DNA from: Paracoccus yibinensis | Lineage (GTDB): Bacteria; Pseudomonadota; Alphaproteobacteria; Rhodobacterales; Rhodobacteraceae | Assembly: GCF_030846195.1 (NCBI RefSeq) | Contig: NZ_JAVCWH010000004.1 | Coordinates: forward strand, 62,001 to 126,000 | Direction: 5' to 3' | DNA: 64,000 nucleotides | In this document: in pieces, positions 1 to 64,000 of the stretch | Position numbering within the stretch: position 1 is the stretch's first letter | How the letters are laid out: the number at the start of each line of letters is the position of its first letter | Translations under genes and position numbers: made by a program | The notes under the pieces: model-generated | What the model saw: only the letters and a program-made list of their open reading frames with translations | What the model was told of the DNA's origin: nothing | Databases searched by the model: none

Positions 1-1398
1 TACGGCGACTTCACGCCCCATATCCCGCTGATCCTGGGGCTTGCGATCACCAGTCTGCTGGGGGTGCTGCGCGGGCAGGGGTGGATGGACATCCGCGCGG
101 GCATCTTTCACGTCATCCATGTGTCGATGCCGTCGCTGTCGGTACTGATCGTGGTGGGAATGATCATCGGCGTCTGGATCGCGTCGGGCACGGTGCCCAC
201 GCTGATCTGGTACGGGCTGACGATGCTGAACCCGCAGATCTTCCTGGTGGCGGCCATGGTGCTGTGTTCGGTCGTGTCGCTGTCCCTGGGCACAAGCTGG
301 GGCACCGTGGGCACCGTCGGCGTCGCCCTGATGGGGATCGGGGCGGGGTTCGGCATCCCGCCCTACTGGACCGCGGGGGCGGTCGTGTCGGGGGCGTTCT
401 TCGGGGACAAGATCTCTCCGCTGTCGGACACCACGAACCTTGCCCCGGCGGTGACGGGGGTGAACATCTTCGACCACATCAAGAACATGCTGCCCACGAC
501 CGTGCCTGCGATGCTGATCGCCCTGGCGCTCTATTGGCTGGCCGGCAGCTTCCTGATTTCCCCGGCCGAGACAAGCTTTGCCCGGATCGAGGCGATCACC
601 ACCACCCTGGACGCCCAGTTCCGCCTGGGGCTGCTGCCGCTGCTGCCCGCCCTGGTGGTCGTGGGGCTGGCCGTCACCCGCCAGCCGCCGCTGCCTTCGC
701 TGTTCGCGGGCGTCCTGCTGGGCGGGCTGATCGCGATCCTGTGGCAGGGGGCGGGGGTGCATGACGTCTTCACCTATGCCCAGTCCGGCTACAGCATCGA
801 AACCGGCATCGCCGACATCGACAACCTTCTGAACGCGGGCGGCATCCAGTCGATGATGTGGACGATCTCGCTGATGCTGATCGCCCTGGGCTTCGGCGGT
901 GCCCTGGAACGCACCGGCTGCCTGGAGTCGATCATCCAGGCAATCATCGGCCGCGTCAAAAGCTTCGCAGCCGTGCAAAGCAGCGCCATCGGCACCGCCT
1001 TCGCCACCAATGTCGTCGCGGGCGATCCCTATATCTCGATCGCGCTGCCGGGGCGGATGTATGCGCCGCTGTATCGCGGCATGGGCTATTCCACGCTGAA
1101 CCTGTCCCGCGCGGTCGAGGAGGGGGGCACGCTGATGTCACCGCTGATCCCTTGGAACGCCGGGGGCGCCTTTGTCATCACCGCCCTGTCGCTGGGCATC
1201 ATGGACGGCAACCTGACGAACCTGTTGTATATCCCGTTGGCCTTCGCCTGCTGGACGGCGCCGCTGATCGGCATTTTCTATGCCGTCACGGGCCTCTTCT
1301 CGCCGCGCGCCACGACAAGCGAGCGCCGCGACTGGGACCACCAGAACGAGGATGTCATGGACCTGGGCGATCACGCCCTGGCAGAAGCTTCGAAATAA
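1..1398 (+). CDS. nhaC: Na+/H+ antiporter, NhaC family (5' end outside window)
   Basis: Membrane antiporter exchanging Na+ for H+, used for pH and sodium homeostasis. The reading frame is open from base 1 and ends at TAA 1396-1398, so the N terminus lies upstream of the window and about 465 residues are visible. Hydrophobic segments run throughout, and the NhaC-type signature GAFFGDKISPLSDTTNLAP lies at about 391-447. A second conserved hydrophobic half follows at about 850-1290, with a short charged cytoplasmic tail. The family assignment is from the signature; substrate preference is inferred. It converges with exonuclease III, 3 bases away. Confidence 0.9.
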   Translation, partial: YGDFTPHIPLILGLAITSLLGVLRGQGWMDIRAGIFHVIHVSMPSLSVLIVVGMIIGVWIASGTVPTLIWYGLTMLNPQIFLVAAMVLCSVVSLSLGTSWGTVGTVGVALMGIGAGFGIPPYWTAGAVVSGAFFGDKISPLSDTTNLAPAVTGVNIFDHIKNMLPTTVPAMLIALALYWLAGSFLISPAETSFARIEAITTTLDAQFRLGLLPLLPALVVVGLAVTRQPPLPSLFAGVLLGGLIAILWQGAGVHDVFTYAQSGYSIETGIADIDNLLNAGGIQSMMWTISLMLIALGFGGALERTGCLESIIQAIIGRVKSFAAVQSSAIGTAFATNVVAGDPYISIALPGRMYAPLYRGMGYSTLNLSRAVEEGGTLMSPLIPWNAGGAFVITALSLGIMDGNLTNLLYIPLAFACWTAPLIGIFYAVTGLFSPRATTSERRDWDHQNEDVMDLGDHALAEASK

Positions 1399-1401
1399 GG
1401 T

Positions 1402-2187
1402 CTAGAGATCGAAGCTGGCCAGCACCGGCACATGATCGCTGGGCTGGTCCCATCCCCGGCAGGGGCGCAGGATGCGGCTGGCGTGACCGGCATTGGCGAT
1501 GTCCCGGCTGGCCCAGATATGATCCAGCCTGCGCCCCTTGTCGGCGGCGTCCCAGTCCTTGGCGCGATAGCTCCACCAGGAATAAAGCAGGCCTGACGGG
1601 ATGTCCTGGCGCGTCACGTCCACCCAATTGCCCGCGTCCTGGGCGGACAGCAGGTGATCGACCTCGATGGGGGTGTGGCTCACGATCTTCAGCATCTGCT
1701 TGTGGGACCACACGTCGTCTTCGCGGGGCGCGATGTTCAGGTCGCCGACCAGGATCGACTTTTGCGGGTTGTCGGCGTGGAAGACGTCGCGCATCTCGGC
1801 CACGAAATCCAGCTTTTGGCCGAACTTCTCGTTCACTGTGCGGTCGGGGATGTCGCCGCCTGCGGGCACATACATGTTGTGGATCGTCACGCCGTTTTCC
1901 AGCCGCGCCGAGACATGGCGGGCATGGCCCAGGCTGGCATAGTCGCGGTCGCCCGCATCTTCCAGCGGCAGGCGCGACAGGATCGCCACGCCGTTGTAAC
2001 CCTTCTGCCCCCGCGCCACGACATGGGTGTAGCCAAGCGCCCGGAACTGGTCGAGCGGGATCTTCTCGACCGGGGACTTGCATTCCTGGAGGCAGAGGAC
2101 ATCCGGCGCCTCTTCCTGCAGGAACCGCGCGACCAGACCTTCGCGCAGGCGGACCGAGTTGATGTTCCAGGTGGCGATGGTGAACAT
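1402..2187 (-). CDS. xth: Exodeoxyribonuclease III
   Basis: AP endonuclease/3'-5' exonuclease of base excision repair, 261 residues, normal for the ExoIII branch of the EEP fold. Visible motifs are the N-terminal TWNINSVR, the metal ligand Glu35 in CLQECKSP, a central GDLNIAP with catalytic Asp/Asn, and C-terminal SDHVPV. I chose ATG 2185-2187 because an AGGAG box sits just upstream and the protein then starts MFTIATWN as in homologues. The open frame continues another 58 codons upstream, but that stretch does not resemble the family. The gene is monocistronic and divergent from the MFS gene. Confidence 0.95.
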   Translation of the reverse strand: MFTIATWNINSVRLREGLVARFLQEEAPDVLCLQECKSPVEKIPLDQFRALGYTHVVARGQKGYNGVAILSRLPLEDAGDRDYASLGHARHVSARLENGVTIHNMYVPAGGDIPDRTVNEKFGQKLDFVAEMRDVFHADNPQKSILVGDLNIAPREDDVWSHKQMLKIVSHTPIEVDHLLSAQDAGNWVDVTRQDIPSGLLYSWWSYRAKDWDAADKGRRLDHIWASRDIANAGHASRILRPCRGWDQPSDHVPVLASFDL

Positions 2188-2336
2188 GGCAGTCTCCTTT
2201 GGTGCGGGGACCCTAGCGGGCGGGGCGGCCGGAGTCGAGTTGAGGTTGCGGAGGAAATTTCCGTGCAACATCAATCGCGGCTTGGTGATCGGGCAAACCG
2301 GCGCTAAGCAGCCTCCATCCGGCAAAGGGGGCCAGC

Positions 2337-3653
2337 ATGCGATTGACGGTGGACGAGGCATTGGCGCGCGGCGGGGCCGGGCGGTTTCAGTGGCGGCTTC
2401 TGGGGATCTTCGGGCTGGTCTGGGCGGCCGATGCGATGCAGGTGATCGCGGTGGGGTTCGCCGCGCCCTCGGTTGCCGCCACTTTCGGCATCGAACGCGT
2501 CACCGCCTTCCAGATCGGCACGGTGTTTTTCGCGGGCATGTTCCTGGGCGCCTTTGCCTTTGGCCGGATCGCGGACCGCATCGGGCGGCGCAACATCCTG
2601 GTATTGACCGTGGGGATGGACGCGATCTTCGGGTTGGCGTCGGTCTTTGCGCAGGACTTCACGCTGCTTCTGGTGCTGCGCTTCCTGACGGGCGTGGCCG
2701 TGGGCGGCACTTTGCCCGTGGACTACGCGATGATGGCGGAATTCCTGCCGCCGCGGAACCGGGGCCGCTGGCTGGTCTGGCTGGAAGGATTCTGGGCCGT
2801 GGGCACGATCGTGGTGGCACTGACCGCCTGGATCGCCGTGGCGCAAGGGGCGGTGGCGCCCTGGCGCTGGATCTTCGCGGTGGCCGCGATCCCGGCGCTG
2901 ATCGGGATCTTTCTTCGCATGTGGGTGCCGGAATCGCCCATGTACCTGATCCGCAGGGGGGACGCGGCAGGGGCCAAGGCGGTGATCGACCGGGTGCTGG
3001 TCACGAACGGGATGCAGGCGCTGCCCCGTGATGCCGAACTGGTTCCCGCGCCGGTGCCGACCGGGGCCGAGACTTCGATCTTTTCGGATCTGCTGCGGGT
3101 GCGGACCATCGGCGTGCTGGCGGTGTGGTTCCTGGTGTCGCTGTCCTATTACGGCGTCTTCGTCTGGGTGCCGAACCAGCTTGTGACCGAGGGCTTCGGC
3201 TTCGTGCACGGCTACGGCTTTCTGGTGATCCTGGCCCTGGCGCAGGTGCCGGGCTATGCGCTTGCCGCCTGGGGGGTCGAGGCCGTGGGGCGCCGGGCCA
3301 CGCTGCTGGGGTTCCTGCTTCTCAGCGCCGCCGGTTGCGCGCTGTTCACGGTGGCGACCGGCACGGCCATGGTCGCCACCGCGCTGATCCTGATGAGCTT
3401 TGCGCTGCTGGGCACCTGGGGCGCGCTTTACGCCTTTACGCCCGAGCTTTACCCGACCCACCTGCGCGGCACCGGCATGGGCACGGCCAGCGCCATGGCG
3501 CGGCTTGGCGGGATCCTGGCGCCCAGCCTGCTGGCCTTCGTCTTCGCCAGGGGGTTCGGCTTTGCCATCGGCGTTTTTGCCGCGCTGCTGCTGCTGGGCG
3601 CGCTGGCGCTGCTGCTGGTCAGGGCGGAAACCCGCGATCAGGCCATCGCCTGA
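2337..3653 (+). CDS. MFS transporter, sugar/organic-acid type
   Basis: Twelve-helix major facilitator of 438 residues in the inner membrane. The loop 2-3 signature GRIADRIGRRN lies at about residues 79-89, and TGVAVGGTLPVDYA plus EFLPPRNRGRW at about 120-145 recall the sugar-porter/SV2-like and aromatic-acid MFS branches. The second half carries the matching hairpin and ELYPTHLRGTGMG near residue 380, typical of the same branch. The start ATG 2337 follows a GCAAAGGGGG box. The substrate cannot be read from sequence: no catabolic genes flank it (exonuclease III upstream, a glutathionyl-hydroquinone reductase 54 bases downstream). Confidence 0.85.
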   Translation: MRLTVDEALARGGAGRFQWRLLGIFGLVWAADAMQVIAVGFAAPSVAATFGIERVTAFQIGTVFFAGMFLGAFAFGRIADRIGRRNILVLTVGMDAIFGLASVFAQDFTLLLVLRFLTGVAVGGTLPVDYAMMAEFLPPRNRGRWLVWLEGFWAVGTIVVALTAWIAVAQGAVAPWRWIFAVAAIPALIGIFLRMWVPESPMYLIRRGDAAGAKAVIDRVLVTNGMQALPRDAELVPAPVPTGAETSIFSDLLRVRTIGVLAVWFLVSLSYYGVFVWVPNQLVTEGFGFVHGYGFLVILALAQVPGYALAAWGVEAVGRRATLLGFLLLSAAGCALFTVATGTAMVATALILMSFALLGTWGALYAFTPELYPTHLRGTGMGTASAMARLGGILAPSLLAFVFARGFGFAIGVFAALLLLGALALLLVRAETRDQAIA

Positions 3654-3707
3654 AACCGCCAGCCGCCCCGGCCCGTTGCCCTGTCATCACGCGAAAGGAT
3701 GGGGGCG

Positions 3708-4682
3708 ATGGGGCAACTGGTCGAAGGCGTCTGGAAGGACGAATGGTATGACACGGGGTCGAGCGGCGGCGAGTTCGTCCGCGATACCTCCAGGCACCGC
3801 AACTGGGTGACGGCCGATGGCAGCCCCGGCCCGACGGGCGAGGGCGGCTTCAAGGCGGAAAGCGGGCGATACCACCTGTATGTGTCCTATGCCTGCCCTT
3901 GGGCGCACCGGACGCTGATCTTCCGGGCGCTGAAGGGTCTGGCGGATCACATCGACATCTCGGTCGTCCATCCCGACATGCTGTGGAACGGCTGGGAATT
4001 CCGCACCGATTTCGACGGGGCCACCGGCGACCGGCTGTTCGGCGAGCCTTACCTGTACAAGCTGTATCTGCGGGCCGATCCCAAGGCCTCGGGGCGGGTG
4101 ACGGTGCCCGTGCTGTGGGACCGGGACGGGGACCGGATCGTGTCCAACGAAAGCAGCGACATCATCCGCATGTTCAATTCCGCCTTTGACGGGGTCACAG
4201 GCAATACGGGCGACTACTGGCCCGAAGACCTGCGTGATCAGATCGGACATCTGAACGACCGCATCTATGACACGGTGAACAACGGCGTGTACAAGGCGGG
4301 CTTTGCTACGTCGCAGGAAGCCTATGACAAGGCCGTCCACCCGCTGTTCGATAGCCTGGACTGGATCGAGGGGATCCTGTCTGACAACCGCTATCTGGCG
4401 GGCGACCGGCTGACCGAGGCCGACTGGCGCCTGTTCACCACCATCGCCCGCTTCGACGCGGTTTATCACACGCATTTCAAATGCAACCGCCATAGGGTCG
4501 TCGATTACCCGAACCTGTGGGGATGGGCGCGGGACCTGTATCAGATGCCCGGCGTGGCCGAGACGGTGCGTCCCGACCATTACACGCGGCATTACTACTT
4601 CAGCCACGACATGGTGAACCCGCACCGGATCATCCCCATCGGCCCGGATCTGGACTGGACCGCACCGCATAGCCGGGTATGA
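3708..4682 (+). CDS. Glutathionyl-hydroquinone reductase (Xi-class GST)
   Basis: Cytosolic GST-fold enzyme that uses glutathione to reduce glutathionyl-hydroquinones. The N-terminal thioredoxin-like domain carries the catalytic motif YACPWAHR (Cys63 from this start), the hallmark of the Xi/ECM4/YqjG class. The C-terminal helical domain contains GDRLTEADWRLFTTIARFD, and the family's late Tyr-rich segment DHYTRHYYFSHD is present. Length of 324 residues is typical. Two in-frame ATGs exist, at 3699 and 3708. The second is preferred because the AAAGG box is adjacent to the first and properly spaced for the second. A hairpin terminator lies just downstream. Confidence 0.9.
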   Translation: MGQLVEGVWKDEWYDTGSSGGEFVRDTSRHRNWVTADGSPGPTGEGGFKAESGRYHLYVSYACPWAHRTLIFRALKGLADHIDISVVHPDMLWNGWEFRTDFDGATGDRLFGEPYLYKLYLRADPKASGRVTVPVLWDRDGDRIVSNESSDIIRMFNSAFDGVTGNTGDYWPEDLRDQIGHLNDRIYDTVNNGVYKAGFATSQEAYDKAVHPLFDSLDWIEGILSDNRYLAGDRLTEADWRLFTTIARFDAVYHTHFKCNRHRVVDYPNLWGWARDLYQMPGVAETVRPDHYTRHYYFSHDMVNPHRIIPIGPDLDWTAPHSRV

Positions 4683-4690
4683 AAGGGAAG

Positions 4691-4713
4691 CCCCGGCGCG
4701 GGAAACGCCGGGG
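4691..4713 (+). terminator. Hairpin after the hydroquinone reductase gene
   Basis: Perfect 8-bp stem CCCCGGCG (4691-4698) and CGCCGGGG (4706-4713) with a 7-base loop, 8 bases after the stop codon. There is no T-tract, so it may be an mRNA-stabilising 3' hairpin rather than an intrinsic terminator. The rest of 4683-4845 shows nothing convincing. Confidence 0.5.
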
Positions 4714-4845
4714 CATCAGAGGGAGAGAGGGAGGAGAGTGTGGCCGCATCCGCCGGCCACTGGGCTTCGGGGGATGAACGCAAAGTCAGGCCAGAGGTTC
4801 CAGAGTGCTGTTCCCCGCCTGCAACCCAAGGCCCGGCTGGCATCG

Positions 4846-6000
4846 TCAGGCGGCGGAAACCCTTGCCGGGGACCTGCTGACCGTCAGATGCCGGGCGCAG
4901 TCGTCCACGAACCTGCCTTGGGTCAGATAGGTGCGGCAGGCCTGGAAGGCCGCATTGGCCATGTGCCGCAGGCGTTCGGGATCGGCCAAGGCATGACGCA
5001 CGACATCCTCGAAATCGGAAAAATCCCAGCGGACCGGCAGATAGGTTTCATGGGGGCGATAAAGATCGGGCAGGCTGTCCAGATGCGACATATCGGGCTT
5101 GACCAGGACCGCGCCGGTCATGAAGGCCTCGATATCGCGCCAGCACAGCTCGCCATAGCCGAAGGGACTCCAGCAAAGCTTCGACTGGCGCAGTTCCCGC
5201 AGGAAATGGGTCTTGCTGATCCGCTCGGGCGGGGTGGTGACGATGCCTTGCAGGCCTTGGGTAACCCGGACCGAATGTTCGCGCATCGCCTGATACCAGG
5301 ATGTTCCCTCGGTCGCGAGGCGGACATGAAGATCAATCGGGCGATCCGCCGGATCGGGGGCCGCGCCCAGGAACCCCGGCATCAGGTGCGGAGCAGCCAG
5401 GAAATTCGGCATCAGATCAAGCCGATCCAATAGGGACACCGGCACCTGCCGGTCCACGATCTGCCCCGGAATGCCATAAAGGGTCATGTAGTATTCAGTC
5501 AGGTTCGTGTCACCCAACCGGGGGGACAGGAAGGCCTGCCGATCACGGAACAGGGCCTTGCGCAGATAAAGATCCACAAGCGGCTCGAGCGCGCGGCCGA
5601 AACGCAGGTCGATATGGGCGAAGCTGTCGAGGAAGACGACCTGGGCTGGATTGTGACGGGTGCGATAACGGGCAATCGCCTCGGCCAGCCGGTCGATGTC
5701 TTCGGTAAACCAGGGCTGGATCAGCACGATGTCAGCGGCAGGGACGCTGTCACGGAAGATATCGGTGATGGGCCGGGCGCGGAAATCGGTTCCATAGCGC
5801 GCTGCCAATTCGGAACCATAATGAAAATAGGGATAGATGCTGGCCCAGCAGATCCGGTTCGGGTGATGAAGGATGAGAACCCGTGTTTCCGCCCCGCGTG
5901 AGAAACCCGTCGCCAGCAAGGATCGAGAGAAGGGTTGATAAACCTGGTGCAGACGTTTGCGCGCCGCCCCGCCCCGGAGGCCGTGACTGAGAAAATACAT
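4846..6000 (-). CDS. Putative glycosyltransferase (family 1-like C-terminal domain)
   Basis: A 384-residue protein with no signal peptide or membrane helix. The C-terminal half has the layout of a GT-B donor-binding domain: SPFGYGELCWRDIEAFMTG and GAVLVKPDM near residues 290-320, where Gly/Glu-containing loops bind nucleotide sugars, then YRPHETYLPVRWD and a helix-rich tail. The N-terminal half (VLILHHPNRICWASIYPYFHYG) resembles a Rossmann start. Donor and acceptor sugars are unknown. It stands alone, with no polysaccharide genes beside it. Its base composition looks lower in GC than its neighbours, which may indicate transfer. The start ATG 5998-6000 has only a weak GGAAA box. Confidence 0.6.
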   Translation of the reverse strand: MYFLSHGLRGGAARKRLHQVYQPFSRSLLATGFSRGAETRVLILHHPNRICWASIYPYFHYGSELAARYGTDFRARPITDIFRDSVPAADIVLIQPWFTEDIDRLAEAIARYRTRHNPAQVVFLDSFAHIDLRFGRALEPLVDLYLRKALFRDRQAFLSPRLGDTNLTEYYMTLYGIPGQIVDRQVPVSLLDRLDLMPNFLAAPHLMPGFLGAAPDPADRPIDLHVRLATEGTSWYQAMREHSVRVTQGLQGIVTTPPERISKTHFLRELRQSKLCWSPFGYGELCWRDIEAFMTGAVLVKPDMSHLDSLPDLYRPHETYLPVRWDFSDFEDVVRHALADPERLRHMANAAFQACRTYLTQGRFVDDCARHLTVSRSPARVSAA

Positions 6001-6002
6001 TG

Positions 6003-6085
6003 TTAACCATTTCCGAACAGACAGTTACAGGAACAGGATAATCGGTCCGGTGCCGGAAATGCCGTTAATCTGAAGAAGCGGTTAA
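6003..6085. promoter_or_regulatory. TTAACC-type motifs upstream of the glycosyltransferase, possible CtrA half sites
   Basis: Three TTAA cores occur in about 80 bases of an otherwise GC-rich region: TTAACCAT at 6003-6010, TTAATC at 6065-6070 and GTTAAC at 6081-6086. TTAACCAT resembles the CtrA half site described for Rhodobacterales. The 13-base spacing of the second and third cores does not fit the classical TTAA-N7-TTAA site. The first copy touches the start codon of the glycosyltransferase, so binding there would repress rather than activate. Confidence 0.25.
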
Positions 6086-6223
6086 CGGCCCGAAGCCCAC
6101 TTCACGGGGCCGGGCGGTGAGGAAATGCCTGATCTGGCGGCTGTCTCGCCGGATGGCAACGTCCAGGGGGCAGCCCTCTGCGCCGATCCGGGCCGCAGGG
6201 GATGGCGCTTGCCGGATAAGCAA

Positions 6224-6248
6224 AGGGCCCGGCATCAAGCCGGGCCCT
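6224..6248 (-). terminator. Intrinsic terminator of cenR
   Basis: Perfect 10-bp GC-rich stem (AGGGCCCGGC at 6224-6233, GCCGGGCCCT at 6239-6248) with a 5-base loop. On the minus strand it is followed by TTTG, giving a short U run 20 bases after the cenR stop codon. Confidence 0.7.
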
Positions 6249-6268
6249 GCAATGTCGGTCCTATCCGG

Positions 6269-6955
6269 TCACGCCACCAGCCGATACCCCCCCGACTCCG
6301 TCACCAGCAGCCGCGCATTGCCCGGATCCGGCTCGATCTTCTGCCGCAGCCGATAGATGTGGGTTTCCAGCGTATGAGTCGTCACGCCGGCGTTGTATCC
6401 CCAGACCTCGTGCAGCAGAACGTCGCGGGCGACCACGCCGTCCTGCGCGCGATACAGGAATTTCAGGATGTTGGTTTCCTTCTCGGTCAGGCGGATCTTG
6501 CGGTCCTTGCCGTCGATTAGCATCTTCATCGCGGGCTTGAAGGTATAGGGCCCAAGCTGGAAGATCGCGTCCTCGGACTGCTCGTGCGTGCGCAGTTGCG
6601 CGCGCAGGCGGGCCAGCAGGACGGGGAACTTGAAGGGCTTGGTGATATAGTCGTTCGCGCCCGCGTCCAAGCCCAGGATCGTGTCGGCGTCGGTGTCGTG
6701 GCCGGTCAGCATGACGATGGGGCACTTGACGTTCAGCTTGCGCAGCTTCTTGCACAGTTCCCGCCCGTCGGTGTCGGGCAGGCCCACGTCCAGGATGACC
6801 AGGTCGAAGATCGCGCCCTTGGCGGCATCCACGGCGCCCGCACCGGTGCCGGCTTCGGTCACGTCGAATTCGTCGGTGGCGATCAGCTGTTCGGCCAGGG
6901 CCTCGCGCAGGTCTTCCTCGTCATCGACCAGCAGGATCTTTTTCAGTCCGGGCAT
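6269..6955 (-). CDS. cenR: CenR-like OmpR-family response regulator
   Basis: DNA-binding response regulator of 228 residues. The receiver domain (1-120) has the acidic pair at Asp11/Asp12, phospho-acceptor Asp56 in ILDVGLPD, Thr84 and Lys106 in YITKPF. The C-terminal winged helix (about 130-228) includes KETNILKFLY and THTLETHIYRLRQKIEP. EDLREALAEQL at the N terminus and LLARLRAQLRTHEQSEDA in the linker match CenR, the essential envelope regulator described in Caulobacter and Rhodobacter. The assignment is by recalled similarity. The start at 6953-6955 follows a strong AGGAGG box. No histidine kinase is adjacent, as is usual for CenR, so the partner is elsewhere. Confidence 0.85.
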   Translation of the reverse strand: MPGLKKILLVDDEEDLREALAEQLIATDEFDVTEAGTGAGAVDAAKGAIFDLVILDVGLPDTDGRELCKKLRKLNVKCPIVMLTGHDTDADTILGLDAGANDYITKPFKFPVLLARLRAQLRTHEQSEDAIFQLGPYTFKPAMKMLIDGKDRKIRLTEKETNILKFLYRAQDGVVARDVLLHEVWGYNAGVTTHTLETHIYRLRQKIEPDPGNARLLVTESGGYRLVA

Positions 6956-7090
6956 GTTGCCTCCTGTCACATGTTGCGCGATCAGGTGGGCAGCCTCTGC
7001 CGTCCCGTCCAGCATCATGTCTGAAATCTCACATGGAGTTGTCGGGAAAGGCGCTTATGTTTCAGATTGTTTCAACCTGCCGGACCCTTG

Positions 7091-8149
7091 ATGAGCCTGA
7101 TCCCCACCCTGGCCGAGACCGTATCCCGCGCCCGCAGCGACCTGCGCATGGGACTGCCGGTGATGATCGGCCCCTGTCTGGTCGCGGCGGTGGAAACCCT
7201 GGCGCCCGCGCGGCTGGAGGCGATCCGCGCCCTTGGACGGCCCGTGCTGGCACTGACCGAGCGGCGGGCCGAGACGCTGAAGGCGCGCGCCTATGACGAC
7301 GGGCTGGCGCGGGTGATCGTGCCCGACAGCGCCGATCATGCCTGGTTGCGGGCGCTGGCCGATCCCTCGGGCGATCTGATGACGCCGATGAAGGGGCCGC
7401 TGTTCACGGAACGCGAAGGCGACGCCACGCCCCATCTGGCCGGGCTGGCGCTGGCGAAATCCGCGCAGCTTCTGCCCGCCGTGCTGGTGGTCGCGGCGGA
7501 ACCCTTGCCGGGCCTGACGCAGATTGCCCCCGGTCCGCTGCTGGCCCGTCTGGCGCACGAGGCCGCGATGGCCCCGGTTGCCGCCGCCAACCTGCCCCTG
7601 ATCGCAGCGGAACGGTCCCGCCTGCACATCTTCCGTCCCGATGACGGCGGGGCCGAGCATTACGCCATCGAGATCGGCGATCCCCCTCGCGACGCGCCCG
7701 TCCTGACGCGGCTGCATTCGGCCTGCTTCACGGGCGACGTGCTGGGCAGCCTGAAATGCGACTGCGGACCCCAGCTTCATGCCGCGCTGTCGGCCATGGG
7801 TCAGGCGGGGCAGGGGGTGCTGCTGTATCTGAACCAGGAAGGCCGGGGGATCGGGCTTGCCAACAAGATGCGGGCCTATGCGTTGCAGAACCAGGGTTTC
7901 GATACGGTGCAGGCCAACCACCGCCTGGGGTTCGAGGATGACGAGCGCGATTTCCGCATCGGCGCGGCCCTGCTGCGGCGGATGGGGTTTTCGCAGGCCC
8001 GGTTGATGACCAACAACCCCCGCAAGGTTGCGATGATGGAAAGCCACGGCATCGCTGTCACCGAACGGGTGCCGCTGGTCGTCGGACGCAACCGCTTCAA
8101 CGAGGCCTATCTGGATACCAAGGCCGAAAAGTCGGGGCATCTGCTGTGA
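7091..8149 (+). CDS. ribA: GTP cyclohydrolase II with a degenerate N-terminal domain
   Basis: First step of riboflavin synthesis: GTP to 2,5-diamino-6-ribosylamino-pyrimidinone 5'-phosphate, formate and pyrophosphate. The C-terminal half carries the zinc cysteines in HSACFTGDVLGSLKCDCG, the catalytic NQEGRGIGLANK and the late TNNPRKV. The first 150 residues align in position with the DHBP-synthase domain of bifunctional RibBA enzymes, but the acidic ENEGD-type signature is missing, so only cyclohydrolase activity is expected. ATG 7091 is preferred over an in-frame TTG at 7067. No clear ribosome-binding site is visible. It overlaps the next gene by 4 bases (GTGA). Confidence 0.9.
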   Translation: MSLIPTLAETVSRARSDLRMGLPVMIGPCLVAAVETLAPARLEAIRALGRPVLALTERRAETLKARAYDDGLARVIVPDSADHAWLRALADPSGDLMTPMKGPLFTEREGDATPHLAGLALAKSAQLLPAVLVVAAEPLPGLTQIAPGPLLARLAHEAAMAPVAAANLPLIAAERSRLHIFRPDDGGAEHYAIEIGDPPRDAPVLTRLHSACFTGDVLGSLKCDCGPQLHAALSAMGQAGQGVLLYLNQEGRGIGLANKMRAYALQNQGFDTVQANHRLGFEDDERDFRIGAALLRRMGFSQARLMTNNPRKVAMMESHGIAVTERVPLVVGRNRFNEAYLDTKAEKSGHLL

Positions 8150-8640
8150 GGCCGGACGATCTGGTCCTGACGCCCCAGGGGGTTCGGTATCGCGGGCGCC
8201 TGTTTCCGTGCAGCATCGGCAAGCGCGGCGTGACGCGCGACAAGCGCGAGGGGGACAAGTCCACGCCCTCAGGGATCATGCGGATCACCGGACTGTGGTA
8301 TCGCCCCGACCGCCTGGCGCGGCCCGCCCCCTGGGCCCGCCCCATCGGCCCGGGCGACCTGTGGTGCGATGCGCCGGATCATCCGGGTTACAACCATCAC
8401 GCCCGGGTGCCACTGGCAGCCAGCCACGAAAGGCTGCGCCGGTCCGATCCGCTGTATGATCTGGTGCTGACGACGGACTGGAACTGGCCCGATGCCGTGC
8501 CGGGCCGGGGGTCTGCGATCTTTCTGCACCAGTGGCGCAGGGCGGGTTTCGGCACGGAAGGATGCATCGCCTTTGCAAGGTCGCACCTGATCTGGATTGC
8601 CCGCCATGCGCAGCCGGGCACGCGGGTGATCGTGCCCTAA
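8146..8640 (+). CDS. L,D-transpeptidase (YkuD) family protein
   Basis: A 164-residue YkuD-fold protein. The catalytic signature is complete: FLHQW with His128 and GTEGCIAFA with Cys140. It starts with GTG overlapping the ribA stop (GTGA), so the two genes are translationally coupled. There is no signal peptide, unlike classical L,D-transpeptidases that act on periplasmic peptidoglycan. This short form (domain of unknown cellular role, sometimes called YkuD_2/ErfK-like) is common in Rhodobacteraceae, and its real substrate is uncertain. The stop overlaps the convergent alkB by 4 bases. Confidence 0.8.
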   Translation: MRPDDLVLTPQGVRYRGRLFPCSIGKRGVTRDKREGDKSTPSGIMRITGLWYRPDRLARPAPWARPIGPGDLWCDAPDHPGYNHHARVPLAASHERLRRSDPLYDLVLTTDWNWPDAVPGRGSAIFLHQWRRAGFGTEGCIAFARSHLIWIARHAQPGTRVIVP

Positions 8641-9773
8641 AGCGCGTTTCTGGGCATCGGCAGCTCGCCCCGATTATAGGGGCCCCAATCCGTCACCTCG
8701 GGATAGAACTGCCTGCGCCAGGCGCGGACGCGCGGGTTCATCCACCGCCGCCACAAGGGGGGAACCATCGCGGCCCAGGTCATCAGCGGATAGCCATGGG
8801 GCAGTTGCGGGGCCTCGTCTTCCCCATAAGTCTGCAGCAGGGGAAAGCGTCGGTCCGGCTTGTAGTGGTGGTCCGAATGGCGCTGCAGGTTGATCAGCAG
8901 CCAGTTGGACGCGGTGTGGCTGGCATTCCAGCTATGGCGCGGCAGGATATGTTCATAACGGCCATCCCCCAGGTGCTTGCGTGTCAGGCCGTAATGTTCG
9001 ACGTAATTCACGACCTCAAGCTGCCAGACGGCGACGAACGCCTGGAAGACGAACAGCCCCAGGCCCTGTATGCCGCCCAGGGCCAGCGCCAGCAGGATCA
9101 TCCCCCCTTGCAGCGCGGCGTAACGCCAGAACGGGTTGCGCCGGTCCCAGGGGCTGCGCCCCGCCCGCGCCAGCAGCCGGGTTTCCGCGCGCCAGGCGCT
9201 GCCCGGGCCATCGCGCAGCACGCGCCAGAAGAAACGCCAGAACCCCTCGTTATAACGTGCCGATACCGCGTCGCGAGGGGTGGAAACCCAGGCGTGATGG
9301 ACCAGCAGATGCTCGGTCCTGAAATGCGAATAAAGCGTCGAGGCCAGCAGAAGGTCGCCCATCCAGCGTTCGAGGGCAGTTTTCTGATGCAGCAGTTCAT
9401 GCGCATAGACCATGCCGATGGTGCCCGACAGGACGCCCACGCCGAAGAACAGGCCCAGTTTTTCCAGCCCTGACAGATGGCCCGCATGGGTCGCATACCA
9501 GATGCAGCCGAAAATCGCGGCGAATTGCAGCGGAAACCAGATCATCGTCACCGCGCGGTGCCAGAAAAGCCGCGCGGTTTCCGTCTGCGGATCGGGATTT
9601 TCGGTATTCAGCCCCAGCACGCCATCCAGGGCCGTCGTCAGATACCAGGCATAGGCGGGCAGCAGCATGAACCACAATCCCCCCCAGGCCGCCGCAAGCG
9701 CAACCAGAGGCAGCATGACGACGGACATCCAGAAGGGCGCGGCCGGGGGCAGGCCGTTGGGTGAAACGCTCAT
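8637..9773 (-). CDS. alkB: Alkane 1-monooxygenase
   Basis: Integral-membrane non-haem di-iron hydroxylase oxidising the terminal carbon of alkanes, 378 residues. All AlkB histidine boxes are visible: HELLHQ, EHLLVHH, the signature NYVEHYGL and LQRHSDHH, between six hydrophobic helices. ATG 9771-9773 is 10 bases after the mutY stop, so the two are co-transcribed; a GTG two codons earlier is possible. No rubredoxin, rubredoxin reductase or AlkS/AraC regulator lies nearby, so electrons must come from partners encoded elsewhere. The substrate range (alkane or related fatty chain) cannot be read from sequence. Confidence 0.9.
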   Translation of the reverse strand: MSVSPNGLPPAAPFWMSVVMLPLVALAAAWGGLWFMLLPAYAWYLTTALDGVLGLNTENPDPQTETARLFWHRAVTMIWFPLQFAAIFGCIWYATHAGHLSGLEKLGLFFGVGVLSGTIGMVYAHELLHQKTALERWMGDLLLASTLYSHFRTEHLLVHHAWVSTPRDAVSARYNEGFWRFFWRVLRDGPGSAWRAETRLLARAGRSPWDRRNPFWRYAALQGGMILLALALGGIQGLGLFVFQAFVAVWQLEVVNYVEHYGLTRKHLGDGRYEHILPRHSWNASHTASNWLLINLQRHSDHHYKPDRRFPLLQTYGEDEAPQLPHGYPLMTWAAMVPPLWRRWMNPRVRAWRRQFYPEVTDWGPYNRGELPMPRNAL

Positions 9774-9783
9774 GCCCACGATG

Positions 9784-10809
9784 TTACGCGGCGATTTCCG
9801 CCCGCGCCATATCCCAGACCTTGCGCATCAGGCCGGGCAGCGCGTCCCGGTCGATTTGCCGCAGGTTGACCAGATGGCCGCGTGCGGGCGGCCCGTCCAG
9901 ATCGCCCAGCATCACCTGCAGGGACAGGTTGAAATGGGTGAAGACATGCCGGACATGGCCGATGTGCCGCCAGTCCGCTGCGCCCGGCGGCGGCAGGTCG
10001 CGTCCGTCCCAATGGGCCGAGGGAAAGGCCAGCGTGCCCCCCAGAAGACCCTTGGACGGCCGTTCCTCGAACAGCACCGCGTCGCCCTGGCGGGCGACCC
10101 AGGCGATGCCGGTCCGGTCGGGCTTGGCGGCTTTCGGCGCCTTGCGGGGCAGGCTGGCGGCGATGCCCTGGGCGCGGGCATCGCAGTCGTGGATCAGCGG
10201 GCAGATGCCGCAGGCCGGGCTGCGCGGCGTGCAGATGGTGGCGCCCAGGTCCATCATCGCCTGCGCGTAATCGCCTGGCCGCTGCTGAGGGGTCAGGGTT
10301 TCGGCAAGCGCCACAAGTTCGGGCTTGGCGGCGGGAAGAGGCGTTTCCACCGCGAACAGCCGCGCCACCACGCGTTCGACATTGCCGTCCACCACGGTTT
10401 CCGGGGCATCATGGGTGATCGCCGCAATCGCGGCCGAGGTATAGGAACCGATCCCCGGCAAGTCCCGCAAACCGTCGCGCGTAGCCGGAAAGCCGCCCCT
10501 AGCCGCCACCACGCGGGCACAGGCCAGCAGGTTGCGGGCGCGGGCGTAATAGCCAAGTCCCGCCCATTCGGCCATCACCTGCGCATCCGGCGCGGCCGCC
10601 AGATCCTGCACGGTCGGCCACAGCGTCGTGAATCGCTCGAAATAGGCCTTCACCGCCGCCACGGTGGTCTGCTGCAGCATCACCTCGGACAGCCAGACGC
10701 GGTAGGGGTCGGCCTTGCCGCCGCCGGGCGGCACGCGCCAAGGCAGGACGCGCGCGTGGCGGTCATACCAGTCCAGCAGTCGCGGGGCGATCACCTTGGT
10801 GTCACGCAA
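9784..10809 (-). CDS. mutY: A/G-specific adenine DNA glycosylase
   Basis: Removes adenine mispaired with 8-oxoguanine, 341 residues. N-terminal helix-hairpin-helix glycosylase: SEVMLQQT with catalytic Glu42, LPGIGSYTSAAIAAI as the HhH loop, and VVDGNVERV with Asp141. The 4Fe-4S cluster cysteines are at 193, 200, 203 and 209. The C-terminal domain is the NUDIX-like 8-oxoG reader. The start is least certain: TTG 10807-10809 has a GAGGG box and gives the usual short N terminus. It is divergent from the DUF721 gene and drives alkB downstream. Confidence 0.9.
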   Translation of the reverse strand: MRDTKVIAPRLLDWYDRHARVLPWRVPPGGGKADPYRVWLSEVMLQQTTVAAVKAYFERFTTLWPTVQDLAAAPDAQVMAEWAGLGYYARARNLLACARVVAARGGFPATRDGLRDLPGIGSYTSAAIAAITHDAPETVVDGNVERVVARLFAVETPLPAAKPELVALAETLTPQQRPGDYAQAMMDLGATICTPRSPACGICPLIHDCDARAQGIAASLPRKAPKAAKPDRTGIAWVARQGDAVLFEERPSKGLLGGTLAFPSAHWDGRDLPPPGAADWRHIGHVRHVFTHFNLSLQVMLGDLDGPPARGHLVNLRQIDRDALPGLMRKVWDMARAEIAA

Positions 10810-10894
10810 TTATCAGTCCCTCGTTTCCCTTGCCCGGCTTTCATCCGGGAAAGCGTCTGATAAGGATATGGGGGTGATAGCCCGGCAGGCAAAG

Positions 10895-11446
10895 ATGGCA
10901 CGACCGACCGACCATAATCCGAACCACACGGCCCGCCGCAGGCGCGGCTTCCAGCAGGCGTCGATCCTGCTGGCGGACCGGGTCCAGAAGGCCGCCGAAG
11001 GGCGGGGCTTCGCCATGGCGCGCCTTCTGACCCACTGGCCGGAGATCGCCGGACCCCAGCTTGCGGCCATGACCCGGCCCGTGCGCATCAGCCATGCGCG
11101 CACCGGCTTTGGCGCGACGCTGACCCTGCTGACCACCGGGCCGACCGCGCCGCTGGTCGAAATGCAGCTGCCGCAGCTGCGCGAACGGGTCAACGCCTGC
11201 TATGGCTACAACGCCGTGCAGCGCATCGTGCTGACCCAGACCGCGGCAAGCGGATTTGCCGAGGGGCAGGCGGTCTTTGCCACCGCGCCCGCCAAGGCCG
11301 CGCCGCCCGATCCGCAGGTCCGCGAACAGGCCGACCTGATCGCGCGCCAGTTCCAGGATCCCACGCTGGCCGAGGCGATGGCCCTGCTGGCCGTGAACAT
11401 CGCAACCAAACGACACCGGAACCACCGAAAGGATTTTCCATGCTGA
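10895..11446 (+). CDS. DUF721 (DciA-like) protein
   Basis: A 183-residue protein with a DUF721 domain, related to the DciA helicase-loading protein. Seen directly: the basic start TARRRRGFQQASILLADRVQ, then GFAMARLLTHWPEIAGPQLA and NACYGYNAVQRIVLTQ, the conserved alphaproteobacterial layout. ATG 10895 starts just before the conserved part; ATG 10868 is an alternative with AAGGA too close to it. It overlaps the DsbA-like gene by 7 bases, a pairing common in this family of bacteria. A role in replication is inferred from DciA; the alphaproteobacterial branch is little studied. Confidence 0.75.
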   Translation: MARPTDHNPNHTARRRRGFQQASILLADRVQKAAEGRGFAMARLLTHWPEIAGPQLAAMTRPVRISHARTGFGATLTLLTTGPTAPLVEMQLPQLRERVNACYGYNAVQRIVLTQTAASGFAEGQAVFATAPAKAAPPDPQVREQADLIARQFQDPTLAEAMALLAVNIATKRHRNHRKDFPC

Positions 11447-12060
11447 TCCGCTCTGCCGCAGCCGCTCTGGCGCTTGCCTTTGCTGCCCCCGCCGTCATGG
11501 CCCAGGACGCCCCTGCCGCACAGGCGGAAACCCTGCCCGACATCGCCCTGGGCGCCGAAGACGCGCCGCTGACGATCGTGGAATACGCCAGCTTCACCTG
11601 CGGCCATTGCGCCAATTTCCACGAGGAAAGCTGGCCGAAGCTCAAGGCCGAATATGTCGATACCGGCAAGGTGAAATTCATCCAGCGCGACGTCTATTTC
11701 GACCAGCCGGGCCTGTGGGCGGGCGTCCTGGCCCGCTGCGGCGGGGACGACAAGTATTATGCCGTGTCCGACATGCTGTTCGACGAACAACAGGAATGGC
11801 TGGCCGGCGGCACCGGCGAGGAGATCGCCGCCAACCTGCGCAAGATCGGCCTGAAGGCCGGCATGACCGATGAACAGATGACCGCCTGCTGGGAAGATAC
11901 CGCCAAGGCCGAACAGTTGATCGCGACCTTCCAGCAGAACGCCAGCGCCGACGAGATCGAGGCGACGCCGACCTTCATCATCGGCGGCGAAAAGGTCCAG
12001 AACCAGCCCTGGGACGACATCAAGGGCATCATCGACGCCAAGCTGGCCGAGGCGAACTGA
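11440..12060 (+). CDS. Periplasmic DsbA-family thiol:disulfide oxidoreductase
   Basis: A 206-residue exported thioredoxin-fold protein. Residues 1-21 form a Sec signal peptide ending AVMA. The active site is FTCGHCANF (Cys54, Cys57), and the cis-Pro loop is ATPTFIIGG near residue 183. The CGHC motif and the inserted helical domain fit the DsbA/DsbG-like group (thioredoxin_4) rather than a thioredoxin. It overlaps the DUF721 stop, so it is translationally coupled. Whether it oxidises or isomerises substrates is not visible; no DsbB is adjacent. Confidence 0.85.
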   Translation: MLIRSAAAALALAFAAPAVMAQDAPAAQAETLPDIALGAEDAPLTIVEYASFTCGHCANFHEESWPKLKAEYVDTGKVKFIQRDVYFDQPGLWAGVLARCGGDDKYYAVSDMLFDEQQEWLAGGTGEEIAANLRKIGLKAGMTDEQMTACWEDTAKAEQLIATFQQNASADEIEATPTFIIGGEKVQNQPWDDIKGIIDAKLAEAN

Positions 12061-12070
12061 GCCGCGATGC

Positions 12071-12094
12071 GGCCCGTCCGCGACCGGGCGGGCC
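12071..12094 (+). terminator. Hairpin after the DsbA-like gene
   Basis: A 10-bp stem with one G-T pair (12071-12080 with 12085-12094), a 4-base loop and only a short GGTT tail. Probably ends the DUF721-dsbA transcript, ahead of mscL. Confidence 0.4.
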
Positions 12095-12180
12095 GGTTCA
12101 TCGGCGGAATTGCCTTTTGATTGTCGGGACAGCATGATTTGCAGGCGCCGGGATGGCGCGTGGCTTACAGGAAAGCTGTC

Positions 12181-12636
12181 ATGATCAGAGAGTTCAGGGA
12201 ATTCATCGCCCGCGGCAATGTCATCGACCTTGCCGTCGGGATCATCATCGGCGCGGCCTTCACGGCGATCGTGAATTCCCTTGTGGCCGATCTTATAAAC
12301 CCGATCCTTGGTCTGCTGACCGGCGGGGTGGATTTCACCAACAAGTATTTCGTCCTGTCCGGCAATGTTCCCGAAGGCGCAAGCCTTGCCGCCGCCCGCG
12401 ATTCGGGCGCGGCAGTCTTTGCCTATGGCGCCTTTGCCATGGCGGTGCTGAACTTTCTGATCATCGCCTGGGCGGTGTTCCTGCTGGTCAAGGCGGTGAA
12501 CCGCTTGCAGCGCATGGCTATGAAGCCCAAGGAAGAAGTCGCGGCCGGCCCCACGCAAGAGGAGTTGCTGGCCCAGATCCGCGACCTGCTGGCGGACCGG
12601 ACCGTCTGGGCCGACGGTCCCGCACCGCGGATCTGA
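12181..12636 (+). CDS. mscL: Large-conductance mechanosensitive channel
   Basis: Homopentameric inner-membrane safety valve opened by membrane tension during hypo-osmotic shock. At 151 residues it has the family's usual size. Seen: the amphipathic N-terminal helix [22 protein letters not shown]1 with [12 protein letters not shown], a periplasmic loop, TM2 ([17 protein letters not shown]) and the cytoplasmic helix after [15 protein letters not shown] 12181 is chosen because the protein then starts exactly as in homologues. Single gene, convergent with alanine dehydrogenase. Confidence 0.95.
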
Positions 12637-12654
12637 GCCTGGGCCGCGCCCGCT

Positions 12655-13773
12655 TCAGCTTGCCAGCAACTGATCGGGCGTGATCGCCTCCAGTCCCAAT
12701 GCATCGCCCACCGGGGGCGAGGTCAGCCGCCCCTGATGCGTTGACAGGCCCGCGCGCAGGTGGGGATCCTCCAGCACCGCCTGCCGCCAGCCCTTGTCCG
12801 CAAGCGCCAGCATGAAGGGCAGGGTGGCGTTCCCCAGGGCCTGGGTCGATGTCCGCGCCACGGCGCCGGGCATGTTCGCCACGCAGTAATGCACGATCCC
12901 GTCCACCTCATAGATCGGGTCCTGGTGGGTCGTCGGGCGCGACGTCTCGAAGCAGCCGCCCTGGTCGATGGCCACGTCCACCAGAACCGCGCCCGGCTGC
13001 ATCGTGCCAAGCTGGTCGCGCGAAACCAGCTTGGGCGCGGCGGCGCCGGGGATCAGCACCGCGCCGATTACCATGTCGGCCCTGCGGATCAGGTCGGCCG
13101 TGGCGGCCGCGCTGGAATACTGGGTGGTCAGCCTGCCCATGAAGATGTCGTCGAGGTATGACAGCCGCGCCACCGAGCGGTCCGTGACCGTCACATTGGC
13201 GCCCATGCCCACGGCCACCCGCGCTGCCGCCGTGCCCACCACGCCGCCACCGATGATCACGACATTCGCGGGCCTGACGCCCGGCACGCCGCCCAACAGA
13301 ACGCCGCGTCCGCCATTGGCCTTTTGCAGCGCCCAGGCGCCCATCTGCGGGGCCAGCCGACCCGCCACCTCGGACATCGGCGCCAGCAGGGGCAGCCCGC
13401 CGCGCGCATCCGTCACGGTTTCATAGGCGATGGCGGTCACGCCCGACGCCAGCAGGTCGCGGGTCTGGTCGGGGTCGGGCGCCAGATGCAGATAGGTGAA
13501 CAGCACCTGCCCGTCGCGCAGCATCCTGCGCTCTGCCGCCTGGGGTTCCTTGACCTTCACGATCATGTCCGCCGCATCGAAGACGGATTTCGCGTCCGGT
13601 GCGATACTGGCCCCCGCAGCCGCATAGTCGTCGTCCGTGAAGCCCGCGCCAAGACCCGCGCCGCTTTCCACGATGACGCCGTGGCCACGGGACACGGCCT
13701 CGGTCGCGGCGGCAGGGGTCAGGCCCACGCGGAATTCCTGCGGCTTGATTTCCCTTGGACAGCCAATCTTCAT
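12655..13773 (-). CDS. ald: Alanine dehydrogenase
   Basis: NAD-dependent interconversion of L-alanine with pyruvate and ammonium, 372 residues. Substrate residues are visible: Arg15 in EFRVGL, Lys75 in KVKEP and His96 in YLHLA. The Rossmann NAD site is [13 protein letters not shown], and ALGNATLPF near the C terminus is typical of Ald. Start 13771-13773 has a GGGAGGA box; an in-frame start 11 codons upstream is less likely. The divergent Lrp-family gene 130 bases away is the expected regulator (AldR type), which would make alanine the likely effector. Confidence 0.95.
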
Positions 13774-13868
13774 CTTATCCTCCCTTGTTTTGGTCCAGTG
13801 TGGCACCGGCCCGTTGCAAGGTGCTGCGAAGGTTTTGCCCTCTGGCTTGGACCCGCCACAGAAAACGA

Positions 13869-13897
13869 TGGAAATCGGTTCATCCGTCGAAGATTAT
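13869..13897 (+). promoter_or_regulatory. Possible promoter of the Lrp-family gene
   Basis: TGGAAA (13869-13874) and GATTAT (13892-13897) are 17 bases apart, each 4/6 to consensus. The GATTAT ends 6 bases before the ATG at 13904, so the transcript could be leaderless, which would fit the lack of a ribosome-binding site there. Confidence 0.3.
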
Positions 13898-13903
13898 CCC
13901 GCT

Positions 13904-14365
13904 ATGTCTGATCTTGATGCAATAGACCGCCGGATCCTGGCCCTGCTTCAGAAAGAAGGGCGAATCAGCAATGCCGAACTGGCGCTGCGGGTGCATCTGT
14001 CGCCCTCGGCCTGCCACCGCCGCGTCCAGCGGCTTGAGGAGACGGGTGTGATCCACGGCTATGTCGCGCTTCTGGATGCGCGGAAACTGCGCCGCCAGAC
14101 CACGGTTTTCGTGGAGATCACCCTGTCCGGCCAGGCCGACGAGGTGCTGGAGGCGTTCGAGAAGGGCGTGCGCGCCATCCCCGACGTGCTGGAATGCCAC
14201 TTGATGGCGGGGACCGCCGATTACCTGCTGAAGATCGTGGTCGAGGATACCGACGACTTCGCCCGCATCCATCGCCAGCATCTTGCCCGGCTGCCAGGGG
14301 TGGCTCAGATGCATTCGTCCTTTGCGCTGCGCACGGTGTTCCGCACCACGGCGATCCCGGTGTGA
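13904..14365 (+). CDS. Lrp/AsnC-family transcriptional regulator (AldR-like)
   Basis: A 153-residue feast/famine regulator. The N-terminal helix-turn-helix includes LDAIDRRILALLQKEGRISNAELA and LSPSACHRRVQRLEETG, and the C-terminal RAM ligand domain covers about 65-150 (VFVEITL, LECHLMAGTADYLLKIVV). Standing divergently before ald, it probably activates alanine dehydrogenase in response to alanine, as AldR/AldR-like proteins do. The start ATG 13904 gives the usual short N terminus; ATG 13868 in frame would add 12 residues. The esterase gene begins 2 bases after the stop. Confidence 0.85.
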   Translation: MSDLDAIDRRILALLQKEGRISNAELALRVHLSPSACHRRVQRLEETGVIHGYVALLDARKLRRQTTVFVEITLSGQADEVLEAFEKGVRAIPDVLECHLMAGTADYLLKIVVEDTDDFARIHRQHLARLPGVAQMHSSFALRTVFRTTAIPV

Positions 14366-14366
14366 C

Positions 14367-15224
14367 ATGGCCGTAAGCCGCCGCCGCCTGCTGTCCCTGC
14401 TGGCCGCCGCCGCGGCCTCGCCGTCCCTGGCCCAGCCCCCGCAAGACCCGCCCGACGAGATCGCCCATCCCCGCGCCAGCCATTTCGCCTTCGGCCCCTC
14501 GGGCGACCAATGGCGGATCCATGTGGGCCTTCCCGATGCGCCGCCCCCGCCGCAGGGATATTCGGCGATCCTGTCGCTGGACGCCCGGAAGACCTTTCCG
14601 CAGTTCTGGCGGCACCGCGAGGCCAGGGCCGCAAAGGCGCCGGTGATCTTGTTCGGCATCGGCTACGAAGGCGCCATCCGCCGCTGGCGCGACCTGACCT
14701 CGCGGGCGATGCAGCCGGTTCAGCCGATCCTTTTCTATCGCGGGGCGCCTGCCGACCGCGTGACGGGCGGGCGGGACGCCTTCCTGTCCATGATCGCCGA
14801 TCAACTGTTGCCCGAACTGGCCCGCCGTTATCCCCTGAACCGGGGCGACATGACGATCTATGGCCATTCGCTGGGCGGGTTGTTCGTCCTGCACGCGCTG
14901 TTCACCCGTCCGCACCTGTTCGCGCGCCATGTGGCCGCCGACCCCTCGGTCTGGTGGAACGCGGGCGAATCCCAGCGCGAGGCGCAGGCTTTCGCGGGCG
15001 GGGTTGCGGCGGCGGGCGGGATCGTCGATCCCGTGATCCAGGTGATGATCGCGCAGGCAGGACGGGCACGCCAGGGGCATCCCCACGATCCCACCGCCCT
15101 GGTTCGGATCCTGTCAGGGATCCCTGGGATCGAGACCCTGTATCGGCCCTATCCCCAGGAAAATCACGGTTCGCTGATGGCACCCTCGACGCTGGATGCC
15201 TTGGACCTGCATTTGCGGGGATAG
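14367..15224 (+). CDS. Exported alpha/beta-hydrolase, putative esterase
   Basis: A 285-residue protein of the Esterase D/IroE-like group. The N terminus SRRRLLSLLAAAAAS is a signal peptide with a twin-arginine-like start, so periplasmic location is likely. The nucleophile elbow is GHSLGG (Ser168), and the probable catalytic His is in QENHGS near residue 267. Members of this group hydrolyse ferric siderophores or simple acyl esters. No siderophore genes are nearby, so the substrate is open. It follows the Lrp gene directly and may share its transcript. Confidence 0.7.
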   Translation: MAVSRRRLLSLLAAAAASPSLAQPPQDPPDEIAHPRASHFAFGPSGDQWRIHVGLPDAPPPPQGYSAILSLDARKTFPQFWRHREARAAKAPVILFGIGYEGAIRRWRDLTSRAMQPVQPILFYRGAPADRVTGGRDAFLSMIADQLLPELARRYPLNRGDMTIYGHSLGGLFVLHALFTRPHLFARHVAADPSVWWNAGESQREAQAFAGGVAAAGGIVDPVIQVMIAQAGRARQGHPHDPTALVRILSGIPGIETLYRPYPQENHGSLMAPSTLDALDLHLRG

Positions 15225-15228
15225 AGAT

Positions 15229-15951
15229 TCAGGCAGGTATCGCCCGCGCCTGCGAGGCCAGGCCGGCCGCATAGCCGACCGCGAGGGAGAGGAACACCAT
15301 TTCACCGCCGTCCTCGATGATGCCGACGATGCCGCCGAGTATCGAATAGGCCGGCGTATAGACGTGCAGGAAATCGATCGCAGAAGCGCAGAACGCGGCG
15401 GCCCCCAGCAAAAGGAACAGCGCAACGGTTTGACGCCTGATGATGAAAGGGGCCTTGATCCAGCCATAGACCAGGGTTCCGGCAACTGCGATCCCTTCGA
15501 ACGCTATGAAGATCAGTTCTCCGGCCCCTGGCGGCAGAGCCAGGCCCGGAGCAATCGCCGCGACCAAGGGCGAAGCAAAGCGTTCGTGCAGTTGCAGGCT
15601 GTCGTCCAGCAAGGCGACAAGGGAAAAGATGAAGAATCCCAGATAGATGACCTGTCTTTGCCTGCGCAGCAGCAGCGCCGACAGCGCTGCAAGGACCAAC
15701 CATTTGATGTAAGTCAAGACCTCGCCCATGGCCCAGTCGCGGTCGATGCGCAAGGCCTCGGGGAAGGTGGGAATCAATCCGTTCAGGAACAGCAAGCCGA
15801 GAACTGAATGAAGCAGGATCAGGACGGCATCGGCGATCAAGAACCCTATCAGGATGGGAACGTTAAACCCTGTCTCTCCGTAGTGAGAGATGGCAGCCAA
15901 CCGGGATTTACCCCGATAGGGAAAACCGTTTCCTGAAATCATGATACTCAT
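15229..15951 (-). CDS. Orphan integral-membrane protein of unknown function
   Basis: 240 residues; I do not recognise the family. About six or seven hydrophobic helices are visible (for example VPILIGFLIADAVLILLHSV, LVLAALSALLL, VIYLGFFIFSLVALLDD, TVALFLLLGAAAFCA). Acidic and histidine residues lie in or near helices (LLDDSLQLHERF, AIDFLHVY, GIIEDGGEMVFL), which might bind metal or haem, but that is speculation. The region is visibly lower in GC and freer in third-position use than its neighbours, suggesting recent acquisition. Upstream is AT-rich with TTAACCGTT at 15985-15993. It converges with the esterase gene. Confidence 0.6.
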   Translation of the reverse strand: MSIMISGNGFPYRGKSRLAAISHYGETGFNVPILIGFLIADAVLILLHSVLGLLFLNGLIPTFPEALRIDRDWAMGEVLTYIKWLVLAALSALLLRRQRQVIYLGFFIFSLVALLDDSLQLHERFASPLVAAIAPGLALPPGAGELIFIAFEGIAVAGTLVYGWIKAPFIIRRQTVALFLLLGAAAFCASAIDFLHVYTPAYSILGGIVGIIEDGGEMVFLSLAVGYAAGLASQARAIPA

Positions 15952-16031
15952 ACACCACAGACGAACACAAAAACGTCACATAAGTTAACCGTTGAGGCAA
16001 CCGCCTTGTGGCTGTGGATGGGCCAAACGCA

Positions 16032-16060
16032 AACCCCCGCAGCCTTGGGCTGCGGGGGTT
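16032..16060. terminator. Bidirectional terminator downstream of rpsU
   Basis: Perfect 13-bp stem (AACCCCCGCAGCC at 16032-16044, its complement at 16048-16060) with a 3-base loop and a TTTG tail on either strand. It ends the rpsU transcript (minus strand) and insulates the orphan membrane gene. Confidence 0.8.
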
Positions 16061-16108
16061 TGTCATGAAACGCTGTCGCGCCGTCTTGCGGTGCGCCTTG
16101 GCGGCCCC

Positions 16109-16315
16109 TTAAAGGGCGCCTTCGCGCTGGGCCTTTTTCCGGGCCAGCTTGCGGGCGCGGCGCACGGCCTCGGCCTGCTCACGGGCTTTCTTGACGGACG
16201 GTTTCTCGAAATGCTGCCGAAGCTTCATTTCGCGGAACACGCCCTCGCGCTGAAGTTTCTTCTTCAGGGCACGAAGCGCCTGTTCGACGTTGTTGTCGCG
16301 AACGTTGACCTGCAT
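16109..16315 (-). CDS. rpsU: 30S ribosomal protein S21
   Basis: A 68-residue, very basic small-subunit protein needed for initiation on the 30S platform. [20 protein letters not shown] opens exactly as alphaproteobacterial S21, followed by the [13 protein letters not shown] block and a Lys/Arg-rich tail [30 protein letters not shown] precedes the start. It is a single gene with a strong terminator downstream and is divergent from coq9. Confidence 0.97.
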
Positions 16316-16407
16316 GTGGTTGTCACCACCTTCCTAGGTTAGAGTTGCAAAGATTGCAGGATGCGCCCCCCTATCAAAGCCGGGCGCCCTTGTCCAGAGA
16401 GGCTGCC

Positions 16408-17064
16408 ATGACCCGAACCGACCGCGACGCCCTTCTTGACGCCGCCCTGGCCCATGTCCCCTTCGAAGGGATGAACGACCGCGCCCTGATGGCGGGCGCC
16501 CGCGACCTGAACATGTCGCCCGACCTCGCGCGGGTGCATTTCCCCCAAGGCGGGGCGGGCCTTGCCGCCGCCTATCATCGCCGCGCGGATGCGATGCTGC
16601 GCGACAGCCTGTCCCAGACCCCGCCGGGCGGCCGTTTTCGCGATCGCGTGGCCGAGGCGATCTGGCGCCGCCTGATGCTGGTCGATGCCGAACTGGTGCG
16701 CGCGGGGGCCGCGACCTTGTCGCTGCCGCAGAATGCGGCGCTTGCGGCCCGGCTGGTTTGGGAAACGGCGGATGTGATCTGGACCGGGCTTGGCGACACG
16801 TCGCGCGACGTCAACTGGTATTCGAAACGCGCCACCCTGTCTGCGGTCATCAGCGCCACGGTTCTGTTCTGGCTGGGCGACGATTCGCCCGACCATGCCG
16901 AAACCCGCGGCTTCATCGACCGCCGCATCGACGGAGTGATGCGGTTCGAATCGGTAAAATCGACCTTGCGCAAGCTGCCGGGCGCGGAAACGTTGGCGCA
17001 GATGGCCTTTGGCTGGATCCGCGCGCCCGAACCGCGCAACCTGCCCGGCCGCACCCGTCCCTGA
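16408..17064 (+). CDS. coq9: COQ9-family ubiquinone biosynthesis protein
   Basis: A 218-residue lipid-binding TetR-like-fold protein assisting late ubiquinone synthesis. The family hallmark DVNWYSKRATLSAVIS and FLWL-type segment VLFWLGDDSPD are present at about 135-170, followed by a helix with FIDRRIDGVMRFESVK. The N-terminal part resembles a helix-turn-helix, but COQ9 proteins do not act as repressors. Start ATG 16408 has an AGAGAGG box. The quinone oxidoreductase gene starts 14 bases downstream, so the pair forms a small quinone-related operon. Confidence 0.9.
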   Translation: MTRTDRDALLDAALAHVPFEGMNDRALMAGARDLNMSPDLARVHFPQGGAGLAAAYHRRADAMLRDSLSQTPPGGRFRDRVAEAIWRRLMLVDAELVRAGAATLSLPQNAALAARLVWETADVIWTGLGDTSRDVNWYSKRATLSAVISATVLFWLGDDSPDHAETRGFIDRRIDGVMRFESVKSTLRKLPGAETLAQMAFGWIRAPEPRNLPGRTRP

Positions 17065-17078
17065 CGCAAGGAGTAGGA

Positions 17079-18074
17079 ATGTTTCCCGATGCCATGAACG
17101 CGGTCGAGATCGCCGCGCCCGGTGACGCCAGCGCGCTGCGGCCGACCAGCCGCCCGGTTCCGGTGCCGCGCCACGACCAGATCCTGATCCGCGTGGCCTG
17201 GGCGGGCGTGAACCGGCCCGACGTGCTGCAACGCCAGGGTCTCTATGCGCCACCGGCGGACGCGTCCGACCTGCCGGGGTTGGAGGTGTCGGGCGAAATC
17301 GTGGGAATGGGCGCGGGCGTCACCCGCTGGAGAAAGGGGGAACAGGTCTGCGCGTTGGTGCCCGGCGGCGGTTACGCGGAATATGTGGCCTGCCACGCCG
17401 ATCACGCGCTGCGCATCCCCTATGGCCTGGGCTTGCGCGAAGGGGCCTGCCTGCCCGAAACCGCATTCACCGTCTGGTCGAACGTCGTCACGCGCGGCGG
17501 GCTGACCGGGGGCGAACGCTTCCTGGTCCATGGCGGCAGTTCCGGCATCGGCATGATGGCGATCCAGATCGCCCGCGCCTTGGGCGCCCGCGTCTTCGCC
17601 ACCGCCGGCACCAACGAGAAATGCGCAGCCATCGCCGCCCTGGGCGCCAGGCCGATCAATTACCGGACCGAGGATTTCACCAAGGTCATGGCGGCCGAGG
17701 ATGGGGCGGATCTGATCCTCGACATGGTGGGGGGAAGCTATATCCCGAAGAACATCAGGGCCCTGGCTCCCGACGGGCGGCTGGTGATGATCGCCTTCCT
17801 GGAAGGGCCGAAGGTGGAACTGAACTTCGCGCAGATCATGGCCAAGCGCCTGACCGTCACCGGATCGACGCTGCGCCCGCAATCGGACGCCGCCAAGGCC
17901 GAGATCGCCGAAGCCCTGCGCAAGCGGTTGTGGCCGCTGATATCGGCCGGGACGGTCAAGGTCAGGATCGACAGCGAGTTTGGCTTGAAGGATGCGGCCC
18001 AGGCGCATCGGCGGATGGAAAGCAGCCAGCATATCGGCAAGATCGTCCTGAAGGTGGCGGGCGAGGGTGCTTGA
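17079..18074 (+). CDS. NAD(P)H:quinone oxidoreductase, zinc-free MDR family (PIG3-like)
   Basis: A 331-residue medium-chain dehydrogenase/reductase that reduces quinones one electron at a time with NADPH. The GroES-like half has AGVNRPDVLQRQGLY and PGLEVSGEIV, without the catalytic-zinc Cys/His pattern. The Rossmann half has VHGGSSGIGMMAIQIARALGA at about 145-165. SYIPKNIRALAPDGRLVMI is the PIG3-type continuation. A clean AAGGAG box precedes ATG 17079. Co-operonic with coq9. Confidence 0.85.
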   Translation: MFPDAMNAVEIAAPGDASALRPTSRPVPVPRHDQILIRVAWAGVNRPDVLQRQGLYAPPADASDLPGLEVSGEIVGMGAGVTRWRKGEQVCALVPGGGYAEYVACHADHALRIPYGLGLREGACLPETAFTVWSNVVTRGGLTGGERFLVHGGSSGIGMMAIQIARALGARVFATAGTNEKCAAIAALGARPINYRTEDFTKVMAAEDGADLILDMVGGSYIPKNIRALAPDGRLVMIAFLEGPKVELNFAQIMAKRLTVTGSTLRPQSDAAKAEIAEALRKRLWPLISAGTVKVRIDSEFGLKDAAQAHRRMESSQHIGKIVLKVAGEGA

Positions 18075-18080
18075 GGCGCG

Positions 18081-18121
18081 GGCAGGAGCCTCCGGCGGGG
18101 ATATTTGAAGCACAGAAGATG
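18081..18121 (+). repeat. Directional intergenic repeat, copy 1 (short)
   Basis: Shares the block GGGGATATTTGAAGCACAG and AGAAGATGA with copy 2, and the GATATTT core with four other copies. It follows the quinone oxidoreductase stop and reads in the same direction. The GC-rich hairpin part seen in other copies is reduced here to GGAGCCTCC. Confidence 0.6.
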
Positions 18122-18252
18122 ACAGGGAGGCACACAGACCTTGCGGGCGTTCGTCCCCAAGGTCTGTGGCATCTCCTGTGGCGGTCATCGGCGTCCCCGC
18201 CTGTACCGCCTCATTACTTTGCCACGAGGGTGTTAAAACAGCGTAAACGCCG

Positions 18253-18312
18253 CATCTTCTGTGCTGAAATATCCCGGGGGAGGCCCGCAGGGCCGGGGGC
18301 AGTGCCCCCAGG
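18253..18312 (-). repeat. Directional intergenic repeat, copy 2
   Basis: On the minus strand, directly after the RNase T2 stop: hairpin GGGGGCACTGCCCCC, then a second GC-rich arm pair GGCCCTGCGGGCC, then CCCCCGGGATATTTC and AGCACAGAAGATG. It faces copy 1 across about 130 bases. Confidence 0.7.
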
Positions 18313-18314
18313 AT

Positions 18315-18947
18315 TCAGCGCACCTTTTCCATCAGCACGCTTGGCCGTGTGCAATCTCTTTGCACGTCGGGGGCGCAGTCGCGCGGTTGCAGGTTCCGGG
18401 TCAGGCAGATGCGGACCTCGGCCAGGATTTCGGCCTTGCAGGTGACGGTGACACCATCGGGCGTCAGGCGAGGATTGGCTTCCAGAAAGGCTTCCTCGAC
18501 CACCGCCGGGGGCAGGGTGATGTCACGGGGCAGGCCGTCGAAGGGGCGGGGGATTTCGACCCTTTCGGCGGCCTCTCGCAGGGTGGCAAGATATTCCGCC
18601 GCCGACAGTCCCGAACAGCGGCCATGTTTCCGCCACTGGTAAAGGGCCAGCCCTGGCGCCATCAGGTCGCCCATGGCCTGCACCTCGCGCCGCGACGGGT
18701 CGCGTTCCGGGGTGTCGCAGTATTCCGGCCATCCTTGTTCATGTTGCGGCCAAAGCCCGTGAACCGTGAAGTCCAGGCCGCTGCCCCGGCCGCATTCCGT
18801 GGCATCGCGTCCGTCGCCCGTGTCCCGGCACCAGCTTGGCTGCCAACTGAGCGCGAGGACATAATAATCGAAATCGCCCGCCCCATCGGCGGTGGCGGGG
18901 ACCGGCCACAGGGCCAGAGCAAGCGGGATCAGGAACGCGGCTTTCAT
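18315..18947 (-). CDS. Ribonuclease T2 family protein (exported)
   Basis: A 210-residue secreted or periplasmic endoribonuclease. MKAAFLIPLALALWPVPATA is a Sec signal peptide. Active-site box I is FTVHGLWPQ and box II is YQWRKHGRCSG; box II has Gln where many eukaryotic members have Glu, which the family pattern allows. Eight cysteines could form the usual disulfides. ATG 18945-18947 is used; the frame stays open far upstream, but only across trcR in antisense. It is divergent from trcR and carries repeat copy 2 after its stop. Confidence 0.9.
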   Translation of the reverse strand: MKAAFLIPLALALWPVPATADGAGDFDYYVLALSWQPSWCRDTGDGRDATECGRGSGLDFTVHGLWPQHEQGWPEYCDTPERDPSRREVQAMGDLMAPGLALYQWRKHGRCSGLSAAEYLATLREAAERVEIPRPFDGLPRDITLPPAVVEEAFLEANPRLTPDGVTVTCKAEILAEVRICLTRNLQPRDCAPDVQRDCTRPSVLMEKVR

Positions 18948-19001
18948 GGCGCCACCATGACCTGCGCAAGGCCGGGCGTCCATCGGGCGGCGCGAATCCT
19001 C

Positions 19002-19030
19002 TTTTCCCCGCGCGCCGAAATCGCTATATG
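19002..19030 (+). promoter_or_regulatory. Possible trcR promoter
   Basis: TATATG at 19025-19030 is a good -10 box (4/6); TTTTCC at 19002-19007 is a weak -35 at 17-base spacing. This leaves a leader of about 95 bases before trcR. Confidence 0.3.
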
Positions 19031-19130
19031 ACCCGACAATTCCCCCCGAAAACGAGGAATGGCACCCGCCAAAAGCCGTTTTTCCGGCCTGAAACCTGCT
19101 GTTCGGGGCAGACACGCGAAGGAGATGGAC

Positions 19131-19877
19131 ATGAGCAAGCCTTTGATGGCCAAGGCGACCGCCGTCTGGCTGGTGGACAATACCACGCTGAGCTTCAAGC
19201 AGATCGGCGATTTCTGCGGATTGCACGAACTGGAAGTGCAGGGCATCGCCGACGGCGACGTGGCGGCAGGCGTCAAGGGCTATGACCCGGTCGCGTCGCA
19301 CCAGCTTGACCCCGAGGAAATCCGCAAGGGCGAGGCCAGCCCCACCTACAAGCTGCGCCTGAAGCACAACCCCGCCGCCGAGGGCGAGGAAAAGCGCCGC
19401 GGGCCGCGTTATACGCCGCTGTCCAAGCGCCAGGACCGTCCGAACGCGATCCTGTGGCTGGTCAAGTTCCATCCCGAACTGCCGGACGCGGCCATCGCCA
19501 AGCTGGTGGGGACGACGAAGCCCACGATCGCGTCGATCCGGGAACGGACCCACTGGAACATCCAGAACATGCAGCCGATCGACCCGGTCGCCCTGGGCCT
19601 GTGCCGCCAGACCGAACTGGACGCCGCCGTTCAGAAGGCGGCCAAGAAGGCCGCTGCCACCGGCGAGGTGATGAGCGACGACGAACGCCGCAAGCTGGTC
19701 AGCACCGAGACCTCGCTGTCGATGAGCGACGAGCCGCGCCTGCCGTCCTCGATCGCGGGGCTTGAGAATTTCTCGCTGACGCGGGACGAGGACAAGGCGC
19801 CCGAACGCGATCTGGACGCCGACAGCTTCTTCAACCTGCCCGACGCGGATGAGGATGAGGACGACGAGGGTCGCTGA
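19131..19877 (+). CDS. trcR: Cell cycle transcriptional regulator TrcR (DUF1013)
   Basis: A 248-residue DUF1013 protein. In Caulobacter TrcR associates with RNA polymerase and is cell-cycle controlled. Seen: an N-terminal helix-turn-helix-like region (TAVWLVDNTTLSFKQIGDFC, EVQGIADGDV), a central second repeat (NAILWLVKFHPELPDAAIAK, THWNIQNMQPIDPVALGLC) and an acidic low-complexity tail DADEDEDDEGR. The two halves look like an internal duplication of one helix-turn-helix unit. GAAGGAG sits 6 bases before ATG 19131; ATG 19125 is possible. A strong terminator follows. Confidence 0.9.
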   Translation: MSKPLMAKATAVWLVDNTTLSFKQIGDFCGLHELEVQGIADGDVAAGVKGYDPVASHQLDPEEIRKGEASPTYKLRLKHNPAAEGEEKRRGPRYTPLSKRQDRPNAILWLVKFHPELPDAAIAKLVGTTKPTIASIRERTHWNIQNMQPIDPVALGLCRQTELDAAVQKAAKKAAATGEVMSDDERRKLVSTETSLSMSDEPRLPSSIAGLENFSLTRDEDKAPERDLDADSFFNLPDADEDEDDEGR

Positions 19878-19899
19878 TCCTTGCCCATGAAGACCATGA

Positions 19900-19935
19900 A
19901 AAAGGGCCGGTGCGTCGATGCGCACCGGCCCTTTT
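19900..19935. terminator. Bidirectional intrinsic terminator between trcR and glsB
   Basis: Perfect 15-bp stem: AAAAGGGCCGGTGCG (19900-19914) with its complement at 19921-19935 and a 6-base loop. A-runs and T-runs on both sides give a U tail on either strand, serving trcR (plus) and the stress membrane protein (minus). Confidence 0.9.
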
Positions 19936-19950
19936 CCGTTCAGGCGGGGA

Positions 19951-20208
19951 TCAGGCCCGGCCGCGCACCAGGCGGACCAGCCAGATCAGGATGCAGGCGC
20001 CGATCACGGCCACGATCAGCTGGCCGATGATGCTGCCCCCTGCGCTGCTGCCAATCAGCGCGTCGAAGATGAAGTTACCGATCAGCGCGCCGACGATGCC
20101 GACGACGATGTTCATCAGCAGCCCGGTATCGGTTTTCATGATCTTTTCGGCGATCCACCCTGCGATTGCGCCCAGGATGATCGACATAATCCAGCCAAAA
20201 CCTTCCAT
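19951..20208 (-). CDS. GlsB/YeaQ/YmgE-family membrane protein
   Basis: An 85-residue three-helix inner-membrane protein of the transglycosylase-associated (DUF) family, often induced by stress. It has the Gly-rich pattern SIILGAIAGWIAEKIM, MNIVVGIVGALIGNFIF and IGQLIVAVIGACILIWLVR. Its biochemical role is unknown. AAGGGGAAG precedes the start. Single gene with a shared terminator. Confidence 0.85.
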   Translation of the reverse strand: MEGFGWIMSIILGAIAGWIAEKIMKTDTGLLMNIVVGIVGALIGNFIFDALIGSSAGGSIIGQLIVAVIGACILIWLVRLVRGRA

Positions 20209-20319
20209 GCACTTCCCCTTTTGCCAATGACCCCGCGTAACCGGAAGAAGGGGTCCTCGCCTGTCAATGCGCGGTGCCCCTCTTGCGTTCCCGCAAGCGA
20301 CGGAAATCGTTGCGGTCTG

Positions 20320-21792
20320 TCAGATCGACAGGCAGATGTATTTCAACTCCAGATAATCCTCGATGCCGTGGCGACTGCCCTCGCGGCCCAGGCCCGACTG
20401 CTTGACGCCGCCGAAGGGCGCCACCTCGGTCGAGATGATCCCGGTGTTCACGCCGACGATGCCGTATTCCAGCGCCTCCTGCACGCGGGTGATGCGACCG
20501 ATGTCGCGGGCGTAGAAATAGGACGCCAGGCCGAAGATCGTGTCGTTGGCCTTTTGGACGACCTCCTCCTCGGTCTCGAACTTGAACAGGGGCGCCAGGG
20601 GGCCGAAGGTTTCCTCGGTCGCGACCTTCATGCGGTCGGTGACGCCGGTGACGACGGTGGGCTTGAAGAACAGCCCCTCCATCCGCTCGCCGCCCGTGAC
20701 GATTTGCCCACCGCCGTCCAGCACGTCGCGGATATGTTCCTCGACCTTCTCGACCGCATCCTCGTTGATCAGGGGGCCGGTGGTCACGCCGTCTTCCAGC
20801 CCGTCGCCCACGCGCAGCTTGTCCACAGCCGCCGCCAGCTTTTGCGCGAAAGCGTCATAAACACCGGCCTGGACATAGATCCGGTTCGCGCAGACGCAGG
20901 TCTGGCCGTTGTTGCGGAACTTCGACGCCATCGCGCCCTCGACCGCGGCGTCCAGGTCGGCGTCGTCGAAGACGATGAAGGGCGCGTTGCCGCCCAGTTC
21001 CATGCTGCACTTCATCACTTGGTCGGCGGCCTGGCGCAAAAGGATCCGCCCTACCTCGGTCGAGCCGGTGAAGGTCAGCTTGCGCACCAGCGGGTTTTCG
21101 CAGAACTCCTTGCCGATGTCGCTGGACCGTGACGAGGTGACGACCGACAGGATGCCCTTGGGCAGGCCCGCGCGTTCGCCCAGCACCGCCATGGCCAGGG
21201 CGGACAGCGGGGTTTCCGCCGCCGGGCGGGCCACGAAGCCGCAGCCCACGGCCAGGGCAGGGGCGACCTTGCGCGCGATCATGGCGTTGGGGAAGTTCCA
21301 CGGCGTAATGGACCCCACCACGCCGATGGGTTGGCGCAGCACGGTCAGGCGCTTGTCGGGCATGTGGCCGGGGATGGTTTCGCCATAGACGCGCTTGGCT
21401 TCCTCGCCGAACCATTCGACGAAGCTGGCGCCATAGGCGATCTCGCCCTTGGCCTCGGGGAAGGGCTTTCCCATCTCGGCGGTCAGGATGCGGGCCAGGT
21501 CGTCCTGGTTCTGCATCATCAGGTCGAACCACTTGCGCATCACCCCTGCGCGGTCCTTGGCGGTGCGGGCGGCCCAGCCCTTCATCGCTTCGGCCGCGGC
21601 CTCGATGGCGCGGGCGGCGTCCTGGCGGTCCATGTCGGCGACCCTTGCGATCACGTCGCCGCGGGCCGGGTTCGTCACGTCGAAGGTGGCGCCGTCCCGC
21701 GCCTCGACCCATTCGCCGGCGACAAAGGCGCGGGTTTCCAGCAGCGAGGGATCGCGCAGCAGGGTTTTCAGATCGGTTGAATGCTTGGTCAT
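20320..21792 (-). CDS. gabD: Succinate-semialdehyde dehydrogenase (NAD(P)+)
   Basis: Oxidises succinate semialdehyde to succinate, usually in GABA breakdown; 490 residues. Motifs: ITPWNFPNAMIARK, FTGSTEVGR, MELGGNAPF with Glu265, and NNGQTCVCANR with the nucleophile Cys299, giving the tandem CVC of GabD proteins. The cofactor-binding KPA motif of most members reads ARPA here (Arg189). ATG 21790-21792 has GGAG at 7 bases; the open frame extends further upstream without family similarity. No GABA transaminase is adjacent. Confidence 0.9.
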   Translation of the reverse strand: MTKHSTDLKTLLRDPSLLETRAFVAGEWVEARDGATFDVTNPARGDVIARVADMDRQDAARAIEAAAEAMKGWAARTAKDRAGVMRKWFDLMMQNQDDLARILTAEMGKPFPEAKGEIAYGASFVEWFGEEAKRVYGETIPGHMPDKRLTVLRQPIGVVGSITPWNFPNAMIARKVAPALAVGCGFVARPAAETPLSALAMAVLGERAGLPKGILSVVTSSRSSDIGKEFCENPLVRKLTFTGSTEVGRILLRQAADQVMKCSMELGGNAPFIVFDDADLDAAVEGAMASKFRNNGQTCVCANRIYVQAGVYDAFAQKLAAAVDKLRVGDGLEDGVTTGPLINEDAVEKVEEHIRDVLDGGGQIVTGGERMEGLFFKPTVVTGVTDRMKVATEETFGPLAPLFKFETEEEVVQKANDTIFGLASYFYARDIGRITRVQEALEYGIVGVNTGIISTEVAPFGGVKQSGLGREGSRHGIEDYLELKYICLSI

Positions 21793-21924
21793 GGCTGGCT
21801 CCGTATCGGTCAGGCCAAGATCAGCACGCGGGCCGAGGGATGTCAAAGCGGCGACGATGCCATGCGCGGCATCGGAAAAAAGTCGCGCCCTGCGTGAAAC
21901 CCGTGAACCAAATGCGCGCAGCGG

Positions 21925-22010
21925 CGTTGGACCGGTATCGCTAAGCCTTCCCTCTTGGCGACCCTCTCTCTGATCTGGGGCGGTGCGCCGGTCGCGCGCC
22001 GCCCCTTTTT
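21925..22010 (+). ncRNA. Candidate small RNA ending at a strong terminator
   Basis: In the 217-base gap between gabD and the P1 peptidase gene (both minus strand), the plus strand carries a classical intrinsic terminator: GGGGCGG and CCGCCCC arms (21977-21983, 22000-22005 region) extended inward by GCGC pairs with one T-G wobble, followed by TTTTT at 22005-22009. No plus-strand coding gene ends here. The preceding 50 bases contain pyrimidine-rich single-stranded stretches (CTTCCCTCTTGG, CCCTCTCTCTG). I found no convincing promoter, so the 5' end is a guess. Confidence 0.3.
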
Positions 22011-22999
22011 CATGCCTGAAGACTGCTCCAGCAGGGTTGCAGGTCGCCGGGCGCAGGGCTGGCGGCATGGACGCCGCGGGCTATGGCACGGGCCAGGCAG
22101 GATGCCGCGGCGTGCCCCAGCAGGAAGGGATCGGCAACGGGATCGGCCAGTGGCTTGGCGCCGGTCGAGACGGCAAAGACCAGGTCCCCGTCGAATGGTG
22201 TGTGGCTGGGCACCAGGGCGCGGGACATGCCGTCATGGGCGGCGACGGCCATGCGTTGCAGCGCCGGTTTGTCCAGGGCTGCGTTGGTGGCGACGATGGC
22301 GATGGTCGTGGCCTCGCCCAACCGCTTGGCGGGCGCGGGTTCATGGGTGGCGGGGAAGCTGGCGGGCAGGCCAAGGCCACCGAACTCGGCCCCCAGTTCC
22401 CAGGGGGCGGCCCAGAACTGCTGCGTCTTGCCCACCGTCGCCTGCCCAAGCGCATTGACCGCGACCAAGGCACCGACCGTCAGCCCGTTCTCCAGCACCG
22501 CTGACGCCGAGCCGAGCCCGCCTTTCAGAGTCCCCGTCATGGCCCCGGTCCCCGCGCCCGCCGTGCCCAGGGCAAAATCGGCGGCGGCGGCATCGAAGGC
22601 CGCGCGCCCAAGCGCCGGATAGGGGTTGTCGGACCACCCCTTGTCCCCGCCGTTCAGCAGGTCGAAGACGATCGCCCCCGGCACGATCGGCACCCGCACG
22701 GGGCCTACGGGAAAGCCCCGCCCCATCGCGCGCAGGCCCGCCATCACCCCGTCGCAGGCCGCAAGGCCAAAGGCCGACCCGCCCGACAGCACCAGCCCAT
22801 CGACGCAGGCCACCAGCTTGTCAGGGGCCAGCAGATCGGTTTCCCGCGTGCCGGGCGCGCCGCCCATGACATGAACCGCCGCCGCGAAGGGCGCGTCCGC
22901 CGTCAGCACCGTGACACCCGATTTCAGATGCGGGTCGGCGGCGTTCCCGACCCGCAGGCCAGGGATGTCGGTGATCCGGTTCCGGGTCCCCGGTTTCAT
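22010..22999 (-). CDS. P1-family peptidase (DmpA/BapA type, family S58)
   Basis: A 329-residue Ntn-type self-processing aminopeptidase. Seen: ITDIPGLRVGNA at the start, GLVLSGGSAFGL, GAMTGTLKGGLGSAS, and TTIAIVATNAAL near residue 231, where the nucleophile Thr becomes N-terminal after autocleavage in this family. Members release N-terminal residues from peptides, amides or beta-peptides; the substrate here is unknown. There is no signal peptide, so it is probably cytosolic. It starts 3 bases after the stop of the K+ channel gene and is likely translated from the same mRNA. Confidence 0.85.
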   Translation of the reverse strand: MKPGTRNRITDIPGLRVGNAADPHLKSGVTVLTADAPFAAAVHVMGGAPGTRETDLLAPDKLVACVDGLVLSGGSAFGLAACDGVMAGLRAMGRGFPVGPVRVPIVPGAIVFDLLNGGDKGWSDNPYPALGRAAFDAAAADFALGTAGAGTGAMTGTLKGGLGSASAVLENGLTVGALVAVNALGQATVGKTQQFWAAPWELGAEFGGLGLPASFPATHEPAPAKRLGEATTIAIVATNAALDKPALQRMAVAAHDGMSRALVPSHTPFDGDLVFAVSTGAKPLADPVADPFLLGHAAASCLARAIARGVHAASPAPGDLQPCWSSLQA

Positions 23000-23002
23000 G
23001 CG

Positions 23003-23440
23003 CTATCCCTTCGTGAAGGCGATCTGGCGCACGCGGACATGGCGCAAGGATTCCACCATCAGCGCGGTCATCAGGCCAAAGCTCAGCAGCCCGTTGGCGG
23101 CGGCCAGGCCCCCCAGGATGCGCCATTCCTCGGGCATCAGCACGTCGCCGTAACCCAGCGTCGTGAAGGTCACGAGGGTGAAATACATCGCCTCCTCGAA
23201 ATCGGCGAAGATGCGCAGCAGGTGGAATGCTCCGGCCCAAAGCCAGACCGACATCGTCACCATCGCCAGCACCGCCAGGCTGGAGGCCAGCACGATCAGG
23301 ATCAGCTTGGGCCGGTGCGGGGCCTGCACCAGCCATCCTTCCCAGCGGGCGAAAGCCGTCTCCAGCAGCCAGATCCACAAGCCCGCGATGCCAATGCTGA
23401 CCAGCATCAAGGCGGATCCGAACGCGATCTGTCCCAGCAT
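23003..23440 (-). CDS. Two-helix potassium channel family protein
   Basis: 145 residues. An N-terminal helix ([18 protein letters not shown]) is followed by two helices flanking the pore loop, with the selectivity filter written TTLGYGD near residue 97. No cytoplasmic RCK/TrkA domain is present, so gating is not obvious. The pore motif is strong evidence for K+ conduction; physiology is inferred. GGGAGG precedes the start. It is followed immediately by the P1 peptidase gene and is divergent from smpB. Confidence 0.8.
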
Positions 23441-23534
23441 GGCGGCCTCCCTTGCTGCAAGGGCTAATCCCGCCGGGGCCCGCGCGCAACGCGCATCTTT
23501 ACAGACTGCCGCAGCACGCCTATCTGACAGCCTC

Positions 23535-24005
23535 ATGGCCACCGATCCCGACAAGAACTACAAGATCATCGCCGAAAACCGGCGGGCGCGCTTCGATTAC
23601 TTCATCGAAAGCGACCTCGAGGTCGGCATCGTCCTGACCGGGTCCGAGGTGAAGTCTCTGCGCACCGGCCAGTCCAACATCGCCGAAAGCTATGCCTCGG
23701 TCGAGGATGGAGAGCTTTGGCTGATCAACGGCTATATCGCCGCCTACAAGCAGGCGGGGGTCTTCGGCCACGAGGAACGGCGCCGCCGCAAGCTGCTGGT
23801 CAGCCGCAAGGAACTGGCGCGGCTGTGGCAGGCCGTGGGGCGCGAGGGGATGACGCTGGTCCCGCTGGTGATGTATTTCAATCACCGCGGCATCGTGAAG
23901 CTGAAGATCGGCGTGGCCAAGGGCAAGAAGGTCGCCGACAAGCGCGAGACAAGCGCCAAGCGCGACTGGAACCGCCAGAAGCAGCGGCTGCTGAAGCAGG
24001 GTTAG
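23535..24005 (+). CDS. smpB: SsrA-binding protein
   Basis: Partner of tmRNA in ribosome rescue, 156 residues. [17 protein letters not shown] and [24 protein letters not shown] are classic SmpB, and the C-terminal tail [25 protein letters not shown] is the basic helix that enters the mRNA channel. The ssrA gene itself is not in this gap or nearby. It heads a run with sseA and the aminotransferase, but 60 bases separate them. Confidence 0.97.
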
Positions 24006-24065
24006 GCCATTGCAAGGGGAACCTGCCCCCTGTAGATCAGGCCCGCACCGGGACGGGAGGGGGCC

Positions 24066-24920
24066 ATGCAGGACGATCCGAAAACGCTGGTCTCGACCGA
24101 CTGGCTGGCGGCCCACCTGAACGATCCCGACCTGCGCATCCTGGATGCAAGCTGGCACATGCCCGCCACGGGCCGCGATGCCCGTGCGGAATACGAGGCC
24201 GCCCATATCCCTGGCGCGCGCTTCTTCGACATCGACGCGATCAGCGACAAGCGCAGCGCCCTGCCGCACATGGCCCCGCCGGTCGAGATGTTCATATCCC
24301 GGATGCGGGCGATGGGCGTGGGCGACGGGCACCAGGTCGTGGTCTACGACAATTCCGACCTGCGCAGCGCGGCGCGGGTCTGGTGGACCTTCCGCCTGAT
24401 GGGCAAGACAGACGTGGCGGTGCTGGACGGCGGCTTCGCCAAATGGCAGGCCGAGGGCCGCCCGGTCGAGGACATGGCCCCGGTCCTGCGCGACCGTCAC
24501 ATCACCGTGCAGCGCCAGGCCGGACTGGTCCGCGACGTGACCCAGGTGGCCCTGGCCAGCAAGCTTGCCGACCATCAGATCGTCGATGCCCGCGCGCCCG
24601 AACGTTTCCGGGGCGAGGCGCCCGAGCCGCGTCCAGGCCTGCGGTCCGGCCACATCCCCGGCGCGCGCAACGTCCCCTTCGGACGGCTGCTGAACGAGGA
24701 CGGCACCATGAAGGCGCCCGACGCCCTGCGGGCCGAGTTCGAAAACGCCGGCGTGGATCTGAAGCAGCCTGTCATCACCAGTTGCGGCAGCGGCATCACC
24801 GCCGCCGTCCTGGCGCTTGCGCTGGAACGGATCGGGCACCGCAACCACTCGCTTTACGACGGAAGCTGGACCGAATGGGGCAGCTTCCCGGACCTGCCCA
24901 TCGCAACCGGAGACGCCTGA
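24066..24920 (+). CDS. sseA: 3-mercaptopyruvate sulfurtransferase
   Basis: Tandem-rhodanese enzyme of 284 residues transferring sulfur from 3-mercaptopyruvate to thiol acceptors. The N-terminal rhodanese domain (about 8-135) lacks the catalytic cysteine, with YDNSDLRSAARVWW at its loop. The C-terminal domain carries the active loop SCGSGIT with Cys240; the CGSGVT-like loop favours mercaptopyruvate over thiosulfate. GGGAGGGGG precedes the start. Its stop codon directly abuts the ATG of the aminotransferase gene, so the two are coupled and both act on amino-acid-derived keto acids. Confidence 0.92.
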   Translation: MQDDPKTLVSTDWLAAHLNDPDLRILDASWHMPATGRDARAEYEAAHIPGARFFDIDAISDKRSALPHMAPPVEMFISRMRAMGVGDGHQVVVYDNSDLRSAARVWWTFRLMGKTDVAVLDGGFAKWQAEGRPVEDMAPVLRDRHITVQRQAGLVRDVTQVALASKLADHQIVDARAPERFRGEAPEPRPGLRSGHIPGARNVPFGRLLNEDGTMKAPDALRAEFENAGVDLKQPVITSCGSGITAAVLALALERIGHRNHSLYDGSWTEWGSFPDLPIATGDA

Positions 24921-26102
24921 ATGCTGTCCAACCTCCAACCTCAAGCCCCCGATTCGATCCTGAAGCTGATCGAGGAGTTCAAGGCCGATACCCGGCAGGG
25001 CAAGATCGACCTGGGCGTCGGCGTCTACAAGGATCCGCAGGGGGTGACGCCGGTCATGCGCGCGGTCAAGGCGGCGGAACGGCGGATCTGGGAGACCCAG
25101 ACGACCAAGGCCTATACCGGCCTGGCCGGAGAGGCCGACTATCGCGACGCCATGGCGCGGATGGTGCTGAAGGACGTGCCGTCTGACCGGCTGGCGTCCT
25201 TGGCGACGGTCGGCGGCACGGGCGCGATCCGGCAGGCGCTGGAATTGGCGCGTTTGGCAAATCCGGGGCTGACGGTCTATGTCTCGAACCCGACATGGCC
25301 GAACCACCTGTCGATCATGAAGTTCATGGGCCTGCCCTTCGTCGAATACCGCTATTTCGACGCAGAGACCCGTGGCGTCGATTTCGACGGGCTGAAGGAA
25401 GACATCGCCAAGGCGGGCAAGGGCGACCTGGTGCTGCTGCACGGCTGCTGTCACAACCCGACCGGCGCGAACCTGACCATGGACCAGTGGGAGGAGGTGG
25501 CAGGGATCCTGGAAAAATCCGGCGCGATCCCGCTGATCGACCTGGCCTACCAGGGTTTCGGCGACGGGCTGGAGGAGGACGCCGCCGCCACCCGCATGAT
25601 CGCCGCTCGCCTGCCCGAGGTGCTGATCGCGGCCTCCTGCTCCAAGAACTTCGGCATCTATCGCGAACGCACCGGCATCCTGTTCGCCCTGGCGGAAAAC
25701 ACCGCCGCGCGCGATCTGTCGCAGGGGGGCATGGCCTTCCTGAACCGCCAGACCTACTCCTTCCCGCCCGATCACGGCGCACGGATCGTCAGCACCGTCC
25801 TGACCGATGACGCGCTGCGCGCCGACTGGGCCGCCGAGCTTGAGGAGGTTCGCAACACCATGCTGGGCCTGCGGTCGCAGCTGGCGTCCGAACTGCGGGA
25901 TCTCTCGGGCAGCGATCGCTTCGACTTCATTGGCCAGCATCGCGGCATGTTCTCCCGGCTGGGAGCCACGCCCGAGCAGGTGGCCAAGCTGAAGTCCGAC
26001 GCGGCGATCTACATGGTGGGCGATTCGCGGCTGAACATCGCCGGGCTGAACCAGCACACGGTGCCGGTCCTGGCCCGCGCGATCATCGACGCAGGCGTCT
26101 GA
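24921..26102 (+). CDS. tyrB: Aromatic/aspartate aminotransferase (class I, TyrB/AspC type)
   Basis: PLP enzyme of 393 residues moving amino groups between aromatic or dicarboxylic amino acids and 2-oxoacids. Seen: IDLGVGVYKDPQG, NPTWPNHL, GCCHNPTGANL, LIDLAYQGFGDG and the PLP lysine Lys242 in SCSKNFGIYRERTG; SRLGAT and the late DSRLNIAGL close the fold. This Ia-alpha subgroup covers both TyrB and AspC, so substrate preference is uncertain. It begins immediately after the sseA stop and converges with comEC 6 bases away. Confidence 0.9.
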   Translation: MLSNLQPQAPDSILKLIEEFKADTRQGKIDLGVGVYKDPQGVTPVMRAVKAAERRIWETQTTKAYTGLAGEADYRDAMARMVLKDVPSDRLASLATVGGTGAIRQALELARLANPGLTVYVSNPTWPNHLSIMKFMGLPFVEYRYFDAETRGVDFDGLKEDIAKAGKGDLVLLHGCCHNPTGANLTMDQWEEVAGILEKSGAIPLIDLAYQGFGDGLEEDAAATRMIAARLPEVLIAASCSKNFGIYRERTGILFALAENTAARDLSQGGMAFLNRQTYSFPPDHGARIVSTVLTDDALRADWAAELEEVRNTMLGLRSQLASELRDLSGSDRFDFIGQHRGMFSRLGATPEQVAKLKSDAAIYMVGDSRLNIAGLNQHTVPVLARAIIDAGV

Positions 26103-26108
26103 CCCGCG

Positions 26109-28274
26109 TCAGCCCGGATCGCGGCGCAGGTCGTTGACGCCGCGCAGCACGGGGCCGTTGTCGTCGAAATCGATGGCCATGGCCCCGGTCCGCCGCAGCC
26201 GCCTCTGGTCCAGCATCACGCAGGGCCATTCGCCTTGCGGCATCTTTGCCGACACCACGACGATGCGGTTCGGCTGGCAGGCGGCGGGGGCGCGTGTTTC
26301 GGCCCCCTTGCCGGTGAAATGCCAGACCTGCCAGCCTTGCGGCAGCGCGGCCATCCGGTCGCGCTTGTCGCCCCGCCAGGCGGGGCGGGAGGCCGACGCC
26401 TCTTGCATGGCGGTGTCGCCGTCCTCTTGCAGCCAGGTGCTGACGATGAAGGCCCCGCCGGAAGGCTTCGACACGGCTCGGCCCTGCGCCGTCATCAACC
26501 CGACCGCCTCGCCTTCCGGTGCGACCAGCAGCAGGGGGCGGCTGGCGGTCAGCCAGATCGCCCCGGATGCCGCCAGCATCGCCAGCCCCGCCAGAAGACC
26601 CGCGCCCGGCAGGCTGGCGCGCCGCGTACTGATGCCCCCGCGCCAGCACAGCACAGCCAGCGTCGCGCCAAAGCACATCAGCGGGATCACCGGCGCGGGC
26701 GGCAGGGGCAGCGCCACCACCGCGCCGCCCAGACCCGCCACATATTCCGCAACCCGCAGCATCCAGCGGGTGCCCAGACCCATGACCCACAGCGCCGGAC
26801 CTGCCAGCCCGACCGGCGCCAGCAGCGCGCCGATTACGCCAGCGGGCATCACCAGGGCGCCCATGACCGGCACGGCCAGCAGGTTCGCGAGCAGGCCATA
26901 CTGCGCCATCCGGTTGAAATGCGCTGCCGCCAGGGGCGAGGTCGCGATGGACGCCACCAGCGAGGACACCAGCAGCATCGCCACGGGCCGAAGCCAGAAG
27001 GGCAGGTGCGGGGCGATGCGCGACCATGGCCCGGCGGACAGGATCAGCGCGACGGTTGCCGCAAAGCTCATCTGGAAGCCGGGATGGGTCACGGCCTCGG
27101 GCGAGTAGATCAGGATAATGGTCGCGGCCAAGGCAATGGTGCGCAGCGAAATCGCGCGCCGGTCGGCCATGATCGCCAGCAGCATCACCGCCACCATGAC
27201 AAAGGCGCGTTCCGTGGCGACGCCTCCGCCCGACAGCCACAGATAGGCGGCTGACGCCAGCAGCGCGCCAAGCGCCGCGATCTTGTGGACGGCCTGCGGC
27301 AAGGGGGCGCCCAAGCCCTGCGCCAGCACCAGGGCCATGCGCAGGGCGGTATAGACGAAGCCTGCCAGCATCGACATGTGCAGGCCGGAAATCGAGATGA
27401 TGTGGTAAAGGTTCGAGGCCCGCATGACCTCGTTCGTGGCTTCCTCGATCCCCGAACGGTCGCCGGTCATCAGAGCCGAGGCCACTGCGCCTTCCTGCCC
27501 GCCGATTCCGTCCTGAAGCGCCCGGCTGATCGCCATGCGCGCGCGGTGCATGGCCCAGAGGCCCCCCTCGGCCGGCTCCACTGTCAGGATGGGGGTGCGG
27601 GTGTAACCGACGGCGCCCAGGCCTTCGAACCAGGCCAGCCAGCGGAAATCGAAGCTGCCGGGAGATGCCGGGGCGGGCGGCGGGCCAAGATGGCCTGTCA
27701 GCATCACCCGCTGCCCCAGGGGCGGCAGGGGGTCCGTCTGGTCCATCAGCGACAGCCGAACCTTGTCGGGAGTGCGGTCGCGTCCGGTATCGCGCAGCAC
27801 CACCTGGTCCAGGGTGATGCGAATCCGGTCGCGGGCGGAACGGTCGATCTCGACCAGCCGCCCCTCGACCGGGCCGTAATAGCGCCATTCCATGATGGGG
27901 GCGGCGACCATGGCCGACCGCAGCCCGATCAGACCGAAGCCCGCGATCACCAGCAGCGCCGCCGCAGTCCCGATCCGCAGCCCATCGGCCAAGGCCCAGC
28001 CGATGCGCCCCCGCTCGGCCCAGGGCAGGGCCAGCCGTCCCACGGCAAATGCCAAGGCAGCCAGAAGTGCCAGCGTGATCCATGTCCTGCGGCCGGGTGC
28101 GACCGGCAGGGCGAACCACAGCGCGATCCCGCCGGCCAGGCAGACCGGAACCCAGGCGAACAACCCGGCCCGCAGCGTGGCCGACATCCGGGCGGGCGGC
28201 GCCGTGACATGGCGGGGGGCAGCCCGCGCCCCCGAAAAGCCCGGCAGCGCCGTCATGTCGCCCTGGGCGGCCAT
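26109..28274 (-). CDS. comEC: ComEC/Rec2-family DNA uptake protein
   Basis: A 721-residue polytopic inner-membrane protein forming the channel for single-stranded DNA in transformation. Order: N-terminal membrane segment and DUF4131-like soluble domain (about 120-230, with [13 protein letters not shown]), then the Competence domain with [35 protein letters not shown] and [22 protein letters not shown]. The C-terminal region (about 600-721) sits where Bacillus ComEC has a metallo-beta-lactamase domain, but no HxHxDH motif is visible. ATG 28272-28274 has AAAGGA at good spacing. Divergent from gltX. Confidence 0.9.
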
Positions 28275-28276
28275 TC

Positions 28277-28305
28277 TTGTCCTTTCGCACCGGCTTCTCT
28301 ATTCC
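28277..28305 (+). promoter_or_regulatory. Possible gltX promoter
   Basis: TTGTCC (28277-28282) and TATTCC (28300-28305) at 17-base spacing, about 68 bases before the gltX start and overlapping the start region of the divergent comEC. Confidence 0.35.
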
Positions 28306-28372
28306 TGCGCCAACGATGGCATGGACAGCTTACCAAAGCGTTAATGCCCGCATCGACCCCGAGGAGGCCGCC

Positions 28373-29779
28373 ATGTCCGACACACCTGCAGATCGCCCTG
28401 TCGTCACCCGCTTTGCCCCCTCGCCGACCGGCTATCTGCATATCGGCGGGGCGCGCACGGCGCTGTTCAACTGGCTTTACGCGCGGGGCCGAGGCGGCAA
28501 GTTCCTGCTGCGGATCGAGGATACCGACCGCGCCCGGTCCACGCCCGAGGCGACCGAGGCGATCCTGAAAGGACTGACGTGGCTGGGCCTCGACTGGGAC
28601 GGTGACCCGATCAGCCAGATCGCGCGCAAGGATCGCCATGCCGAAGTCGCGCGCGAGATGCTGGCAGCGGGCACGGCCTACAAGTGCTTTTCCACCCCCG
28701 AAGAAATTGCAGCTTGGCGCGAGGCGAATCCCCGCCAGCCGTTCCAAAGCCCCTGGCGCGACGCGACCGACCTGCCTGATGCCCCCTATGCGATCCGCCT
28801 GCGCGCCCCGCGCGACGGCGAGACGGTGATCGACGATGCCGTGCAGGGGCAGGTGCGCGTGGCGAACGACCAGTTGGACGACATGATCATCCTGCGGTCG
28901 GACGGCACGCCCACCTATATGCTGGCGGTGGTGGTGGACGACCACGACATGGGCGTGACCCATGTGATCCGGGGCGACGACCACCTGACCAACACCTTCC
29001 GTCAGGTGCAGATCTTCGATGCCATGGGCTGGCCGCGCCCGGTCTTTGCCCATATCCCGCTGATCCATGGCGAGGATGGCAAGAAGCTGTCCAAACGCCA
29101 CGGCGCCGTGGGGCTGCACGAATTTGCGGCAATGGGCTATCCCCCGGCGGCCATGCGCAACTATCTGGCGCGGCTTGGCTGGAGCCATGGCGACGACGAG
29201 CTGTTCGACGACGCCCAAGCGCGGGAATGGTTCGACCTGTCCGGCATCGGCCGGGCGCCCGCGCGGCTGGACTTCAAGAAGCTGGAACATGTCAGCGGCC
29301 ATCATATCGGCACCATGGAGGATGCCGACCTGCTGGCGGTCCTGGACCAGTTCCTGGCCGACACGGATGCCGTGCCCTTGACGCGGCAACAGCGGGACCG
29401 GATCACGGCGGCGCTGCCGGCCTTGAAGGAAAAGGCCAGGACTCTGCCGCAGTTGCTGGACCAGGCCCGCTTCGCGCTGGTCGAGCGTCCCGTGGAACCG
29501 GACGAAAAAGCATCAAAGTCTCTGGATTCGGTATCCCGTGGTATGCTGTCCGCGTTGACTGCCGCAGTGCAGCATGCTAGCTGGACCCGAGACGAACTGG
29601 AGCAGGCGGCCAAGCAGGTTGCCGAGGAGAACGGCGTGGGCCTGGGCAAGCTTGCGGCGCCCTTGCGGGCCGCCTTGGCTGGCTGCACGACGACCCCCAG
29701 TGTGTTTGACATGATGACGGCGCTAGGCCGCGAGGAATCGCTGGCCCGGTTGCAGGACCAGACGGATTTGGCAGGCTGA
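28373..29779 (+). CDS. gltX: Glutamate--tRNA ligase
   Basis: Class I aminoacyl-tRNA synthetase of 468 residues. The HIGH-type motif is [12 protein letters not shown] near residue 15, the KMSKS-type motif is KKLSKRHG near residue 243, and [12 protein letters not shown] is the conserved acidic segment. The C-terminal helical anticodon-binding domain includes [10 protein letters not shown]. Alphaproteobacteria often have two GltX copies and make Gln-tRNA by amidation, so this may be the discriminating or the non-discriminating one. GAGGAGG precedes ATG 28373. Citrate synthase follows after 77 bases. Confidence 0.95.
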
Positions 29780-29856
29780 AGGCCTGCCCTTACATGCCAG
29801 GGTCGTCCCCCGTTCAATCGAAGGTCGGCCCGGCCCAGCCGGAAAGGACGCCTTGG

Positions 29857-31149
29857 ATGGCCGACGCCACGAACGCCACACTCAAGATCAACGACTCCGA
29901 ATACGAGCTTCCGATCCTTCGCCCCACGCAGGGACCGGATGTTCTGGACATCCGCAAGCTGTACGGGCAGGCGGATGTCTTCACCTACGATCCCGGCTTC
30001 ACCTCGACCGCAAGCTGCGATTCGACCATCACCTTCATCGACGGCGACAAGGGCGAGCTGTGGTATCGCGGCTATCCGATCGAGCAACTGGCGGCGCAGT
30101 CGCATTATCTGGAGGTCTGCTACCTGCTGCTTTACGGCAACCTGCCCACGGCCACGCAGATGGAGGATTTCGAGCGTCGCGTGACCCGTCACACCATGGT
30201 GCATGAACAGATGCACAACTTCTTCCGGGGCTTCCGCCGCGACGCGCATCCCATGGCGACCATGGTGGGCGTGATCGGCGCGATGTCGGCCTTTTATCAC
30301 GATTCGACCGACATCAACGATCCGTGGCAGCGCGAGGTCGCGGCGATCCGCCTGATCGCCAAGATGCCGACGATCGCGGCCATGGCCTACAAGTATTCGA
30401 TCGGTCAGCCTTTCGTCTATCCGCAGAACGAACTGGATTACGCCAGCAACTTCCTGCACATGTGCTTCTCGGTCCCGGCCGAGAAATATGTGGTGGACCC
30501 GGCGCTTGCCCGGGCCATGGACCGCATCTTCACCCTGCACGCGGATCATGAACAGAACGCCTCGACCTCGACCGTGCGTCTGGCAGGGTCGTCGGGGGCC
30601 AATCCCTTTGCCTGCATCGCGGCGGGCATCGCCTGCCTGTGGGGTCCGGCCCATGGCGGCGCCAACCAGGCCTGCCTGGAGATGCTGCGCGAGATCGGCA
30701 CCGTGGACCGCATCCCGGAATACATCGCCCGCGCCAAGGACAAGGACGATCCGTTCCGCCTGATGGGCTTTGGCCATCGGGTCTACAAGAACTTCGACCC
30801 GCGCGCGAAGGTCATGAAGGAATCGGCGGATGAGGTTCTGGATCTGCTGGGCATCCACGACAACCCGACGCTTCAGGTCGCCAAGGAGCTGGAGAAGATC
30901 GCGCTGGAGGACGAGTATTTCGTTTCCAAGAAGCTGTATCCCAACGTCGATTTCTACTCGGGCATCATCCTGGAGGCGATGGGCTTCCCCACCTCGATGT
31001 TCACGCCGATCTTCGCGCTGTCGCGCACGGTGGGCTGGATCGCGCAGTGGAAGGAAATGATCGGTGATCCGCAGGCCAAGATCGGCCGTCCGCGCCAGTT
31101 GTATGTGGGCGAGGGCAAGCGCGATTACGTCGAGGTCGGCGCGCGCTGA
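29857..31149 (+). CDS. gltA: Citrate synthase, type II
   Basis: First enzyme of the TCA cycle, condensing acetyl-CoA and oxaloacetate; 430 residues. The catalytic triad is visible: His266 in GPAHGGANQ, His307 in GFGHRVYK and Asp365 in NVDFYSG. The N-terminal beta-rich extension (about 1-60) and length fit the hexameric, NADH-regulated type II of Gram-negative bacteria. ATG 29857 follows GGAAAGGA; an in-frame start 21 codons upstream is unlikely. A good terminator follows. Confidence 0.97.
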
Positions 31150-31165
31150 TCGGTCGCAGGCTATC

Positions 31166-31189
31166 AGAGGCCCCTTCGGGGGCCTCTTT
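31166..31189 (+). terminator. Intrinsic terminator of gltA
   Basis: Perfect 9-bp stem (AGAGGCCCC at 31166-31174, GGGGCCTCT at 31179-31187) closed by a TTCG tetraloop and followed by TTT, 16 bases after the gltA stop. Confidence 0.85.
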
Positions 31190-31237
31190 GCATGGCGGGC
31201 CTTGCGAAGGCGACGGGCCGGTGGCAAGGGGGCAGCC

Positions 31238-31888
31238 ATGACAGAGACACAGAAAATCGCATTGGTGACAGGCGCTTCGCGCGGACTTGGCGCAGCCCTG
31301 GCCGAGGAACTGGCCTTGCGCGGCCATCACGTCCTGGCGGTGGCCCGGACCGTCGGCGCGCTCGAGGAACTGGATGATCGCATCCGCCGCGCGGGCGGCA
31401 GCGCGACGCTTGCACCCATGGACGTGGCCGAGGCGCCTGCGATGCAGCAACTGGCCCAAGCCGTGCTGGGCCGCTGGGGCGGGCTGGACCTGTGGGCGCA
31501 TTGCGCGATCCACGCCGCCCCCCTGGCGCCCGCGCCGCATGTCGACGGCAAGGACTGGGCGAAATCGGTGCTGGTTAACATGGACGTGACGCGCGGGCTG
31601 ATCGCGCTGCTGGAGCCGCTGCTGCGCGCGCGGGCTGGCACGGCGCTGTTCTTCGACGATCCCCGCGCGGGGCAGAAGTTCTTCGGGGCCTATGGCGCGA
31701 CCAAGGCGGGGCAGATTGCCTTGGCGCGAAGCTGGCAGGCCGAGGCCGCATCCGTTGGCCCGCGCGTGGTCATTGCCGAGCCCGCGCCGATGCCGACCGC
31801 CGTGCGCGCGCGGTTCTTTCCGGGCGAGGACCGGGGGGCGCTGACGCCTTGCCGGGATGAGGCAGCGCGGATTCTGAACGCGTTGTGA
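31238..31888 (+). CDS. Short-chain dehydrogenase/reductase family protein
   Basis: Rossmann-fold protein of 216 residues. The cofactor loop is VTGASRGLGAALAEEL, and the YxxxK pair is present in GAYGATKAGQ. The catalytic serine expected 13 residues before that tyrosine is absent: the strand reads ALFFDDPRAGQKFFGAY. Length is short for the family. It resembles the YciK-like branch, whose substrate is unknown. The start has AAGGGGG. Single gene, with repeat copy 3 after its stop, convergent with the aminopeptidase gene. Confidence 0.8.
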   Translation: MTETQKIALVTGASRGLGAALAEELALRGHHVLAVARTVGALEELDDRIRRAGGSATLAPMDVAEAPAMQQLAQAVLGRWGGLDLWAHCAIHAAPLAPAPHVDGKDWAKSVLVNMDVTRGLIALLEPLLRARAGTALFFDDPRAGQKFFGAYGATKAGQIALARSWQAEAASVGPRVVIAEPAPMPTAVRARFFPGEDRGALTPCRDEAARILNAL

Positions 31889-31901
31889 TTGCGTCCCGCG
31901 G

Positions 31902-31960
31902 CGGCCGGGGGACTTCACGTCCCACGGACCCCCTGTGGGATATTTTCATGAAGAAGAAGG
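31902..31960 (+). repeat. Directional intergenic repeat, copy 3
   Basis: Follows the SDR gene in the same direction: GC-rich arms (GGCCGGGGGAC, GGACCCCC), then TGTGGGATATTTTC and ATGAAGAAGAAGG. The tail runs into the convergent aminopeptidase gene: read on the minus strand it supplies that gene's last codons (three Ser) and its TGA. Confidence 0.65.
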
Positions 31961-33760
31961 TCCCAGCGGCCGGGTCGCCTCGTCGAGCCAGCCGCGCGTG
32001 TCGTCGTCCAAGTGGGGTGACAGCGCTTGGCGGACCTGTGCGTGATAGGCGTCGAGCCATTCCACCTCGTCCCGTGACAGCGCCGCAAGGTCGATCAGGC
32101 GGGTGTCGATGGGGCAAAGGGTCAGCGTCTCGAACCCCAACAGGGTGCGGCCGGCTTCGGACGGGGCAGGGGCGACGGCGATCAGGTTTTCGATACGGAT
32201 GCCGAAGGCACCCTCGCGGTAATAGCCCGGCTCGTTGGAGAGGATCATGCCTTCTTCCAAAGGCAGGGTGCTGACACGGCTGATCCGCACCGGCCCCTCG
32301 TGGACGCACAGCGCCGCGCCGACCCCGTGACCAGTCCCGTGGTCATAGTCGAGGCCATGTGACCACAGGAACTGGCGCGCGAGGGCGTCAATATGGCCGC
32401 CCGACACACCCTGGGGAAAGCGCGCCCGGCTGATCGCGATCATGCCGCGCAGGACGGCCGTATAGGGGGCCACGGCATCGGGAAGCGGTTCGCCGCCCAG
32501 CGGCAATGTTCGGGTGATGTCAGTGGTGCCGTCGGGATACTGGCCGCCGGAATCGATCAGCAGGACCTCGCCTGCCGCCAGTCGTCGGTCGGTGGCGCGG
32601 GTGACGCGGTAATGGGGAAGGGCGGCGTTCGGTCCCGCGCCGCAGATCGTGTCGAAGCTGATATCGGTGATGCCTGCATCCCGGCGCAGCGATTCCAATT
32701 TCTCGACCACGGCGATTTCGGTCAGGTCGGCCGGATCCTGGGCATCCAGCCAGGCCAGCAGCCGCACCATCGCCACCCCGTCGCGCAGGTGGGCGGCGCG
32801 CATCCCGTCCAGTTCGGCCGCATTCTTGCGCGCCTTGGGCAGGATTGCGGGGTCGGACGCGCGGGCGATCTGGGTGCCTGCGCTTTCCAGCAGGCGGAAG
32901 GCGGCCTCGGGTGCGGTTGCCGGGTCGATGCGGACCGGGCCTTCCAGATCCAGCAGCGCCGGGGCCAGTCCCTCGGGATGCAGGATCGCGACCTGATTGC
33001 CCAGATGCGCCCGCAAGGTATCGTCGAACTTGGCGGGATCAGCGAACAGCGCCAGATGGCCGTCATCTGACAAGACCGCGAAGGACTGCACGATCGGGTT
33101 CTTGGGCAGGTCGCTGCCCCGGATGTTCAGCAGCCAGGAGATCGAATCCGGCAGGGTCAGCAGGGCCGCCGCCTGCCCATCCTGGCGCAGTTGCGCGGCC
33201 AGGCGGGCGCGCTTGTCGGCCGCCGTCTCGCCTGCCACGACCTCGTCATGGGCGCGCGCACGGCCGGCAGGGGGCGCGGGGCGGTCGGTCCAGATCACGT
33301 CCAGCGGATTGTGGTCCATTGCGATCAACCCGATGCCGCTGTCGGCAAGCGCCTTTTCCAGCGTCTCGATTTCCTGGCGGGTGTGCAGCCAGGGGTCGAA
33401 GCCCAGGCGCCCGCCTGCGGGCAGGGCGTCGCGCAGCCAGTCCGATGGCCTGGTTTCCGGCCAGGGGACCGGCGTGAAATGCGCCAGATCCACCTGCGCC
33501 TTGACCTGCACGCGGTAACGCCCGTCGATGAAGACCCCCGCCCGGTCGGCGGTGACGATGGCAAAGCCCGCGCTGCCGGTGAAGCCGGTAAGCCAGGCCA
33601 GCCGCGCATCGGCATCGGCCACATATTCGCCCTGATGGACGTCCGCACGGGGCACGATGAAGCCGTCCACCCCATCCGCCGCAAGCCGCGCGCGCAACTG
33701 CGCCAATCGAACCGGGTGATCCGCATCGCCCGCAGGATCGTCGAATTTCTGAAAGCTCAC
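31946..33760 (-). CDS. pepP: Aminopeptidase P family (Xaa-Pro aminopeptidase)
   Basis: Metallopeptidase M24B removing an N-terminal residue before proline, 604 residues, the long three-domain form. Two creatinase-like N-terminal domains (about 20-330, with FIVPRADVHQGEYV and WLTGFTGSAG) precede the pita-bread catalytic domain. Metal ligands are visible: LIDSGGQYPDGTTDITRT with both Asp, GTGHGVG with His, NEPGYY and GIRIEN with the Glu pair. The start is GTG 33758-33760, overlapping the upstream MBL-hydrolase stop (GTGA), so translation is coupled. Its last three serines are encoded by repeat copy 3. Confidence 0.92.
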   Translation of the reverse strand: MSFQKFDDPAGDADHPVRLAQLRARLAADGVDGFIVPRADVHQGEYVADADARLAWLTGFTGSAGFAIVTADRAGVFIDGRYRVQVKAQVDLAHFTPVPWPETRPSDWLRDALPAGGRLGFDPWLHTRQEIETLEKALADSGIGLIAMDHNPLDVIWTDRPAPPAGRARAHDEVVAGETAADKRARLAAQLRQDGQAAALLTLPDSISWLLNIRGSDLPKNPIVQSFAVLSDDGHLALFADPAKFDDTLRAHLGNQVAILHPEGLAPALLDLEGPVRIDPATAPEAAFRLLESAGTQIARASDPAILPKARKNAAELDGMRAAHLRDGVAMVRLLAWLDAQDPADLTEIAVVEKLESLRRDAGITDISFDTICGAGPNAALPHYRVTRATDRRLAAGEVLLIDSGGQYPDGTTDITRTLPLGGEPLPDAVAPYTAVLRGMIAISRARFPQGVSGGHIDALARQFLWSHGLDYDHGTGHGVGAALCVHEGPVRISRVSTLPLEEGMILSNEPGYYREGAFGIRIENLIAVAPAPSEAGRTLLGFETLTLCPIDTRLIDLAALSRDEVEWLDAYHAQVRQALSPHLDDDTRGWLDEATRPLGPSSS

Positions 33761-34449
33761 AGGTCGATCGCCTTCATGATCTCGGGTTCGATCACCCGCA
33801 CGCCAGGCAAGCCTTCGATCAGCCCCTGGGCGGATTGTTCCAACAAGGGGAACGTCTTGTAGTGGCAGGGGATTACCGTCTTGAAGTCGAAGTACTTCCT
33901 GGCCGCCCAGGCCGCGCGCTTCATGTCCATGGTGAAGTGCCCGCCCGCGCACAGGATGCCGATGTCCGGCTGGTGGTATTCGCCCATCCAGGCCATGTCG
34001 GCCATGATGTCCGTATCGCCCGAGACATAGATCACGTGCCCCTCGCCCGCGACCATGTAGCCCGATTCATGGCCGGCATAGATCGGCCCGTCGGCGCCGT
34101 TCAACGAACTGGAATGGCTGGCGTTCACCATCGTCACTTTCGCTCCACCCAGATCGACCGTGCCGCCCTTGTTGAACCCGATCCCCTCGATGTCGTGATG
34201 CGTGGACCAGCTGCTGACCAGGTCATAGATCCCCGCCACGGGGATCTTCAGCTCCTTGGCGATGGCCAACGTGTCACCGGAATGATCGCCATGGCCATGG
34301 GTCAGAAGGATATGGGTCGCACCCTGGATCGCCTCGGCCCGCCGGTCTTCCGGGAAGACCGGGTTGCCGGAAATCCAGGGGTCGATCAGGATCACGGCAT
34401 TCTCGATTTCCAGGCGAAAGCCGGAATGTCCAAGCCAGGTCAGTTGCAT
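33757..34449 (-). CDS. Metal-dependent hydrolase, MBL fold (UPF0173 type)
   Basis: 230-residue metallo-beta-lactamase-fold protein. Metal motifs: THGHGDHSGD (HxHxDH), NASHSSS, YVSGDTDIM and a late PCHYKTFP. The start MQLTWLGHSGFRLE is typical of the UPF0173/UlaG-like group, cytosolic hydrolases of unknown substrate. ATG 34447-34449 follows AAGGGGA; an earlier in-frame start six codons upstream is less likely. It is coupled to pepP by a 4-base overlap. Confidence 0.88.
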   Translation of the reverse strand: MQLTWLGHSGFRLEIENAVILIDPWISGNPVFPEDRRAEAIQGATHILLTHGHGDHSGDTLAIAKELKIPVAGIYDLVSSWSTHHDIEGIGFNKGGTVDLGGAKVTMVNASHSSSLNGADGPIYAGHESGYMVAGEGHVIYVSGDTDIMADMAWMGEYHQPDIGILCAGGHFTMDMKRAAWAARKYFDFKTVIPCHYKTFPLLEQSAQGLIEGLPGVRVIEPEIMKAIDL

Positions 34450-34527
34450 CGCGTTCCCCTTTGCCAATCCTCGGCGCAGGTTAGCGGGGACCCTGGGCCG
34501 TGACCAGACCGGTCAGACCCAATACGA

Positions 34528-36264
34528 TCAGACGGGGGCCGCATCCTCCAGCCGCAGGCGCAGCCGTTCGCGTCCGTTCCAGGTCGAGAGATCCAGCTTG
34601 CCCGCCAGATGGAAGCGCCGCCCCCTTGCGCCAATCAGCGCGGGGCCAAGCGGGCCGGTCATGGCGCCCCACGCCACGGCCTCAAGCGCGGGGCCGCCGG
34701 CGCTGCGGAAGGACAGGCGCAGGTGGCTGTCGCCCATGGTTGCGGCGCTGTCGATCAGCTGGTCGGCAAAGGCGAAGCGCGGCGCGGGGGCCGCCTGCCC
34801 GAAGGGGCCCGCGTCTTCCAGGCGGCGATACATCTGCGGCGTTGCCCCCGTGCATTCCATCAGGCCCGAGATCCGCAGGTCGCGCGCGCCCGTCCTTTGC
34901 GCCAGATCGGCGGCGATCAGGTCGGACAGGCGTGCCATGGCGGCGGGGATCATGTTTTCGGCCACGGTCAGGCCTGCGGCCATCATGTGCCCGCCACCCT
35001 TGATCAGCAGGCCTTCGGATGCAAGCCGGTGGATCGCGCGGCCCAGATCGACGCCGGGAACCGACCGGGCGGACCCCTTGCCGATGCCGTTTTCCACGCC
35101 CATCACGACCGAGGGGAGGTCGGTGGCTTCCTTCACGCGCGCGGCGACGATGCCCACGACGCCGGGATGCCAGCCCTGACCGGCGGCCCAGGACAGGCGG
35201 GCATCGCCCCGCGCCTCGACCTGGGCCAGGGCCTCGTCACGCACGGCGGCCTCGATGGCGCGGCGGTCACGGTTCAGCATGTCGAGTTCGGCGGCCAGGC
35301 GCCCGGCTTCTCGCGGATCGCGGCAGGACAGGCAAAGCGCGCCCAGATCGGCACGCCCCACGCGGCCACCAGCATTGATGCGGGGGCCAAGCAGGAAGCC
35401 CAGGTGAAAGGCGCCCGGCGGGCCGTCAAGGCGCGCCACGTCGGACAGCGCGACCAGGCCGGGGCGGCGCCTGCGGGCCATGACAGCCAAGCCCTGTCGC
35501 ACGAAGGCGCGGTTGACGCCGATCAGGGGCGCGACATCGGCGACGGTCGCCAGCGCCACCAGATCCAGCATCGCCATCAGGTCGGGTTCCGGCCGCCCCT
35601 GCGCGCGCAGCACGCGGGCTGCCTGGACCAGCGTCAGGAAGACCACGCCAGCGGCGCAAAGATGCCCCAGCGTGCCATCCTCGTCCGCCCGGTTCGGGTT
35701 CACGACGGCCAGCGCAGGCGGCAGGGTTTCCCCGCCCAGGTGGTGATCCAGCACGATGATATCCGTGCCAGCCGCTGCCGCCAGGGCGTCATGGCTCAGC
35801 GTACCGCAATCGACGCACACGATCAGGTCGTGATTGGCCGCCAGCGCCGCCATCGCAGGCGCGTTCGGGCCATAGCCCTCGTCAATGCGGTCGGGAATAT
35901 ACAGCGTCGCATCCCGCCCCTGGGCGCGCAGCCAGTCCAGCAGCAGGGCCGCCGAACTGCCGCCGTCCACGTCGTAGTCGGCGAAGATGGCGATCCGTTC
36001 GCCCTGGATCGCCGCCGCCACCAACCGGTCCGCCGCAACGCCCATGTCGCGCAGGGACAGCGGATCGGGCAGCAGGTCGCGCAACCGGGGCGTCAGGAAG
36101 CCTTCGGCGCCATCCGCCTCGACCCCCCGTTCGGTCAGGATGCGGGCCACGGCCAGGGGCAGGCCCGTCCGCTGCGCCAGCCCTTCGGCCAGGCGGTCGG
36201 CGGCACTGTCCGGGCCGATCCACCGCCGATTCGTCAGCGACTGCTCGATTCCCAGAAACGTCAC
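34528..36264 (-). CDS. recJ: Single-stranded-DNA-specific exonuclease RecJ
   Basis: 5'-3' ssDNA exonuclease of recombination and repair, 578 residues. DHH phosphoesterase motifs: FADYDVDGG, CVDCGTLSHDA, VLDHHLGG, and the DHHA1-domain motif KGGGHMMAAG. The C-terminal OB-fold region closes with GKLDLSTWNGRERLRL. The start is GTG 36262-36264, whose GAAGAAGGTG ribosome-binding region comes from the tail of repeat copy 4. The open frame continues upstream through the repeat, but that part is not RecJ-like. Downstream of glpX on the same strand. Confidence 0.93.
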   Translation of the reverse strand: MTFLGIEQSLTNRRWIGPDSAADRLAEGLAQRTGLPLAVARILTERGVEADGAEGFLTPRLRDLLPDPLSLRDMGVAADRLVAAAIQGERIAIFADYDVDGGSSAALLLDWLRAQGRDATLYIPDRIDEGYGPNAPAMAALAANHDLIVCVDCGTLSHDALAAAAGTDIIVLDHHLGGETLPPALAVVNPNRADEDGTLGHLCAAGVVFLTLVQAARVLRAQGRPEPDLMAMLDLVALATVADVAPLIGVNRAFVRQGLAVMARRRRPGLVALSDVARLDGPPGAFHLGFLLGPRINAGGRVGRADLGALCLSCRDPREAGRLAAELDMLNRDRRAIEAAVRDEALAQVEARGDARLSWAAGQGWHPGVVGIVAARVKEATDLPSVVMGVENGIGKGSARSVPGVDLGRAIHRLASEGLLIKGGGHMMAAGLTVAENMIPAAMARLSDLIAADLAQRTGARDLRISGLMECTGATPQMYRRLEDAGPFGQAAPAPRFAFADQLIDSAATMGDSHLRLSFRSAGGPALEAVAWGAMTGPLGPALIGARGRRFHLAGKLDLSTWNGRERLRLRLEDAAPV

Positions 36265-36270
36265 GCCTGC

Positions 36271-36332
36271 ACCTTCTTCTTCACCTAAATATCCTGGGGG
36301 GAAGTCCCGCAGGGACGGGGGGCGAAGCCCCC
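36271..36332 (-). repeat. Directional intergenic repeat, copy 4
   Basis: On the minus strand, starting at the glpX stop: hairpin GGGGGCTTCGCCCCC, then GTCCCTGCGGGAC as a second stem, then TTCCCCCCAGGATATTTAGG and TGAAGAAGAAGGT. It fills the whole space between glpX and recJ, and its purine-rich end supplies the recJ ribosome-binding site. Confidence 0.75.
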
Positions 36333-37298
36333 TTACTTGATCGGGTTGCGATAGATCATCCGCCGAACCGAGCCGGTCTTCGACCGCATCAGGATCGTCT
36401 CGGTCTGAAGATAGTTCGGCTCGCGCTTGACGCCCGCCACGATGGACCCGTTCGTCACGCCTGTGGCGGCGAAGATCACGTCGCCCGTCACCAGTTCGTC
36501 GCGGGAATAGATACGGTCCAGGTCGGTAATCCCGGCCTTGCGGGCGCGGCCCTTTTCGTCGTCGTTGCGGAACAGAAGCTTGCCCCACATCTGACCACCC
36601 ATGCATTTAAGCGCGGATGCCGCCAGCACGCCCTCGGGGGCGCCGCCCGAACCCATGTACATGTCGATGCCGGTCAGCTCGGCCTCGGCGCAATGGATCA
36701 CGCCCGCCACGTCGCCATCGGTGATCAGCCGGATCGCCGCGCCGGTGGAGCGGACCTCGGCCACCAGATCCTCGTGGCGCGGGCGTTCCAGGATGCAGAC
36801 CGTAATGTCGCTGTCCTCGACACCACGGGCGCGGGCCAAGGCGCGCACGCGTTCCGAAGGCGACATATCCAGGCTGACCACGTCGGTCGGATAGCCTGGC
36901 CCGATGGCAAGCTTTTCCATGTACACGTCCGGCGCGTGCAGCAGCGTGCCGCGCTGGGCCATGGCGATCACGGTCAGCGCGTTCGGCATGTCCTTGGCGG
37001 TCAGCGTGGTCCCTTCCAGCGGGTCCAGCGCGATATCGACCTCGGGGCCTTCGCCGGTGCCGACCTCCTCACCGATATAGAGCATCGGGGCTTCATCGCG
37101 CTCACCCTCGCCGATCACCACGACGCCCTTGATGTCCAGCATGTTCAACTGGTCGCGCATGGCGTTGACCGCAGCCTGGTCGGCGGCCTTCTCGTCGCCG
37201 CGCCCGATTAGCCGGGCCGAGGCATGGGCCGCAGCCTCGCTGACGCGGGCAAGGCCCAGCGAAAGCATCCGGTCGTTGAAATCCTTGGGCGCGGTCAT
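36333..37298 (-). CDS. glpX: Fructose-1,6-bisphosphatase, class II
   Basis: Gluconeogenic enzyme releasing phosphate from fructose 1,6-bisphosphate, 321 residues. Class II signatures: VVIGEGERDEAPMLY and ALDPLEGTTLTAKD bind metals and substrate, and SGGAPEGVLAASALKCMGGQM is conserved near residue 230. The second in-frame ATG (37296-37298) is chosen, since GAGGG is 6 bases upstream of it but touches the first (37304). Followed by repeat copy 4 and recJ. Confidence 0.95.
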   Translation of the reverse strand: MTAPKDFNDRMLSLGLARVSEAAAHASARLIGRGDEKAADQAAVNAMRDQLNMLDIKGVVVIGEGERDEAPMLYIGEEVGTGEGPEVDIALDPLEGTTLTAKDMPNALTVIAMAQRGTLLHAPDVYMEKLAIGPGYPTDVVSLDMSPSERVRALARARGVEDSDITVCILERPRHEDLVAEVRSTGAAIRLITDGDVAGVIHCAEAELTGIDMYMGSGGAPEGVLAASALKCMGGQMWGKLLFRNDDEKGRARKAGITDLDRIYSRDELVTGDVIFAATGVTNGSIVAGVKREPNYLQTETILMRSKTGSVRRMIYRNPIK

Positions 37299-37328
37299 GT
37301 CCATCCCTCGTTGCGACAGCTTGGACGG

Positions 37329-37357
37329 GTCTTACGCCCCACCCGCCGCAGCGGCAA
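37329..37357 (-). promoter_or_regulatory. Possible glpX promoter
   Basis: On the minus strand TTGCCG (37352-37357) and TAAGAC (37329-37334) are 17 bases apart, about 30 bases before the glpX start. Both boxes are only 3/6. Confidence 0.25.
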
Positions 37358-37375
37358 GCCTGTCGGCGCTAACGC

Positions 37376-37627
37376 CTAGGCATCGGTCAGATCAAGCGCC
37401 AGGGCATGGATGCGGGGCACGATATCGCCCAGCGTCCGGTGGACAAGGCGGTGCCGCTGCACCCGGCCAAGGCCTGCGAAGGCAGGACTGGCCATGCGGA
37501 TGCGGAAATGGGTCTGGCCGCCGTCGCGGTATCCCGCATGGCCGCGATGGCTTTCGCTTTCATCGATGACCTCCAGCCAGGTGGGGCCAAGCTCTGCAAG
37601 CCTTTCGCGCATTTCATCCGCAATCAT
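37376..37627 (-). CDS. BolA family protein
   Basis: An 83-residue BolA/IbaG-fold protein that partners monothiol glutaredoxin in iron-sulfur handling. It has the family core: FAGLGRVQRHRLVHRTLGDI with the conserved RHRLV helix, and HFRIRMAS before it. His in SESHRGHAGY may be the Fe-S ligand. AAAGG precedes the start. It is divergent from a J-domain gene; this BolA-DnaJ pair is a recurring neighbourhood in Rhodobacteraceae as I recall it. Confidence 0.9.
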   Translation of the reverse strand: MIADEMRERLAELGPTWLEVIDESESHRGHAGYRDGGQTHFRIRMASPAFAGLGRVQRHRLVHRTLGDIVPRIHALALDLTDA

Positions 37628-37696
37628 TCGTCAAGACCTTTCATGTCGCGTCAAAAACCCTAAACTGCCGCCTCCGAGTCGCAAAGGTGCCCCAGG

Positions 37697-38323
37697 ATGA
37701 GCAGGAACGATCCGTTCGGATTCGACATTTCGGCCGCGAAGGACAAGAAGCGCAAGAACAAGGGCCGTCGCGGCATGTCTGGCGCCTTCGAAACCTCCAC
37801 CCGCATCTGCGACAAGCATGGCTGCGACGAGCCGGGCCAGTATCGCGCGCCCAAGAACCCGCGTCACCTGGATGACTATTTCTGGTTCTGCAAGGATCAC
37901 GTGCGCGAATACAACGCGAACTGGAATTACTTCCAGGGCCAATCCGAGGAAGAATTCCAGCAGTTCATCGACAACGCGACCGTCTGGGAACGCCCCACCA
38001 AGCCCTTTGGCAGGGCCGCGCAGGAAGATAAATGGGCCCGCCACGGGGTCAGCGACCCCTTGGAGATCCTGGGCGCCAACGGCACCGCCCCGGAAGTCCG
38101 TGCCAAGGCCAGCCGCAAGCTGCCGCCCACCGAACGCAAGGCCCTGGACATCCTGGAGGCCAAGGACACCTGGACCCGCGCCGAGATCCGCAAGCAGTAC
38201 AAGTCCCTGGTCAAGGACCTGCACCCCGACATGAACGGCGGTGACCGATCCGATGAGGATCGGCTGGCCGAGGTGGTCTGGGCCTGGGATCAGGTCAAGG
38301 ACAGCCGGTTCTTCAAGGATTGA
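37697..38323 (+). CDS. J-domain protein with C-terminal J domain
   Basis: A 208-residue co-chaperone-like protein. The J domain is at the C terminus (about 150-208): RKQYKSLVKDLHPDMNGGDR with HPD at 176-178. The N terminus is Lys/Arg-rich and has cysteines at 38, 43 and 65 (ICDKHGC, FWFCKDH) that could bind zinc, with aromatic YFWFCKDHVREYNANWNYF. Inverted order (J domain last) is the DjlA/DnaJ-like class III layout. It probably works with DnaK; the client is unknown. Followed by repeat copy 5. Confidence 0.85.
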   Translation: MSRNDPFGFDISAAKDKKRKNKGRRGMSGAFETSTRICDKHGCDEPGQYRAPKNPRHLDDYFWFCKDHVREYNANWNYFQGQSEEEFQQFIDNATVWERPTKPFGRAAQEDKWARHGVSDPLEILGANGTAPEVRAKASRKLPPTERKALDILEAKDTWTRAEIRKQYKSLVKDLHPDMNGGDRSDEDRLAEVVWAWDQVKDSRFFKD

Positions 38324-38329
38324 GGGCGC

Positions 38330-38389
38330 CGGGGGGCTGCCGCCCCCGTCCTTCGGACTCCCCCGCGGATATTTGGATGAAGAAGAAGC
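38330..38389 (+). repeat. Directional intergenic repeat, copy 5
   Basis: Directly follows the J-domain gene, same direction: hairpin GGGGGCTGCCGCCCCC, second stem GTCCTTCGGAC, then TCCCCCGCGGATATTTGG and ATGAAGAAGAAGCC. It ends at the stop codon of the convergent lnt. Confidence 0.75.
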
Positions 38390-38392
38390 CTG

Positions 38393-39865
38393 TCAGGCAG
38401 ACTTGCGGCGGATGAGGGCTGCGGTCAGGGCAAGCAGCGAAAGCAGCATGGCGGGGGCACTGCCCCACCACATCCAGGGTGTTTCCGGCAAGGGTGCAGG
38501 CAGGGCGGCGTCGATCTTGCCTTCGACGCCAAGGCCGAGCGACTGGCGGACGTGGCCGTAGGGGTCGATCATCGCGCTGATGCCGGTGTTGGCCGCGCGG
38601 ATCAGCGGCAGGCCGGATTCGATGGCGCGCAGCCGGGCCTGCGCCAGGTGCTGGTAGGGGCCGGAGAACTGGCCGAACCAGGCGTCGTTTGTGGCCTGCA
38701 ACAGCCATTCGGGGCGTTGGTCAAGCCCCCGCAGATGTTGCGGAAAGATCGCCTCGTAGCAGATCAGGGGCTGGAAAGCGGGCGCGCCCGGAGCGGACAT
38801 GATTGCCGGGCCGGGACCTGCGGAATAGCCGTTGCCCTGCTGTGCCGCGAAGGCGGTGATGCCCACCTGCGCCAACGCATCGCCCCACGGGATATATTCG
38901 CCGAACGGGACAAGGTGGAACTTGTCATAGATCTGGCCCACCGTCGCATCCGGGTTCAGCGTGACCAGACTGTTGTAGAAACGGCTGCCTTCACGCCGCT
39001 GGATGCCCATCACCAGCGGCGCGCCTGCCGCCTGGGCCATGGCGGGCAGGACCGGGCCTGCATCCTCCAGCAGGAAGTTCACGGCCGTTTCGGGCCAGAT
39101 GACCAGATCGGGCGCGCCGGGTTGCGCCGACAGAGCCAGCAGGCGCTGGAAGAACACCGCTGCCCATTCCGGGTCCCATTTCAGGTGCTGTTCAGCATTC
39201 GGCTGGACGATGCGGACGATGGTTGGCCCGTCGGGGGGCAGGGGTTGCGCCAATCGTGCCAGTCCCGCCGCCCACAGTCCGCCAATCAGGGCCAGCCCCA
39301 GGGCAGCGGCCGGCAGCGGGCGCAGAAGCGAAGGAAGGACGGCCAGAGCCAGCGTGATCAGGCTGAGGCCGATCGCGCCCGTCCAGGCGGCGGTTTGGGC
39401 GACAGGCGTGTCGATCCAGACATGTCCCGTCAGCGACCAGGGTAGGCCGGTGAAAATCCAGCCGCGCAACCAGTCCGACAGTACCAGGGTCGAGGCAATG
39501 GCCAGCGCGCGGCGGGGGACACCTGTTGCAAGGCGTGCGGCCAAGGCAGCCGGGACGGCCCAGAACAGCGCACCGCCCAAGGCCGTCAGGACAAGCGCGA
39601 AAGGGGCCATCCAGCCATAAATTCGGGCCTCGACCAGAAACGGTTCGACAATCCAGACCATTGACAGGCCAAACCACCCAACGCCGCCGGCCAGCAGGGG
39701 CCAGAAGGCGTTGCCCGGACCTGCGGCGCGGCGAACCAGCAGCGCCAAGGCCACCGGGGTCGCGATCCAGATGCCAAAGGGTTGCAGACCAAGCGCCGCG
39801 ATCAGGCCAAGCGCCAGGTCAACCCAAAGCCGCCGCAGCCGCCCTTGTGGCACAGGGACGCGCAT
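38393..39865 (-). CDS. lnt: Apolipoprotein N-acyltransferase
   Basis: Last step of lipoprotein maturation: acylates the N-terminal cysteine in the inner membrane. 490 residues: about six N-terminal helices, a nitrilase domain (about 220-450) and one C-terminal helix. The catalytic triad is visible as WPETAVNF (Glu), YDKFHLVPFGEYIP (Lys) and LICYEAIFP (Cys). ATG 39863-39865 lies 9 bases after the helicase stop and lacks a clear ribosome-binding site. Order helicase-lnt suggests co-transcription. Confidence 0.95.
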   Translation of the reverse strand: MRVPVPQGRLRRLWVDLALGLIAALGLQPFGIWIATPVALALLVRRAAGPGNAFWPLLAGGVGWFGLSMVWIVEPFLVEARIYGWMAPFALVLTALGGALFWAVPAALAARLATGVPRRALAIASTLVLSDWLRGWIFTGLPWSLTGHVWIDTPVAQTAAWTGAIGLSLITLALAVLPSLLRPLPAAALGLALIGGLWAAGLARLAQPLPPDGPTIVRIVQPNAEQHLKWDPEWAAVFFQRLLALSAQPGAPDLVIWPETAVNFLLEDAGPVLPAMAQAAGAPLVMGIQRREGSRFYNSLVTLNPDATVGQIYDKFHLVPFGEYIPWGDALAQVGITAFAAQQGNGYSAGPGPAIMSAPGAPAFQPLICYEAIFPQHLRGLDQRPEWLLQATNDAWFGQFSGPYQHLAQARLRAIESGLPLIRAANTGISAMIDPYGHVRQSLGLGVEGKIDAALPAPLPETPWMWWGSAPAMLLSLLALTAALIRRKSA

Positions 39866-39874
39866 CGGTGGCGG

Positions 39875-41875
39875 TCAGGCGTCCGCTTCGACGTTGGCCT
39901 GGGGTTCCGCGGCGGGCGCCTCGTCAGATTTCTTGCGACGGGTGCGCTTGGGCTTTGGGGTTTCATCGGCCACAGGTTCCACGGGCTCCTCAGCCTTCTT
40001 GCGGCGAGTGCGCTTGGGTTTCTCGGCGGGTTCGGCCGGGATGTCGGTGGCCTCGGCCTCTGCCTTCTTGCGACGGGTGCGCTTGGGCTTGGGCGTTTCC
40101 TCGGCCACTGGATCGGCGCCCTGAGGGAGAACGACAGGCGCATCGGCCACGGGCACAGGTTCCTGTGTCACCGCCTCGACTGGCATGGCTTCCAGCGGGG
40201 TTGCCTCGGGCGATGTCTCGGCCGGTGCAGGGGCTTCAGCGACGGCCTCGACCGCGGGCATATCGGCCAAGGGGGCATCGGGCCGCGCTTCGGACTTCTT
40301 GCGGCGGTTGCGGCCGCGGCGCGGCTTGTCGGCCTGGGGCTGGGCAGGTGCAGCCTCGGCTGTCTCGACCGGCTTCTCGGCGCGGTCTTCCGGCTCGGCG
40401 GCGACCGAGGCGAGGGCCGGGCGCAGTTCGACCAGCATGAATTCGGGAACGTGATCGCCCATGCCCATCACGGCAGGGCCGCGATGATCCTCGCGGCGGC
40501 CCCGACGATCGCGCGAAGGATCCCTGCGGTCGTCCCGGCGGTCTTCACGCTTGTCGTCCCGACGATCCTCGCGGCGCGGTTCCTCGCGCACGGCCTCGGC
40601 GCGTTCCTCGCGCGGTTCGCGGCGTTCTTCGTCGCGGTTCCGGTGTTTGTCGCGGCCGCGGTTCTTGTCGCGGCCATTGCGACGATCCTCGCGTCCTGCA
40701 TGGCGATCGGTCTCGGACAAGATGAATCCTTCTGGCAACGGCGCGCGGGGCAGGGTCTGTTTCACAAGATTTTCGATGGCGGACAGATATTTGTCGTCTG
40801 CCGGGGTGGAGATGCTGAAGGCGCTGCCCAGCCGTCCGGCGCGGCCGGTGCGGCCGATGCGGTGGACGTAATCCTCGGCATGCGAGGGCAGGTCATAGTT
40901 GAAGACATGGCTGACGGCCGGAATGTCCAGGCCGCGTGCCGCCACGTCGGAGGCCACCAGCAGGCGCAGCTTGCCGTCGCGGAAATTGTCCAGCGTGCGG
41001 GTGCGGTGGCTTTGGTCCAGGTCGCCATGGATGGGCGCCGCGTCATAGCCGTGCTTGGCCAGCGACTTGGCGACGATGTCCACGTCGGTCTTGCGGTTGC
41101 AGAAGATGATCGCGTTCGTCAGCTTCTCGCCTTCGCCGTCGATCAGGGCGCGCAAGAGGTCGCGCTTCTGCTTGGCGGCAAGATCCCGACGCGAGGGCGC
41201 CAGTTCGACCAGCTTCTGGGTGATCGTCTCGCTGGTGGTGGCCTGGCGCGCGACCTCGATCCGTTCGGGGGCGTGGAGGAAGGTGTCGGTGATCCGCTCG
41301 ATCTCGGGGGCCATGGTGGCGCTGAAGAACAGCGTCTGGCGGGTGAAGGGGGTCAGCTGGAAGATCCGCTCGATGTCGGGGATGAAGCCCATGTCGAGCA
41401 TCCGGTCAGCCTCGTCCACCACCATGATCTGCACGCCGGTCAGCAGCAGCTTGCCGCGTTCGAAATGATCCAGCAGCCGGCCGGGCGTCGCGATCAGCAC
41501 GTCCACGCCGCGGTCGATCAGCTTGTCCTGCTCGCCAAAGGACACGCCGCCGATCAGCAGTGCCTTGGTCAGGCGGGTGTGTTTCGCATAGGTGTCGAAG
41601 TTTTCCGCCACCTGGGCGGCCAGTTCGCGGGTCGGGCACAGGACCAGCGACCGCGGCATCCGGGCGCGCGCGCGGCCACGGCCCAGCAGCGTGATCATCG
41701 GCAGGGTGAAGCTTGCGGTCTTGCCGGTGCCGGTCTGCGCGATGCCCAGCACGTCGCGACCTTCCAGCGCAGGCGGGATGGCGCCGGCCTGGATCGGAGT
41801 CGGCGTTTCATACCCTGCCTCGGCGATGGCCTTCAGCACATTGGGGTCAAGCTTCAGATCGGAAAATTTCGTCAT
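39875..41875 (-). CDS. rhlE: DEAD-box RNA helicase, RhlE type, with long basic tail
   Basis: ATP-dependent RNA helicase, 666 residues. RecA-like core (1-380) has AQTGTGKT, VDEADRML, FSATM and HRIGRTGRAGR. The remainder is low complexity: an Arg/Asp-rich stretch (about 400-470, REDRRDDKREDRRDDRRD) followed by an Ala/Glu/Pro-rich tail with three near-identical KPKRTRRKK units and a related RGRNRRKKSE. Such tails bind RNA or target the enzyme to ribosomes or the degradosome. Three units are also DNA repeats (near 39930, 39995 and 40068). A role in cold growth or rRNA processing is inferred from the family. Confidence 0.92.
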   Translation of the reverse strand: MTKFSDLKLDPNVLKAIAEAGYETPTPIQAGAIPPALEGRDVLGIAQTGTGKTASFTLPMITLLGRGRARARMPRSLVLCPTRELAAQVAENFDTYAKHTRLTKALLIGGVSFGEQDKLIDRGVDVLIATPGRLLDHFERGKLLLTGVQIMVVDEADRMLDMGFIPDIERIFQLTPFTRQTLFFSATMAPEIERITDTFLHAPERIEVARQATTSETITQKLVELAPSRRDLAAKQKRDLLRALIDGEGEKLTNAIIFCNRKTDVDIVAKSLAKHGYDAAPIHGDLDQSHRTRTLDNFRDGKLRLLVASDVAARGLDIPAVSHVFNYDLPSHAEDYVHRIGRTGRAGRLGSAFSISTPADDKYLSAIENLVKQTLPRAPLPEGFILSETDRHAGREDRRNGRDKNRGRDKHRNRDEERREPREERAEAVREEPRREDRRDDKREDRRDDRRDPSRDRRGRREDHRGPAVMGMGDHVPEFMLVELRPALASVAAEPEDRAEKPVETAEAAPAQPQADKPRRGRNRRKKSEARPDAPLADMPAVEAVAEAPAPAETSPEATPLEAMPVEAVTQEPVPVADAPVVLPQGADPVAEETPKPKRTRRKKAEAEATDIPAEPAEKPKRTRRKKAEEPVEPVADETPKPKRTRRKKSDEAPAAEPQANVEADA
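39925..40110. repeat. Tandem-like DNA repeat encoding the KPKRTRRKK units
   Basis: TTCTTGCGACGGGTGCGCTT occurs near 39930 and 40068, and a variant with GCGGCGAGTGCGC near 39995, about 70 bases apart. Each encodes KPKRTRRKK on the minus strand. Spacing is a multiple of three, so unit gain or loss would keep the frame. Confidence 0.7.
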
Positions 41876-42149
41876 TCAGGGGCTTTCCAAGACTTGCGCG
41901 CACATGTCCGGCGCGATGCGTTCCATTGCCGCGTTGCCCGGATGGCTGGTGCGGCCTGCAATGGGACGCAAGACTCGCACGCCCCTTCAGTCGGTCCGCC
42001 GGATGCGGAGCCATGCAGGGGCTTAGACCAAGTGGACCGCCACGTCAATGTTTCGGCCCGGAAACGTTGCGAAAAATGCCGGTTTTCGGGCTTTGTGTTG
42101 ACCAAGGGCCACCCCAGGCGGTAACCCGCGCGGGACAGTCAGGAAAGCG

Positions 42150-43895
42150 ATGATGAACCTATTCACCGATCTGCGCGGGGTCGTTCTGGCCGCGCTGGGG
42201 CAAATGACGCAGGCGGGCGAACTGCCGCAGGGCCTGGATTTCGCCAATGTGGCCGTGGAACCCCCGCGCGATCCCGCCCATGGCGACATGGCCACCAATG
42301 CCGCGATGGTGCTGGCCAAGCCCGCGGGCATGAAGCCGCGAGAGATCGCCGACAAGCTGGCCGCCCGCCTGACCGACCCCCGCATCAGTGCGGCCGAGGT
42401 CGCGGGGCCGGGCTTCCTGAACCTGCGCCTGTCGCCCGCCGTCTGGCAGGGCGTGGTGGCGACTGCCATCCGCGAAGGCGCTGATTTCGGGCGTTCCCAC
42501 ATCGGGGCGGGGCAAAAGGTCAACGTGGAATTCGTCAGCGCCAATCCGACCGGCCCGATGCATGTGGGCCATGTGCGTGGCGCGGTCTTCGGCGATGCGC
42601 TGGCCAACCTGCTGGCCTTTTCGGGCCACGAGGTGACGCGGGAATATTACATCAACGACGGCGGCGCGCAGGTCGATGTGCTGGCGCGGTCAGCCTATGA
42701 GCGGTACCGCGAGGCCAACGGGCTTGAGCCCGAGATCCGCGAGGGGCTTTATCCCGGCGACTATCTGATCCCGGTGGGCGAGGCGCTGAAGGCGAAATAC
42801 GGCACCAGCCTGCTGGACAAGCCCGAAGCCGACTGGCTGGCCGAGGTGCGCGATTTCGCGACCCTGGCGATGATGGCGATGATCCGCGAGGATCTGGCGG
42901 CCCTTGGCGTGCGCATGGATGTCTATTCCAGCGAAAAGGCGCTTTACGGCACCGGCCAGATCGAGGCCGCTATCGAGCGGCTGCGGTCCCTGGACCTGAT
43001 CTATCGCGGCGTCCTTGAGCCGCCAAAAGGCAAGCTGCCCGAGGATTGGGAGGAACGCGAGCAGCTTCTGTTCAGGTCCACCGCGCATGGCGACGACGTG
43101 GACCGGCCTATCCAGAAGTCGGACGGGGCCTGGACCTATTTCGCGCCCGACATCGCCTATCACTGGGACAAGATCGACCGTGGTTTCGACCAGTTGATCG
43201 ACGTCTTCGGGGCGGATCACGGCGGCTATGTTAAGCGGATGAACGCGGCCGTGAAGGCCCTGTCGAACGGGCGCGTGCCGCTGGACATCAAGCTGATCCA
43301 ACTGGTGAAGCTTTTCAAGAACGGCGAGCCTTTCAAGATGTCCAAGCGCGCGGGCACCTTCGTCACCCTGCGCGACGTGGTCGAGGAAGCGGGCGCGGAT
43401 GTCACCCGCTTCATCATGCTGACGCGCAAGAACGACGCGGCCCTGGACTTCGATTTCGCCAAGGTGCTGGAGCAGTCCAAGGACAACCCGGTCTGGTATG
43501 TCCAGTATGCCAGCGCGCGGGTTCATTCGGTCCTGCGCCGCGCGGCCGAATCAGGCATCGACGTCAGTGATTCGGTTCTGGCGTCGGCGGATTTGACGCA
43601 GCTTTCCCATCCGGCGGAACTGGATCTGGCGCGGAAAGTCGCCGAATGGCCCCGGCTTGTCGAACATGCCGCCCGCGCCCATGAACCCCACCGGGTTGCG
43701 TTTTTCCTGTATGAAATCGCCTCTGACCTGCATTCGCTGTGGAACCGCGGCAATGAAGACCTGTCCCTGCGCTTCGTGCAGGATGGCGATCCTGCCACGT
43801 CGCAAGCAAAAATTGCGCTGGTTCGCGCAGTTGGCGTTGTTATTTCAAGTGGTCTTGCTATCCTTGGTGTCACGCCGGTCAAGGAAATGCGCTGA
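42150..43895 (+). CDS. argS: Arginine--tRNA ligase
   Basis: Class I synthetase of 581 residues. N-terminal Add-1 domain, then the HIGH-type motif [13 protein letters not shown] near residue 135 and the KMSK motif [11 protein letters not shown] near residue 403. The C-terminal alpha-helical anticodon domain ends in [11 protein letters not shown] 42150 has AGGAAA upstream. TTGACC at 42098-42103 could be the -35 of its promoter, with a poor -10 near 42121. It heads the run argS-SPOR-nagZ-scpA-scpB, a typical alphaproteobacterial order. Confidence 0.96.
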
Positions 43896-43967
43896 TTTCA
43901 CAAAGCGCCCCAGCCGGTTGGAACGGGCAGTCAAGTTCAGGTCGGATCAACCGGCAGGCAGGCAGGC

Positions 43968-45092
43968 ATGGCAGTGATGGATTTCCGCGAAGGCGGCTAT
44001 GTGTTCTCGCGTCACAAGGTGAAGCGCGAATTCTCGTATGATCAGGGCGGCTGGGACGACCGGTCTGGGGGTGCGCGAATCGCGTCCGAACCCCAGGGCG
44101 ACGAAAGCCTGACCACCCGATTCGCGCGGCTCACGCATTACCTGGGCGCGGTCGCATCCGTCGCGCTGATGGTGGGGCTGATGGTCTGGGGCTGGCAACT
44201 GGTCTCGCGCGACGTGTCGGGCGTGCCGGTGATCCGCGCCATCGCCGGTGACGCGCGCACAACCCCGGCCGATCCTGGCGGGGAACTGACCAACTATACC
44301 GGCTATGCCGTCAATACGGTGGCCGAGGGGGTTGATCATCAGCCGACCCAGCAGGTGGCCATCGCCCCTGCGCCCGTGGGCCTGTCGGATGAGGATGTGG
44401 CCATGGGCCAGCTGGGCGCCACCGCCCGCGAACCCGTCACCACCTCGGAAGTGCCGCTGAGCTTTGCGGGCGATCCCATCGTGCCGCTTTCGGACAGCGA
44501 AGCCCGCGCCCTGGCCGAGGCCGAGGCCCAGCGGCTGGCTATGGCCGACAGCGCCGTCCAGGAAGCGACCATCATCGACGCCCCCGCCAGCGAAGGCCCG
44601 GTGAACGAGGCGCTGACGGATGAAAACGGCGCCCCCGCCCAGGCGGCCGCCATTGCCGAAGCCCTGGTCCAGGCCCAGGCCGAGGCCAATCCGGGCGTGT
44701 TGACCACCTCGACCCGGCCCGCGCCGCGCCCGCGCAGCACCCGCGTCGCCTCGGCAGGGACGACTGCCACCGACGCGCGCCCCGTGGCCGAGGATCGTCC
44801 AGCCGAAGCACCCCAGGCTGCGCCCGAAGCCGCACCCGCCGTGGCACAGGCCAGCGGCCCGCAGGTGCAGCTTGGCGCCTTCGACAGCAGCGCCATCGCT
44901 TCCAGCGAATGGAACCGGCTGATGAACAAGCATGTCGTCTTTGGCGGCAAGCAGCAGGTGATCCAGCAGCACCAGTCGAACGGCCGCACCTTCTGGCGGT
45001 TGCGCGTCGCAGGCTTCGATTCCCTGTCCGAGGCACGCCAGTTCTGCGCCGCGCTGAAATCGGCGGGCACGGACTGCCTTGCCCTGAACTGA
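43968..45092 (+). CDS. SPOR-domain protein, single-pass membrane
   Basis: 374 residues. A cytoplasmic N terminus (1-57) is followed by one helix (GAVASVALMVGLMVWGWQLV), a long Ala/Glu/Pro-rich periplasmic linker (about 90-295) and a C-terminal SPOR domain (300-374, with VQLGAFDSS and FWRLRVAGFDSLSEARQFC). SPOR domains bind denuded septal peptidoglycan, so a cell-division role is likely. The next gene, nagZ, cleaves peptidoglycan sugars. Four GGCA repeats abut the start codon, with no clear Shine-Dalgarno. Confidence 0.88.
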   Translation: MAVMDFREGGYVFSRHKVKREFSYDQGGWDDRSGGARIASEPQGDESLTTRFARLTHYLGAVASVALMVGLMVWGWQLVSRDVSGVPVIRAIAGDARTTPADPGGELTNYTGYAVNTVAEGVDHQPTQQVAIAPAPVGLSDEDVAMGQLGATAREPVTTSEVPLSFAGDPIVPLSDSEARALAEAEAQRLAMADSAVQEATIIDAPASEGPVNEALTDENGAPAQAAAIAEALVQAQAEANPGVLTTSTRPAPRPRSTRVASAGTTATDARPVAEDRPAEAPQAAPEAAPAVAQASGPQVQLGAFDSSAIASSEWNRLMNKHVVFGGKQQVIQQHQSNGRTFWRLRVAGFDSLSEARQFCAALKSAGTDCLALN

Positions 45093-46081
45093 TGCCCGCC
45101 AACGCCACGATCCTCGGCGGCATCGCCGGAACAGAACTGACCACGGCCGAGCGGGACTTCTTCCGCGCGGCCGATCCGTGGGGCTTCATCCTGTTCGGCC
45201 GCAATGTCGAAAGCCCCGACCAGCTGCGCCGCCTGACGGGCGACCTGCGCCACGCGGTTGGCCGCGATGCCGTCATCACCGTCGATCAGGAAGGCGGCCG
45301 GGTGCAGCGCCTGCGCGCGCCCCACTGGACCGACTGGCCCGCGCCGCTGGATCAGGTTGGCGCCGGGCCGCGCGCCATGTGGCTGCGCTATCACCTGATC
45401 GGGCGGGAACTGCGCGCGGTCGGCATCGACAGCAACTGCGCCCCCACGCTGGACGTGGCGCAGGCCGACACGCATCCCTTCCTGCGCAACCGTTGTTTCG
45501 GCACCGATCCCGCCACCGTTGCCGCCCTGGGGCGCGCCGCTGCCGACGGGATGCTGGCGGCGGGCGTGTTGCCGGTGATGAAGCACATGCCGGGCCATGG
45601 CCGCGCCATCGCCGACAGCCATCACGGCCTGCCCACCGTCACCGCGTCCGATGATGAACTGGACGCTATGGACTTCGCCCCGTTCCGCGCCCTGCGCCAC
45701 CTGCCCATGGGCATGACGGCGCATATCCGCTTTACCGCGCTGGATGACGCGCCTGCCACGGCATCGCCCCGCATGATCGCCCTGATCCGCGACCGCATCG
45801 GCTTCGACGGTCTCTTGATGACCGACGATATCACCATGAACGCCCTGTCCGGGACCGAGGCGGAAAGGGCAGCCGCCAGCATCGCCGCAGGCTGCGACCT
45901 GGTGCTGCATTGCAATGGCACGATCGCCAGCATGGAGCCGGTGGTCGCCGCCGCAGGCCCCCTGAGCCTGGACGCGCAGCGCCGCGCCGACGCCGCCCTG
46001 GCGATGCGTTGTGCGCCGCAGGATGCGGATCTTGATGCCCTGATGGCGGAATGGCGCGGCCTGACGGCGGCCATTGCTTGA
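45092..46081 (+). CDS. nagZ: Beta-N-acetylhexosaminidase (GH3)
   Basis: Cytosolic peptidoglycan-recycling enzyme that removes N-acetylglucosamine from anhydro-muropeptides, 329 residues, single domain. Seen: GFILFGRNVES, TVDQEGGRVQRLR, the loop KHMPGHGRAIADSHHG with the conserved His, and the nucleophile Asp in LLMTDDITM. The ATG shares its first base with the last of the SPOR stop (TGATG), so translation is coupled. Upstream of scpA, as commonly in this class. Confidence 0.93.
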   Translation: MPANATILGGIAGTELTTAERDFFRAADPWGFILFGRNVESPDQLRRLTGDLRHAVGRDAVITVDQEGGRVQRLRAPHWTDWPAPLDQVGAGPRAMWLRYHLIGRELRAVGIDSNCAPTLDVAQADTHPFLRNRCFGTDPATVAALGRAAADGMLAAGVLPVMKHMPGHGRAIADSHHGLPTVTASDDELDAMDFAPFRALRHLPMGMTAHIRFTALDDAPATASPRMIALIRDRIGFDGLLMTDDITMNALSGTEAERAAASIAAGCDLVLHCNGTIASMEPVVAAAGPLSLDAQRRADAALAMRCAPQDADLDALMAEWRGLTAAIA

Positions 46082-46133
46082 CAGGGAAGCCGCAGGCGCG
46101 GATTCTGGAACGCCCGGAAAGACAGCCGAAGCC

Positions 46134-46946
46134 GTGACCGCACCCGACATCCCCTATCTGCGCCCCGTCCCCGACGGCGACAGCGTCGCGCAACGCCGCG
46201 CCGAGGAATCGCTGATCGTCGATGTGGACGGCTTCGAAGGCCCGCTGGACCTGCTGCTGACGCTGGCACGGACCCAGAAGGTGGACCTGATGCGGATTTC
46301 GGTCCTGCATCTGGCGGAACAATACCTGGCCTTCGTTGACCAGGCCCGCGCCCTGCGGATCGAACTGGCCGCAGATTACCTGGTCATGGCGGCCTGGCTG
46401 GCTTTCCTGAAGTCGCGCCTGCTTCTGCCCCCCGACCCCGAGGCCGAGGGGCCGTCCGCCGAGGACATGGCTGCGCACCTGGCCTTCCAGCTTGAGCGTC
46501 TGCAGGCCATGCGCGAGGTCGCGGCGCAACTGATGGCGCGCGACCGGCTGGGGATCAGCCGCTTCGCGCGCGGGGCACCGGAAACCGTGGCGAAACGGCG
46601 GCGCACCGAATGGCAGGCGGGCCTGATCGACCTGATGCGCGCCTATGCCCGGCTGAAGACCCGCGACGAATTCCGCCCCTATGCCTTCGACCGGCAGGAC
46701 GTCTTCACGATGGAACAGGCCCTGGACCGCCTGCGCAGCCTGATCGGCTATGCGGGGGACTGGACGGAACTGGCCGACTTCCTGCCCGATGGCTGGAACG
46801 CAGGGGGCGAGCGCCGACGGTCGGCCACGGCGGCAACCTTTGCGGCATCGCTTGAACTTGCGCGGCAGGGCCGGATCGAGATAAGGCAGGCAGCTTCCTT
46901 TGCCCCGATCCATTTCCGCCGAAAGCCCGACAGCGACCAGCCGTGA
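46134..46946 (+). CDS. scpA: Segregation and condensation protein A
   Basis: Kleisin subunit of the SMC-ScpAB condensin, 270 residues. Seen: IVDVDGFEGPLDLLLTLARTQKVDL at the SMC-head contact region, FLKSRLLLPP, and a C-terminal winged helix ending TFAASLELARQGRIEIRQ. GTG 46134 is preferred because the third codon positions become GC-rich only from here; the frame is open from TTG 46074. The stop overlaps the GTG of scpB. Confidence 0.9.
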   Translation: MTAPDIPYLRPVPDGDSVAQRRAEESLIVDVDGFEGPLDLLLTLARTQKVDLMRISVLHLAEQYLAFVDQARALRIELAADYLVMAAWLAFLKSRLLLPPDPEAEGPSAEDMAAHLAFQLERLQAMREVAAQLMARDRLGISRFARGAPETVAKRRRTEWQAGLIDLMRAYARLKTRDEFRPYAFDRQDVFTMEQALDRLRSLIGYAGDWTELADFLPDGWNAGGERRRSATAATFAASLELARQGRIEIRQAASFAPIHFRRKPDSDQP

Positions 46947-47584
46947 CCGATTTCCCGCCCCCATCGCTGGCCCAGCAGGAACGCATGGTCGAGGCGATCC
47001 TGTTCGCATCCTCTGCGCCCGTCACGGTGCGCGACCTGGCGCAGCGCCTGCCGACGGGTTGCGACCCGGCCGAAGCCTTGGCCGGGCTGCGACGGACCTA
47101 TGCGGATCGCGGTGTGGTGCTGGAACGGATCGGCGACGGCTACGCCTTCCGCACCGCCCCGGACCTGTCCTTCCTGATGCGGACCGAAACGGTGGAACAG
47201 CGCCGCCTGTCGCGCGCGGCCATCGAGACGCTGGCGATCATCGCCTATCACCAGCCCGTCACCCGCGCCGAGATCGAGGAGATTCGCGGCGTGGCCGTGT
47301 CGCGCGGCACGCTGGACCAGTTGATCGAGATGGAATGGGTCCGCATCGGCCGCAGGCGGATGACCCCCGGCCGACCCGCGACCTTTGTGGTCACGGAAAC
47401 CTTTCTGGACCACTTCGGCCTGGAATCCGCCCGCGACCTGCCGGGGCTTGCGGAGCTGCGCGCGGCGGGGCTGCTGGAATCGCGCCCGCCCGCGCCGGGA
47501 CTGCACGTTCCCCTTGCCTTGCTGGACGGGGATGACGATATGTCTGCCACGGCACCCGCTGACGACCTGTTCGAGGACGAATGA
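46943..47584 (+). CDS. scpB: Segregation and condensation protein B
   Basis: Winged-helix partner in the SMC-ScpAB complex, 213 residues. Seen: QERMVEAILFASSAPVTVRDLAQ, AAIETLAIIAYHQPVTRAEIEEIRG and ETFLDHFGLESARDLPGL, all characteristic. GTG start with 4-base overlap to scpA (GTGA). In many alphaproteobacteria tatABC follows; here a small basic protein does. Confidence 0.94.
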   Translation: MTDFPPPSLAQQERMVEAILFASSAPVTVRDLAQRLPTGCDPAEALAGLRRTYADRGVVLERIGDGYAFRTAPDLSFLMRTETVEQRRLSRAAIETLAIIAYHQPVTRAEIEEIRGVAVSRGTLDQLIEMEWVRIGRRRMTPGRPATFVVTETFLDHFGLESARDLPGLAELRAAGLLESRPPAPGLHVPLALLDGDDDMSATAPADDLFEDE

Positions 47585-47588
47585 CCCG

Positions 47589-47792
47589 ATGAGCTTAAAG
47601 TCCATCATCAACACTCTGACCCGCATGGTTTCCCGACGCGCCGTGAACTGGGGCGTCAACAAGAGCATCGACCGGATCGCGAAATCCGGCGGCAAGCCTG
47701 CCAAGGTTTCGGCCAAGCAGGCCAAGGACATGCGCACGGCCGTCAAGCGCGCCCGTCAGGCCGCCCGGCTGACCCGCCGCATCGGGCGCTGA
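47589..47792 (+). CDS. Small basic protein of unknown function after scpB
   Basis: 67 residues: MSLKSIINTLTRMVSRRAVN starts it, followed by a Lys/Ala-rich segment with KVSAKQAKDM and an Arg-rich end RARQAARLTRRIGR. Roughly a third of residues are Lys or Arg, with no membrane helix and no cysteines. I do not recognise a domain. It starts 4 bases after the scpB stop and codon use matches the neighbours, so it looks real. Charge suggests DNA or RNA binding; that is inference. It occupies the place where tatA often stands. Confidence 0.65.
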   Translation: MSLKSIINTLTRMVSRRAVNWGVNKSIDRIAKSGGKPAKVSAKQAKDMRTAVKRARQAARLTRRIGR

Positions 47793-47830
47793 CACTCGCC
47801 TTTGCCGCGCGTCCGCGATAGGGCTGCGCG

Positions 47831-48931
47831 ATGGATGACAGATTCGAGATTTTCCTGGTGGCGACGCCGGGGCTGGAAGCACCTCTGGCCGCGGAAGCCG
47901 CAGGTTTGGGTTGGCAGCCGGTCGTGCAGCCGGGCGGCGTGACGATCACGGGCGGCTGGCCCGATGTGTGGCGCGCGAACCTGTGGCTGCGGGGCGCCAC
48001 GCGCGTTCTGGCCCGCGTGGGCAGCTTTCGCGCCTTGCATCTGGCGCAACTGGACAAGCGGGCGCGGAAATTCCCCTGGGCCACCGTCCTGCGGCCCGCT
48101 GTGCCGGTCCGCGTCGAAACCACCTGCAAGGCCAGCCGCATCTATCACGCGGGCGCGGCCACGCAGCGCATCGAACGCGCCATCGCCGAAGAACTGGGCG
48201 CGCCCATCGCCCCGGACGCCGCCCTGGTCGTCAAGGTGCGGATCGAGGATGACCTTGTCACCCTCAGCCTGGATACGACGGGCGAATCGCTGCACAAGCG
48301 CGGGCACAAGGAAGCCGTCGCCAAGGCCCCCCTGCGCGAGACGATGGCCGCGATGTTCCTGCGCGAGATGGGCTTTGACGGCAGCCAGCCGGTGCTGGAT
48401 CCGATGTGCGGGTCGGGCACCTTCGTGATCGAGGCGGCCGAGATCGCCCTGGGCCTTGCGCCGGGCCGCAGCCGCAGCTTCGGCTTCCAGCAGCTTGCCA
48501 GCTTCGATCCCGCCGCTTGGCAGGCGATGCGCGCGGCCGATGCGCCGCGTCCCGCGCCTGCGCAGTTCTTCGGCAGCGACCGCGACGCGGGCGCCATCCG
48601 CATGAGCCAGGCGAATGCCGAGCGGGCAGGGGTGGCGGGCGTGACGCGCTTTGACTGCCGCGCCATCGGCGACTTGCAACGTCCCGGGGGCGCTCCGGGT
48701 ATCGTCATGGTGAACCCGCCCTATGGCGCGCGCATCGGCAACAAGGGGCCGCTGTTCGGGCTGCACGCCGCCATGGGGCAGGTGTTCCGCGAACGCCTTT
48801 CCGGCTGGCGGGTGGGGATCGTCACCAGCGAAGGTCCATTGGCCAAGGCCACGGGCCTGCCGCTGGAATCGGGGCCGGTGGTCGCGCATGGCGGGTTGAA
48901 GGTGCGGCTGTGGCAGACGGGGGCGCTGTAA
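47831..48931 (+). CDS. THUMP-domain RNA methyltransferase (RlmL-like)
   Basis: 366-residue SAM-dependent N2-guanine methyltransferase. N-terminal ferredoxin-like/THUMP region (about 1-160, FEIFLVATPGLEAPLAAEA) followed by a Rossmann domain with motif I LDPMCGSGTFVIEAAE, acidic GSDRDAGAI and the catalytic MVNPPYGARI. It matches the N-terminal half of E. coli RlmKL (23S rRNA m2G), without the RlmK part. Substrate (rRNA or tRNA) is inferred. Followed by repeat copy 6; convergent with dcd. Confidence 0.88.
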   Translation: MDDRFEIFLVATPGLEAPLAAEAAGLGWQPVVQPGGVTITGGWPDVWRANLWLRGATRVLARVGSFRALHLAQLDKRARKFPWATVLRPAVPVRVETTCKASRIYHAGAATQRIERAIAEELGAPIAPDAALVVKVRIEDDLVTLSLDTTGESLHKRGHKEAVAKAPLRETMAAMFLREMGFDGSQPVLDPMCGSGTFVIEAAEIALGLAPGRSRSFGFQQLASFDPAAWQAMRAADAPRPAPAQFFGSDRDAGAIRMSQANAERAGVAGVTRFDCRAIGDLQRPGGAPGIVMVNPPYGARIGNKGPLFGLHAAMGQVFRERLSGWRVGIVTSEGPLAKATGLPLESGPVVAHGGLKVRLWQTGAL

Positions 48932-48932
48932 G

Positions 48933-48980
48933 CCGGGGGCCAGCCCCCGGACCCCCGGGATATTTCGGCCAAAGTGAAGG
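48933..48980 (+). repeat. Directional intergenic repeat, copy 6
   Basis: Directly after the methyltransferase stop, same direction: hairpin CCGGGGGCCAGCCCCCGG, then ACCCCCGGGATATTTCGG and CCAAAGTGAAGGGG. It fills the space to the dcd stop codon. Confidence 0.7.
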
Positions 48981-48983
48981 GGC

Positions 48984-50051
48984 CTAGCGGAACTGCTTGG
49001 CCAGCTTCAGCCCCTGGCCCTGATAGTTGGACTTGATGCCCGCGCCATAGAGACAATCCGGGCGGGCCGCCATGCGTTCATAGACCAGACGGCCGACGAC
49101 CTGACCATGTTCCAGCACGAAGGGCGCCTCGTGGCAGCGGACCTCCAGCACACCGCGCGCGCCGGTGCCGGTTTCGCCAATGCCGAAGCCGGGATCGAAG
49201 AAGCCTGCGTAGTGGACGCGGAATTCGCCGACCATCGCCAGATAGGGCGCCATCTCGGCGGCGTAATCGGCGGGTATCGCCACCGATTCGCGGCTGACGA
49301 GGATATAGAAGGCCCCGGGATCCAGGATCAGGCGGCCATCGGTCGTATGCAGTTCGTCCCAGAAATCGCGGGCGTCATAGGCGCCGATCCGGTCCAGGTC
49401 GATCACCCCGCTGTGGGGCCGGGCGCGATACCCCACCAGATCGCCGCCTGCAGGTTTCAGATCGACCGAGAAGCCCAAGCCATTGTCGATCAGGGCCGGA
49501 CCGCCCACCAGCGGCTCGCGGGCGTTCAACTCGCGCAGTTCGGTGTCCGACAGAACCGCCTGGCCCCGCCGGAGCCGCAACTGGTTCAGCCTCATGCCGG
49601 GACGGACCAGGACGGAAAAGCTGCGTGGGCAGATCTCGGCGTAAAGCGGTCCGTCATAGCCTTCGGGCAGGCGATCGAATTCGGTGCCGTCATCGGCGAC
49701 CAGCCGGGTCAGCAGATCAAGCCTGCCCGTCGAGGACTTGGCGTTCGCCACCGCCGTCAATCCGGCGGGCAGCGCCACGCGTTCCATCAGCGGCACCAGA
49801 TAAACGCAGCCGCGTTCGAGGACCGCGCCCCCCGACAAGTCCATCTGATGCATCTGCACGTCGGGCAGGCGGTCCATCACCCGGTTGCCGCGTCCTGCCA
49901 GAAAGCTGGCGCGCAGCCGATAGGCGACCGATCCCAGCCGCAGATCAAGGCTGGCGGGCTGGATCTGTTCCGGCGTGATCGCGGGATCCGCCGAAATCGC
50001 GCCCGATCGGATCAGGTCGCGGATACCGCTGTCGGGAAGAACGCCGTTCAT
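48984..50051 (-). CDS. dcd: dCTP deaminase, long two-domain form
   Basis: Makes dUTP from dCTP, 355 residues, about twice the E. coli enzyme. Two trimeric dUTPase-fold units: the first with QPASLDLRLGS and ANAKSSTGRLDLLTRL, the second with FSVDLKP, PGAFYILVSRESVAIP and GFFDPGFG. This long form is usual in alphaproteobacteria; the division of labour between halves is not clear from sequence. The start lies 56 bases before the tRNA-Pro 3' end. Convergent with the RNA methyltransferase gene. Confidence 0.9.
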   Translation of the reverse strand: MNGVLPDSGIRDLIRSGAISADPAITPEQIQPASLDLRLGSVAYRLRASFLAGRGNRVMDRLPDVQMHQMDLSGGAVLERGCVYLVPLMERVALPAGLTAVANAKSSTGRLDLLTRLVADDGTEFDRLPEGYDGPLYAEICPRSFSVLVRPGMRLNQLRLRRGQAVLSDTELRELNAREPLVGGPALIDNGLGFSVDLKPAGGDLVGYRARPHSGVIDLDRIGAYDARDFWDELHTTDGRLILDPGAFYILVSRESVAIPADYAAEMAPYLAMVGEFRVHYAGFFDPGFGIGETGTGARGVLEVRCHEAPFVLEHGQVVGRLVYERMAARPDCLYGAGIKSNYQGQGLKLAKQFR

Positions 50052-50107
50052 GCTGGTCCTTTCATGCGAAAACGCCCACCCCCGGCAGGGGATGGGCGTT
50101 TTCGAAA

Positions 50108-50185
50108 TGGTCGGGCCGGCGAGATTCGAACTCGCGGCCTTCCGCCCCCCAGACGGACGCGCTAACCAGACTGCGCCACGGCCCG
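50108..50185 (-). tRNA. tRNA-Pro (anticodon GGG)
   Basis: 78 bases including encoded CCA. Folded by hand: acceptor CGGGCCG/CGGCCCG, D stem GCGC/GCGC, anticodon stem TCCGT/GCGGA with loop CTGGGGG (anticodon GGG), T arm GCGAG-TTCGAAT-CTCGC, discriminator A. Located between merR and dcd on the minus strand. Confidence 0.95.
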
Positions 50186-50264
50186 ACGCGCACCGTATAG
50201 AGCGATCCTGCGCCGCTGCACAAGGGCTGCAATGCGGAAATCTGCGCGGTAACGCCCCAGCTGG

Positions 50265-50843
50265 TCAGCAAAACCGCGCCAAGGCATCGCGCAGCCGCGA
50301 CAGGGACGCGCGATGATGGGGCGTGGTCGCGTCGCTGGGGTGCAAATCGCGTAACCGGGCGTTCAATGCCACCATCTCGGAAAGCCATCCTGCGGGCGGG
50401 CCATCATGGAAATCAGCGTGGTTCCGGTCGGATGCGGATTGCGGGACAGACATGGGCCGCCTGCGCACCCTGGATCGCGGTTCGTGCCGGGGAAGGGGAT
50501 CGACATCGTCCTCGACGCTTTCGGGTTCGGGAAAGTCGCTGTCGATCAATGTCTCGACAGCATCGTTCAGGCGCGCCATGCCGCGTTCGCGGACAGATGC
50601 GCCCCGGTCGCGGGCCAGAAGCTTCTTGGCGCCCCGGATCGTCAGCCCCTCGTCCCGCAGCACGGTGCAAAGTCCCGCCGCCAGACGCACGTCGTCAGGG
50701 CGATAGTAACGCCGCCCGTCGGGGCGCTTCATCGGCTTCAGCAAGGGAAACTGCGTTTCCCAGTAGCGCAGGACATGCGGTGCCACGCCCAGAAGCCTTG
50801 CGACTTCGCCAATAGACCGGAATGCGTCTGCGCCTTTCGTCAT
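50265..50843 (-). CDS. MerR-family transcriptional regulator
   Basis: 192 residues. N-terminal winged helix: FRSIGEVARLLGVAPHVLRYWE and RPDGRRYYRPDDV are the MerR signature; then a short coil and a variable Arg/Asp-rich region with no metal-binding cysteine pattern. It starts 15 bases after ihfA, and this ihfA-merR pairing is widespread; such members are not metal regulators. Effector unknown. Confidence 0.88.
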   Translation of the reverse strand: MTKGADAFRSIGEVARLLGVAPHVLRYWETQFPLLKPMKRPDGRRYYRPDDVRLAAGLCTVLRDEGLTIRGAKKLLARDRGASVRERGMARLNDAVETLIDSDFPEPESVEDDVDPLPRHEPRSRVRRRPMSVPQSASDRNHADFHDGPPAGWLSEMVALNARLRDLHPSDATTPHHRASLSRLRDALARFC

Positions 50844-50858
50844 TCAGTCAGAACGTCC

Positions 50859-51161
50859 TTATCCCTTGTTTCCGGCGGCGACGCGATCCTTCATCAGATG
50901 CGAAGGGCGGAAGGACAGCACGCGGCGCGGGGTGATCGGCACTTCCTCGCCCGTCTTGGGGTTGCGGCCGATGCGTTCGTTCTTGTCGCGCAGGCTGAAG
51001 GTGCCGAAGGACGAAATCTTCACCTGTTCGCCCCGGACCAGGGCATTCGAAATATGTTCAAGAACCGATTCGACCAGCTGGGCGGACTCGTGTCGGGACA
51101 GACCCACGTCCCGAAAAACGGCCTCTGCGAGATCCATCCGAGTCAGCGTCTTGTCACTCAT
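50859..51161 (-). CDS. ihfA: Integration host factor subunit alpha
   Basis: DNA-bending HU-family protein, 100 residues. The core [44 protein letters not shown] and [18 protein letters not shown] contains the conserved Pro of the beta arm that intercalates DNA. AAGGGGAAAAG precedes the start. Its own promoter is visible upstream, and merR follows 15 bases later. Confidence 0.95.
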
Positions 51162-51184
51162 GACTTTTCCCCTTTGATTTCACT

Positions 51185-51213
51185 AGGATGGTTGGAATTC
51201 TTCCCGCTGTCAA
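51185..51213 (-). promoter_or_regulatory. ihfA promoter
   Basis: Perfect -35 TTGACA (51208-51213, minus strand) and CATCCT at 51185-51190 (3/6) with 17-base spacing, about 24 bases before the ihfA start. One of the best sigma-70 type promoters in the window. Confidence 0.55.
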
Positions 51214-51318
51214 CGAGAAGGGGGCTTTTTCGTTCCCCCGCGTCACGTCAAGAGGGGGCGCAGGGCGTTGCAGAAAAACCCGCCGATCCTATCTTTCGGG
51301 CAAGGCAAGGAGGCGGTC

Positions 51319-51597
51319 ATGGCCGGTGGATGGGCGCGCGACGACGCGGTGAACGACCAGATCGAGATCAGCACGGCCGAGGCCGTGGCCCGCGCCCGTT
51401 TGCGCGCCGGGCAGGGCAAGGCCGTCCGGGAAAGCGCCGAAGTCTGCATCGATTGCGACGAGCCGATCCCCCCGGCGCGGCGTCAGGCGCTGCCGGGTGT
51501 GCAACTGTGCCTCGATTGCCAGCGCGACCGCGACCGGGCCTGGCGCCCTGCGGGCGGCATCAACCGGCGCGGCAGCAAGGATTCGCAGTTGAAGTAA
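51319..51597 (+). CDS. DksA/TraR-family C4 zinc-finger protein (YbiI-like)
   Basis: 92 residues. The C4 zinc finger is C-I-D-C at about 56-59 and C-L-D-C at about 78-81, with PIPPARRQALPGVQLCLDCQ between. The N-terminal coiled coil of full DksA is missing, as in YbiI/TraR short forms. It may bind the RNA polymerase secondary channel, but this is unproven for the short group. AAGGAGG precedes the start; convergent with fabH, 4 bases apart. Confidence 0.88.
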   Translation: MAGGWARDDAVNDQIEISTAEAVARARLRAGQGKAVRESAEVCIDCDEPIPPARRQALPGVQLCLDCQRDRDRAWRPAGGINRRGSKDSQLK

Positions 51598-51601
51598 GGC
51601 C

Positions 51602-52576
51602 CTACCAGCGAAGGACGACCGATCCCCAGCTGAGACCGCCGCCGATCGCCTCGGTCACGATCACGTCACCGGGGGCGAAACGGCCCTGACCGTCGGCCAC
51701 CGACAAGGCCAGCGGGATCGAGGCGGCCGAGGTATTGCCGTGGTCAGCGACCGTCAGGATCACCTTGTCCATCGGCAGGCCCATCTTCTGCGCGGTCGCC
51801 GTGATGATGCGGGCATTGGCCTGGTGGGGCACAAGCCAGTCCACCTGGGCAGGGGTCAGTCCGGCCTTGTCCAGCGCGACATGCGCGGTCTTGGCCAGCT
51901 TTTCGACGGCATGGCGGAAGACCAGGTTGCCCTGCATCCGCAACTGCCCCGCCGTGCCGGTGGTGGATACGCCGCCATCGACATAGAGCAGGTCGCGATA
52001 CTGCCCGTCGCTGTTCAGGTCGCTTGCCAGGATGCCCCGGTCGTCGCTGGTCCCTGCGCTGTCCTGCCCTTCGAGCACCAGGGCGCCGGCGCCGTCGCCG
52101 AACAGGACGCAGGTGCCGCGGTCGGTCCAGTCCATGATGCGGGAAAACGTCTCGGCCCCGATGACCAGGACGCGCTTTGCCAGGCCGCCGCGAATCATCG
52201 CGTCCGCATTGGCCAGCGCAAAGACGAAGCCTGCGCAGACGGCCTGGACGTCATAGGCGAAGCCATGCGTCATCCCCAGCCCGTGCTGGATCATCGTGGC
52301 CGAGGCGGGAAAGGTGTAATCGGGGGTCGAGGTCGCGAGGATGATCCCGTCGATATCGTCGGGCCGCAGCCCCGCCTTGTCCAGGGCCGCGCGGGCCGCG
52401 CGCAGGCCCATGTCGCTGGTGGCCTGGCCTTCGGCGGCGAAATGGCGCCGCTCGATCCCGGTGCGGCTGCGGATCCATTCGTCGGTGGTGTCCAGCCGTT
52501 CCTCGAACCAGCTGTTCGGGACCACACGTTCGGGAAGGTAATGGCCGGTGCCGCGCACCACGGAACGGATGGTCAC
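51602..52576 (-). CDS. fabH: 3-oxoacyl-ACP synthase III
   Basis: Starts fatty-acid synthesis by condensing acetyl-CoA with malonyl-ACP, 324 residues. Catalytic Cys114 in QAVCAGF, His251 in VPHQAN and Asn281 in HGNTSAAS. The final GGGLSWGS is the usual ending. The ATG overlaps the plsX stop by 4 bases, so both are coupled. The order DUF177-rpmF-plsX-fabH is canonical. Confidence 0.97.
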   Translation of the reverse strand: MTIRSVVRGTGHYLPERVVPNSWFEERLDTTDEWIRSRTGIERRHFAAEGQATSDMGLRAARAALDKAGLRPDDIDGIILATSTPDYTFPASATMIQHGLGMTHGFAYDVQAVCAGFVFALANADAMIRGGLAKRVLVIGAETFSRIMDWTDRGTCVLFGDGAGALVLEGQDSAGTSDDRGILASDLNSDGQYRDLLYVDGGVSTTGTAGQLRMQGNLVFRHAVEKLAKTAHVALDKAGLTPAQVDWLVPHQANARIITATAQKMGLPMDKVILTVADHGNTSAASIPLALSVADGQGRFAPGDVIVTEAIGGGLSWGSVVLRW

Positions 52577-53673
52577 GATGCGGCCTCGGCACCCGGGGCG
52601 CTTGCTGCGGCTTGCGCCACGCGCGCGGCCAGGCGGTCCTGGAAGCCGGACCGTGCCAGCGTGAAGGCCAGCTTGATCGCCGCCGACACGCCCGTGGCGT
52701 CAGCCGATCCGTGCGACTTGATGACGGTCCCGTTCAGGCCCAGGAAAATCCCGCCATTCACGCGGCGGGGATCGATCCGCTTTTGCAGCCGCTTGAGAGA
52801 GGTCATCGCCAGAAGGGCGGCAAACTTGGACATGATGGAATTCGCGAACGCGTCCTTCAGAAGGGTGCCGACCAGCTTGGCGGTGCCCTCGCCCGTCTTC
52901 AAGGCGATGTTGCCGGTGAAGCCGTCGGTGACGATCACATCCACGCGCGCCGAGGGAAGGTCCCCACCCTCGACAAAGCCGACATACTCGAACTTGCCCG
53001 AATCCGCCGCCGCCATGATCAGATCCTGGGCCTGCTTCAGTTCCGCGCGGCCCTTGTGCTCCTCGGTCCCGACATTCAGCAACCCCACGCGCGGACGGTC
53101 AAGGCCCAGGCCGTTGCGGGCATAGGATGCCCCCATAAGGGCATATTGCAGCAGGTCGGGTGCGTCGGCGCGGATATCCGCGCCCACATCCAGCATGATA
53201 TTGAAGCCATGGGGGTTCAGCGACGGCCACAGGCAGGCGATGGCGGGGCGGTTCACGCCCGGCAGCTTGCGCAGGCGCAGCATCGACAGCGCCATCAGCG
53301 CCCCGGTATTGCCGCAACTGACCGCGGCCCCGGCCTCCCCCGTCTTGACCGATTCGATGGCCGACCACATCGAGGTGCCGTCGCCCTTGCGGACGATCTG
53401 GCTGGGCTTGTCTTCCATGGTGACGACACCTCCGGCGTGGCGGATGTCGCAGCGCCCGGCAAGCACCTTGCGGCGGCCGACCAGCCGGCGAAGCTCGGCC
53501 TCGTCGCCGTGCACGATGAAGCGGATGTCGGGATTCTTGGCGGCGCTTTCGGCCATGCCCGCGACAACCGCCGCCGGGCCGCGATCGCCGCCCATGGCAT
53601 CGACCGATATCACCACGACGTCCCCCCGGTCAGGGGGCGGCGCCGAGGAGAGGGTCACGTCACGGTCGATCAT
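52573..53673 (-). CDS. plsX: Phosphate acyltransferase PlsX
   Basis: Makes acyl-phosphate from acyl-ACP for phospholipid synthesis, 366 residues from ATG 53671-53673. The motif VISVDAMGGDRGP starts the conserved part, and FIVHGDEAELRRL, NTGALMALSML and DVGADIRADAPDLLQYALMG follow. The ATG lacks a clear ribosome-binding site. GTG codons at 53613-53616 have a GGGGGGA box and would start VISVDAMGG directly, a plausible alternative. Coupled to fabH downstream. Confidence 0.94.
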   Translation of the reverse strand: MIDRDVTLSSAPPPDRGDVVVISVDAMGGDRGPAAVVAGMAESAAKNPDIRFIVHGDEAELRRLVGRRKVLAGRCDIRHAGGVVTMEDKPSQIVRKGDGTSMWSAIESVKTGEAGAAVSCGNTGALMALSMLRLRKLPGVNRPAIACLWPSLNPHGFNIMLDVGADIRADAPDLLQYALMGASYARNGLGLDRPRVGLLNVGTEEHKGRAELKQAQDLIMAAADSGKFEYVGFVEGGDLPSARVDVIVTDGFTGNIALKTGEGTAKLVGTLLKDAFANSIMSKFAALLAMTSLKRLQKRIDPRRVNGGIFLGLNGTVIKSHGSADATGVSAAIKLAFTLARSGFQDRLAARVAQAAASAPGAEAAS

Positions 53674-53695
53674 CTGGCGCGAATGCCAAGCCCGC

Positions 53696-53902
53696 TCAGG
53701 CCGCGTCGTCGTCCAGGTCGATCGTGTTCGCCTGCGCCACGACTTCGCGGTCGGCGTAATGGCCGCAGGACGGGCAGACGTGATGCGGACGCTTCAGTTC
53801 GCCACAGTTCGAGCATTCGTTGGGATTGCCGGCGACCAGGGCATCGTGGGCGCGGCGCATGTTCCGGCGGGACCGGGTAACGCGATTCTGAGGGACAGCC
53901 AT
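53696..53902 (-). CDS. rpmF: 50S ribosomal protein L32
   Basis: 68 residues: [20 protein letters not shown] start, and the zinc ribbon CSNC...CPSC near 30-50, so this is the zinc-binding (C+) form. plsX follows 22 bases later. It is preceded by a 235-base gap with no supportable gene, which probably holds its promoter and leader. Confidence 0.97.
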
Positions 53903-54137
53903 GTCACAACCTCGGGCTAGACGGGATGCAACGCGCGGGCGTCTGGCACATCCCAGGATTTGAATTCGAAAATGAACCGCGCAGATACGCCATGACGGCC
54001 CCGCCCGCAACCCCTTGCAGCGGGGCAGGCAGGGCTAATTGCACCAGATGGCAGCGTTTGCGCCAGTGCCAGGCGTGCCTGCGGGCAATCACCCCCGCCC
54101 GATGTGACCCTTGCGCAACGGTCCGGGGCAGAATCGT

Positions 54138-54674
54138 TCAGTCCGTGTCGCGACGGCGCAGCAGCTTGTCCAGATCGGCAAAGGGGCGGCGGGTGTCAGG
54201 TGCATCCTCCTCTGGCGCTGCTTCGAACGCGACACCCTCAGCGCGCGGATATTCGGGCAGGGCCAGGGCCAGTTCCTCAATCATCACGGCGCCCAGGTCG
54301 ATGAACTGGCCCAAGGGTTCCAGCGTCTCGTCCAGCATTTCCACCTCGTCGCCCTCGGGGGTGGAGATGTGGGGGGAATAGTGACGCTCGACTTCTTCGT
54401 CCAGGGTGGTCTTGACCGCTTTCAGCGTGACGACGCAGGGCTGGGTGACGCGGGCGCGCAGCCGGCCCGTCAGCGCCCAGGCCTCGCCCGCTTCGGCCCG
54501 GATTTCCCCGGCAAAGGACAGCCGGGACAGGGCGGGAATGCCCAGCTCAGCGGCGATGGCGGCACAGCGTTCCGCATCGGGCACCAGCGAAAAGGGCGTC
54601 GGTGCGCGTGGGTTCAGATGCGCCACGCGCAGGCGTTCCGGCTGGTGGGCGGGCTGGTTGGCGGGGGCGGTCAT
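54138..54674 (-). CDS. DUF177 (YceD-like) protein
   Basis: 178 residues, standing upstream of rpmF as in most bacteria. Seen: the core RVTQPCVVTLKAVKTTLDEEVERHY with the conserved Cys, and LGQFIDLGAVMIEELALALPEYPR near residue 130. In plants and E. coli the family is linked to 23S rRNA accumulation; the mechanism is not settled. Divergent from bamE. Confidence 0.85.
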   Translation of the reverse strand: MTAPANQPAHQPERLRVAHLNPRAPTPFSLVPDAERCAAIAAELGIPALSRLSFAGEIRAEAGEAWALTGRLRARVTQPCVVTLKAVKTTLDEEVERHYSPHISTPEGDEVEMLDETLEPLGQFIDLGAVMIEELALALPEYPRAEGVAFEAAPEEDAPDTRRPFADLDKLLRRRDTD

Positions 54675-54749
54675 GGCGGGCCTTTGTCTGCTGTCGGTCA
54701 GGGGTCCGCACCGGCAGGCGGCGCCAAATCCCCGACGGGATTGTCATTC

Positions 54750-54778
54750 TTGAGCGCGGTGCCCGAGTTTGCTAAGCC
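54750..54778 (+). promoter_or_regulatory. Possible bamE promoter
   Basis: TTGAGC (54750-54755) and TAAGCC (54773-54778) at 17-base spacing, 41 bases before the bamE start. Confidence 0.25.
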
Positions 54779-54819
54779 GGGCGGGCCGCGTCAACAGCGC
54801 CTTGCAAGGGAAAGACGGA

Positions 54820-55269
54820 ATGACAGCCATCCGGCATCTAATGGTTCTGGCTTTCGCGGCCGTTCTTGGCCTTGCGGCTTGCGCGCCTGTCTATCGCAAC
54901 CACGGCTTCATCCCCGCGCCCGAGGATCTGTCCCAGGTCGTGGTCGGCCAGACCACCGTGGATGAATTGCAAGGCCTGATCGGCCGCCCGTCCGCCCAGG
55001 GGCTGCTGACAGGGTCGGGTTGGTATTATGTGGGATCCCGGTGGCGCCATTTCGGCGCGCTGGAGCCGCGTGAGATCAACCGCGAGGTGGTGGCCGTGTC
55101 CTTCGCGCCCAGCGGCGTCGTCACCAATGTCGAACGCTTCGGGCTGGAACGCGGCCGTGTCGTCACCCTGTCGCGCCGTGTGACCGAGGGCAGCGTGACC
55201 GAAATCTCGCTGATCGGGCAGCTTCTGGGCAACCTGGGCAACTTCCAGGCGGGCGATTTCATCGACTGA
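54820..55269 (+). CDS. bamE: Outer membrane assembly factor BamE (SmpA/OmlA)
   Basis: 149-residue lipoprotein subunit of the beta-barrel assembly machine. Lipobox LAAC places the mature cysteine near residue 23, preceded by a hydrophobic signal. The SmpA/OmlA fold follows: VVVGQTTVDELQGLIGRPSAQG, SGWYYVGSRW and VVAVSFAPSGVV. ATG 54820 has AAGGGAAAG. Single gene, convergent with a serine hydrolase across a shared hairpin. Confidence 0.92.
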   Translation: MTAIRHLMVLAFAAVLGLAACAPVYRNHGFIPAPEDLSQVVVGQTTVDELQGLIGRPSAQGLLTGSGWYYVGSRWRHFGALEPREINREVVAVSFAPSGVVTNVERFGLERGRVVTLSRRVTEGSVTEISLIGQLLGNLGNFQAGDFID

Positions 55270-55282
55270 TGGCTGTGGCTGC

Positions 55283-55302
55283 GGTGCGTGCCAGCACGCA
55301 CC
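55283..55302. terminator. Hairpin between bamE and the serine hydrolase gene
   Basis: 8-bp stem GGTGCGTG (55283-55290) with CACGCACC (55295-55302) between convergent genes; no T-run, adjacent to the serine hydrolase stop. Confidence 0.45.
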
Positions 55303-56298
55303 CTACAGCGCCTGGATGATCCGGTCGGCCAGCATGTGCAGGTCGTTGCGGTATCCCGTCCGCGCAGACGGCTGGTCGGGATCCGAGGTCATGGCGATGG
55401 CAACCGCAGGCTGGCGTCCCGTCGCGGGAAAGACATAGATCATCTGCCCGCCATAGCCCCAGCCGTAACGCACCGGGCGGCCACTGGCCTGGCCGATGAA
55501 CCAGCCATAGCCGTAACCCTGGCCGCTGAAGATCGAGGCGGTGCGCGTTTGCCAGCTTTCCTCGATCCAGTCGGCGGGCACGACCTGCCGCCCGCCCGCG
55601 CGCCCGCCATCGGCATAGATCGCGCCAAAGGCCAGCAGGGACCGCGTGCTCATCGCCATCTGGTTGCCGCCCAGGTAGATGCCCTGAGGGTCGCGTTCCC
55701 AGCCGGCGATGGCAAAGCCCGGCACATCGCCCAGCCAGTCGCGCGCCAGATCCAGCGTGGACCGGCCGGTCACCCGCGTCAGGATCGCCGAGACCAGATG
55801 CGTGGAGGCCGTGGAATACTGCATCCGCCCGCCCGGATCCTGCGTGAAGGGCGCGGCCAGGGCGGCGCGGACCCAGTTGCGGCTGCTGACCCAGGCGCCG
55901 TAATTGGCGCCCGACTGCCGTTCCAGCCCCGCCTGCATGGACAGAAGGTTGCCCAGCGTCACGGTGGCCAGGCGCGGATCGGGATCGGCCGGCAGCTGGT
56001 CGCGCAGGATCGGTGCGATCGGCTGGTCGGTTCCGTCCAGTTCACCCCGATCGATGGCAATGCCCGCCAGGGCCGAGATGATCGACTTGGACGCCGACTT
56101 GATGTTCGTGGGATCGTCCGGCGTGAAGCCGTGATAACCTCGGGCAGCGATTTCCCCGCCCTGCCAGACAGCAATGGCTCGCAGGTTTTCCAGTCCTGCG
56201 GCATCGTCCAGGATCGGGCCAAGGCTGGCTTGGCCCAGGGCAGGCGCGGCAAGCAGCGGCGACAGGCTGGCGGTCAGCAAAAGGGTGCGGCGTTTCAT
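55303..56298 (-). CDS. Exported serine hydrolase of the beta-lactamase/class C family
   Basis: 331 residues. MKRRTLLLTASLSPLLAAPALG is a signal peptide. Catalytic motifs of the penicillin-binding/class C group: SxxK as Ser68-Ala-Ser-Lys71 (IKSASKS), the YST-type tyrosine Tyr161 in MQYSTAS, and GWGYGGQ near residue 280 in place of KTG. Family members are esterases or D-amino-peptidases rather than true beta-lactamases, and the absence of KTG supports that. Substrate unknown. Confidence 0.8.
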   Translation of the reverse strand: MKRRTLLLTASLSPLLAAPALGQASLGPILDDAAGLENLRAIAVWQGGEIAARGYHGFTPDDPTNIKSASKSIISALAGIAIDRGELDGTDQPIAPILRDQLPADPDPRLATVTLGNLLSMQAGLERQSGANYGAWVSSRNWVRAALAAPFTQDPGGRMQYSTASTHLVSAILTRVTGRSTLDLARDWLGDVPGFAIAGWERDPQGIYLGGNQMAMSTRSLLAFGAIYADGGRAGGRQVVPADWIEESWQTRTASIFSGQGYGYGWFIGQASGRPVRYGWGYGGQMIYVFPATGRQPAVAIAMTSDPDQPSARTGYRNDLHMLADRIIQAL

Positions 56299-56420
56299 GC
56301 AGACTATATGTGGCAGTATCCGCCCGGTCGGGAATCACGGTTGCGTCAGCTTGGGCTTGTTCCGGGGGCAGGGCGCCATTAGGGCAGGCAGCGACCGTTT
56401 CCGCAGCAGGAAGGCCCGCC

Positions 56421-57137
56421 ATGACCGCCCTTGACGACCTTGCCCCGGTTCCCTTCCACGATGCCGCCGCGCCCCAGCGGGCGCGGATGCTGTCGCGGCT
56501 GGCCGATACGGAACTGGCCGTGGCCCTGGTGGCCGAACCAATGGGCGACCAGGTCGAGTTGCGCATCTTCCCGCTGGAAACCGGTCCCGTGGCCCTGGCC
56601 TGCGATACCGAGGACCGGCTGGCGGGCTTTTTCGGCGGCCCCGTTGCCTATGCCGCAATGCCGGGGCGGGTTCTGGCGGGTCTTCTGAAGTCCGAAGGGG
56701 CGGGCCTGCTGGTCAATCCGGGCCTGCCATCGGAAATGCTGATGGACGCGGCCATGCTGGACTGGCTGACCGGCGCGCTGTCCGCCGCGCCCGAAGCGAC
56801 GGATGCCCACCTGCGCCTGACCCCGCCCGCCCCCGGAACCGTCGAGGCCCTGGCGCAGCCCCTGGCCGAACGCCTGGGCGACATGCGTGGTCTGATCGCG
56901 GGGGCGGCGCTGGCGGGCACCGAAGAAGGGCACGTGGTCCTGATCGCGGGCGCCGATCCCGCCCATCAGCCCGCGATCGCCAAGGCCCTGGCCGAGGCCC
57001 TGGCCTTCCTGCCGGAACAGCCCGGCGGCGTCGATGTCAGCTTCACGGACGCCGCCATGCCCGCGGGCGTGCTGCGCTTCGATCTGTCGGTCCCCGAGGT
57101 TCCTCCGCGCCCGAAAGGTCCGCCAATCCTGCGCTGA
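56421..57137 (+). CDS. SseB-family protein
   Basis: 238 residues. The N-terminal domain fits the SseB family: MLSRLADTELAVALVAEP, ALACDTEDRLAGFFGG, PVAYAAMPGRVLAGLL and a Leu/Val-Asn-Pro strand GLLVNPGLPSEM. E. coli SseB alters serine sensitivity, but the family's biochemical role is unknown. The C-terminal half (about 130-238) is Ala/Leu/Pro-rich with no motif I recognise. AAGGAAGG-like box before ATG 56421. It stands 49 bases before pcs. Confidence 0.75.
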   Translation: MTALDDLAPVPFHDAAAPQRARMLSRLADTELAVALVAEPMGDQVELRIFPLETGPVALACDTEDRLAGFFGGPVAYAAMPGRVLAGLLKSEGAGLLVNPGLPSEMLMDAAMLDWLTGALSAAPEATDAHLRLTPPAPGTVEALAQPLAERLGDMRGLIAGAALAGTEEGHVVLIAGADPAHQPAIAKALAEALAFLPEQPGGVDVSFTDAAMPAGVLRFDLSVPEVPPRPKGPPILR

Positions 57138-57186
57138 TCGGCCAAGCACGGTTGCGTGATCGCCGCCAAACTGCCAGAACCGGGCC

Positions 57187-57879
57187 ATGAAGACGCAACA
57201 CAAAGCCCTGTCCGTTCACCTGCTGACCGCCACCGGCGCCGTGCTTTCGATGCTGGCCATGCTGGCCGCGGTCGAAGGAAAATGGTCGCTGATGTTCCTG
57301 TGGCTGGTCGTGGCCTTGGTCGTTGACGGCATCGACGGTCCCCTGGCGCGGAAATACGACGTCAAGATCCACTCGCCGAACTATGACGGCGTGCTGATGG
57401 ATCTGATCATCGACTATCTGACCTATGCCTTCATTCCGGCCTATGCGCTGTTCAAGTCGGGACTCTTGTCGGGCTGGACCGGCTGGTTCGCGATCATCGC
57501 CATCGTCTATGGCAGCGTGATCTATTGGGCCGATACCCGGATGAAGACAAAGGACAATTCCTTTTCCGGCTTTCCGGGCTGCTGGAACATGGTGGTGCTG
57601 GTCCTGTTCGCGACCGATCCGCACTGGACGGTGATCCTGCTGATCGTCGTGGCGCTGACGGTGGGAATGTTCCTGCCGATCAAGTTTATCCATCCGGTGC
57701 GGACCGAACGCTGGCGCGCGATTTCGCTGCCCATCGCGATCCTGTGGTGCGTCTTCGCCGCCCGCGCGGCCTGGGTTGATTTCCACCCCGACAGCTGGGC
57801 CAACTGGGGGCTGGTCCTCACCTCCCTCTGGCTGATGCTGGCGGGGGCCGCGCAGCAACTGATGCCCGAACGCGCCTGA
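57187..57879 (+). CDS. pcs: Phosphatidylcholine synthase
   Basis: Condenses CDP-diacylglycerol with choline to phosphatidylcholine in the inner membrane, 230 residues with about seven helices. It carries the CDP-alcohol phosphotransferase motif in its Pcs form: DGIDGPLARKYDVKIHSP followed by DGVLMDLIIDYLTY, supplying the conserved aspartates (near 47-78). This CDP-choline pathway is typical of host-associated and marine alphaproteobacteria. An oligopeptide-binding-protein gene starts 10 bases after its stop, suggesting co-transcription. Confidence 0.93.
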   Translation: MKTQHKALSVHLLTATGAVLSMLAMLAAVEGKWSLMFLWLVVALVVDGIDGPLARKYDVKIHSPNYDGVLMDLIIDYLTYAFIPAYALFKSGLLSGWTGWFAIIAIVYGSVIYWADTRMKTKDNSFSGFPGCWNMVVLVLFATDPHWTVILLIVVALTVGMFLPIKFIHPVRTERWRAISLPIAILWCVFAARAAWVDFHPDSWANWGLVLTSLWLMLAGAAQQLMPERA

Positions 57880-57889
57880 AGGGACACCC

Positions 57890-59356
57890 ATGATCCATGC
57901 CCTGAAACCGCTGGCCGCCCTGTTCCTTCTGGCGCTGCCCGCGAGCGCCCAGGACGCCATCACCCTGGGCATGGTGCTTGAACCCCCAAACCTGGATCCC
58001 ACTGGCGGGGCGGCGGCGGCCACCGACGAGGTGGTCTATGCCAATGTCTTCGAAGGGCTGACCCGTTTCGGTCCGAACGGGGCCATCGAGCCCGCCCTGG
58101 CCGAACGTTGGGACGTGGAACAGGACGGCCTCGTCTATGTCTTCCATCTGCAGGACGGCGTGATCTTCCACGACGGCGCCGCCTTCGATGCCAGCGACGT
58201 GGTCTTCACGCTGGATCGCGCGCGGGCGGCGGATTCGACCAATGCCCAGAAGGTGCTGTTCCAGGGCATCCAGTCGGTCGAGGCCCTGGATCCCCTAACC
58301 GTCCGCGTGACGCTGGCGGCGCCGGACGGCAACTTCCCCTTCAAGATGGCCTGGGGCGATGCGGTGATGCTGGACCCGGCCAGCGCGGAGGGCCTTGCCA
58401 CCAAGCCCGTCGGCACCGGCCCGTTCCGGCTGGACCAATGGGTGCAGGGCGACCGGATCGTTCTGTCGGCCTTTGACGATTACTGGGGAGACAAGCCCGC
58501 GCTGCGGACCGCGACCTTCCGCTTCATTCCCGACCCCTCGGCCGCCTTTGCGGCAATGATGGCGGGCGACGTGGACGCATTCCCGAACTTCCCCGCGCCC
58601 GAGACGCTGCCCCAGTTGCAGGCCGATCCCCGCTTCAAGGTCATGGTCGGCACGACCGAGGGCGAGACGATCCTGGCCATGAACAACACCCGCGCGCCCC
58701 TGGACGACATCAGGGTCCGCCAGGCCATCGCGCACGCGATCAACCGCCAGGACATCATCGACGGCGCGATGTTCGGATACGGCACCCCCATCGGCAGCCA
58801 TTTCGCGCCCCACCATCCCGATTACGTTGATCTGACCGACATGTCGGAATACGATCCCGAAAAGGCCAAGGCCCTGCTGGCCGAGGCAGGGGCCGGTCCC
58901 ATCACCCTGCGCCTTGCGCTGCCCCCCACCCCTTATGCCCGGCGCGGCGGAGAGATCATCCAGGCCCAGCTTGCCGCCGTGGGCATCGGGACGCAGATCA
59001 CCACCATGGAATGGGCGCAATGGCTGGAAACCGTCTTCAAGGGCGGCGACTTCGACCTGACCGTCATCAGCCATACCGAGCCGCTGGACATCGATATCTA
59101 TGCCCGGCCGGATTACTACTTCCATTACGCCCGGCCCGAATTCGTGACGCTGATGAACCAGCTCCAGGCGGCGGTGACGCCGCAGCAGCGCAGCGACCTG
59201 CTGAAGCAGGCGCAGGAAATGATCGCGGGCGACTACGTCAACGCCTTCCTGTTCCAGCTTGCCAAGACCGGCGTGGCGGATGCCCGCATCGAAGGCTTGT
59301 GGGAAAACGCGCCCACTCAGGCCAATGACCTGACCCAGGTGCGGTGGGTGCCATAG
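57890..59356 (+). CDS. ABC transporter substrate-binding protein, family 5 (oligopeptide type)
   Basis: 488-residue periplasmic protein. MIHALKPLAALFLLALPASA is a signal peptide. The SBP_bac_5 fold is clear: LGMVLEPPNLDPTGG, VYANVFEGLTRF, GTGPFRLDQWVQGDRIVL, RVRQAIAHAINRQDII-type helix and KPVGTGPF. Ligands in this family include peptides, nickel, haem and sugars. No permease or ATPase genes are adjacent: the next gene is DUF2254. So it is an orphan receptor here. GAAGGGACACC before ATG. Confidence 0.9.
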   Translation: MIHALKPLAALFLLALPASAQDAITLGMVLEPPNLDPTGGAAAATDEVVYANVFEGLTRFGPNGAIEPALAERWDVEQDGLVYVFHLQDGVIFHDGAAFDASDVVFTLDRARAADSTNAQKVLFQGIQSVEALDPLTVRVTLAAPDGNFPFKMAWGDAVMLDPASAEGLATKPVGTGPFRLDQWVQGDRIVLSAFDDYWGDKPALRTATFRFIPDPSAAFAAMMAGDVDAFPNFPAPETLPQLQADPRFKVMVGTTEGETILAMNNTRAPLDDIRVRQAIAHAINRQDIIDGAMFGYGTPIGSHFAPHHPDYVDLTDMSEYDPEKAKALLAEAGAGPITLRLALPPTPYARRGGEIIQAQLAAVGIGTQITTMEWAQWLETVFKGGDFDLTVISHTEPLDIDIYARPDYYFHYARPEFVTLMNQLQAAVTPQQRSDLLKQAQEMIAGDYVNAFLFQLAKTGVADARIEGLWENAPTQANDLTQVRWVP

Positions 59357-59357
59357 C

Positions 59358-60620
59358 ATGTCGCGGCTGCGCTGGATCCTGTCGCGGCTGCGCCGGACGT
59401 TGTGGATCCGCGTCTCGCTTTATGCGCTCATGGGCTTTGCGGCGGCGGTGGCCGCGACGCTGGCGTCATGGCTGCCTTGGCCCCTGCCCATCGACATCAG
59501 CGCCGAGGCGATCGACAGCCTGCTGAACGTGATCGCCTCGTCCATGCTGGCGGTCACGACGTTTTCGGTCACCGCGCTGACCTCGGCCTATGGATCGGCC
59601 ACGTCGAACGCCACGCCGCGCGCGACCCGGCTGCTGACCGAGGACGATTTCATCCAGTCGGTTCTGGCGACCTTCATCGGATCGTTCCTGTTCAGCGTCG
59701 TGGGTCTGGTGGCGCTGCGGGTGAATATCTATGGCCCGCAAGGCCGGGCGCTGCTGTTCGTGACCACGGTTCTGGTCATCATCCTGATCGTGCTGGCGCT
59801 GCTGCGCTGGATCCATCAGCTGACCAAGCTGGGGCGCGTGGGCGACACCATCGACCGGCTCGAGGACGCGACCCGCCGGTCCATGGAAGCACGGCTGGAC
59901 CTGCCCTTCCTGGGCGGGCGCCCGCTGCCCGATGATGCGCCGACCGCGCCCGCCATCCTGTCGGACCAGGTGGGCTATGTCGAATTCATCGACACCGCCG
60001 CGCTGTCCGCCTTGTGCGAGGATCGCGACATTCACCTGGACATCCGCGTGCTGCCCGGTGCCTTCCTGTATCACGGCACCCCCCTGGCGGTCGTGCAGGG
60101 CGCACCACTGGGCGAGGACTTGGCGCGCGAGGTGCGCCGTGCCTTCACCATTGCGGCGGCCCGGTCCTTTGATCAGGATCCCCGCTTCGGCCTCATCACC
60201 CTGTCCGAGGTCGCGCTGCGCGCCCTGTCGCCCGCCGTCAACGACCCTGGCACCGCCATCGACGTGATCGGGCGGCAGGTGCGCCTGCTGACCCTGTGGT
60301 CCGAGGGCTGGCACAAGGCCGAACTGCACAAGGCTGAATATCCCCGCCTGCGCGTGCCGCCCCTGCTGTATGACGACATCTGCGACGACGCCTTTCACCT
60401 GATCGCACGCGACGGGGCGGGGCAGATCGACGTGCTGACCCGCCTGGTCAAGGCCCTGGACGCCCTGCGCCGGATTGGCCCCGCCTCGGCGCGTCAGGCG
60501 GCGGAGCGCCAGTTGCGCCTGGCAGCTGACCGGGGCCTGGCAGACCTGCCGGGCGAGCATGATCGCGACCGGCTGCGGCAGGTGCTGGAGGGCCTGGATC
60601 GCAGCTGGGGCGCGGCGTGA
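59358..60620 (+). CDS. DUF2254 membrane protein
   Basis: 420 residues; start ATG 59358 one base after the preceding TAG, so translationally linked. Four N-terminal membrane helices (for example LYALMGFAAAVAATLASWLPW, TTFSVTALTSAYGSATSN, LFVTTVLVIILIVLALL) carry a DUF2254 signature near FSVTALTSAYGSATSNATPRATRLLTEDD, and the C-terminal cytoplasmic half (from about 200) includes YVEFIDTAAL and LSPAVNDPGTAIDVIGR. Function unknown. A transport role alongside the binding protein is possible but unsupported. Confidence 0.8.
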   Translation: MSRLRWILSRLRRTLWIRVSLYALMGFAAAVAATLASWLPWPLPIDISAEAIDSLLNVIASSMLAVTTFSVTALTSAYGSATSNATPRATRLLTEDDFIQSVLATFIGSFLFSVVGLVALRVNIYGPQGRALLFVTTVLVIILIVLALLRWIHQLTKLGRVGDTIDRLEDATRRSMEARLDLPFLGGRPLPDDAPTAPAILSDQVGYVEFIDTAALSALCEDRDIHLDIRVLPGAFLYHGTPLAVVQGAPLGEDLAREVRRAFTIAAARSFDQDPRFGLITLSEVALRALSPAVNDPGTAIDVIGRQVRLLTLWSEGWHKAELHKAEYPRLRVPPLLYDDICDDAFHLIARDGAGQIDVLTRLVKALDALRRIGPASARQAAERQLRLAADRGLADLPGEHDRDRLRQVLEGLDRSWGAA

Positions 60621-60627
60621 TTTCCGC

Positions 60628-60656
60628 TTTTCATTTGCCCCCTCACGCGGCATAGT
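60628..60656 (+). promoter_or_regulatory. leuA leader promoter
   Basis: TTTTCA (60628-60633) and CATAGT (60651-60656), both 4/6, with exactly 17 bases between. Transcription would start about 60662-60664, at the ATG of the leader peptide, giving a leaderless mRNA. Confidence 0.4.
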
Positions 60657-60663
60657 CCGCGCC

Positions 60664-60762
60664 ATGACCCGGATGCTGGACATTCCCGCCGCCCCGACCG
60701 CGCCACACGGCGCGCGCGTGGCCGTGAACCTCCGCGGTCTGCTGCTTCTTACGCTGCGCTGA
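60664..60762 (+). CDS. Leucine-rich leader peptide upstream of leuA
   Basis: 32 residues: MTRMLDIPAAPTAPHGARVA then VNLRGLLLLTLR and stop. Five of its last ten residues are leucine (codons CTC, CTG, CTG, CTT, CTT, CTG in succession around one Thr), which marks it as a leucine sensor for transcription or translation attenuation of leuA. No ribosome-binding site precedes the ATG, and the promoter predicted upstream would start the message right there. Previously described parallels are the leaderless trpL peptides of rhizobia; I infer the same design. Confidence 0.7.
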   Translation: MTRMLDIPAAPTAPHGARVAVNLRGLLLLTLR

Positions 60763-60803
60763 GCGGGTCTCCGGGCCGCCGCTCAGCCAGGACGTGCCCG
60801 GGC
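60758..60803 (+). promoter_or_regulatory. Attenuator-like overlapping stem-loops before leuA
   Basis: Stem A pairs GCTGAGCGG (60758-60766, covering the leader stop codon) with CCGCTCAGC (60779-60787). Stem B pairs CCGGGC (60771-60776) with GCCCGG (60796-60801). The left arm of B lies in the loop of A, so the two compete. No U-run follows, so control may be translational or Rho-dependent rather than by an intrinsic terminator. Confidence 0.4.
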
Positions 60804-60841
60804 AAACCCAGCGACAGAACTTCCGTAAGAAAGCATATCCC

Positions 60842-62398
60842 ATGTCCGACAAGAACCGCGTCGTCATCTTCGACACCACCCTGCGCGACGGCGAGCAGTC
60901 GCCCGGCGCCACCATGTCCCACGAGGAAAAGCTGGAGATCGCCCAGATGCTGGACGAGATGGGCGTGGACATCATCGAGGCGGGCTTCCCTATCGCATCC
61001 GAAGGCGATTTCGCCGCCGTCAGCGCGATTGCGAAGCAGGCGAAGAACGCCGTCATCTGCGGCCTGGCCCGCGCGCAACTGCCCGACATCGACCGCTGCT
61101 GGGAAGCCGTGCGCCACGCCCGCCGCCCGCGCATCCATACCTTCATCGGCACCTCGCCGCTGCATCGGGCGATCCCGAACCTGGACATGGACCAGATGGC
61201 CGAACGGATCGAGCAGACCGTGACGCACGCCCGCAACCTGTGCGACAACGTGCAGTGGTCGCCCATGGACGCCACGCGCACCGAACACGACTATCTGTGC
61301 CGGGTGGTGGAAATCGCCATCAAGGCCGGCGCGACGACGATCAACATCCCCGACACCGTGGGCTATACCGCGCCCCGCGAATCCGCCGACCTGATCCGCA
61401 TGCTGCTGGAGCGCGTGCCGGGATCGGAAAGCGTGGTCTTCGCCACCCATTGCCACAACGACTTAGGCATGGCGACCGCCAACGCCCTGGCCGCCGTCGA
61501 GGCTGGTGCGCGCCAGATCGAATGCACCATCAACGGCCTTGGCGAACGTGCCGGCAACACCGCGCTGGAGGAGGTGGTAATGGCGCTGAAGGTGCGCCAC
61601 GACATCATGCCCTTCGATACCGGCATCGACACGACGAAGATCATGGGCATCTCGCGCCGTGTGGCGCAGGTTTCGGGCTTCCCGGTGCAGTTCAACAAGG
61701 CCATCGTCGGCAAGAACGCCTTTCTGCACGAATCCGGCATCCATCAGGACGGCGTGCTGAAGAATGTCGAAACTTTCGAGATCATGCGCCCCGCCGATAT
61801 CGGCCTGAACGAAACCAACATCGCCATGGGCAAGCATTCGGGCCGCGCCGCCCTGCGCGCCAAGCTGGCCGACCTGGGATACGATGTGGGCGACAACCAG
61901 TTGAAGGATATCTTCGTCCGTTTCAAGGCGCTCGCCGACCGCAAGAAAGAGGTCTATGACGAGGATATCGTGGCGCTGGTCCAGGACGCCTCGGCCAATA
62001 CCGGCGACGATCATCTGCAAGTGAAGCACCTGCGCGTGGTCTGCGGCAGCGACGGGCAGTCGGCGGACCTGACCATGATCGTGGACGGGCAGGAAAAGAC
62101 CGTCCACGCCACCGGCGACGGCCCGGTCGATGCCTGCTTCAATGCGGTCAAGCAGATCTTCCCGCACAATGCCACGCTGAAGCTCTATCAGGTCCACGCC
62201 GTGACCGAAGGGACCGATGCCCAGGCCACCGTTTCCGTGCGGATGGAGGAGGACGGTCGCATCGTCAACGGCCAGGCCGCCGACACCGACACGATCCTGG
62301 CCTCGGTCAAGGCCTATGTCGGCGCGTTGAACCACCTGATCGTGCGCCGCGAACGGGCGGGCCGGGACGGCAAGGAAATCAGCATGTATTCGCATTGA
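60842..62398 (+). CDS. leuA: 2-Isopropylmalate synthase
   Basis: First committed step of leucine synthesis, 518 residues. DRE-TIM catalytic motif DTTLRDGEQSPG with Arg15-Asp16, metal ligands in THCHNDLGMA near residue 204, and GLGERAGNT. The C-terminal regulatory domain (about 390-518, AQATVSVRMEEDGRIVNG) binds leucine for feedback inhibition. ATG 60842 is preceded by a weak GTAAGAAAG, consistent with control by the upstream leader. Confidence 0.95.
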   Translation: MSDKNRVVIFDTTLRDGEQSPGATMSHEEKLEIAQMLDEMGVDIIEAGFPIASEGDFAAVSAIAKQAKNAVICGLARAQLPDIDRCWEAVRHARRPRIHTFIGTSPLHRAIPNLDMDQMAERIEQTVTHARNLCDNVQWSPMDATRTEHDYLCRVVEIAIKAGATTINIPDTVGYTAPRESADLIRMLLERVPGSESVVFATHCHNDLGMATANALAAVEAGARQIECTINGLGERAGNTALEEVVMALKVRHDIMPFDTGIDTTKIMGISRRVAQVSGFPVQFNKAIVGKNAFLHESGIHQDGVLKNVETFEIMRPADIGLNETNIAMGKHSGRAALRAKLADLGYDVGDNQLKDIFVRFKALADRKKEVYDEDIVALVQDASANTGDDHLQVKHLRVVCGSDGQSADLTMIVDGQEKTVHATGDGPVDACFNAVKQIFPHNATLKLYQVHAVTEGTDAQATVSVRMEEDGRIVNGQAADTDTILASVKAYVGALNHLIVRRERAGRDGKEISMYSH

Positions 62399-62405
62399 GA
62401 AAATG

Positions 62406-62431
62406 CCCGGTCCTGATTCGTCAGGACCGGG
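62406..62431 (+). terminator. Hairpin after leuA
   Basis: Perfect 11-bp stem CCCGGTCCTGA (62406-62416) with TCAGGACCGGG (62421-62431) closed by a TTCG loop, 8 bases after the stop codon, without a T-run. A second, weaker CTGCTG...CAGCAG pair follows near 62441-62462, with TTTTT some 15 bases on. Confidence 0.6.
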
Positions 62432-62496
62432 AAAGACGCCTGCTGCATGACATTCCAGCAGCCTTGCCGCTTTTTGTGGGCGCGTGGGAAAACAAC

Positions 62497-62530
62497 CACA
62501 GAGTGTTCTGTGTGAGGTCTTTGCACACAG
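62497..62530. promoter_or_regulatory. Overlapping inverted repeats upstream of the CTERM gene
   Basis: CACAGA-GTGT-TCTGTG at 62497-62512 is a perfect 16-base palindrome-like repeat, and CTGTGTG (62508-62514) pairs with CACACAG (62524-62530). They overlap, forming a compact block typical of an operator or of alternative RNA hairpins. An AT-rich run with TTTTCTTTTTTT follows at about 62578-62591. Confidence 0.35.
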
Positions 62531-62661
62531 CCAGTGATCTTCGGGGCCCTGCAAACGCATTCGCCTGCCAGAAAGTTCAAATTTTCTTTTTTTGCACGCA
62601 CTGGTTAGAGTAAGGCGTTGTTCGGTCATGAGCAGTTGGGCGCGTGCCAAGGAGTAGTTTA

Positions 62662-63279
62662 ATGATGAAGGCGGTTATCATGGCGTCGGTTCTGGCGCTG
62701 ACATGCGGCGGCATCGCGCAGGCGGCGACATGCACTGCAACATTCGTTGAAGCGAATGGGAACGGGAACGTCAATAAGAACGGGAACGGGAATAAGAACG
62801 GCAACGGAAGCACCAAGACTGTTTCCTACTTGCTGGAACAGGGCAGTGGCAATGTCACTGCGGCCTGCCATTCCAACAATGACACGAATACCATTGACGC
62901 CGCTTTCTCGATCAATGGCATCAGCGGCTGGGAATTGGCCGACAAGACTGACGATGGCGACTCTTATCTTGACGGCGGTTTCAGCCAGTTTGGCCAAGGC
63001 ACCTGGTCGGTCCTGAACCCGCTGGGCTATGAAAGCATCATGGTTACCCTGAAGCAGGGGAAAACCTTCGCTGCCTTCCTGTTGGATTCCACGGCACCGC
63101 TGACAGGGATCTGGAATACGTTCGGCCCCGGTGAGGGCAGCGGCGGCTTGTCGCACGCTTCGGTCTATTTCGCAGGCGAGCCTCAGCCCGCCCCGGTTCC
63201 GCTGCCTGCCGGTGCGGCGCTGCTGCCGGCCGGACTGGCCGCTCTTGCCTTCCTGCGTCGCCGCCGCAAGGCAGCCTGA
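62662..63279 (+). CDS. Exported VPLPA-CTERM protein with Asn/Gly repeat
   Basis: 205 residues. A signal peptide (to about GGIAQA) is followed by an Asn/Gly/Lys repeat (GNGNVNKNGNGNKNGNGS, about 28-45), a globular region with conserved-looking SGWELADKTDDGDSYLDGGF and IMVTLKQGKTFAAFLLD, then the sorting signal VPLPAGAALLPAGLAALAFL and RRRR. The C-terminal tripartite signal is recognised by exosortase in EPS-linked systems, so the protein is likely cell-surface or matrix-bound. No exosortase is in this window. AAGGAGT before ATG 62662. Third-position use is freer than in neighbours. Confidence 0.85.
   Translation: MMKAVIMASVLALTCGGIAQAATCTATFVEANGNGNVNKNGNGNKNGNGSTKTVSYLLEQGSGNVTAACHSNNDTNTIDAAFSINGISGWELADKTDDGDSYLDGGFSQFGQGTWSVLNPLGYESIMVTLKQGKTFAAFLLDSTAPLTGIWNTFGPGEGSGGLSHASVYFAGEPQPAPVPLPAGAALLPAGLAALAFLRRRRKAA
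62756..62812 (+). repeat. Coding hexanucleotide-type repeat (AACGGG units)
   Basis: Imperfect tandem AACGGG and AATAAG units over about 57 bases encode the Asn/Gly/Lys run of the CTERM protein. Units are multiples of three, so slippage would change length without shifting the frame. Confidence 0.7.
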
Positions 63280-63301
63280 GACGACCTGAAGAATTCCTGA
63301 C

Positions 63302-63331
63302 GGCGCCCATGCCGGTCATGGGCGCCTTTTT
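63302..63331 (+). terminator. Intrinsic terminator of the CTERM gene
   Basis: Perfect 10-bp stem GGCGCCCATG (63302-63311) with CATGGGCGCC (63317-63326) and a TTTTT tail, 22 bases after the stop. Confidence 0.9.
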
Positions 63332-63389
63332 CATGCGCTCATGCGATGCCGTAATGCATCCCCAGTTCGGCCCATCGCGGGAACAGGGC

Positions 63390-63418
63390 TTTCGCGCTGC
63401 AACCCAGGCTTCTATATG
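63390..63418 (+). promoter_or_regulatory. Possible mreB promoter
   Basis: TATATG at 63413-63418 (4/6) with TTTCGC at 63390-63395 (2/6) at 17-base spacing, about 98 bases before mreB. Confidence 0.35.
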
Positions 63419-63491
63419 GGGGCACCGCCGCGTGCATCGATTCCGCGCCGTGGCTGCGCTTGAAGCGGACAAGAATGGGGACAGCCGGTGA

Positions 63492-64000
<509 letters not shown>

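Follow-up and report, generated by a model that had tools for sequence, protein, structure and literature searches.

The question raised by this locus is what a strong terminator on the plus strand could be ending when both of the genes around it are read from the minus strand. The window, a stretch of 64,000 nucleotides from Paracoccus yibinensis, carries a gabD-like aldehyde dehydrogenase gene (20320-21792, minus strand, PF00171), which is the syntenic neighbour of the element, and a gene for an S58 peptidase of the P1/DmpA type (22010-22999, minus strand, PF03576), which is convergent with the RNA described below. Between them lies an intrinsic terminator at 21977-22010 of the plus strand, with its stem at 21977-22005 and five T at 22006-22010. 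A preliminary description of this DNA had pointed to the hairpin, its five Ts and the minus-strand orientation of both flanking genes, all of which we find as it had them, except that it let the terminator end at 22009, one base short of the true end at 22010. Its proposal of an unannotated small RNA has gained support from the compensated changes with which the element is conserved and from a promoter-like motif at a fixed place, and we now consider a real, conserved sRNA gene very likely. As a whole explanation we favor, with good though not high confidence, a stand-alone stress sRNA gene of Paracoccus that would be driven by EcfG, directed at a porin and descended from the 3' end of an SH3-DUF1236 gene. 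What this adds to the preliminary description, namely a 5' hairpin, an ECF-type promoter and an origin in the 3' end of a gene since lost, is predicted from sequence.

The terminator stem has 12 pairs, 11 of them G-C, around a loop of 5, and its 34 nt fold with -28.7 kcal/mol (z -5.26), which none of 200 shuffles equals. Terminator-like sites as such are not rare (3 were found in 4 kb against 2.5 expected), and the other two in these 4 kb have stems of 7 pairs. On the minus strand AGATCAGAG follows the hairpin and there is no T-run, which is why we take it for a plus-strand terminator, and RNA polymerase would then stop at the T-run, at 22010. The stop codon of the peptidase gene shares the last T of this run, and the RNA and the peptidase ORF overlap by that one base. 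The predicted RNA would be about 76 nt long (21935-22010, plus strand), its 5' end being placed from the -10 element to within 2 nt on either side. It is matched by the covariance model described below and folds as a whole with -38.1 kcal/mol (z -5.38). At its start is a 5' hairpin (21937-21962, pairing 21938-21945 with 21954-21961) that carries CCUUCCCU in its loop, where UUCCCUC is unpaired, and a CU-rich linker of 15 nt connects it with the terminator. The pyrimidine-rich runs that the preliminary description saw before the terminator are CCUUCCCUCUU and CCCUCUCUCU.

At its curated cut-offs Rfam has a single match in the window, a tRNA elsewhere. The best match to the element was RF00519 (suhB/MmgR; E 0.0031 in 301 bases), which resembles it in having a hairpin, a CU-rich linker and a terminator. 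We rejected this identity at 24.9 bits against a curated cut-off of 41, and the model is unspecific here, with none of 61 genomes of the genus reaching the cut-off. Nearby in the window are a minus-strand gene for a small membrane protein of the transglycosylase-associated family (19951-20208, PF04226), which we take to be of the GlsB/YeaQ/YmgE stress kind, and a minus-strand ORF at 18315-19925 whose C-terminal residues 352-517 are a ribonuclease T2 domain (PF00445). A strong GC hairpin with a T-run (19878-19940, plus strand) follows a gene that ends at 19877. This terminator gave the covariance model a second weak match in the window (19875-19937, E 0.0038), which was rejected as it comes from the terminator alone.

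Conservation of the element in Paracoccus

The covariance model (R1) was built from 33 sequences, 15 of them found by BLAST and 18 by a pattern search (13 titled Paracoccus and 5 for which no title was given). BLAST, with 61 genomes, gave the 15 homologues beside gabD plus weaker matches. The pattern search in named genomes gave at least 117 stretches, 80 of them with titles, and matches whose following letters did not resemble this linker and terminator were set aside by eye rather than by individual tests. The search pattern fixed both the loop and the 3' arm, so that their invariance is partly by construction. In 106 of 125 Paracoccus genomes R1 has a match at E<=0.01; we took the best 89 of these 106 (E<=3.3e-5), of which 88 are real and one (G118) is a chance match. 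A wider search in the family, covering 294 additional genomes (293 of other genera and one more Paracoccus), gave three matches (E<=1e-4), which were judged to be chance because gabD, the peptidase and DUF1236 are all absent nearby. This family search gave no convincing match outside Paracoccus. The sRNA family appears to be new and genus-wide in Paracoccus, and the covariance model can be used to annotate the element there.

The 88 elements have gabD beside them in 86 cases and the peptidase within 1.3 kb in 71, with both in 70. One alternative is a leader or antisense RNA acting in cis on a neighbor, for example on the convergent peptidase mRNA, since the end of the RNA meets the peptidase stop codon and so could meet the peptidase transcript. 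We hold this to be highly improbable, as the overlap with the peptidase ORF in the window is only one base and the conserved loop faces no neighboring gene. Moreover, the element is present in the 17 of the 88 loci where the peptidase is not found within 1.3 kb downstream, as well as in G141, where it lies about 500 nt further off.

In 85 distinct rows aligned with MAFFT, 96.2% of the cells of the two helices are paired against 90.1% in shuffled rows, figures that lean towards pairing because the aligned rows were found by a structure model, with 15 loci coming from BLAST alone. Cells that are changed on both sides number 93, compared to 16.2 when shuffled and 1 to 19 with slid partners. Within helix 1, three pairs show changes on both sides, such as GC to AU and CG to UA in G125, G132 and G103, and the outermost pair that was counted does not form in 21 of the 85 rows. 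The preliminary description had staked its small RNA on conservation of the hairpin, which is indeed kept across much of Paracoccus with compensated changes.

Promoter and origin of the RNA gene

In 22 of the 88 loci a plus-strand gene with SH3 and DUF1236 domains (PF08239, PF06823) lies upstream of the element. The protein of these hosts ends in ...YIYR* or a close form, the 5' arm of the hairpin consists of the last codons and the stop (TAT CGC TAA or TGA), and the element shares the terminator of the mRNA. The remaining 66 loci have no SH3-DUF1236 gene upstream, and the window, itself without a host ORF, is one of these orphans. TCCCTC is found inside the element in all 66 orphans and in 19 of the 22 hosts. 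A protein search of the 125 genomes provided 28 further SH3-DUF1236 copies. Seventeen are beside gabD and have a diverged 3' end, with TCCCTC within 85 nt of the last codon in 9; all of them adjoin the peptidase as well except for the one in G061, where it is missing from the stretch covered. The other 11 lie away from the locus and end in similar codons, none of them with TCCCTC. The 125 genomes can then be classed as 22 hosts, 17 diverged hosts, 66 orphans, one with a diverged orphan element (G034), nine with gabD near the peptidase and neither the gene nor TCCCTC within 500 nt, four with gabD and no peptidase nearby, and six left unclassed. The element is therefore not essential, given the nine genomes that lack it, some of which are incomplete assemblies (G031, G035, G137).

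The relocated copies (L317-L320, L322, L323, L325, L326, L332, L334 and L335) keep a promoter of the GGAAC type 39-50 nt upstream of the ATG, and in these 11 loci it is the protein gene that has moved and not the RNA. In two further loci (L278 in G008 and L384 in G034) the SH3-DUF1236 gene is downstream, not upstream, of an orphan-type element, and in G008 the 46 nt seen after this gene contain no TCCCTC.

The consensus site of EcfG is GGAAC-N16/17-CGTT, and GGAAC-N16/17-NGTT was found upstream of nepR in all 20 regions looked at. NepR itself is present in 123 of the 125 genomes. In the genome of the window (G000), the genes for PhyR (NF006623), NepR and an ECF sigma factor (PF04542, PF08281) are direct neighbors, and it is from this place that we take the sigma factor to be EcfG, as no model names EcfG. 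We scanned the 110 nt upstream of every orphan hairpin with a profile built from the 18 distinct nepR promoters. In 65 of the 66 orphans the best match stops shortly ahead of the stem, at a distance of 7 nt in 17 loci, 8 nt in 35 and 9 nt in 13, and G111 is the only one without the motif. The -10 element is CGTT in 63 of these 65, and the -35 element has one mismatch to GGAAC in all 65 (37 TGAAC, 11 GCAAC, 9 GAAAC and 8 others). In the window the best match consists of TGAAC at 21904-21908 and CGTT at 21925-21928 of the plus strand, the former one base off the GGAAC of the nepR promoters and the latter 16 nt after it and 8 nt before the first base of the stem. Of an EcfG-type site the orphans thus have the CGTT and the spacing, with a -35 that is one base off in 65 of 66. 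The weight of this evidence lies in the fixed place of the motif, because single shuffles per locus give p-values of only 0.01-0.2 for the 65, and related sequences are not independent. No sigma-70 promoter was found upstream of the element.

For 19 of the 22 strong host genes the best upstream match is found 29-54 nt from the ATG, with an exact GGAAC in 14. Inside the host gene, the last codons (GTG AAC CCG ... ATC GTT TAC ATC TAT CGC TAA) contain TGAAC-N17-CGTT at a distance of 7 nt from the stem in 11 of the 22; the motif is shifted by one base in 5 and absent in 6. The letters of this internal motif are found in one of the 17 divergent hosts (G013) and in none of the 11 relocated copies.

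We think it rather likely, on these motifs, that the sRNA is under control of the ECF/EcfG type. An ECF sigma factor, most likely EcfG released by PhyR/NepR, would then start transcription at about 21935. A possible complication is that the best-matching -35 element is never GGAAC in the 66 orphans, compared to GGAAC before nepR in 20 of 20, and so another ECF factor may be involved. We give an ECF or stress sigma factor other than EcfG a small chance only, given that the -10 element, the spacing of 16 or 17 and the position all fit the profile derived from nepR and that the host gene itself has GGAAC in 14 of the 22 strong loci.

The direction of change can be read from a tree of the gabD proteins (109 rows, 17 of them partial) rooted on six sequences from other genera, in which only hosts stand on the earliest branches, which are themselves not resolved. 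On this tree the state has to switch between host and orphan 14 times, with at least 6 of the switches forced by well-supported branches, and the 92 full-length rows require 11, 6 of them forced. These counts come from a one-gene tree, and exchange of the locus between species could lower them. With the full-length rows, a single clade for all 65 orphans is rejected (303 log units worse, p-AU 7e-44), and G086, G030 and the pair G113/G131 are orphans that are sister to hosts (support 94, 97 and 91). Some orphans have also kept coding letters, at up to 17 of 24 non-motif positions. The promoter stretch matches host codons outside the motif in G023, G030, G111 and G086 (p<=0.01 each), and such remnants are found at p<=0.05 in 9 of 66 orphans, where 3.3 are expected. 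In G086 the orphan can be aligned with roughly the last 60 coding bases of a host. Given the rooted gabD tree and the coding remnants in the orphans, repeated loss of the ORF with retention of the RNA is the probable course of events. For the window itself this descent rests on its relatives, because its promoter stretch has no recognizable coding letters (p 0.66).

One might instead suppose that the RNA came first and that the SH3-DUF1236 gene was inserted beside it later in some species. DUF1236 genes do move, as 11 of the 28 additional copies stand outside this locus, and of 23 DUF1236 loci compared, the 22 that are not from Paracoccus (the other one is G068) show neither gabD nor the peptidase within some 1.5 kb. 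This order of events is nevertheless very unlikely in our opinion, since hosts form the earliest branches of the rooted tree, some orphans keep the coding letters just described, and the 11 relocated copies end in similar codons without the TCCCTC element. We regard the element as likely to be the orphan of a lost ORF in the family as a whole and, through its relatives, in the window.

It could also be that what was left after the ORF deletion is a relic, an mRNA end or 3'-UTR terminator without regulatory function. In favor of this, the element forms the 3' end of the mRNA at the 22 strong host loci and 17 further hosts have a diverged 3' end, conservation is to be expected of any intrinsic terminator, and nine genomes lack the element. 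Set against these points, the 5' hairpin and its loop are conserved with compensated changes after the loss of the ORF, the promoter-like motif is at its fixed place in 65 of 66 orphans, and the element was retained after several separate losses, which together make the relic quite unlikely. On the preferred reading of a functional RNA, the gene would descend from the 3' end of an SH3-DUF1236 gene beside gabD in an ancestor, and its body would have been lost several times independently while the RNA and its promoter stayed. We see about an even chance that the fuller version of this history is correct, in which the sRNA was born in the last codons of a stress protein gene and outlived that gene in many lineages, selection keeps the RNA and the promoter, the orphan promoter is a coding fossil, and the pairing with the porin was re-fitted by each lineage.

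Comparison with known small RNAs

Small RNAs from the 3' ends of mRNAs are common, and SorX of R. sphaeroides is also one that is matured from another host mRNA. Rarely, however, can an sRNA be observed while it becomes an independent gene. In Paracoccus, hosts with the RNA, eroding remnants and clean orphans occur side by side, so that the birth of an sRNA gene can be traced base by base. The CcsR1-4, UdsC and SorX RNAs of the related R. sphaeroides are likewise stress-related 3'-UTR sRNAs according to excerpts of PMC8625941, which have CcsR1-4 and UdsC matured by RNase E from other mRNAs (ccaF1, RSP_7527). There are also sRNAs with promoters embedded in an ORF, for which excerpts of PMC9438474 give MicX, DapZ (in dapB), MicL (in cutC) and ArgX. 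MicL, DapZ and MicX are sRNAs from an mRNA 3' end with a promoter inside the coding sequence (PMC9438474, in part), an arrangement that the Paracoccus RNA may share in the 11 strong hosts with the internal promoter-like motif, but it differs from them in that its host ORF has apparently been lost several times with the sRNA remaining, and in that the stop codon of the host lies inside the 5' stem.

The general stress response system of EcfG is described in the portions of PMC5830050 and PMC5869019 that we used, and the latter also treats GsrN of Caulobacter crescentus, a known sRNA that depends on EcfG/SigT. GsrN is alphaproteobacterial, has a promoter of the sigma-EcfG type, and has a 5' hairpin with an exposed C-rich loop that pairs with G-rich mRNA leaders (PMC5869019, same portions). 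An unpaired C-rich loop in the 5' hairpin is present here as UUCCCUC. There are also clear differences. GsrN is typically close to ecfG, nepR and phyR, with the exception of C. crescentus itself, whereas the Paracoccus element is on contig C44 and the phyR-nepR-sigma gene group on C54, at least some 80 kb apart. GsrN, which is cleaved into a stable 5' isoform, activates katG while the Paracoccus RNA is predicted to repress a porin, and the Paracoccus RNA would descend from the 3' end of an SH3-DUF1236 gene. BLAST homologues of GsrN are reported only in Caulobacteraceae in what PMC5869019 states in these portions. In the literature searched no paper on the element was found, nor any joining DUF1236 with an sRNA or GGAAC with EcfG and Paracoccus; PMC5107571, of which a part was available, lists 167 sRNAs of P. 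denitrificans, and the transcript may already stand in its full table. If our reading is right, the general stress response in this alphaproteobacterial branch would have a post-transcriptional arm, with an outer-membrane porin as candidate target.

A porin mRNA as candidate target

The RNA would expose UUCCCUCUU in the hairpin loop and UCUCUCU in the single-stranded linker, and could pair with GAGGGA-rich ribosome-binding regions, Hfq being the probable platform. Hfq is present in the genome of the window (PF17209, E 1e-32), so that of the features of an Hfq-dependent sRNA both Hfq and a terminator with a U-tail (five T) are seen. Judged from its letters, the RNA is most likely an EcfG-type repressor of the anti-Shine-Dalgarno kind, and the idea of a CU-rich RNA pairing with Shine-Dalgarno sequences, which the preliminary description had raised, gained from the complementarity of both loop and linker to the ribosome-binding region of a porin gene. 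The best candidate would be this Porin_4 mRNA, whose translation may be lowered under stress. The first predicted pairing block, UUCCCUCUUG (21948-21957, plus strand), is anti-Shine-Dalgarno-like and has its complement CAAGAGGGAA upstream of the porin ATG. The second, UCUCUCUGAU in the linker (21965-21974, plus strand), has its complement AUCAGAGAGA in the porin leader directly upstream of the site of the first. Together the two blocks are predicted to pair with 20 continuous bases of the leader at -10.6 kcal/mol after opening costs.

The loop complement AAGAGGGAA is not enriched as such in G000, where it occurs 8 times (once as the element itself) against 8 for a reversed-pattern control; in G011 it occurs 15 times against 6. 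In each of these two genomes a porin gene has one of these occurrences as its ribosome-binding region, the Pfam assignment to Porin_4 having been tested for the porin of G000 only. The same porin leader was seen in G036, in a locus fetched for another reason, and a similar two-block pairing is predicted there (-9.2). In G011, whose linker has no CU run, a longer loop is predicted to pair over 17 bases into the start codon (-11.3). The lineage-wise re-fitting considered above would accordingly have used the linker block in the clade of the window and an extended loop block reaching the start codon in that of G011.

When accessibility is taken into account, the porin ranks 2 of 346 against 345 sampled leaders (from about 0.46 Mb of G000, with our own crude gene calls), a rank that is biased because the porin was picked by its complement to the loop. 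With plain duplex energies and no opening costs, 45 of the 345 leaders are as good as the porin. Simple duplex energies were rejected for target search, as they are dominated by GC content and stem opening, and were replaced by accessibility-corrected ones. For two other porins, encoded on Paracoccus plasmids, the stretch seen does not contain the complement. On balance of the predicted pairings, the chance that the porin is a target seems to us roughly equal to the chance that it is not.

Some minor observations concern the pairing parts. The nine-base loop complement is also present at the start regions of citrate synthase-, S10- and trpA-like proteins in G011, with names given by reading of the letters and at sites that resemble ordinary Shine-Dalgarno sequences. 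One locus (L253, in G102) is a natural loop-expansion variant in which the loop has grown to UUCCCUCUCUCUUUC and the stem is kept. Five G011-like loci (L211, L219, L233, L242 and L252) have a linker without the CU run but a UCUCUC run in the loop of the terminator, which looks like a relocation of the second pairing block.
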